Shown here piece by piece: positions 1-28,705 of a stretch of 28,705 nt of DNA (the first letter of the stretch is position 1; every line of letters begins with the position of its first letter). The notes under the pieces are model-generated. The model was not told the origin of the DNA, did not search any database, and worked only from the letters and a program-made list of their open reading frames with translations. This DNA is from a virus. The translations under genes were made by a program, and so were the position numbers. The stretch spans positions 1 through 28,705 of IMG/VR virus record IMGVR_UViG_3300030107_000708, one strand, 5' to 3'.

Positions 1-23
1 GTTCATGTAGAGGAGATATAAAC

Positions 24-395
24 ATGGCAAAATATTCAACTGAGTTCAAGCATAAAGTATGTCAATATTATGAGCATCATACTCTTGCACAAACTAAACA
101 AAAGTTTGGGGTAAACTCTGACCCTACCATATGTGGGTGGAGAGCCAAGCTTGGGTATAAGAACAAGTTTTATGGCCGCAATATGTATACTGAAGGTATG
201 CAACCTGCCTTGAAGAAACGTCAGCAAAGGGATTTCATGGTCACGAAAATGGATAATGCTTTTCTGCTAGCTGAGTTAACTGATTTAAAGAATGAACTCA
301 AGGATAAAGACTTGGATAGTCTGTGGCTAAAAAAGAAACTAATAGACATAAAAGGTGCTATTAAAACGATACAATATATAGCAGAGGAGGACTAA
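24..395 (+). CDS. Small helix-turn-helix protein (transposase OrfA-like HTH)
   Basis: A 123-residue basic protein. Residues 1-45 read like the helix-turn-helix domain found at the start of IS3-type OrfA proteins (YSTEFKHKV, then a helix, then KFGVNSDPTICGWRAKLG). The C-terminal half (about 75-118) is charged and probably helical or coiled coil. There is no DDE nuclease domain and no inverted repeats were seen around it, so this is more likely a phage DNA-binding protein or regulator than an active transposase. AGGAGAT at 11-17 is a good ribosome-binding site for the ATG at 24. The TAA stop shares its last base with the next ATG, which suggests one operon with the following genes. The HTH fold is an inference from pattern; the target is unknown. 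Confidence 0.7.
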   Translation: MAKYSTEFKHKVCQYYEHHTLAQTKQKFGVNSDPTICGWRAKLGYKNKFYGRNMYTEGMQPALKKRQQRDFMVTKMDNAFLLAELTDLKNELKDKDLDSLWLKKKLIDIKGAIKTIQYIAEED

Positions 396-886
396 TGAAT
401 ATATTTGCATTTGACAAGTGTCCGATGCGGTCAGCTCTGTGGTTGGATGACATTCGTAAGAACAAGATGATACTTGAGTCTGCACAAATGTTGTCCACCG
501 CAGTGAGGGCTTTGTGTCCTGACACTACACTTGAAGTCTACAAAACTGCATACTTAAATCACCCATGCAGTAAGTGGGCAAGACAGTCTCGTGCTAACTT
601 CCAGTGGCTACTACACCACATGAGTTGGCTATACAATCAGAAATCTGGAGACCACAAGTCTGCCAGACTGATACCTGAGTTCCAAAAGTATGTAGATGAT
701 GGAGATTTTCCAGATGAGTACTTGACACCGTTTGCAAACTGTGCTAGGAATTTAGAACGTGGAGTTGATTATTCAAATATAGATGATGTGCATCAAGCAT
801 ATCGAATGTACATGAATGATCGTTGGAAAGAACGTAACATCACCTTGACATGGCGTTGGGGTGAGGAGCCAGATTGGAGGTCTTAA
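395..886 (+). CDS. Conserved phage protein of unknown function
   Basis: A 163-residue protein starting MNIFAFDKCP. It belongs by pattern to a phage family with a start of the form MNIFxxDxxP followed by a conserved helix (MILESAQMLSTA, residues 26-37), a block of the form HPCxxWxRQSxxNFxWL near residue 60, and a C-terminal segment ending in W-rich sequence (TLTWRWGEEPDW). No catalytic motif is certain, although the conserved His, Cys, Trp and Arg residues suggest an enzyme or nucleic-acid-binding protein. GAGGAGG at 384-390 precedes the start, and the gene is coupled to the HTH gene upstream by a one-base stop/start overlap. I recognise the family but know no demonstrated function. Confidence 0.7.
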   Translation: MNIFAFDKCPMRSALWLDDIRKNKMILESAQMLSTAVRALCPDTTLEVYKTAYLNHPCSKWARQSRANFQWLLHHMSWLYNQKSGDHKSARLIPEFQKYVDDGDFPDEYLTPFANCARNLERGVDYSNIDDVHQAYRMYMNDRWKERNITLTWRWGEEPDWRS

Positions 887-887
887 T

Positions 888-2546
888 ATGGCAAATTACA
901 CACTCGTTCCAGTAAATACTGATGAGATTAGAAATCATTATGGTGATGATATATGTGACAGGCTTGTACCATATCAACCACACCTGTTTGATAATCTTAT
1001 GTGGGGTAGTGACAATGGTAAACCCACACTCGTTGGTGGTAACGTACAGCTATCTGACGGTAGTATGTACTACTTGGTTACACCAGAGAAGTATGGTTTC
1101 GTAGTCAAGAAACAGTATCGTGAAGATCCTAATGAGTCTGACCCTGTGCTTCGTGCATGGGGTGACTATGATGGTGTATTGTTTTCAGCTAGTGATCACA
1201 TACTACAAGATTGGTTTATGGACATTATCAATCAGACTGATATATCTTATCAAGGTGATAAGTTATTTACCAGTGATGCCTTCAAACCTAAGTACAGGTT
1301 ACGTGCATTCAACTGTAGACGTTCACAACAGTACACAGGTAAGATCACCTTGTATAAATCACACAAGGATTTAGATGATGATCGTGAGACTGCTATGCGA
1401 CCTGCTCGTGCTATCAAACTTATGTTTCCTGAGTTCGATCACAATACACTCAATGAGATTACTGATGCGTACCTACAGAAGTTTGCACCACGTAAGCTAG
1501 TACTCCATACCTCTGAGTCTCCAGATGACTTCAAGCTTGCATACTCTGGTGAGCAGTCTAACAGTGAGAACATCCAGACTAGCTACAAGAGAAAGCATAT
1601 GTCTCACAGCTGTATGCGGTATGAGTTCTCTAACTTACCTCAGCACCCTGTCGAGGCTTATGCCAGTGGTGACTTCAAGATTATCTATGTACTAGATCAA
1701 GATGGTCTGGTATGTAGTAGGTGTGTGGTTGCTATAAATACTGATGTTATTGGTAATGCACCACAAGCTGGCCCGATCTATGGTGTATCCGAGCAGTCTA
1801 TTGACATGATTAACAACCACCTAACTGATGTTATGAATGCAATACAGGCAGGTAGTGCTGACTGGTCTGGTGCTAGGTTGTGTAGGATACCTTACCCTGA
1901 CGGTGAGGGTTTCGTTGCACCTTACCTAGACATATGCCCACAAGCACTGACTGATAACGGTGAGTATCTTGTTGTAGATAGTTACGGTGAGATTGATGCC
2001 AGTTGTTACAGTGGTATACTTGGTGGCTATGAGTATCAATGTCACCATTGTGAAGAGGGTCTCAGTAATGATGAGTCTTACTTCTCAGAGCACACAGAAG
2101 AATACTACTGTGAGTCCTGCTACTATGAGGAGCATATCTACTGTGACTATGCAGGAGTAGATGTACACAGAGATGATACTACTACGGTATACATCATGGG
2201 TGGTAGTGGTCACAGTTATACTGAGTTGGTAGCTACCAGTGTCATCGAGTACGGTGATGACTTTATCTACTGCGATACTGACGGTGAGTATTGGGATAAC
2301 GATAGTGCTGTATACATTGAGTCACAAGATATCTGGTGTGACCCAATCAATCTTAAGGCTGATTACTTTGAGTGTGACTGGACTAACGAGTGGTATCACA
2401 ATGACGAGATGTGTAGAACAATTGACGGTGAGAAGGTGTGTAAGCAAGCACTGGATGACCATGATGACGATTGGTCTTACAATGAGGCCGATGGATGTTA
2501 TTATATAACTGAAATACTTAATGAAATTAATAAAGAGGAGCTATAA
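888..2546 (+). CDS. Large Cys/Asp/Tyr-rich phage protein with zinc-ribbon-like C-terminus
   Basis: A 552-residue protein of unknown function. The ATG at 888 is chosen over an in-frame ATG at 861 because GGAGG at 876-880 lies seven bases before it and because 861 would lie inside the preceding gene. Around residue 240 there is a conserved phage module (SCMRYEF, then HPVEAYASGD, then IIYVLDQDGLVCSRCVV, ending GPIYG). From about residue 380 onward the protein becomes very rich in Tyr, Asp, Glu and Cys. It contains a C-x2-C, x19, C-x2-C arrangement that looks like a zinc ribbon, followed by several 25-30 residue modules containing a Cys-Asp step and Gly-Glu turns. Zinc binding is inferred. The TAA overlaps the next ATG by one base, coupling it to the peptidase gene. 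Confidence 0.75.
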   Translation: MANYTLVPVNTDEIRNHYGDDICDRLVPYQPHLFDNLMWGSDNGKPTLVGGNVQLSDGSMYYLVTPEKYGFVVKKQYREDPNESDPVLRAWGDYDGVLFSASDHILQDWFMDIINQTDISYQGDKLFTSDAFKPKYRLRAFNCRRSQQYTGKITLYKSHKDLDDDRETAMRPARAIKLMFPEFDHNTLNEITDAYLQKFAPRKLVLHTSESPDDFKLAYSGEQSNSENIQTSYKRKHMSHSCMRYEFSNLPQHPVEAYASGDFKIIYVLDQDGLVCSRCVVAINTDVIGNAPQAGPIYGVSEQSIDMINNHLTDVMNAIQAGSADWSGARLCRIPYPDGEGFVAPYLDICPQALTDNGEYLVVDSYGEIDASCYSGILGGYEYQCHHCEEGLSNDESYFSEHTEEYYCESCYYEEHIYCDYAGVDVHRDDTTTVYIMGGSGHSYTELVATSVIEYGDDFIYCDTDGEYWDNDSAVYIESQDIWCDPINLKADYFECDWTNEWYHNDEMCRTIDGEKVCKQALDDHDDDWSYNEADGCYYITEILNEINKEEL

Positions 2547-3526
2547 TGTATAGTATAATAGAAATGTTGGGGTACATGAGACCCCAAGGATCAATCACAC
2601 AAAAATTATTTTGTGAACGATTTATTGAACCAACCTTTGGCGTACCTGATGAGCATGGTAATTACATCTTGCAGATAGGTCATAAACCTAAGCTATGTTT
2701 TACTGCACACCATGACACTGTGCATAAACAAGCAGGTATACAAAAGCTAGTTGTTACTAATGATGTAGTAACTGTGGCTGACCCCAAAGTATCTAGCTGT
2801 CTAGGTGCTGACTGTACCTCTGGTGTATATGTCATACTCTGCATGATTGAAGCAGGTATTGAGGGTACGTATGTTATTCATTCGGCTGAGGAGATTGGCT
2901 GTCAGGGTAGTAGTGAGTTAATCAAAGACTACCCGATGTGGCTTACCTACACCAAGGCTGTAATATCTTTTGACAGGTACGGTGACAACTCTGTGATCAC
3001 ACACCAGATGGGCTTTCGTACTGCATCAGATGCCTTTGCTAATTCATTTGCAGATGCACTCAATATGCCACAGCTCAAGCCTGATACTGGTGGTTCATAC
3101 ACTGACAGCAATGAGTATGCTGAGATTGTATCTGAGTGTACTAACATCAGCGTTGGTTACTACAGTCAACACAGTACCACTGAGTCACAGGACTTAGCCT
3201 ACTTAGAGAAGCTAGTGTATGCATTGGAGAATGCTGACTGGTCTAAGCTAGTGTTTGAGCGTGATCCAAGTATTATTGAGAACCTTAACAGAGGTAGTCG
3301 ACTTACCTACAGCTCAGATTATTGTTACGGTTATGACGACAGTAGTATCTATCAAGGTAGTATGGATAACGTAGGTCAACTGTTTGAGATTGTCGCAGAT
3401 AATACCTATGCTGTCGCTGAGTTACTAGACTCTTTAGGTATGACACCGTTAGACTTAATGGAGGAGTGTAATATAGATGATGCTAACTTGTATACTAAAA
3501 TATCTAATACTAGATATAGTATGTGA
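2546..3526 (+). CDS. M20/M28-type zinc metallopeptidase (aminopeptidase-like)
   Basis: A 326-residue cytosolic-looking protein with no signal peptide. The two-metal aminopeptidase/deacylase active site appears complete: H55-x-D57 in the motif AHHDTV, bridging Asp89 in CLGADCTSG, the general-base/metal pair E115-E116 in HSAEEIG, Asp143 in SFDRYGD, and His209 in YYSQHSTTE. This ligand order is that of M20/M28/M42 peptidases, which remove N-terminal amino acids or cleave small amide bonds. The insert between Asp143 and His209 is short, so a large dimerisation domain seems absent. It sits last in the 24-3526 operon, coupled to the Cys-rich protein. Substrate is unknown; roles in peptide recycling, modification removal or host interference are all possible. 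Confidence 0.85.
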   Translation: MYSIIEMLGYMRPQGSITQKLFCERFIEPTFGVPDEHGNYILQIGHKPKLCFTAHHDTVHKQAGIQKLVVTNDVVTVADPKVSSCLGADCTSGVYVILCMIEAGIEGTYVIHSAEEIGCQGSSELIKDYPMWLTYTKAVISFDRYGDNSVITHQMGFRTASDAFANSFADALNMPQLKPDTGGSYTDSNEYAEIVSECTNISVGYYSQHSTTESQDLAYLEKLVYALENADWSKLVFERDPSIIENLNRGSRLTYSSDYCYGYDDSSIYQGSMDNVGQLFEIVADNTYAVAELLDSLGMTPLDLMEECNIDDANLYTKISNTRYSM

Positions 3527-3537
3527 CACTGTGTCAC
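3523..3537. promoter_or_regulatory. Perfect 15-base palindrome, possible operator
   Basis: GTGACAC-T-GTGTCAC is a perfect 7-base inverted repeat around one central base. It overlaps the stop codon of the peptidase gene and ends two bases before a possible -35 box. It has no following T-run, so it is a poor terminator. Its size and position fit the binding site of a dimeric repressor or activator controlling the integrase transcript. No binding protein is identified. Confidence 0.45.
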
Positions 3538-3539
3538 GC

Positions 3540-3568
3540 TTGACTAAGATATGATTTGCATATATGTA
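3540..3568 (+). promoter_or_regulatory. Possible sigma70-like promoter upstream of integrase
   Basis: TTGACT at 3540-3545 and TATGTA at 3563-3568 are separated by 17 bases in an AT-rich stretch. The -35 is close to consensus; the -10 is weak. The pair lies between the 15-base palindrome and the long dyad, at the only sizeable gap before the integrase, which supports a promoter here. This is inference from matching only. Confidence 0.3.
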
Positions 3569-3569
3569 T

Positions 3570-3644
3570 TACTTAAAGTATAACTATAGGTATTTAATAA
3601 TTATAATTAAAAGTTATTAGATACTTTAAGTTATACTTTAAGTA
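3570..3644 (+). repeat. 75-base dyad: long imperfect hairpin
   Basis: Positions 3570-3602 pair with 3612-3644 around a 9-base loop. Of 33 positions, 28 are Watson-Crick, 3 are G-T and 2 are mismatches (3586/3628 and 3587/3627). The outer 16 positions are perfect. The right arm also holds a tandem 12-base repeat (ATACTTTAAGTT then ATACTTTAAGTA, 3621-3644). All three wobble pairs are G-U in plus-strand RNA and would be A-C mismatches in minus-strand RNA, which favours a role in the plus-strand transcript. The base of the stem abuts the ribosome-binding site of the leader ORF. It could be an RNase III site, a translation switch, or a recombinase-binding site next to the integrase. Confidence 0.6.
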
Positions 3645-3656
3645 GGAAAGGATAAC

Positions 3657-3722
3657 ATGGAAGTATACCAAAAACCTGACGACTCACATGATGATTGCAC
3701 ACACTGGATAGGAAAGATATGA
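3657..3722 (+). CDS. 21-residue leader ORF coupled to integrase
   Basis: ATG at 3657 opens a 21-codon frame beginning MEVYQKPDD and ending TGA at 3720-3722. A good ribosome-binding site (TAGGAAAGG, 3643-3651) lies directly at the foot of the long hairpin. Its end overlaps the preferred integrase ATG (3719) in an ATGA arrangement, so translation of the leader could deliver ribosomes to the integrase start. The peptide has no recognised domain. Whether the peptide itself matters is unknown. Confidence 0.45.
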   Translation: MEVYQKPDDSHDDCTHWIGKI

Positions 3723-4603
3723 AACTAAAAGATGCTATGAATAAATACTTTAGAACAAGACAGTTTAGCTCTCTGTCTAGATCCTCTCAACTAAACTATG
3801 AGTATGCTCTAGCATCTATCTGTCGTATGTCTGTTATGGGCAAGACACTTGGCAACGTTAACATCAAGAAGATTAATCCTGCTATGTGTCTGGAGATATA
3901 CGATACAGTAGAACTGGGAACCTCAACAGCAAACGCAAACCATATTGCTAGAGTGTTCTCAGTTCTTATGAATTTTCTAATCTCAATAGATGAGATACCA
4001 AACAACCCGATGGCTAGAGTCAAGAAGAGATCAAGCGAACCTCGATCTGTGATATGGACACATGACCAAGTGATGTCTTTTCTTGACACTGCCTTCGGTA
4101 ATTTTGAGTGGAGAAACATAGGGCTAATTGTTCTCATGTGTTATGAGTGGGGACAGAGACCAATAGACATTCGTAACTTGACTTGGGAATCAGTTGACTT
4201 AGAACAAGGTAAAGTTACAATCACTCAAAGTAAACGTGGTGCTACCGTTGAACTACCAATACCTGACAACTTATTAGAAATGCTAACTGAACAGAAAAAG
4301 GATTGGGACTTTCAAGAATATGTAGTACCTCATCACAGGACACAGGACAGTGCCTACAGACCGCTAACAGTATCCCAGATGACCTCCCTGCTTGGAGAAG
4401 TTAAGGCTACTGTAGGACTTCCTGATGACCTGCGAGTTGGTGACTTGAGAAAGACTGCGATAGTACAGATGATAGAAAGTGGGGTAGATCACTTAGCTAT
4501 TCAGTCTGTCTCTGGTCACAAGAGTGTATCAAGTTTAAATCCATATAATAAATTTAGTTTAAAGACAGCACAATCTGCTTTGGAAAGGAGACAAAGACAA
4601 TGA
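3719..4603 (+). CDS. int: Tyrosine recombinase / phage integrase
   Basis: A 294-residue protein. Residues 1-100 form the helical core-binding (SAM-like) domain. The catalytic domain carries Arg147 (GQRPIDIRNLTW), Lys172 (TQSKRGA), Arg244 in GDLRKT, His267 in VSGHKS and nucleophile Tyr276 (NPYNKF). The usual first His of the HxxR box is Gly241 here. I chose the ATG at 3719 because it overlaps the leader ORF stop; an in-frame ATG eight codons earlier (3695) lies inside the leader ORF and lacks a ribosome-binding site. The enzyme would catalyse site-specific insertion or excision of phage DNA. No tRNA gene or obvious attachment core is seen nearby; the 3570-3644 dyad is the best candidate binding region. 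TGA overlaps the next ATG. Confidence 0.92.
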   Translation: MKLKDAMNKYFRTRQFSSLSRSSQLNYEYALASICRMSVMGKTLGNVNIKKINPAMCLEIYDTVELGTSTANANHIARVFSVLMNFLISIDEIPNNPMARVKKRSSEPRSVIWTHDQVMSFLDTAFGNFEWRNIGLIVLMCYEWGQRPIDIRNLTWESVDLEQGKVTITQSKRGATVELPIPDNLLEMLTEQKKDWDFQEYVVPHHRTQDSAYRPLTVSQMTSLLGEVKATVGLPDDLRVGDLRKTAIVQMIESGVDHLAIQSVSGHKSVSSLNPYNKFSLKTAQSALERRQRQ

Positions 4604-4920
4604 AACTATATAGAAACAGCAATGGTGTATGGGCAGGAACACAAGCCGATGCACGTAAAATGTGTGGCAAAGCTTACACTCCTGTCGATGTACCAGTAGA
4701 CAAACCTAGATTGTTAATGTTTCTCAATGCCAATAAGGTAGGTGGTGGGGCTATTGTAGATAGTCAAGACATTACAAGTGAAGCTACCGAACTTAACAAG
4801 GGTGCTATGTCATGGATCATGTGGAGTTACGATTGTATGTGCAGAGGGCAGTATGAAGATGCAAAAGAACTGCTACGTAAGGGATTAGAGTTAGCAAGAA
4901 AGGAAAGGACTGATGGATGA
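4600..4920 (+). CDS. Small conserved phage protein, unknown
   Basis: A 106-residue protein beginning MKLYRNSNGVWAGTQADARK. The ATG overlaps the integrase stop (ATGA) and an AAGGAG site lies inside the end of the integrase gene, so the two are probably co-translated. The start has the pattern seen in small phage proteins that pass from a short beta segment (LYRNSNGVWAGTQ) into a helix; the C-terminal 40 residues look helical and charged. No catalytic or metal-binding motif is visible. Being coupled to the integrase it might be an accessory such as an excision or control factor, but nothing in the sequence proves this. Confidence 0.6.
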   Translation: MKLYRNSNGVWAGTQADARKMCGKAYTPVDVPVDKPRLLMFLNANKVGGGAIVDSQDITSEATELNKGAMSWIMWSYDCMCRGQYEDAKELLRKGLELARKERTDG

Positions 4921-5065
4921 TTATAAAATAAGACCTCGCTCTGAAGTCGAAGAGCTTGTAACTAAATTTATTGTTGATAATAAAATACATGCACAATATG
5001 GCAAAGATACGGAAGGTCTTTTCATAGTGCAGTTTTTAGTAGAGGAGAGGACTGATGCAAAATAG
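4913..5065 (+). CDS. 50-residue protein, unknown
   Basis: A short frame starting MDDYKIRPRSEVEELVTKF and ending TAG at 5063-5065. It starts inside the end of the previous gene after AAGGAAAGG and overlaps the next gene by 11 bases, the same packing as its neighbours, which is the main reason to believe it. The peptide is charged and mostly helical (SEVEELVTKFIVD). It has no recognised domain. Confidence 0.5.
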   Translation: MDDYKIRPRSEVEELVTKFIVDNKIHAQYGKDTEGLFIVQFLVEERTDAK

Positions 5066-5414
5066 TGTAACAACAAACAAATCACTTGGCTTTACTGATA
5101 ATCAGTGGGGTCAACTCATAGAAAGTAATGGACTGCTACTCATGTGGTTTATCGAGTGGAACAAAGGCGACAGACAGGACGCAAACATGCTAGAGTTTTT
5201 TACCAGACAGTATAATCAATCAGCAGGGTGTGACCCTTGGCATATGAAGGATGCTAAGATCTCACTCGATGGTAAGTTTGTATCTGAAGGTGACGATGAT
5301 CTGGAGCCATACTTCCTGATCAATACTAATGATGGTGTAGGATATATCTATCCCTATGCCTTTGTAGCACTGCCTAAGAAGTCAGGTGGTCATCACATAG
5401 TGAGGATGGATTAA
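5055..5414 (+). CDS. Hypothetical phage protein
   Basis: A 119-residue acidic protein beginning MQNSVTTNKSLGFTDNQWGQ. A strong ribosome-binding site (GAGGAGAGG, about 5042-5050) precedes the ATG. The sequence is rich in aromatic and acidic residues, with a C-terminal segment that reads as beta strands (DGVGYIYPYAFVALPKK). No known motif is recognised. The TAA shares a base with the next ATG, so it belongs to the same translationally coupled chain of small genes. Confidence 0.6.
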   Translation: MQNSVTTNKSLGFTDNQWGQLIESNGLLLMWFIEWNKGDRQDANMLEFFTRQYNQSAGCDPWHMKDAKISLDGKFVSEGDDDLEPYFLINTNDGVGYIYPYAFVALPKKSGGHHIVRMD

Positions 5415-5605
5415 TGATAATTAATGAGACAAACAAACAGATGATACGAGAGATTGTAGTGGAACTGTTTAAAGAAATAACAGATCCCAATAATAAAAAC
5501 AACGAAGTGTTTCATTTAGAACAACACCTACACGATATCATAAGTGATAAGGTTGATAAGTACGAAGTAAATGTTTATGGTGTATCATTACAGGAGAGAT
5601 TATAG
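5414..5605 (+). CDS. 63-residue hypothetical protein
   Basis: A small protein beginning MIINETNKQMIREIVVELFKE, predicted mostly helical and charged. It is coupled to the preceding gene by a one-base stop/start overlap and followed at once by another short gene. No motif is recognised; its reality rests on gene packing and on an open frame in the same direction. Confidence 0.5.
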   Translation: MIINETNKQMIREIVVELFKEITDPNNKNNEVFHLEQHLHDIISDKVDKYEVNVYGVSLQERL

Positions 5606-5776
5606 ATGATGTGGATATTAGTATGGATGCAACTTGTAACTAATCAAGGAGTTGATTACTACCAGTTAGGATCTTATGGTAAGAAAGAAGAGTGCCAGTT
5701 GGCATTGAAAGAAGCGGTGGTGTTAGTCAACCACAGCTCAGAAACACTAGCTTGTTTGGAGGTAGATACAAGATGA
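5606..5776 (+). CDS. 56-residue protein with hydrophobic N-terminus and two Cys
   Basis: A short frame starting MMWILVWMQLVTNQG and ending TGA at 5774-5776. AGGAGAG at 5592-5598 precedes it and the stop overlaps the next ATG (ATGA). It has a short hydrophobic start, Cys30 within KKEECQLALKEA and Cys50 in LACLEV. The layout resembles that of the gene at 6000-6251 (aromatic-hydrophobic start, one Cys about 30 residues in, a final Cys-Leu pair), so the two may be distant relatives. The hydrophobic start is too short for a clear signal peptide. Confidence 0.55.
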   Translation: MMWILVWMQLVTNQGVDYYQLGSYGKKEECQLALKEAVVLVNHSSETLACLEVDTR

Positions 5777-6003
5777 TTGATGTGGAAATGTGGGCTATTA
5801 AAGATACAGCAAAAAATAAATTAGTAACAGCTAAATGGGGTAGAAGTACATGGAAACGTAAGGTAAATCCCGGCAGTGTCAATATCTCAGGGTACTCAAA
5901 GTATAATTGGGACATGTCAAAACAACCTTGGGTTAGAACAGAGTGTCCAGAATACAAGATGTTAAAGCCTATTAAAATTAGAGTGATGGAAATAGAAGAA
6001 TGA
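5773..6003 (+). CDS. 76-residue basic hypothetical protein
   Basis: Starts MIDVEMWAIKDTAKNKLV. The ATG at 5773 is preferred over an in-frame ATG 27 codons earlier (5692), which would overlap most of the previous gene. GGAGG near 5758-5762 lies at suitable spacing. The protein is basic with many Lys and Trp (KWGRSTWKRK), which may mean nucleic-acid binding, but no domain is recognised. TGA overlaps the next ATG. Confidence 0.55.
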   Translation: MIDVEMWAIKDTAKNKLVTAKWGRSTWKRKVNPGSVNISGYSKYNWDMSKQPWVRTECPEYKMLKPIKIRVMEIEE

Positions 6004-6251
6004 ACTGGGTAATATTAGTGACCTTAACTGTGGGTAATCCTTTCATTGTCTTTAATAAATCTTTTGAACATGAGGATGCTTGCGTAAGTTATGTCAATAG
6101 CCCTGACAATTATGATACACTTGCGATAGAAATAATTGCAGTGGCAGGTTTCAACGATCCTGTTACAGGCATAGTTTGTCTGCCAGAAAATACAGTAGAT
6201 AGAAGGAGAGAGGGGAATGACAGACCAATGGCATATAGAAAGTTGGGATGA
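6000..6251 (+). CDS. 83-residue hypothetical protein, possible relative of 5606-5776
   Basis: Begins MNWVILVTLTVGNPFIVFNK. It overlaps the previous stop by four bases. Cys28 follows a short acidic helix (SFEHEDACVSYV) and a second Cys sits in GIVCLPEN, echoing the protein at 5606-5776. Its last 35 bases overlap the next frame, so the C-terminal tail (RRREGNDRP) may be only loosely constrained. Function unknown. Confidence 0.55.
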   Translation: MNWVILVTLTVGNPFIVFNKSFEHEDACVSYVNSPDNYDTLAIEIIAVAGFNDPVTGIVCLPENTVDRRREGNDRPMAYRKLG

Positions 6252-6558
6252 AGAAATGTATATGCACTATAAAAAACGATGGATGAAAGGAATAACTATG
6301 AAGTATGCAGTGCTAATTAATGTAGATGGGGACATGATATACGTACCAGAAGATACAAAAGTCTCTTCTAACAACCCAAAACCTAAGTTGTTTGATACTT
6401 ATGAAGATGCTGTAGCTGAACAAAAAAATTGGAATACTGGTATTATTGTTGAGTATACTGACGACAGACAATATAAAAATTCAATACGTGAAATGACAGA
6501 CGATGAAAGGTTACGTGCAATGCACAGAAGTAAGATGAACAAAAGGACAAACTCATGA
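6217..6558 (+). CDS. 113-residue hypothetical protein with alternative start at 6298
   Basis: An open frame from MTDQWHIESWDEEMY with a purine-rich ribosome-binding site (GGAGAGAGGGGA). A second in-frame ATG at 6298 (MKYAVLINVDGDMIYVPED) has its own AAAGGAA site at 6286-6292 and begins what looks like the compact beta-rich core of the protein. The first 27 residues are Trp- and acid-rich and read like a separate small peptide joined in frame. Either two starts are used or two genes have fused. No function is recognised. The stop overlaps the next ATG. Confidence 0.55.
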   Translation: MTDQWHIESWDEEMYMHYKKRWMKGITMKYAVLINVDGDMIYVPEDTKVSSNNPKPKLFDTYEDAVAEQKNWNTGIIVEYTDDRQYKNSIREMTDDERLRAMHRSKMNKRTNS

Positions 6559-6731
6559 GTATGTATTTTTCAGGAATGGTTCTCTATTTACTAGGTGCTA
6601 TACTAGTATTAACCATAGTAGAAGAGGTAGAATATGGCAGTCCTTTAATTTTTGCCTTGACATGGCCGATAATTTCTGTATTAGTAATCTTGGAAACACT
6701 TTGGGATCTGATCTATGGCAGAAAACGATAA
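6555..6731 (+). CDS. 58-residue two-segment membrane protein
   Basis: A short frame starting MSMYFSGMVLYLLGAILVLT and ending TAA at 6729-6731. Two hydrophobic stretches (about residues 6-22 and 31-47) are separated by an acidic turn (EEVEYG), giving a small helical hairpin membrane protein with a basic end (YGRKR). It overlaps the previous stop by four bases and the primase-helicase start by 17. Holin-like size, but it lies far from the lysis-related genes on the other strand, so it may instead act on the host membrane early in infection. Confidence 0.55.
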   Translation: MSMYFSGMVLYLLGAILVLTIVEEVEYGSPLIFALTWPIISVLVILETLWDLIYGRKR

Positions 6732-8319
6732 CCCACATTTAGCTTGTCCGTATGTAGATTGCGGATCAAGTGATGCATTTAACTGGAATGATGATGGCTA
6801 TGGTCACTGTCATTCATGCGGTAATTCCTACCCGATGAAAAACATGCCAGAAGTTTTTGACTGGGTAGCACAAGAGTATCCACTTAAAGAGAGGAGAAAT
6901 ATCATGGATATAGAAATTGATGGTATGACTTACGATGGCATCAGAAGTATTGATGCAGATGTCTGCGAGTTATACGGGATACAGTTACAAACTCGTGAGG
7001 GTAGACCAATACGTTTTGCCTATAAGTATCCACACACTATTAAGTACAGAGCCTATCAAGATAAGTCCAAGACTTGGATGAAAGACAAGGGACTTGGTAT
7101 GCACTTCTTGTTTGGCCCTGAGTTCAACGCAGGTACTAGCCAACGTATCTATATAACTGAGGGTGAGTTTGATGCCGCATCTCTCTATCAGATACTTGGC
7201 AAAACATTTCCTGTTAAGTCACTGCCCAGCGCAAGCATTGGTGAAAAGTTTATCAAGCACAACCATGCTTACCTATCGTCATTCAAAGAGATTATCTATG
7301 CAGGTGAGCTAGATGACGCAGGACGCAGAGCTGCTGACAAAATTTATCAAGCATTTCCAGATAAGTTCTGGTATGTTCCTATGACCAAACACAAAGATGC
7401 CAATGACTTTCTAGAGCATGGCGATGGTAATGATCTGATGTGGGCTGCAAAGAAACCACAGCGTTACTCACCAGAAAATTTCTTCTGCTCTGATGTAGAT
7501 GTCGAACAGGCAATCTTAAATGAAAACCCTTACGAGTATGTACCCACTGGTCATTCTGGCCTCGATGACAAGATACGTGGTATGGTTAAGGGAGGTCTTA
7601 CCTTTATCAAAGCTCCTCGTGGTACTGGTAAGACCGAAGTTATTCGGTACTTTGAGACTGGGCTATTGCGTGACAACGATACACGCATAGCTCTACTACA
7701 CATGGAGGAGATGAAGTCCACAACCTATCGTGCTATGGCTACCTATCACCTTGGTATAAATGTTAGAACTAGAGATGATACCAAGGAGAATGGTTACTCA
7801 GAAGATAGTGTAATCAAAGCCGCACAGGATATGACACAAGGAGAACGTACCATTGTTTTTGAAATGCGCAGTCATGACGATCCTCTTAAGCTACTCGACT
7901 ATACTAGACTCGCTGCATCTGTGTACGGAGCTGATTTTATTTTTGTTGATCACGTTCAACGACTTGCATATCTATCCCAGTCTGGTGTAGATGGTGCGAC
8001 AAGTACACTCACCACGTTGGGTTCACGTATGGCACAGCTTGCTAAGGAACTCAACATAGGTGTGGTGTTTATATCACAGGTTAATGATGATGGACGTACA
8101 AAGTATGCAGGGTCTCTTGAAGAAGAGGCTATCATATGTATAAAGATTGAACGTGACGTTGAGTCAGATGATGAGGTAATTCAGAATACCACTAACTTTA
8201 TTGTTGACAAAAACAGACCGTTTGCTAAATTAGGTAGAGCAGGGTCAGTCTACTACGATCCAGAGACTACCATACTAACTGAAGAAGCACCATATCAAGG
8301 GAGTGTAATTGCAGCATGA
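6715..8319 (+). CDS. DNA primase-helicase, T7 gp4-like
   Basis: A 534-residue bifunctional replication protein. Residues 11-35 hold a Cys4 zinc-binding primase motif (C11, C16, C32, C35). The TOPRIM primase core has Glu149 (ITEGEFDAAS), Asp200 (AGELDDAG) and KDANDF near 228-232. The C-terminal RecA-like hexameric helicase has Walker A at 300-307 (APRGTGKT), Walker B ending at Asp412 (FIFVDHVQR) and a sensor segment (VVFISQVND, about 450-458). It unwinds the fork and makes RNA primers for the polymerase encoded immediately downstream (ATGA overlap at 8316). The start at 6715 has only a weak GGGAT site, whereas Met64 has a strong internal one, as described separately. Confidence 0.95.
   Translation: MAENDNPHLACPYVDCGSSDAFNWNDDGYGHCHSCGNSYPMKNMPEVFDWVAQEYPLKERRNIMDIEIDGMTYDGIRSIDADVCELYGIQLQTREGRPIRFAYKYPHTIKYRAYQDKSKTWMKDKGLGMHFLFGPEFNAGTSQRIYITEGEFDAASLYQILGKTFPVKSLPSASIGEKFIKHNHAYLSSFKEIIYAGELDDAGRRAADKIYQAFPDKFWYVPMTKHKDANDFLEHGDGNDLMWAAKKPQRYSPENFFCSDVDVEQAILNENPYEYVPTGHSGLDDKIRGMVKGGLTFIKAPRGTGKTEVIRYFETGLLRDNDTRIALLHMEEMKSTTYRAMATYHLGINVRTRDDTKENGYSEDSVIKAAQDMTQGERTIVFEMRSHDDPLKLLDYTRLAASVYGADFIFVDHVQRLAYLSQSGVDGATSTLTTLGSRMAQLAKELNIGVVFISQVNDDGRTKYAGSLEEEAIICIKIERDVESDDEVIQNTTNFIVDKNRPFAKLGRAGSVYYDPETTILTEEAPYQGSVIAA
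6891..6906 (+). promoter_or_regulatory. Internal ribosome-binding site and start at Met64 of primase-helicase
   Basis: GAGGAG at 6891-6896 lies seven bases before an in-frame ATG at 6904-6906. Starting here gives a protein lacking the zinc-binding domain. In T7, gene 4 makes a full-length primase-helicase and a shorter helicase that also starts at codon 64. The same codon number and a strong site suggest a similar dual product here. Confidence 0.6.
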
Positions 8320-10160
8320 TTGTATTTGATGTAGAAGCTAATGGTTTATTAGATGATGCTACAAAGATACACTGTCTGTCCTACACAACTGATGGTGTTA
8401 CCTATGATACACTGTTTGACTATAAAGGTATGAAAGATCTACTACTAAACCAACAAGGTTTGATAGGTCATAACATTATTAGGTATGATGTACCATTACT
8501 AGAAAAGATCTTAGGTATTAAGATTAAAGCTAGGTTGTTTGATACATTACCTATGTCTTGGGTTCTCAACTACAACAGACCTAAGCATGGGCTTGAGTCT
8601 TTCGGTGAAGACTTTGGAATACCTAAGCCTAAGATAGATGACTGGCATAATCTTACTCAAGATGACTACCGTCACCGTTGTGTAGAAGATGTTAAGATTA
8701 ACTGGATGCTGTGGAAAGATGTGCTAAAAAGATTTATGTTTATATATAAAAGTAAGCCTGAGTTAGATAAGTTCTTTCGATACTTGCAGTTTAAGATGGA
8801 CTGTGCAGCATCAGCTGAGAAACTAGGTTGGAAGTTGGATGTCGATTTAGCTAAAGATTGTGTTGCAAAATTAACAGACCAACAATCATCTAAAATTAAT
8901 GAACTAAAAGGTGTAATGCCTAGAATAAAAATTACTACCAAGAAGTCCAAACCTAAAGTTTGTTTTAAGAAAGATGGCTCACCTTCATCTCATGGTGAGA
9001 GATGGTTTGCTCTACTTGATGAACACAAACTACCAAGACATTACGAAGGAGAAGTAGAAGTTATTAAAGGTTGGGATCAACCTAACCCTAACTCTAATGA
9101 TCAAGTAAAAAGTTGGTTATTTTCTTTAGGTTGGGAACCTTGCACTTTTAATTATATCAAGGAGTCACCAACAGAAACAAGGCTCGTACCACAAGTACGA
9201 AGTAATGGCGAGCTTACTAAATCAGTTAAGAGATTAATAAAAGATAATCCAGTTGTAAGTGTACTGGATGGACTCACAGTTATACAACACAGATTAAAAA
9301 TCTTTGAGGGTTTTTTAGAGTGTGAATACAATGGTTACGTAAGAGCTGAGATTGATGGTCTTACAAATACGCTACGTTTTAAACATAAGAAACCTCTTGT
9401 CAATCTACCTGCTGTAGATAAACCTTGGGGTAAAGAGGTACGTGGTTGTCTTACAGTTCCAGATGGTTACACACTATGTGGTGCTGACATGACTTCACTA
9501 GAGGACACAACCAAACGACACTACATGTATCCCTATGATCCAGACTATGTAAACGATATGTCACAAGAGGGATTTGACCCTCACCTTGACCTAGCTTTAC
9601 ATGCTAATGCCGTATCTCAAATAGAGATAGACGAGTACAATGCAGGTAGGAACGATCAACTCAAGGACTTACGTAAAGACTTTAAAGTAGTTAATTACTC
9701 TGCTACCTATGGCGTAGGCAAGGCTAAGTTAGCACGTACCACTGGTATGTCAGAAGAATCAGCACAAGAGTTGCTTGATGCATACTGGAAACGTAACTGG
9801 TCTGTCAAAGCTTTTATCGACAATCAGAAAATACGAAAGATAAATGACGAGATGTGGGTACAGAATCCAGTAAGTAAGTTCTGGCACTCACTTAGATACG
9901 AGAAGGATGTATTCTCTACACTCAATCAATCGACTGGTGCCTACTGTTTTGATAAGTGGGTTGCTTATTACAGAACTCGTAGACCAAATATCATCGGGCA
10001 GTTTCACGATGAATCAATTAATCTAGTTAGAAAAGGAGAAGAAGATGAGCACAGTTCTGCACTAGAATGGGCAATAAAAAAACTTAACCAAAATCTTAAA
10101 TTAAATGTTGACTTAGGTATTGAAATACAGTATGGTCAACGTTATAGTGACGTACATTAA
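8316..10160 (+). CDS. DNA polymerase, family A, T7-like
   Basis: A 614-residue replicative polymerase. The 3'-5' exonuclease domain has Asp5/Glu7 (FDVEANG), Asp58 in HNIIRYD and Asp125 in RCVEDV; the residue four before Asp125 is Arg121 where Tyr is usual. The polymerase domain has motif A Asp391/Glu396 (GADMTSLE), motif B Arg453-x3-Lys457-x3-Tyr461-x3-Tyr465-Gly, and motif C His564-Asp565-Glu566. Tyr461 matches position 762 of E. coli Pol I and Tyr526 of T7. No DnaJ-like Cys motif is seen between the domains. It overlaps the primase-helicase by four bases and AGGGAG serves as its ribosome-binding site. Confidence 0.96.
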   Translation: MIVFDVEANGLLDDATKIHCLSYTTDGVTYDTLFDYKGMKDLLLNQQGLIGHNIIRYDVPLLEKILGIKIKARLFDTLPMSWVLNYNRPKHGLESFGEDFGIPKPKIDDWHNLTQDDYRHRCVEDVKINWMLWKDVLKRFMFIYKSKPELDKFFRYLQFKMDCAASAEKLGWKLDVDLAKDCVAKLTDQQSSKINELKGVMPRIKITTKKSKPKVCFKKDGSPSSHGERWFALLDEHKLPRHYEGEVEVIKGWDQPNPNSNDQVKSWLFSLGWEPCTFNYIKESPTETRLVPQVRSNGELTKSVKRLIKDNPVVSVLDGLTVIQHRLKIFEGFLECEYNGYVRAEIDGLTNTLRFKHKKPLVNLPAVDKPWGKEVRGCLTVPDGYTLCGADMTSLEDTTKRHYMYPYDPDYVNDMSQEGFDPHLDLALHANAVSQIEIDEYNAGRNDQLKDLRKDFKVVNYSATYGVGKAKLARTTGMSEESAQELLDAYWKRNWSVKAFIDNQKIRKINDEMWVQNPVSKFWHSLRYEKDVFSTLNQSTGAYCFDKWVAYYRTRRPNIIGQFHDESINLVRKGEEDEHSSALEWAIKKLNQNLKLNVDLGIEIQYGQRYSDVH

Positions 10161-10174
10161 CAAAGGAGGGCCAT

Positions 10175-10684
10175 ATGGCTACACGTAAAGTAAAATTAAC
10201 TGGTACTGCAGAGTGGGCAAAAGTATTTGCTCAAAACCGTGACTTGAAAGGTTTTCAAGGTGCGTATGAAGAGCACGATGGTGCTTGTACTATTGACCTA
10301 TTTATGGATGAAAAGAATGTAGCTGCATTAAAAGCATCACGTTCAATCAAGAGTCCAAAGGATGTAGGTAATGGTTTATTTAAAACTAAGTTCATACGTA
10401 AGTTTAATACAGGTAGGGATTGGGATAGTGGCGCACCTGCTGTTACTAATTCTGATGGTGCTACTTGGGACTTCGATACTGATGGCCCCATTGGGAATGG
10501 CTCTACTGTAGAGGTCATGCTATCTGTATATGATACCAGTTACAAAGATCGTCCCGGTACTAGGCTTGATTCCGTAAAAGTTATCAACCATGTGCCAGTG
10601 GATAATGTAATCCAAGCTGAGACTATATCAGCGGATACCCTGCCAAAGGCAGACAAAAAAGAAGCAGACGCTGTTCTGTTCTAG
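10175..10684 (+). CDS. Single-stranded DNA-binding protein, gp2.5-like
   Basis: A 169-residue protein with a beta-rich body and an acidic tail ending in phenylalanine (KEADAVLF). T7 gp2.5 also ends in an acidic tail with a terminal Phe that contacts polymerase and helicase. Its place right after the polymerase, the strong AAAGGAGGG site at about 10162-10170 and the terminator just behind it all suit a protein needed in large amounts to coat single strands at the fork. Identification rests on context, size and tail, because OB-fold proteins of this group have weak sequence signatures. Confidence 0.75.
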   Translation: MATRKVKLTGTAEWAKVFAQNRDLKGFQGAYEEHDGACTIDLFMDEKNVAALKASRSIKSPKDVGNGLFKTKFIRKFNTGRDWDSGAPAVTNSDGATWDFDTDGPIGNGSTVEVMLSVYDTSYKDRPGTRLDSVKVINHVPVDNVIQAETISADTLPKADKKEADAVLF

Positions 10685-10701
10685 TACTCCTCTCTCAACT
10701 A

Positions 10702-10719
10702 AGCCCCCTTCGGGGGGCT
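10702..10719 (+). terminator. UUCG-loop hairpin terminator after SSB gene
   Basis: AGCCCCC (10702-10708), loop TTCG, then GGGGGCT (10713-10719): a perfect seven-base GC-rich stem with the very stable UUCG loop, followed by ACCTTTT. The T-run is short, so it may be a partial terminator or an mRNA-stabilising 3' end for the SSB message. It is the clearest terminator in the window and divides the replication genes from the nuclease genes. Confidence 0.75.
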
Positions 10720-10737
10720 ACCTTTTAAGGATATAAT

Positions 10738-11592
10738 ATGAAAAATATTGACACTCTAATAGAAGATCTAGAGTCAGTTATCTATGGTCAAGGTGGTTGG
10801 AGAAAGTCTATAGCAGAAGCTATGGGTAAGAACATTGCTGAAGTTGCAACTAAAAGATTTAGTAAGCCACAAGAACCTCGTGGTTATCTTTCATTGTCGT
10901 CAGTGGGTACACCCTGTAAGCGTAAACTGTGGTATAAAGTTAATCAACCAAGAATTGGTGAACCACTAGATGCTAAGATGCTTCTTAAGTTTTTCTATGG
11001 AGACATGATAGAAGAACTAATACTTGCTATGGTAAAAGCAGCAGGTCATAAATTAGAAGGTATGCAGGATCGTGTTAGTGTACATGGTATACGTGGACAC
11101 AGAGATGCGGTTATTGATGGTATGACCGTTGATGTAAAGTCTTGTAGTCCTTTTGCTTTTAAAAAGTTTCGTGACGGTGAGCTAAGAGGTAATGATCCTT
11201 TTGGTTACATCAGTCAACTATCTTCTTATGTTTATGCAGCACAAGATGATCCACTAGTTACAGATAAAAATCGTGGTGCTTTTTTAGCTATCGACAAAGT
11301 TAACGGAGAAATATGCCTTGATGTATATGATTTTTCTAATGAGCTTTCTACCAAACAAACAGAGATGGAGGCTGCAAAAATTATGGTCGCAGGTGACATA
11401 CCTACTGAGCGTATATCACCCGTACCTGCCAGCAAGTCTAGCCCTAACACCAAGTTAGATAAGTCTTGTCAGTTTTGTGAGTACAAGAAATCTTGTTGGC
11501 CTAACCTAAGAATGTTTGAATACTCTTACGGCATTGAGTATTTGGTTCATGTAGAAAAGCCACCTAAAGTTCCAGAGATTACTAATGGCTAG
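10738..11592 (+). CDS. RecB/Cas4-like PD-(D/E)XK exonuclease with Fe-S Cys cluster
   Basis: A 284-residue nuclease. Nuclease motifs: Glu92/Glu93 in DMIEELI, His121 and Asp123 in GHRDAVIDG, Asp132-Val-Lys134 (VDVKS) and Gln160 in ISQLSSYVYA. Four Cys are placed as in Cas4 and AddB iron-sulfur nucleases: Cys60 (GTPCKRKLWY) near the start, then Cys244-x2-Cys247-x5-Cys253 near the end. It would degrade DNA from ends, in host DNA breakdown or recombination, filling the T7 gp6 role. No Cas1/Cas2 or CRISPR array is present. It begins just after the terminator with its own AAGGAT site, and its stop overlaps the next start. Confidence 0.88.
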   Translation: MKNIDTLIEDLESVIYGQGGWRKSIAEAMGKNIAEVATKRFSKPQEPRGYLSLSSVGTPCKRKLWYKVNQPRIGEPLDAKMLLKFFYGDMIEELILAMVKAAGHKLEGMQDRVSVHGIRGHRDAVIDGMTVDVKSCSPFAFKKFRDGELRGNDPFGYISQLSSYVYAAQDDPLVTDKNRGAFLAIDKVNGEICLDVYDFSNELSTKQTEMEAAKIMVAGDIPTERISPVPASKSSPNTKLDKSCQFCEYKKSCWPNLRMFEYSYGIEYLVHVEKPPKVPEITNG

Positions 11593-11941
11593 AGCAGCTA
11601 AAGCAAAGGGTCGTCTTGGACAAAATGAAATTAGAGATAAGATACTGGAAACATTTCCTGATCTAGAACCTGATGACGTTAGGTCTACTACTATGGGAGA
11701 TACTGGTGAAGATATTCAACTATCTCCTGCAGCTAGAAAAAAGATACCGATAACAATAGAAGTTAAAAGAAGAAAGTCTGCACTAAAGACTGTGTATGAC
11801 TACATAGAACAAGCTGAATCTCATGGTAAAGGTGAGCCTGTAGTTTGTTATAGATCAGATCGTAAGCCTTGGGTTGTTATGATAGGCTTAGATCATTACA
11901 TGAACTTGTTAAAATACTGGGGTAATAATAATGATAGTTAA
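11585..11941 (+). CDS. Small PD-(D/E)XK endonuclease, resolvase-like
   Basis: A 118-residue basic protein. Glu15 in GQNEIRDKI, Asp43 in TGEDIQLSP and Glu59-Val-Lys61 (IEVKRRK) match the metal-binding set of PD-(D/E)XK nucleases, in the order seen in archaeal Holliday junction resolvases. In T7 the comparable position is held by gp3, a junction-resolving endonuclease of the same fold class, so branch resolution before packaging is a fair guess. It overlaps the exonuclease gene by eight bases. The nuclease call is firm; the substrate is inferred. Confidence 0.75.
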   Translation: MARAAKAKGRLGQNEIRDKILETFPDLEPDDVRSTTMGDTGEDIQLSPAARKKIPITIEVKRRKSALKTVYDYIEQAESHGKGEPVVCYRSDRKPWVVMIGLDHYMNLLKYWGNNNDS

Positions 11942-12167
11942 AGTATGGGACGTAATAGAAGGCCCAATAAGTGTAGAAGAATACCCAGATGAAGCACCTG
12001 ATGGTGCTAACTGGTACATGGTTTGTAGAACAGAAGTAGATGGTATTATAGCAGACGATAACTTTTGGTTTGAGGATTTTAATGATGCCTATGAGTGGCA
12101 AAAACATTTTATGAAAACAATAGAGCCATTAGAGATTGACATGACTACCATGTATGGATATAACTAG
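11931..12167 (+). CDS. 78-residue acidic hypothetical protein
   Basis: Begins MIVKVWDVIEGPISVEEYPDE. It is acidic and aromatic-rich (ANWYMVCRTEVDG, DNFWFEDFNDAYEW) with a probable beta-beta-beta-helix order. It overlaps the nuclease gene by 11 bases. No motif is recognised. Small acidic proteins in phage early regions can act as DNA mimics, but there is no direct sign of that. Confidence 0.6.
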   Translation: MIVKVWDVIEGPISVEEYPDEAPDGANWYMVCRTEVDGIIADDNFWFEDFNDAYEWQKHFMKTIEPLEIDMTTMYGYN

Positions 12168-12176
12168 GGGTTCGTT

Positions 12177-12338
12177 ATGAAGTTTGAAATTAATATAATA
12201 TTAAAAGTAGATCCAGATGCAAACTTCTTAGAAACTTCTGGTGATAACACTGAAGTAATATCCGAGTTAGTTAAAAATTATTTATACGATATAGATGATG
12301 CAAAAGTACTAGAATGTGAGGTAACATATGATAAGTAA
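12177..12338 (+). CDS. 53-residue hypothetical protein
   Basis: A short acidic frame starting MKFEINIILKVDPDANF and ending TAA at 12336-12338. It fills the space between two genes and overlaps the mazG-like start by 11 bases, matching local packing. AGGGG at about 12166-12170 is a possible ribosome-binding site. Nothing is recognised in it. Confidence 0.5.
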   Translation: MKFEINIILKVDPDANFLETSGDNTEVISELVKNYLYDIDDAKVLECEVTYDK

Positions 12339-12684
12339 AGATGATATAGAAGCTTTTGAAATATTTAATTCAAGTCAGATGAACGACTACCAAAGAGCTG
12401 CTGTAAGTACAGCCATATATAAAAAAGAACATGCAGTAATTTACCCTGCGTTGGGTCTAGCTGCAGAAGCAGGAGAGGTAGCAAACAAAGTAAAAAAGAT
12501 ACTACGTGATGGTAAGTTCGATAAAGAAGCTATTGCTGATGAAGTAGGAGATTGCATGTGGTACATTGCCGCATTGTGTAGAGACTTAAACATTGATATG
12601 CAAGAAATAGCTGACAACAATATTAAAAAATTAAAAGATAGACTAGAACGTGGTGTAATCTCAGGATCAGGAGATGACAGATGA
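12328..12684 (+). CDS. mazG: MazG-like nucleotide pyrophosphohydrolase
   Basis: A 118-residue all-helical protein carrying the metal-binding set of the MazG/dUTPase-like fold: Glu47-x2-Glu50 (AAEAGEV) followed by Glu72-x2-Asp75 (DEVGDCMWY). Single-domain phage MazG proteins hydrolyse NTPs or dNTPs to monophosphates. It lies upstream of ribonucleotide reductase, which suits a role in tuning the nucleotide pool; lowering ppGpp has also been proposed for phage MazG proteins. The length fits a one-domain form rather than the two-domain bacterial enzyme. Confidence 0.9.
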   Translation: MISKDDIEAFEIFNSSQMNDYQRAAVSTAIYKKEHAVIYPALGLAAEAGEVANKVKKILRDGKFDKEAIADEVGDCMWYIAALCRDLNIDMQEIADNNIKKLKDRLERGVISGSGDDR

Positions 12685-12836
12685 ATTACTGTGATATGAA
12701 AGGTCTAGCATGGCCTGTCTTATTTTGTATATTCGTTATAGTAGTATTGCCAGTATTACTAGTAGACAACGCAAAGTATTGTAGACAAAGTATTGTACCA
12801 TGTTATCCGTGGACAGACGTAGAGGAGTACACATGA
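12681..12836 (+). CDS. 51-residue single-pass membrane protein
   Basis: A short frame starting MNYCDMKGLAWPVLFC and ending TGA at 12834-12836. Residues 9-28 form one clear membrane segment rich in Val, Leu and Ile, followed by a Cys-containing polar tail (Cys34, Cys41). It overlaps the mazG-like stop and the reductase start by four bases each. Function unknown. Confidence 0.55.
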   Translation: MNYCDMKGLAWPVLFCIFVIVVLPVLLVDNAKYCRQSIVPCYPWTDVEEYT

Positions 12837-14728
12837 ATAATTATTTACCAACTGATTACCAAGCATTTATACACAAGTCGAGGTATGCAAAATACTTTGA
12901 CGGTAAAGGTAGAGAGTCTTGGCCTGAGACAGTAAACAGGTATGTATCTGAGGTTGTACATACAAAAGTTGATGAGCAAACAACCAACGAGATAGAGCAA
13001 GCTATACTTAGCTTAGAAGTTATGCCTAGCATGAGAGCTATGATGACTGCAGGTCCAGCTTTAGAGAGGGACAACACAGCAGGATACAACTGCTCCTATC
13101 TACCAGTAGATGACCCTAAGTCATTCGATGAAGCTATGTTTATCTTACTGTGTGGCACTGGTGTAGGCTTTAGTGTTGAACGTCAGTTTGTTCAACAGTT
13201 ACCAGAAGTACCTGAGCTGTACGAGAGTGAAACAATGATAGTTGTTAAGGATAGTAAAGAGGGTTGGGCTAAAGCCTTCCGTCAGTTACTAGCTTTACTC
13301 TGGGCAGGTGAGATACCACAATGGGATATATCTCGTGTACGTCCTGCAGGTGCAAGGCTTAAGACATTTGGTGGTAGAGCCAGTGGCCCTGCTCCACTAG
13401 TAGAACTATTTAACTTCACTGTGCAGACATTCAGAAGTGCACAAGGACGTAAGCTATCATCTATGGAATGTCATGACCTAATGTGTTTCATCGGTCAGAT
13501 CGTTGTTGTAGGTGGAGTAAGACGTAGTGCTATGATCTCACTATCTAATCTTAGTGATGACCGTATGCGTCACGCTAAGTCAGGTCAATGGTGGGAAACT
13601 GCAGCACACAGAGCACTAGCTAACAACTCTGTTTCTTATACAGAGAGACCTGACATAGAAACCTTTATGAGAGAATGGACTGCTCTGGTTGAGAGTAAGT
13701 CTGGTGAAAGGGGGATATTCAATCGTGAAGCATCTAAGAAACAAGCTGCAAAATTTGGTAGACGTGATCCTAACTTCGAGTTTGGCACTAATCCATGTAG
13801 CGAAATCATACTACGACCATATCAGTTCTGTAATCTTACTGAGGTCGTGGTTAGGGCGACAGATACAATTGATGATCTTGAGCGTAAAGTTAAATTGGCA
13901 ACTATTCTTGGAACTATTCAGTCTTCCTTCACTAAGTTCCCATATCTGCGAAAAGTGTGGCAACGAAATACCGAAGAAGAACGACTGTTGGGTGTGTCGC
14001 TCACTGGAATAATGGACAATAAACTATTAACAACTAAGAACAAAGGATTGGAGAAGACTCTTGAACATCTACGAGAAGTTGCTGTTAATATTAATCTTGA
14101 GTATGCTAATCGGCTTGGCATTCCACAAAGTACATCTATCACCTGTGTCAAACCAAGCGGAACGGTTAGCCAACTTGTCGATAGTGCCTCTGGAATACAC
14201 GCAAGACACAGCAGATACTACATAAGAACAGTAAGAGGTGATAACAAAGATCCTCTAACACAGTTTATGAAAGACCAAGGCATACCTAATGAGCCTTGTG
14301 TATTTAAAGGAGATACAACTACAGTATTTAGTTTTCCTGTAAAGTCTCCTCATAAAGCTATTACAAGAAATGATATGACAGCTATAGAACAACTAGAGAT
14401 GTGGCTTATATATCAACGATCATGGTGTGAGCATAAGCCATCAGTAACTATCTCAGTAAGAGATGATGAGTGGATGGAGGTTGGTGCATTTGTTTACAAA
14501 CATTTCGATGAAATGTCGGGTGTATCATTTCTACCACACTCTGATCACACCTACCAACAAGCACCATACCAAGACTGTGGTAAGCATGACTATGAAATGT
14601 TACTATCATGTATGCCAGATAAGATCGACTGGTCTAAACTATCAGAGTACGAACAAGAAGATAATACTGTAGCGATGCAGACAATGGCTTGCTCAGGCGA
14701 TGTCTGTGAAATTGTAGATTTAACATAA
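12833..14728 (+). CDS. nrdJ: Class II (B12-dependent) ribonucleotide reductase, monomeric type
   Basis: A 631-residue enzyme that makes deoxynucleotides with adenosylcobalamin. The active site is complete: Cys87 (GYNCSYLP), the radical Cys322 in NPCSE with Glu324, Cys333 (QFCNLTE), the loop CVKPSGTVSQL near 438-448, and a C-terminal redox pair Cys620-x4-Cys625. The 11-residue step between Cys322 and Cys333 and the five-residue step of the tail pair equal those of Lactobacillus leichmannii RTPR. The ATG at 12833 is chosen because it overlaps the preceding stop and follows GAGGAG; an in-frame ATG 11 codons earlier lies inside that gene. No small subunit is needed. Use of host or scavenged B12 is implied. 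Confidence 0.95.
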   Translation: MNNYLPTDYQAFIHKSRYAKYFDGKGRESWPETVNRYVSEVVHTKVDEQTTNEIEQAILSLEVMPSMRAMMTAGPALERDNTAGYNCSYLPVDDPKSFDEAMFILLCGTGVGFSVERQFVQQLPEVPELYESETMIVVKDSKEGWAKAFRQLLALLWAGEIPQWDISRVRPAGARLKTFGGRASGPAPLVELFNFTVQTFRSAQGRKLSSMECHDLMCFIGQIVVVGGVRRSAMISLSNLSDDRMRHAKSGQWWETAAHRALANNSVSYTERPDIETFMREWTALVESKSGERGIFNREASKKQAAKFGRRDPNFEFGTNPCSEIILRPYQFCNLTEVVVRATDTIDDLERKVKLATILGTIQSSFTKFPYLRKVWQRNTEEERLLGVSLTGIMDNKLLTTKNKGLEKTLEHLREVAVNINLEYANRLGIPQSTSITCVKPSGTVSQLVDSASGIHARHSRYYIRTVRGDNKDPLTQFMKDQGIPNEPCVFKGDTTTVFSFPVKSPHKAITRNDMTAIEQLEMWLIYQRSWCEHKPSVTISVRDDEWMEVGAFVYKHFDEMSGVSFLPHSDHTYQQAPYQDCGKHDYEMLLSCMPDKIDWSKLSEYEQEDNTVAMQTMACSGDVCEIVDLT

Positions 14729-14737
14729 GGAGATACC

Positions 14738-15208
14738 ATGTTACAACCAATTAAAGGATCATATTACAGAAAGTTTCAACCCCAATCATATGCAGAGAAT
14801 GACAGTAAGGCTAAGACAACAATAACAAGTTACTTAAAAAGTCATGGGCATACTATCCTTGATACTGAGGAGGACTTTTCTTTTGACATAAAGAGTGAGA
14901 AGAATGGTGGTATGTATTACTCTGAAGTAGAAATGAAGAACCAGTGGACAGGTGATTGGAATCCTAAATGGAAAGAGATACGTATACCTTACAGAAAATA
15001 CAGACTTATAAACAAGTATAAAAAAGTAGAGGGTGACAATACTTATTGTAACTTTTACGTCATACGTAGTGACTGTAAGCAAGCATGGAGAATCAAGGAC
15101 TTTCAACTTAATGAAGATTGTGCAAAGGAAATATGGTTAGCCAACGCTAGACGGTATGAATACTTCTTTCATATTCCTTATGGTGAGGCAGAACTTATAG
15201 AGGTGTAG
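14738..15208 (+). CDS. Putative PD-(D/E)XK-type nuclease-fold protein
   Basis: A 156-residue basic protein. After a helical start, Asp50 (FSFDIKSEK) and Glu65-Met-Lys67 (SEVEMKNQW) fall at the spacing of a PD-(D/E)XK core, followed by strands (NTYCNFYVIRSDC) and an aromatic C-terminus. It is preceded by a strong AAGGAG site. With the genes at 10738 and 11585 it would be the third protein of this fold in 4.5 kb. The family is common in marine phages but its role is not known to me; the nuclease call rests on motif spacing only. Confidence 0.55.
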   Translation: MLQPIKGSYYRKFQPQSYAENDSKAKTTITSYLKSHGHTILDTEEDFSFDIKSEKNGGMYYSEVEMKNQWTGDWNPKWKEIRIPYRKYRLINKYKKVEGDNTYCNFYVIRSDCKQAWRIKDFQLNEDCAKEIWLANARRYEYFFHIPYGEAELIEV

Positions 15209-15221
15209 AAGGAAAATTTAA

Positions 15222-15503
15222 ATGGTAAAAAATGTAAAAGAAATATTAGAAGAAGAATTTGAAATTGCTGAACTATTTGATGATGTAGAGGACTGTGTAA
15301 ATAGTCCACCTCATTATGGTCAAGGTAGAATAGAGTGTATAGAATATATAAAAGATTTTTTGTCAGATGATGAATACACTGGCTACCTTCGGGGCAACAT
15401 AGCTAAGTACCTTCACCGTTGGAGGTATAAGAATGGGGTAGAAGATTTAAAGAAAGCTCAATGGTATCTTGAGGCTTTAGTACAACAGCAGTCTAGGAAA
15501 TAA
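15222..15503 (+). CDS. DUF3310 family protein (T7 gp1.7-like domain)
   Basis: A 93-residue protein whose residues 27-88 are a clear DUF3310 domain: VNSPPHYGQGRIECIEYIKD, then GNIAKYLHRWRYKNG, then DLKKAQWYLEAL. The same domain occurs in T7 gp1.7, reported as a nucleotide kinase, so this protein may help nucleotide metabolism next to NrdJ and MazG. The first 26 residues are acidic and variable. GAAGGA precedes the ATG. Confidence 0.85.
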   Translation: MVKNVKEILEEEFEIAELFDDVEDCVNSPPHYGQGRIECIEYIKDFLSDDEYTGYLRGNIAKYLHRWRYKNGVEDLKKAQWYLEALVQQQSRK

Positions 15504-15504
15504 A

Positions 15505-15714
15505 ATGAAGGTTATAAAAAAGAAAACCCTCGAGCAGGAAGCACAAGAGTTTCGTAAATTAAAAATTGTTGAAGAGCCACCTATGTCAGCTCGTATATAT
15601 CTAGCAGGTCAAGCACTGTCAGGATTGCTTGCTGCTAGTCGTGGTGGTTATGTTAGACTTGATGAGGTAAAGAGAGAAGCCTACGAGTGGGCAGATAGGA
15701 TGTTAGAGGATTAG
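15505..15714 (+). CDS. 69-residue basic helical protein, unknown
   Basis: Begins MKVIKKKTLEQEAQEFRKLK. It is charged and mostly helical, ending in EWADRMLED. It starts one base after the DUF3310 gene stop. Its TAG (15712-15714) overlaps the TAA of the opposing 1146-codon gene (15711-15713 on the minus strand), so it is the last plus-strand gene and the two blocks meet tail to tail. Function unknown. Confidence 0.6.
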   Translation: MKVIKKKTLEQEAQEFRKLKIVEEPPMSARIYLAGQALSGLLAASRGGYVRLDEVKREAYEWADRMLED

Positions 15715-18700
15715 TTAGTTGCTCTTTTCTTGAGGTATTTCTCGTACTCTAGGTATGCCTCAAGAGTATCTAGCTGCTCATCTGTAAGATCTTTAAACTG
15801 GAGTTTTTCTCCTGTCTGTTCTTGCATCATAGCAAGACCTCTGTCAATCTTAGCCCAGTTGTATTTAGTACCTATATCTATCATCTTGGCTAAAATTATA
15901 TCGTCAGTTTCATATATACCACGTTCCATAAATGTTAGTGTGGTTGCCCTAGCATCTCTAAACATATTATTTACTAAGTTTGTTCTCCACTCTAATGTAG
16001 GTATTATTTTACGAGAACCTTTAGCTTCTCTAAATTTAGGACTTCTTAGTAGTTCAGACGACATGTGTTCTACAACTTCATGGAATAGTTGATTGTATCT
16101 GTTATCTGCTTGAGCACTTTTAGTTCTTAGGTTAGCCAAGTAAGTTGGTCTACCAATAATACTTAACACCTTCTTGGTGTCAGTCATTTCAACTTCTCTG
16201 TAGCCAAGTTGTTTAGCTGCATCTAAAGTTATCTTACCAGTAGCAGCATTAAACTTTTCTTCAGATATATCTTCACCACTTACCACAGCAATAATCTGAT
16301 CCATATAACGGAGTGAATTATTTAATGTTTCACTACCCTCTTTTCTATTGACCATCTTGTAGTCATTACCTCTGGCTAAACCAATAGCAGTATTAACAGG
16401 ATCTAAGAATCTAGTTGACCCCGATACAGCCTGAGAAAAGATCTTACCCCAAGGTTTAACAAATGATTCTCTAGCTCTACTACCTGCTGAAGTTTCCCAA
16501 TCTGTTGCAGCTACAACGACAGTATCACCTAGACCATCAGTTATCTGATTAAGCTGTCTTGTAAGTTGTCCCGGTCCAAGCACCTCTATAATCTGAGCTA
16601 TTTCTTCTCGTGGTGGTGTCGTTCCATCAAGAGCATAGGAAAGAAGTCGACCTAAACCTTTAGCATGAGATATTGGAAAGTCATATTTTATATCTTTAAC
16701 ACCACCAGTTTTACCATCAATAGATTCATTCCAAGCTAAACCAAGTTCTTTATTTAACATTTCATTTTGAGCTAGTCCATATATAGCTGCTAGACCTACT
16801 GCACCACGAACAGTATTTTCTCTGATACCTCTTTGAGTTCCAGTCTTTATACCTGCTATTTGTAGAGCAGCAGTAATACCTGTTCCATCAGACATAAGAG
16901 CTACGGTGTTGTTAAAAAATCTACCAAAAGGTATTAACAAACCGAGACCTGCAACATCTCTAGCCTCTTCTATAATCTTAGGTACAAACCCTGCATCTTT
17001 ATACGACAGGGAAAAGGTAGCTTTCTGTGTTTCGTATACTGATTTGTTTAGTATATCCATATACTCTTTACTTGCTATGAGTTTAGCAGCGTTGGGATCA
17101 TTAAAAAATTCATTAAAGTTTTTATTAAAACCTATTCTTAATCCTTTGTCTAGTTGATATATAAACTCCTGAGATTTTGTAAGTATATCTTGACCATGTA
17201 CAAAGTTTATTGTTTGTAGTATATCAATACCTTTATCAACTTGTAAACCCATCATGCTTTTAGAGTAATCTATTTCACCACCAAAAGCTTTCTTTAAAGC
17301 ATCATCAACTTCGATACCACCATTCATAGCAAATGTAAGTTGTCTTAGTGCATCAGGATTTTTATTTGCAATGGACATGTATGCATCGTAAGTCATACCT
17401 GTGTCCATAAGATTTGTTAATCTTTGTTTTTGTGCTAAACTTAACTGCCTAAAAATACGTAAAGACTCTGCAGCATTCTTACCATCACCTAACATTTTAT
17501 TTAAACCTGCTTGACCTAAGTAAGTTAAAGCAAGTGCTGCATCAGTAACTGTATTTATACCCATAGCAGAACCGTAACCTACTAGGTTAAGATAAGATGT
17601 GCTAGGAGCTGTAACAAGTAAACGAATAACTTTACGTTGTGCATCTACTACAGTTTGATTTACTTTACCTAACCAACTAACTTTCTTAGTATCTTTAAGA
17701 TCTAGTTTGTTGTCTATGTTAAGTAGTGCTGCAGCAGCATCTGATATAGATACTCCCTCAGCTTGTGTTCTTGATATGCCTAACCTTTTTGCAAACTGAC
17801 TTGCAGCATTCATTAAGCGACCTTGATCACTCATCTTTTTTGCAAAGATGTCTGCAAAATTTTCCATGTTTATTTTTCTTTTACCTGCTTTATCACCAAG
17901 ATCTACCATCTTGATACCAGTAGCTTTAGTAAAATCTTTTATAAATTCTTTTGCAACTTTAGGGTCAGTCTTTTTTAATACATCTGCAATATAATTAGAT
18001 ACGCCATCTTCAGGTGTACGTTTTATAAATACATGTCCTTGCTCTGCAAATATTTGAGCCATACCTTTAATGCCAAGATCATCATCACCCATTAAAAATG
18101 TAATAAAGAAATCTGTATCTAAGTCTTGAAGCTCTGCACCACGAAGTGCTTTATCTCTTAATGTCTCTGTAAAAGGTGTATCTTCTTGTACAATTTTTAG
18201 TGCTTCTCTTGGATCAAATTTCTTTGGTACTTCTACATCTATATCTGGCTGTGCCAGTGCATTTTTATTTTTCTGTAGTGCAACTGTGCCAAATCTTACA
18301 CCCCCAATAATCATAGTTCCTACACCTGCAAGACCTAGATTAATTTTATCTATCTCTTCTTGTACACCAGTTCTTACAAGACCTTTTTCATAGGCATAAG
18401 CAGAACCTACATTGACTGCCATTTCAACAGCCATGTTTGCAGTTATCTCTTTTGCATTAGACTTAAGTCTGTTCTTAATTGTATCGGGGATTTTATCTCT
18501 AGCTTCTTTTTTAGCAACTGCTTTAGTTGCATTATCTTTAGAAACTTTTTTAAATGTTTCAGTAAACACTTTATTAGCTGCTTTTTCTGCAGCTTCTGCG
18601 GCAACACCTTGTTGCAGTTGCCTTCTGTAACTGGCTATAGCAGCTCTCTGTGCTAGTTTAGCAGCAGCTTTACTACCAGTACCAGTAAATAATTTACCTA

Positions 18701-19151
18701 TGCCAAAGCCAACTAGGTTAACTGGATCAGCTAGTGTAGTTCTTGCGTAGTCTCCTACAGCTTCTAGTTTTTCTCCTGCAGTGGTCTCTCCACTAAAGAC
18801 TCCAGACATGTTTTCAAAAAGCTCGTAGGCTTTACCGACAGTTGCTAGTTCTTCAGAGTCATCTTCAAGACTGTTTAAAAATGCAACCTCACCTACAGTT
18901 CTTACAGAGTTACCACCAGAAAAACCTCTCATGTTATTGAGAAATTTATTTACTATCTCTTCTCTGTCGTCACCACGAAACTCATCTACACCAAACCTAG
19001 TTTCCATGTAGTCTCTAACTGTACCAAAGTATCTATCATCAACTAAATCGTTTTGAGAATACGTACCAAACTCTATTGGTTCAGGTTGTTGAACTATATT
19101 TTGTTTTTCCGACACAGGTGTGCCAGACAGATAGTTATCAAATGCACCCAT
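15711..19151 (-). CDS. Large putative internal virion / DNA ejection protein
   Basis: A 1146-residue protein, the last gene of the minus-strand block. It is mostly helical, with Ala/Lys-rich stretches near 160-230 and several hydrophobic segments (around GLAGVGTMIIGGV, GYGSAMGINTVTDAALALTYLG and GLGLLIPFGRF) that could enter a membrane. Size, last position in the structural block and company of a separate lytic transglycosylase fit the large ejection proteins of podoviruses (T7 gp16 role). Unlike T7 gp16, it shows no transglycosylase motif at its start. AGGAAG precedes the ATG, one base after the upstream stop. The role is inferred from context, not from a recognised domain. Confidence 0.65.
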   Translation of the reverse strand: MGAFDNYLSGTPVSEKQNIVQQPEPIEFGTYSQNDLVDDRYFGTVRDYMETRFGVDEFRGDDREEIVNKFLNNMRGFSGGNSVRTVGEVAFLNSLEDDSEELATVGKAYELFENMSGVFSGETTAGEKLEAVGDYARTTLADPVNLVGFGIGKLFTGTGSKAAAKLAQRAAIASYRRQLQQGVAAEAAEKAANKVFTETFKKVSKDNATKAVAKKEARDKIPDTIKNRLKSNAKEITANMAVEMAVNVGSAYAYEKGLVRTGVQEEIDKINLGLAGVGTMIIGGVRFGTVALQKNKNALAQPDIDVEVPKKFDPREALKIVQEDTPFTETLRDKALRGAELQDLDTDFFITFLMGDDDLGIKGMAQIFAEQGHVFIKRTPEDGVSNYIADVLKKTDPKVAKEFIKDFTKATGIKMVDLGDKAGKRKINMENFADIFAKKMSDQGRLMNAASQFAKRLGISRTQAEGVSISDAAAALLNIDNKLDLKDTKKVSWLGKVNQTVVDAQRKVIRLLVTAPSTSYLNLVGYGSAMGINTVTDAALALTYLGQAGLNKMLGDGKNAAESLRIFRQLSLAQKQRLTNLMDTGMTYDAYMSIANKNPDALRQLTFAMNGGIEVDDALKKAFGGEIDYSKSMMGLQVDKGIDILQTINFVHGQDILTKSQEFIYQLDKGLRIGFNKNFNEFFNDPNAAKLIASKEYMDILNKSVYETQKATFSLSYKDAGFVPKIIEEARDVAGLGLLIPFGRFFNNTVALMSDGTGITAALQIAGIKTGTQRGIRENTVRGAVGLAAIYGLAQNEMLNKELGLAWNESIDGKTGGVKDIKYDFPISHAKGLGRLLSYALDGTTPPREEIAQIIEVLGPGQLTRQLNQITDGLGDTVVVAATDWETSAGSRARESFVKPWGKIFSQAVSGSTRFLDPVNTAIGLARGNDYKMVNRKEGSETLNNSLRYMDQIIAVVSGEDISEEKFNAATGKITLDAAKQLGYREVEMTDTKKVLSIIGRPTYLANLRTKSAQADNRYNQLFHEVVEHMSSELLRSPKFREAKGSRKIIPTLEWRTNLVNNMFRDARATTLTFMERGIYETDDIILAKMIDIGTKYNWAKIDRGLAMMQEQTGEKLQFKDLTDEQLDTLEAYLEYEKYLKKRATN

Positions 19152-19152
19152 G

Positions 19153-20091
19153 TTAACTTCCTAAAATATATTCTGCAGCACCTTGTCCATACTGTTGATT
19201 AAATGCTTCGATAGCTTGAGGATCATCCCTGTTTTCTTTTAGTTTTTGTATATGTGAACTAGGTATAGCATAAGGGGATAGATTTGGAGCTAGGCCGGGT
19301 TGAAATAATATTCCCGGACTCTGTCTTAATTCATATAAAACTATTGGTCCAAACATATCACGTAATGGTGTTGGATCGCTGTCATAATTACTAATTGCAC
19401 CACTTAACTTTACTTTTTCAGGTGTTTCTGCATCAGGAAACTGACTTAGTTGATTATTAGCATATGCAAGTATTGCATCATCAAACTGATCTACCTGCTC
19501 GTTAATCATAGCAGGAGTTAGTTTAGCAGTATAGCCGGGAGCTATGTCAACACCAACAGTTGGCTTAACAACATCAGGTAAAGCACCTATTCTACTCATT
19601 ACTGAGGAGAAGTATTCATCTTCTAGTAACTTGTCAGGATCTCTAAGAAGTATGTCGTATATATCTCTACCTTCTTTGTAAGACTTCATCCAACTTTCAT
19701 CACCATAGTTTTCAGCTATAAGAGTTATGTTGTCCATTAACTCTTGACCAGTTGGCATAGTACCTGTTGCAGATTTTCTATCTTCTAATGCTTTATACAC
19801 TGTATCTACAGCATAAGGAGATGCTGCAAGTTTTGCAAGATAATCATTAGCACCTTCAACATTACCTAAAGCTCTTTTAATTGAAGATAGTTTTGCAGTA
19901 TCAACAGATATAAGACTGCCACGATCACCAAGAAAGTCTGAAACACTTTTAACTCTACGAAGCATTTTACCTTCTTTAAACTCTTCGTCAAGTCTGTCTT
20001 GTTGTTTTCTTCTATATTCTCTATCTTCTTTTCGTTCTTCAGCTTCTTTAAAAGCTGCATAACCTTGTTGTATACCTACCCAATTTACCAT
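19153..20091 (-). CDS. Putative virion-associated protein, unknown
   Basis: A 312-residue protein. Residues 10-50 are a highly charged coiled coil (FKEAEERKEDREYRRKQQ), followed by mixed helical regions and a Pro-rich stretch (PGILFQPGLAPNLSPYAIPSS). A strong GGGAGG site lies in the end of the upstream gene and the start overlaps that stop by one base (TAATG). Position between the transglycosylase and the ejection protein suggests a virion or assembly part. No domain is recognised. Confidence 0.6.
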   Translation of the reverse strand: MVNWVGIQQGYAAFKEAEERKEDREYRRKQQDRLDEEFKEGKMLRRVKSVSDFLGDRGSLISVDTAKLSSIKRALGNVEGANDYLAKLAASPYAVDTVYKALEDRKSATGTMPTGQELMDNITLIAENYGDESWMKSYKEGRDIYDILLRDPDKLLEDEYFSSVMSRIGALPDVVKPTVGVDIAPGYTAKLTPAMINEQVDQFDDAILAYANNQLSQFPDAETPEKVKLSGAISNYDSDPTPLRDMFGPIVLYELRQSPGILFQPGLAPNLSPYAIPSSHIQKLKENRDDPQAIEAFNQQYGQGAAEYILGS

Positions 20092-20618
20092 TATAAAACC
20101 TCCCTTGCCATAAGACCTCTAGGTTTTTCTTCTTGCATTTCAGGCTCCTCCATAGGCATTTGTTCTTGCATAGGTTCTTCTTCTATAGGAGATAGGTCTA
20201 TATCTTTATCTTTGTCGTCTATATCTTTTAAAATTTTTCTAGCTTCTTGTTCTCTTACCTGATAGTTTAAATCATCCATATTTACTTTAGTGTCTGATAA
20301 ACCTTCTTTATATTCTATACCGGCTGCATCTGCTGTACCTGTCAAGTACTCATGTATAATTGGAGCTATAATTAACGATGTATCTATAGTATGTATACCA
20401 TCAGCAACAGCACCTCGAAGTATACCTTCAGTTAAAGTTACAACATCTAATCCAAGTTCAAGTAATCCTAATGCTGCTTTAGTTTTTTCAGGATCACCTA
20501 GCTTGTCCATGTGCCACATTAATGCATCTTCTGGATCTGCATATTCTGGTGGATTTTCCCAAGGATAATTTTTAGGTTCAGTTGTTAGAGACTGTCCCGG
20601 AATTGGTGCGTTGAACAT
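20091..20618 (-). CDS. Hypothetical structural-block protein with acidic Met/Pro/Glu-rich tail
   Basis: A 175-residue acidic protein starting MFNAPIPGQSLTTEPKNYPW. The central part (about 60-110) is hydrophobic and Gly-rich and might touch a membrane. The C-terminal 45 residues are low complexity (DIDDKDKDIDLSP, then EEPMQEQMPMEEPEMQEE) and probably disordered. Both ends overlap neighbours by one base, so it is tightly coupled to the transglycosylase gene upstream and the coiled-coil gene downstream. Function unknown. Confidence 0.55.
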   Translation of the reverse strand: MFNAPIPGQSLTTEPKNYPWENPPEYADPEDALMWHMDKLGDPEKTKAALGLLELGLDVVTLTEGILRGAVADGIHTIDTSLIIAPIIHEYLTGTADAAGIEYKEGLSDTKVNMDDLNYQVREQEARKILKDIDDKDKDIDLSPIEEEPMQEQMPMEEPEMQEEKPRGLMAREVL

Positions 20619-21424
20619 TACTCAATCCTTCCATAATAATTCTCAATACTTCTTTTTGTTATATCACCACCGCCTCTAGGTCTCCATCCGGGATTCATTT
20701 TCCACTCTTTACTATTCTTTTTGTATACAACTGTGTCAGGACTAGCATTTCTAAAAGCAGGAGCAGCTTGAATTATACCTAATCCATAACTACCATCATA
20801 ACCCCAACGTTTTAAATATAATCCGTATACGGAGAGTTGTTCTGCAGGTTCCATGCTTAAAATTTCATCAGGTGTAAAACCTAGTTCTGCTAGAGGCCCT
20901 TCCAGCATTTGAAACATACCTACTGCACCTGCCTTACTAACTGCTGTTTTATCACCTTTAGATTCACCTTCAATAATTTTAAAAACTTCGTGTTCAGTAA
21001 CACCCGGAAAATTTTTTTTAAGTTTTTCTAGGTTTGCTAAAAATGCAGGATCAGATTTAAACTTGTCAGGCATTTTTGGATCTTTTAATCTAGATACTAC
21101 TTGTTCATAAGTCTTTGGTCTTAGAGATGTTTCTGTGTTAGCTTCCTTTAAAGCATCTTGTATCTGTTCTTTTAAACTTCTATTAGAAGCTTGTAACTTA
21201 TTAAAAAACTCAGTCATAAAATCTAATTCAGAGTCTGATTCTTTTTCTCTACTTGGTATAAGAGATTTTTTACCAATACCTTGACCAGTAAGTAAAGCTG
21301 TATCTACCTCGTTATCAACAAACTTGCGTTCTCTCTTACCACCGAGACCTTTTTGTTGTAATCTGAGACCCCCTTGTTCTCTAGCTGATAGTAAAAGTTT
21401 TTCATAAGCTGGTTCTTTTGACAT
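20618..21424 (-). CDS. Lytic transglycosylase (SLT domain), virion-associated
   Basis: A 268-residue protein. The C-terminal half is a Slt-type domain: catalytic Glu154 in IIEGESKGDKTA, followed by VSKAGAVGMFQM (162-173), and a later helix region ending GYGRIE-like (NYYGRIE). It cleaves the glycan strands of peptidoglycan without hydrolysis. The N-terminal 130 residues are basic and helical, with no signal peptide, so it is more likely carried in the particle to open the wall during DNA entry than a secreted lysis enzyme. In T7 this domain is fused to gp16; here it is a separate gene three genes ahead of the large protein. AAAGG precedes the ATG. Confidence 0.85.
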   Translation of the reverse strand: MSKEPAYEKLLLSAREQGGLRLQQKGLGGKRERKFVDNEVDTALLTGQGIGKKSLIPSREKESDSELDFMTEFFNKLQASNRSLKEQIQDALKEANTETSLRPKTYEQVVSRLKDPKMPDKFKSDPAFLANLEKLKKNFPGVTEHEVFKIIEGESKGDKTAVSKAGAVGMFQMLEGPLAELGFTPDEILSMEPAEQLSVYGLYLKRWGYDGSYGLGIIQAAPAFRNASPDTVVYKKNSKEWKMNPGWRPRGGGDITKRSIENYYGRIE

Positions 21425-21440
21425 ATTAATTGTACCTTTT

Positions 21441-23435
21441 TTAAAGACCGAGAACTATTTGAGTTAATAATGACCACTTAGCTGCACTCTGTGCATCATC
21501 TCTAGCAATAGCATACTCATCATATTTTTTGTCGGCTAATATTAATTCCAATGCTCTTTCTTTTGCATCTTCAGAAGACTTAAATACAAAGTCCATCATG
21601 TCACGTTCACGTTGCCACAACTGGTCTATTGCTGTTGTAGTAAGTTGGTTAGCTACCCTAGCAGTTTCCATGTTAGTTGCATTCTGTGCAGCAGTATTTA
21701 TTGTTTCAATATTTTGTCTCCACTGAGCATTTGCCTGAGCAATAACTAATTTATTTTGATTATTAAACTGGTCACGTTGGTTTTGAACTCCTGCATTAAA
21801 TTGAGATATTGCAGTTTCTTGACCTGCGTTAAACTGTGCTATAGCGTTAGTTTGATTTGCATTAAATTGTGATACTTGATTTTTTAAGTTAGCTAAAAAT
21901 TGATTAGTTTGATTTTCACTAGATGCATTAAATTGTTTAGCTGCATTTGTTGCTGCTGTATCAGTAAATATAGACTGAGCAATTTGTTGCGCTTTAAATA
22001 TTTCAGTTTGTTGTCTGTTTGTTAAGTTGGTCAAATCTAACTGTAAGAATGCTTGAGCATTTTGTACAGCAGCTTGTTGTTGGTTACTTAAATTTTGTTG
22101 TTCTAACTGTGCTATAGAGGCTGCTTCGGCCATGACTAAAGCTTGTTTATTAGACAAGTTAGCCATGTTCATACTGTTAGCTAAACGAGAGTTTTCTAAT
22201 GCTACCTGTTGTTCTGCATTAAAGTTTATGTTAGCAATTTCAGATACTCTTGTTGCATTTCTAACTTTAGCTTCAAACTCTTGAGTAAACTCCATTTGTA
22301 AAAAGTTAGCACGCTGTCTTGCCGACTCTATTGCAATCTGTTGTTTGTTACCTGCATCCATCTGTGCAATAGGTAGTGCAGATTCCATAGCTGCTTGTAC
22401 AACAGCCATACCTGCCATAGATGATGCACCTAATCCACGAGCAGCCATCTGTGCTGTAGCTGCTCTCATAGCTCCTGCAGCCCATGAAGGTGTTGCACCA
22501 CCTTGAAAGTCTTGCATAAGTCTGCCTAGTTCACCTGATACAGTAGCTGCTTCTAGTGGCTGCTGACCAAATATATTTCCTATCTGTCTTTGATCTACTG
22601 TAGTGCCACTTATAGTCTGATCTGCAGTCATTTGCATAGGAGCAGGTGCATCTTGTACTTGTGTAGCTTGACCTTGAGCAGCTTGTAAATTACCAACCTG
22701 AGTTTGAGTTGGATCTGCTGTAGCTGCTTGAGCTATAGCTTCTGGAGATAATGAACCCTGCGCTGCTTGTACTCCCTGCATTGCCTGAGTAATTCCCGGT
22801 TGAGCAGTAGCAGCACTTATAGTAGATGCTTGCAAAGCATCGGGTTGATCAGCTTGTGCGGTTGTTCCAACTGTGCTTGCTGTAGCTTGACTGGCTTGTG
22901 CAGGAGCTTGTCCAGTACCTTCAGCAATTTCAGTACCTGTAGCAGTGGCATCTATATCATCTACATCGGCTTTTGTAACATTAGCAGTGGGATCAGATAT
23001 AACATTTTGAATTGTTTCTCTATAACCACTTTGTAATTGTGTTACAGCATCTGTTTGAAGTTGTGACAGCTCTCCTTGAGCTTTAGTAATTTTTTCTTTT
23101 ATCTTTTTTACTCTTTCAAACTTATCAGAGTTAGCTTTCCAATCATTATATGGTTTATTATTTGCAGCTAGCCAAGCTCTAACATCATTAGCAATAGCAT
23201 CTTTATTTCCTAGTGGATATCTTTTTGTAACTGGATTATCTGTGTTAGCATCGCCTCTGCCTATTTGATAAGCTGTACCGTATTCAAATGTTCTGTTATC
23301 AGTTCTATTATAACCCCAACCATATTGAGCAGGTGCAGCTCCGGGATCAGCAACATTACCTAGGGCATTAAGCTCATTTTGTAAATCTATTATTTCTTTT
23401 TGTTTCTTACCAATAGCGTCTACTTCTTCTGCCAT
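21441..23435 (-). CDS. Gln/Ala/Asn-rich helical virion protein with hendecad repeats
   Basis: A 664-residue protein. Residues 1-150 are mixed with Gly and aromatic residues (PAQYGWGYNRTDNRTFEYG). Residues about 150-290 are Ala/Gln/Thr-rich low complexity. From about 320 it is one long helix-forming region with four 22-residue units (starts NFNAEQQ, NLSNKQ, NLSNQQ, NLTNRQQ) and then at least seven 11-residue units (QFNASSENQTN to QANAQWRQNIE). Such 11-residue repeats form straight or right-handed coiled coils, or amphipathic membrane-binding helices. The place next to the transglycosylase fits an ejection or internal core protein. AAGGG precedes the ATG. The exact role is inferred. Confidence 0.65.
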   Translation of the reverse strand: MAEEVDAIGKKQKEIIDLQNELNALGNVADPGAAPAQYGWGYNRTDNRTFEYGTAYQIGRGDANTDNPVTKRYPLGNKDAIANDVRAWLAANNKPYNDWKANSDKFERVKKIKEKITKAQGELSQLQTDAVTQLQSGYRETIQNVISDPTANVTKADVDDIDATATGTEIAEGTGQAPAQASQATASTVGTTAQADQPDALQASTISAATAQPGITQAMQGVQAAQGSLSPEAIAQAATADPTQTQVGNLQAAQGQATQVQDAPAPMQMTADQTISGTTVDQRQIGNIFGQQPLEAATVSGELGRLMQDFQGGATPSWAAGAMRAATAQMAARGLGASSMAGMAVVQAAMESALPIAQMDAGNKQQIAIESARQRANFLQMEFTQEFEAKVRNATRVSEIANINFNAEQQVALENSRLANSMNMANLSNKQALVMAEAASIAQLEQQNLSNQQQAAVQNAQAFLQLDLTNLTNRQQTEIFKAQQIAQSIFTDTAATNAAKQFNASSENQTNQFLANLKNQVSQFNANQTNAIAQFNAGQETAISQFNAGVQNQRDQFNNQNKLVIAQANAQWRQNIETINTAAQNATNMETARVANQLTTTAIDQLWQRERDMMDFVFKSSEDAKERALELILADKKYDEYAIARDDAQSAAKWSLLTQIVLGL
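21705..22226 (-). repeat. Hendecad (11/22-residue) coding repeats
   Basis: Inside the 664-residue protein, four 66-base units (22226 down to 21963) are followed by a 27-base break and seven 33-base units (21935 down to 21705). The unit starts are NFNA, NLSN, NLSN, NLTN, then QFNA or close variants. The repeats are diverged at the DNA level, so they look like old duplications kept for structure. Confidence 0.8.
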
Positions 23436-23473
23436 CTATCAAACCCTTTTTAATATTTTTAAATTCCTTAGTA

Positions 23474-23932
23474 TTACCAAGGCCAATAATCTTTTACGTC
23501 TATCCATCCCATGTGATGTAAGTATGCTGTAGACCCAATACCAGAGGCTGTAATAAGAAAGAAGATTCCTGCTAAGGTTATTGCTAACTCTTGTCTTGCT
23601 ATAGCTTCACGCCTTGCTTCAGCTTCTGCTTGACGTTTTTCTTGTAAAACTTCTTTGCGTATTTTTAAAAGTTCTAACCATTTTGATCTTCCGTAAGTCT
23701 GTGTAATCCATTCTTGTAATTCAGCTTCAGCTTCTGCTGCTTGACGTACTTTAGCCCAACGGTCTAGTGCAATACTATTTGCACTTTTGCTTGATACACC
23801 TTTTTTCTGAAGCGTTTTCTTTGCTTGGTCAGTTGCATCAAAGAACTCACCTATTTGTTTGCTAAGACCAGCTACAGTTTTACCTGCAGCAAGTCCTGTT
23901 TTTAACCCTGCAAGAATTGTTAATGGGTCCAT
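23474..23932 (-). CDS. Small membrane-anchored structural-block protein
   Basis: A 152-residue protein starting MDPLTILAGLKTGLAAGKTVAGL. The start is Gly/Ala-rich, the middle (about 65-115) is a charged helix with Ala/Glu/Arg repeats (RQAEAEARREAIARQE), and residues 114-140 form one membrane segment (LAITLAGIFFLITASGIG), followed by a short aromatic tail ending YWPW. The shape fits a tail-adaptor or lysis-associated membrane protein. No domain is recognised. Confidence 0.6.
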   Translation of the reverse strand: MDPLTILAGLKTGLAAGKTVAGLSKQIGEFFDATDQAKKTLQKKGVSSKSANSIALDRWAKVRQAAEAEAELQEWITQTYGRSKWLELLKIRKEVLQEKRQAEAEARREAIARQELAITLAGIFFLITASGIGSTAYLHHMGWIDVKDYWPW

Positions 23933-23934
23933 GA

Positions 23935-24297
23935 CTACATACCATCATCGTTTAATATCATTCTGTTATGTTCACGATTCATGTATTTTAACTCTGTTTC
24001 AAGTAAAGCTATTCTTTGTTTAAGTTGATTAACAGAACTAAATGTTGCAACCATAGCACCCATTTCTTCCCATATCTCATCACTATCTTCCCATAGTTCT
24101 ATTATGTCAGACTTACTTTCTTGTACATCACGTTTAAGATTTACTGTATCTTCTACAGCCATGCGACTAGCAAACTGCTCTACGTTTTCTTCTAGTGATG
24201 ATATAGTAGCTGCCTGTTGAGATACCCACCAGACACCACCTGCAAGCTGTACAGCCATTGCCATAACTAGAGCTATGGGAAGTTTCATGTTTTCCAT
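23935..24297 (-). CDS. N-terminal membrane anchor plus coiled coil (spanin- or holin-like candidate)
   Basis: A 120-residue protein starting MENMKLPIALVMAMAVQLAGG. One membrane segment at about 6-27 is followed by a long acidic coiled coil (SSLEENVEQFASR, then QLKQRIALLETELKYMNREH). This layout is that of inner-membrane spanin subunits, but no outer lipoprotein partner is seen, so the call is weak. I prefer the ATG at 24297, six bases after TATAGG; a TTG two codons earlier (24303) is possible. Next to it lies another membrane protein (23474-23932), so this may be a small lysis or membrane cassette. Confidence 0.55.
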   Translation of the reverse strand: MENMKLPIALVMAMAVQLAGGVWWVSQQAATISSLEENVEQFASRMAVEDTVNLKRDVQESKSDIIELWEDSDEIWEEMGAMVATFSSVNQLKQRIALLETELKYMNREHNRMILNDDGM

Positions 24298-24312
24298 TTG
24301 CAACCTATAAAG

Positions 24313-24540
24313 TTATGCAGCCTTATCTTCGTCTACAATCTTTGCTTCTACAGATTGTACAAGCATACTAGCAAAAGCTTCACGTCCAACACTCAGTTGG
24401 TCTACGTTAAATCTAGCACTAGATAGCTTACGATCTAAGTCTGCTACGTGATTAAACAATACTTTTTGTTCATCAGTTAAATCTTCAAGAAAGTATTCTT
24501 TTTTATTTATAGTCATAGGTGTTTTTTTATTTTTTACCAT
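24313..24540 (-). CDS. DUF6447-like small conserved marine-phage protein
   Basis: A 75-residue protein with the pattern EYFLEDLTDEQKVLFNHVADLDRKL followed by a second helix (FNVDQLSVGREAFASML), which is a two-helix family frequent in cyanophages and other marine phages. I start at 24540, where AAAGGAAAA lies upstream, rather than at a longer in-frame start 20 codons earlier that would overlap the preceding gene. Function is unknown; it looks like a helical hairpin adaptor or chaperone. Confidence 0.65.
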   Translation of the reverse strand: MVKNKKTPMTINKKEYFLEDLTDEQKVLFNHVADLDRKLSSARFNVDQLSVGREAFASMLVQSVEAKIVDEDKAA

Positions 24541-24571
24541 TGCTATTTTCCTTTCATTTACAATAGTTAAA

Positions 24572-24844
24572 TTAGCTTCCAGTAAAAGAATTAGCTGCAC
24601 TTATAGCTTTATCTATTTCTGTAAAACTTTCACTTCCCCAATCTTCTAGTGCTTTCATATGAACTAGATAACCGTTACTGCGAGCTACACGCTCTTTCTT
24701 TTCGTCATGAGTTATATCATGTCCGAAATCTTCATCTGTCGCAGCATTACCTTTGTTATGTGTAGCAATAACACTATTAATTACTGACACACTACCAAGC
24801 ATTGCAGAATGGTCTTGTGCTATCTGATCTGCATCTCTTGCCAT
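24572..24844 (-). CDS. 90-residue conserved hypothetical protein
   Basis: Begins MARDADQIAQDHSAMLGSV. Mixed helix protein with several His and Asp residues (HDITHDEKKERVARSNGYL). AAAGGATAAG lies before the ATG, and the start is five bases past the end of the oxygenase frame. No motif known. It sits between a fibre-side enzyme and the small helical protein. Confidence 0.6.
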   Translation of the reverse strand: MARDADQIAQDHSAMLGSVSVINSVIATHNKGNAATDEDFGHDITHDEKKERVARSNGYLVHMKALEDWGSESFTEIDKAISAANSFTGS

Positions 24845-24849
24845 AATAC

Positions 24850-25492
24850 TTATCCTTTTAGTTTTGCAATGTTGATATTGCCTGAGATTGATATACGTTC
24901 CCCATCATTATTATAAAAGGGAAACACTTGATGAAGCATAGTTGATGGAAACATAACCATGTAACCCTCTGCTTCTTTTTCCATGTTGTACGCAAAGGTT
25001 GATATTCTGCCCAACGTATTCGTGTAGCTAAATGCAAAGTTAGATATATGGTTATCTGCATTTGAATCAGCACAAATAGGAAGTTTTTTTTTGTTCTGCG
25101 TAGGACGTAGGTATCTGCATCCATATTACAAAACTATACACGCCACTGTGGTCATGTGGTGGGTTAAACTCATGTTGCCTTTGGAAATTTACCCATAGGC
25201 TTTCTAAGTTCCAACCCTCACCCTCACGCATAGTTTCACGCCAAGGTGCGCCATAAGTCTCAATGTGACTCTTAATAAACGAAGGTAGTAGCTCACCAAC
25301 AAACTCTTTAAGTAAAGGTGAGTCACCGTCTAACCTGATAGACTTACTGATGTTACCTGCAAGTTCAGGCTTCATGTCCTCTGGTTGTTTTCGTGCTTCG
25401 TTTACAACTTTCCATATGTTGTCCACAACATCCTCCGGTAGTTGTCCTTCAACAACCCCTACGTTTGGAAAGTTTCGTTGTATTAAGTCCAT
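24850..25492 (-). CDS. 2OG-Fe(II) oxygenase-like protein interrupted by a frameshift at an A9 run
   Basis: The first 136 codons (from 25492) contain the start of a double-stranded beta-helix oxygenase, with His113-Asp114-His115 in NPPHDHSGVYSF where the first iron ligands are expected. At a run of nine A on the coding strand (25084-25092) the frame is lost and stops at 25067 after SYLC. If the run is read as eight A, the protein continues LPICADSNADNHISNF and carries the distal His (TMLHQVFPF) and the 2OG-binding Arg (ERISISGNI), ending at TAA 24850-24852 with 213 residues. So either the sequence has one extra base, polymerase slippage restores the frame, or the gene is freshly broken. It follows the fibre gene by two bases. 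Substrate unknown; such phage enzymes may modify proteins or DNA. Confidence 0.75.
25084..25092 (-). other. A9 homopolymer at the oxygenase frameshift
   Basis: Nine T on the plus strand (nine A in the mRNA). Removing one base joins the two halves of the oxygenase in one frame. Runs of this length are prone to transcript slippage and to sequencing or assembly errors. Confidence 0.8.
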
Positions 25493-25494
25493 GT

Positions 25495-28400
25495 TTATTC
25501 TTTCAATGCTGCTACTTCTGTTTCGAGTGCATCTATTTTTGCTGACAATTCCTGAACTGCTTTAATTAAAGCCCATTGAGTATTTTCAATTTTTACGTTT
25601 TTTGTACCATCTGGTAATTCAATAACATCATTAGGAAATACTGTTTCTAATTCTTGTGCTATAACACCAGTTTTTATTCCTGACTTACTAATAACATTCA
25701 AACCTTTACCATCGTTTAATGCTTTAACATTGTCATCTAATTCATCAAAAGTACGATACTCAAAGTTGCGTATTTTAACTTGGAGTATTTCTGCAAGTCC
25801 TTTTGTGCTGTCTACTATATTTTTTTTGATACGTTGATCAGAAACGGTGTTAAATGTAGAGGAATTATCGCCATTAATTAATGAACCATTACTGCCGCCA
25901 TATAAAAAAGTGGCATCATTACCGAGAGCAGTATTTGCCCTAGCAATATAAAGCTGATCACTCGTAGTTGATACTTGTCCAGACCCTGCGTCATGCCCAA
26001 TCATAATACAATCTGAACCGCTAGTAATACTTTCCCCTGCACCATCACCAACACAAGTATTATTAGACCCAGTAATAACTACTCCTGCTTGCCTTCCAAC
26101 AGCAGTGTTTCCATCACCACAGTTAGCACTTAATGCTAAATATCCTACGGCTGTATTAGCTACACCATCGTCAGTAGCATCACCTGCTTGAGCACCTATA
26201 AGAGTGTTGAATCTGCCTGTACTAATACTGACCCCTGCATTAAACCCAACGGCTGTATTTAGTGCATTTACACTAGTAGAATTGCTTTGTGATTGTAATG
26301 CACCAACACCAACAGCAACACTTTGGTCACCTTCTACTTCTGCACCTAAAGCATCATGTCCAACCGCCACATTGTTATTACCAGTGGTCATTGCATCACC
26401 TGCTGCATTTCCTATAAGTGTGTTTACAATACCAGTAGTTAGTGAATTTCCTGCATCTTTACCCACTGCAACACAACTGTTTGCTGTAAAACTAGAACTA
26501 CCTAATGCACCTGCACCAATCGCAACATTATTATCTCCACAGTTACCTGCATCAAGAGCATACGCTCCTACTGCTGTGTTACTAGAACCATCGTCTGTAG
26601 CTGACCCTGCAAAAGCACCAACAAAGGTATTTAAATTTCCAGTAGTTACAGCATCTCCTGCACCACTACCCATAAAAGTACAATTAAGTGCTGTTGTTAG
26701 TGATAATCCTGCTGTATAACCAACAGCAGTATTATGACTATCTGTAGACGTGGTAAAATTTTGAGTAGCTAAAGCACCATTGCCAACTGCGACAGTTTTA
26801 TTGCCTAAAGTATCAGAACCTAAAGCAGCTTGACCTAAAGCAGTATTTTCAGAGCCTGTTGTAACAACATCTCCTGCTAAACCACCAATCAAAGTGTTTT
26901 GAGTGCCTGTTGTGATATCATTACCTGCATCGTAACCAACAGCTACGTTGTAAGAATTAGTAGCTGTAGTAAAATTCTGTGTTGCAAGTGCGCCATTACC
27001 TATAGCAACATTTCTAGATCCTTTAGTATCAACACTTAAAGCAGAAACACCAACCGCTGTATTACTACCACCTGTTGTGTAATCATTTCCTGCAAGACCA
27101 CCAATAAGAGTACTATTTTTACCAGTAGTTATATTCGCACCTGCCTCATAACCAACGGCTGTATTGTAAACATTATTTGCGGTTGTAAACTGTTGCGTAC
27201 TTAGTGTAGAATAACCAACTGCTACTGAGCGACTACCTACCTGCTCATTATCTAATGCTAATGCACCGACAATAACATTTCTTGTACCTGTTGTGACTGC
27301 TTCACCTGCACGAAAACCAACTGCTGTATTATAATCAGCACTTAAATTAGCTTCAAGAGCTTCACGACCTATTGCAGTGTTAAATTCCCCTGTAGTGTTT
27401 GTTGATAATGCTGAATAACCCATAGCTGTATTGCCTGATGCATCAGTAATAGCATCACCTGCAAGACCACCTACTAGTGTATTAAATTGACCTGTGGTCA
27501 TTGATTGACCTGCGTAATGTCCTACAGCTACGTTAAACATATCAGTAGCCGTAGCTGGATTCTGTACATCTAGAGCGTAAGCACCAAGAGCAACAGATTT
27601 ACTACCTACTGTATTTGAGCTTAATGACCTATAACCAAGGGCTACATTCCAATCAGCATCAGTAACAGCATCTCCTGATAATGCACCAATAAAGGTATTT
27701 TGTGTACCTGTTGTAATTTGATTACCTGCATCTGCACCTACAGCAGTGTTAAAACTGTCTGTAGCTGTAGTAAAGTTTTGTGCAAATAAAGCACCTCGTC
27801 CTATAGCTGTTGAGTTACTACCTAAAGTATCAGAAGATAAAGCCTGATACCCCACAGCCACATTTTTATCAGCATCTGTTAAAGCATCACCTGCTTCATT
27901 ACCTATTAAAATGTTTTGTACGCCTGTTGTAACTGATGCACCTGAATTGTAACCTACTGCAACATTATTACTATCTGTAGCAGTGGTAAAATTTTGACTT
28001 GATAATGAGTTTCTTCCTAAAGCTGTTGATCTACTGCCTAAAGTATCTGCACTAAGTGCATTTCTACCGACTGCCACATTTCTAGAGCCTTCCGTTAAGG
28101 CATCAGCTGTTTCAGCACCTATAAGTGTGTTTTGTATGCCTGTAGTGACTGATAATCCTGCATCTGCACCCACTGCTGTATTTAAACTATCTGTTGAAGT
28201 ACTAAAGTTTTGATTAGCTAGTGTTCTATAACCAACAGCAGTTGATTTACTTCCTTTAGTATCTCCTGTAAGTGACTGATAACCGATACCAACATTAAAA
28301 TCAGCATCAGTTAAAGCGTCACCTGCAATACCACCAATTATTACATTACGAATACCTGTTGTAATTGATAGTCCTGCATCATAACCTACTGCAATATTGT

Positions 28401-28705
28401 GTGCATCTGCTCCTGCATTTTGAGTTTTTAATGTACGATAACCTATGGCAACATTATTACCATTAGCATCTTCTGTTGATAAAGATTCAAATCCTATTGC
28501 TACATTAGCAGCACCAGTAGTCAAAGCATCACCTGCAGATGAACCTATGGCAATGTTGTGATCACCTGTTGTAAGTGCAGTTAGTGCAGCATTACCTAAA
28601 GCAATGTTATCTCCACCGGGGCTTGAGCCATCTAAGCTATCTAATGCAGTTAAACCAAATGCTATATTTCTAGAACCAGTAGGAAAATTACCGTCTAGTC
28701 TAATA
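25495..28705 (-). CDS. Tail fibre with YadA-head-like repeats and S74 chaperone domain (5' end cut by window edge)
   Basis: 1069 residues are visible and the frame stays open to the window edge, beginning IRLDGNFPTGSRNIAFG, so the true start lies outside. A TTG at 28524 is not a real start. The body is about 50 repeats of 17 residues, pattern NTAVGxxAGxxxTTGxx, of the YadA/Hia head type that forms a trimeric beta-roll. The last 115 residues are a Peptidase_S74 intramolecular chaperone: catalytic Ser and Lys in SDQRIKKN (Ser codon at 25840-25842), GVIAQELETVFPN, and a terminal coiled coil (LSAKIDALETEVAALKE). Self-cleavage at the Ser would release this piece after trimer folding. It probably recognises the host surface. 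Confidence 0.9.
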   Translation of the reverse strand, partial: IRLDGNFPTGSRNIAFGLTALDSLDGSSPGGDNIALGNAALTALTTGDHNIAIGSSAGDALTTGAANVAIGFESLSTEDANGNNVAIGYRTLKTQNAGADAHNIAVGYDAGLSITTGIRNVIIGGIAGDALTDADFNVGIGYQSLTGDTKGSKSTAVGYRTLANQNFSTSTDSLNTAVGADAGLSVTTGIQNTLIGAETADALTEGSRNVAVGRNALSADTLGSRSTALGRNSLSSQNFTTATDSNNVAVGYNSGASVTTGVQNILIGNEAGDALTDADKNVAVGYQALSSDTLGSNSTAIGRGALFAQNFTTATDSFNTAVGADAGNQITTGTQNTFIGALSGDAVTDADWNVALGYRSLSSNTVGSKSVALGAYALDVQNPATATDMFNVAVGHYAGQSMTTGQFNTLVGGLAGDAITDASGNTAMGYSALSTNTTGEFNTAIGREALEANLSADYNTAVGFRAGEAVTTGTRNVIVGALALDNEQVGSRSVAVGYSTLSTQQFTTANNVYNTAVGYEAGANITTGKNSTLIGGLAGNDYTTGGSNTAVGVSALSVDTKGSRNVAIGNGALATQNFTTATNSYNVAVGYDAGNDITTGTQNTLIGGLAGDVVTTGSENTALGQAALGSDTLGNKTVAVGNGALATQNFTTSTDSHNTAVGYTAGLSLTTALNCTFMGSGAGDAVTTGNLNTFVGAFAGSATDDGSSNTAVGAYALDAGNCGDNNVAIGAGALGSSSFTANSCVAVGKDAGNSLTTGIVNTLIGNAAGDAMTTGNNNVAVGHDALGAEVEGDQSVAVGVGALQSQSNSTSVNALNTAVGFNAGVSISTGRFNTLIGAQAGDATDDGVANTAVGYLALSANCGDGNTAVGRQAGVVITGSNNTCVGDGAGESITSGSDCIMIGHDAGSGQVSTTSDQLYIARANTALGNDATFLYGGSNGSLINGDNSSTFNTVSDQRIKKNIVDSTKGLAEILQVKIRNFEYRTFDELDDNVKALNDGKGLNVISKSGIKTGVIAQELETVFPNDVIELPDGTKNVKIENTQWALIKAVQELSAKIDALETEVAALKE
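25973..28700 (-). repeat. Hierarchical fibre repeat: 17-residue turns in 72-residue groups
   Basis: About 50 coding units of 51 bases. In much of the array every fourth unit is longer (21 residues, insert of the type QNFTTATDS), giving a 72-residue, 216-base higher order period. Within each group the four positions keep their own flavour (AVG-AG-TTG, LIG-AGDA, AVG-AL-SDT-GS, then the long unit). The order loosens toward the C-terminus. It is a protein-coding array, not CRISPR. Confidence 0.85.

Follow-up and report, generated by a model that had tools for sequence, protein, structure and literature searches.

The window analyzed here is the whole of a 28,705-base virus record. At the locus of interest, the end of a peptidase gene is followed by a presumed sigma70 promoter, a large inverted repeat, a short leader ORF and a tyrosine integrase gene (Table 1). 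The promoter site is not listed by a generic promoter scan of the window, and relatives carry TTGACA-N17..19-TATATAAT at the same place. Many relatives also have, just 5′ of the −35, a TGACA..TGTC motif (identified by eye) that is related to the palindrome overlying the peptidase stop codon. The leader ORF ends in DDSHDDCTHWIGKI, and a similar motif lies 5′ of the integrase in CRP-2 and CRP-603. Among named phages, the integrases nearest to that of the window are those of HMO-2011 and the CRP roseophages (~38 to 41% identity), and comparison of the integrase profile with solved structures gave a XerC-like recombinase as the sole match by sequence; judged from its length and the matched region, the enzyme appears to have no arm-binding domain. 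No phage record with DNA similarity to positions 3500 to 3720 was found.

Table 1. Features around the hairpin and the integrase gene, in window positions
Feature	Position	Strand	Basis
Palindrome GTGACACTGTGTCAC, over the stop codon of the peptidase gene and before the presumed −35	3523–3537	.	sequence
Presumed sigma70 promoter of E1: TTGACT (3540–3545), 17-bp spacer, weak TATGTA (3563–3568)	3540–3568	+	
Hairpin, element 1 (E1)	3569–3645	+	folding and inverted-repeat ranking
Unit U1, ACTTAAAGT	3571–3579	.	operator-like, by sequence
Unit U2, ACTATAGGT, degenerate	3583–3591	.	operator-like, by sequence
A+T-rich spacer between the unit arrays; inner stem possible (z −2.87 alone)	3592–3622	+	
Unit U3, ACTTTAAGT	3623–3631	.	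operator-like, by sequence
Unit U4, ACTTTAAGT	3635–3643	.	operator-like, by sequence
Presumed ribosome-binding site AGGAAAGG of the leader ORF, adjoining the stem base	3644–3651	+	sequence
Leader ORF MEVYQKPDDSHDDCTHWIGKI, 21 aa, kept in many relatives; stop overlaps integrase start (ATGA)	3657–3722	+	
Tyrosine integrase, 294 aa, XerC-like size	3719–4603	+	

A reading of the sequence alone had picked out a stem of 33 positions at 3570 to 3644 (28 Watson-Crick pairs, 3 G-U pairs and 2 mismatches, with the outer 16 positions perfect), and folding confirmed it. Positions 3560 to 3660 of the plus strand form 32 pairs around a 9-nt loop (−31.8 kcal/mol, z −7.6), and none of 200 dinucleotide shuffles folded as well; the minus strand of the region folds less well (−22.7 kcal/mol, z −6.1). 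The stem comprises an outer 17 pairs (3569 to 3585 with 3629 to 3645), a 2×2 internal loop and an inner 15 pairs. Among the inverted repeats of the window with arms within 300 bp, none is longer or ranks higher. We found no intrinsic terminator (a G+C-rich stem plus a T run) at the hairpin, no Rfam match for it, and no tRNA or Rfam RNA in the window. A candidate T7-like phage promoter in the left arm (AACTATAGG) was rejected because the window holds no second exact copy and one-mismatch copies are not above chance.

E1 contains four near-palindromic 9-mers with the consensus ACTTWAAGT, spaced 12, 40 and 12 bp. The tandem 12-base repeat noted earlier in the right arm was confirmed and corresponds to U3 and U4, whereas the left-arm units, ACTTAAAGT and ACTATAGGT, had gone unmentioned. 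The exact pattern ACTTWAAGTW matches six times in the whole window, both strands counted, against 0.78 expected, and all six matches lie inside the hairpin. Because ACTTWAAGT is nearly its own reverse complement, arrays of such units pair with each other, and the arm-to-arm pairing follows mostly from the layout of the units. This is a caution that a striking hairpin can come from near-palindromic binding sites.

An integrase search gave 80 viral loci, and the set of upstream regions with an integrase identity of at least 60% numbered 62, including that of the window. At least one unit core is kept in 60 of the 62. The sequence-only reading had staked itself on homologous phages keeping either the pairing or the half-sites, and they do so, the half-sites nearly everywhere and the pairing in most lineages. 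A tRNA-Arg(TCT) gene lies between the array and the integrase in 29 of the 62 regions; in L010, L012 to L014, L017 to L027, L029 and others, the tRNA in this gap has an encoded CCA, and in some loci it is flanked by short complementary stretches. In L049 (~4950 to 5000, just 5′ of the integrase), the tRNA-Arg is cut after the anticodon arm and fused to the leader ORF, through either a deletion or an assembly error.

Of 20 relative records, 15 contained units by the longer search pattern and 16 by the shorter; with the patterns reversed as a control, the longer one had 0 matches and the shorter one no more than 1 on either strand. The matches cluster mostly at two places, E1 and a second element (E2) ~5.5 to 7 kb upstream. 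E2 lies directly behind a consensus promoter that reads leftward, TTGACW-N16..18-TATAAT (for example, TTGACA-GCGGGGGCATTATGAGT-TATAAT), and heads a leftward late operon of an 83-aa gene, an EF-hand-like gene and an endolysin gene (lysis genes). The 83-aa gene was present in all 15 genome stretches examined, and TTGAC[AT]-N16..18-TATAAT was found in 45 of 56 distinct regions upstream of it in the near group, compared with 0 of 55 and 0 of 61 by the same rule in the groups near CRP-1 and CRP-2. The window ends short of the expected E2 position; its nearest relatives, L005 and L003 (99% integrase identity; L121 and L122), carry E2, and that of this phage is predicted from them. At L126, L123 and other E2 loci, a second promoter-like sequence (TTGACT-N-TATAAC) precedes the ATG of the 83-aa gene by a few bases, which suggests a leaderless transcript, and a TTTTTTCTGTCGT motif lies 3′ of E2. 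G032 has a consensus promoter and units ahead of a DUF3310-like gene (assigned by eye). In L105, ~1.3 kb without long ORFs (~2480 to 3780), located between the late and early genes, carries GTGATCAC and GTTTAACGTTAAAC repeats.

The sequence of the unit varies by lineage. Most lineages have ACTTWAAGT, and other classes are ACTTAAGT in L045, L056 and L060, ACCTTAAGGT in L034, ACTWATAGT in L015 and ACTANTAGT in CRP-9. E1 and E2 of one genome share a unit class: with classes that were set after looking and lineages that share ancestry, the mean cosine between them was 0.951, versus 0.572 for permuted partners, and over 16 lineages it was 0.937 versus 0.450, with 0 of 20,000 permutations reaching the observed match in either set (the motif itself served to locate the elements of L118 and L131).

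Adjacent units start 10 to 12 bp apart in 17 cases at E1 and 36 cases at E2, with further peaks at 20 to 23 and 43 to 45 bp, and the first unit begins 0 to 7 bp after TATAAT in 24 of 27 E2s. Within a genome, the same sites accompany at least two promoters, with helical spacing and promoter overlap, as in an operator array, and both the spacing and the position of the first unit fit putative DNA sites that share one face of the helix across the predicted start site. Among the functions first proposed for the hairpin, protein binding to DNA is thus the one that has gained, since the units are kept across relatives, follow the helical repeat in their spacing and vary jointly at two separate promoters. 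With moderate confidence, we read E1 and E2 as a pair of operator arrays, one at the integrase/replication promoter and one at the late promoter, both serving a single DNA-binding regulator that is probably a repressor. Counting against this reading, operators do not explain the pairing of the unit-free E1 spacer, the −10 of the window is weak and was missed by the promoter scan, E2 lies outside the window, and neither candidate for the regulator (below) held up.

An alternative is that the elements act as RNA, the 5′ leaders of the integrase and late transcripts folding to serve in put- or nut-like antitermination, as a 5′ stabilizer or as an RNase III site. The transcript strand folds better than shuffles in most of 19 nonredundant lineages, and the unit-free spacers of E1, which like those of E2 are very A+T rich, pair above chance (mean z −1.53, combined p 5.5e-7; opposite strand, mean z −1.07, p 2.7e-4). 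The proposal that G-U pairs betray selection on the plus-strand transcript found weak support, in that mismatches over the 19 lineages were G-T in 17 cases versus A-C in 7, although the excess arises partly because the units are oriented. Furthermore, E1 and E2 are alike in position and orientation relative to their promoters, in the manner of HK022 put.

Pairing with compensatory changes was not found at every occurrence, however: spacer pairing was significant at E1 and only marginal at E2 (transcribed strand, p 0.054, not significant; opposite strand, p 0.032), and the transcript strand folds poorly at E1 in L044, which keeps its units (z −1.3), and in L065 (z −1.6). Eight stem pairs vary among nine near relatives, four of them paired in all and four broken in some, and the one varying pair with a two-sided change is a unit-orientation flip. 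A transcript starting at the predicted +1 would lack the outer stem, given that the first unit lies across −10/+1, and an RNA element would not be expected to show dyad symmetry within each single unit. We consider an RNA element unlikely. As main functions, the RNase III site and the translation switch suggested earlier are not supported, in view of the −10/+1 overlap, of the weak pairing in certain lineages where the units are retained, and of near relatives in which broken and preserved varying pairs are about equally numerous. An additional RNA role at E1, beside the operator units, is possible, since the unit-free spacer there pairs more than chance would allow. We regard as unlikely a combined reading in which E1 would be two things in one, a lineage-specific operator array whose sequence defines regulatory (immunity) groups in marine HMO-2011-type phages and a folded 5′ leader on the integrase transcript.

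Less probable still is an attachment site, in which the units would be arm or core sites of attP bound by an integrase that represses itself, as in KplE1. The array adjoins int and is directly followed by the tRNA-Arg(TCT) gene in the 29 regions described above, and for tRNA-associated integrases the attachment region commonly overlaps the int promoter (PMC2951348). The units are not confined to such a locus, however. They also occur at the late promoter. CRP-9 is without an integrase (PMC8528129) and yet carries arrays with matching units both before gp17 (E1) and at the late promoter (E2), its tRNA-Arg(TCT) standing apart from them. Since CRP-9 has both elements and no integrase, the element is not specific to integrase or att, and the earlier proposal of a site for integrase or an accessory protein loses its integrase link. 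The XerC-like length of the enzyme and its apparent lack of an arm-binding domain also speak against arm sites. A scan of a genome collection with the integrase alignment gave 13 pattern matches, none of them a relative, and no prophage was found.

That the units recruit a phage factor that turns on middle and late genes, or one that opens the DNA at the A+T-rich spacers, we regard as very improbable: both elements do govern later gene blocks, but the consensus promoters of E2 should need no activator, and the units lie over and 3′ of the presumed start site, the usual position for a repressor.

Two small proteins were considered as the regulator. The 123-aa protein (window positions 24 to 395, and relatives) is fast changing, has HTH-like repeats and is doubled in some relatives; we rejected it because it varies more than the units do and is absent from two unit-bearing genome stretches. 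The 83-aa protein was rejected because it is also found without such arrays and has no recognizable fold; two low-confidence structure predictions (pLDDT 59 and 66) gave no significant fold match in the PDB. A Pfam search of the small ORFs of the window revealed no DNA-binding family.

We know of no operator or repressor in HMO-2011-type phages. In the paired-operator reading, E1 would be the operator array of the integrase/replication promoter, where the units begin just 3′ of the sigma70-type promoter position, and E2 would be its equivalent at the late promoter. Each would consist of several dimeric sites, near-palindromes of 9 to 11 bp one helical turn apart, reaching from the −10 region to ~+80 on either side of a spacer, and a single sequence-specific regulator, phage or host encoded, would bind both arrays cooperatively. 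It would most likely repress both promoters, given the consensus promoter at E2 and a first unit lying across −10/+1; activation or antitermination may take the place of repression. Such a regulator could restrain the integrase/replication and late genes jointly in lysogeny or early infection. E1 would thus be half of a genetic switch acting at two promoters and not an integrase-specific RNA signal. HMO-2011-type phages have been described as dominant and widespread among marine viruses (PMC9038755). With an array pair that changes in step and is legible in the sequence, regulatory groups of uncultured phages could be predicted, and CRP-9 is a cultured phage in which the array-pair reading could be tested.

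Phages of the lambda type have paired operators, OL and OR, and MetJ/Arc-type operators are stacked. The likeness to these lies in short dyad sites about one helical turn apart over promoters, at two promoters per phage; the differences are that the promoters here are those of the integrase/replication and late genes instead of two early ones, that each array has several sites laid out as a hairpin, and that the regulator is putative. The HK022 put element reportedly occurs twice, behind two promoters. The put element resembles E1 and E2 in being a stem-forming element just 3′ of phage promoters (PMC9378689), whereas the near-palindromic units, helical spacing and −10/+1 overlap found here point to DNA, and the inner stem is not clearly kept at E2. 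The autoregulation of KplE1 intS (PMC2951348) likewise involves binding sites over the int promoter, with a tRNA adjacent as in many relatives of this phage, but the sites described here are also found at a promoter that does not serve int and in a phage that lacks it. The text of PMC9038755 contains neither “promoter” nor “repressor” and that of PMC8528129 does not contain “promoter,” so the arrays are apparently not described there. With the HMO-2011-type (PMC9038755) and CRP-9-type (PMC8528129) phages, these genomes share the general layout, with int before the replication module and the 83-aa gene before the late genes, and also the tRNA-Arg(TCT), which is present in CRP-9 and CRP-13.
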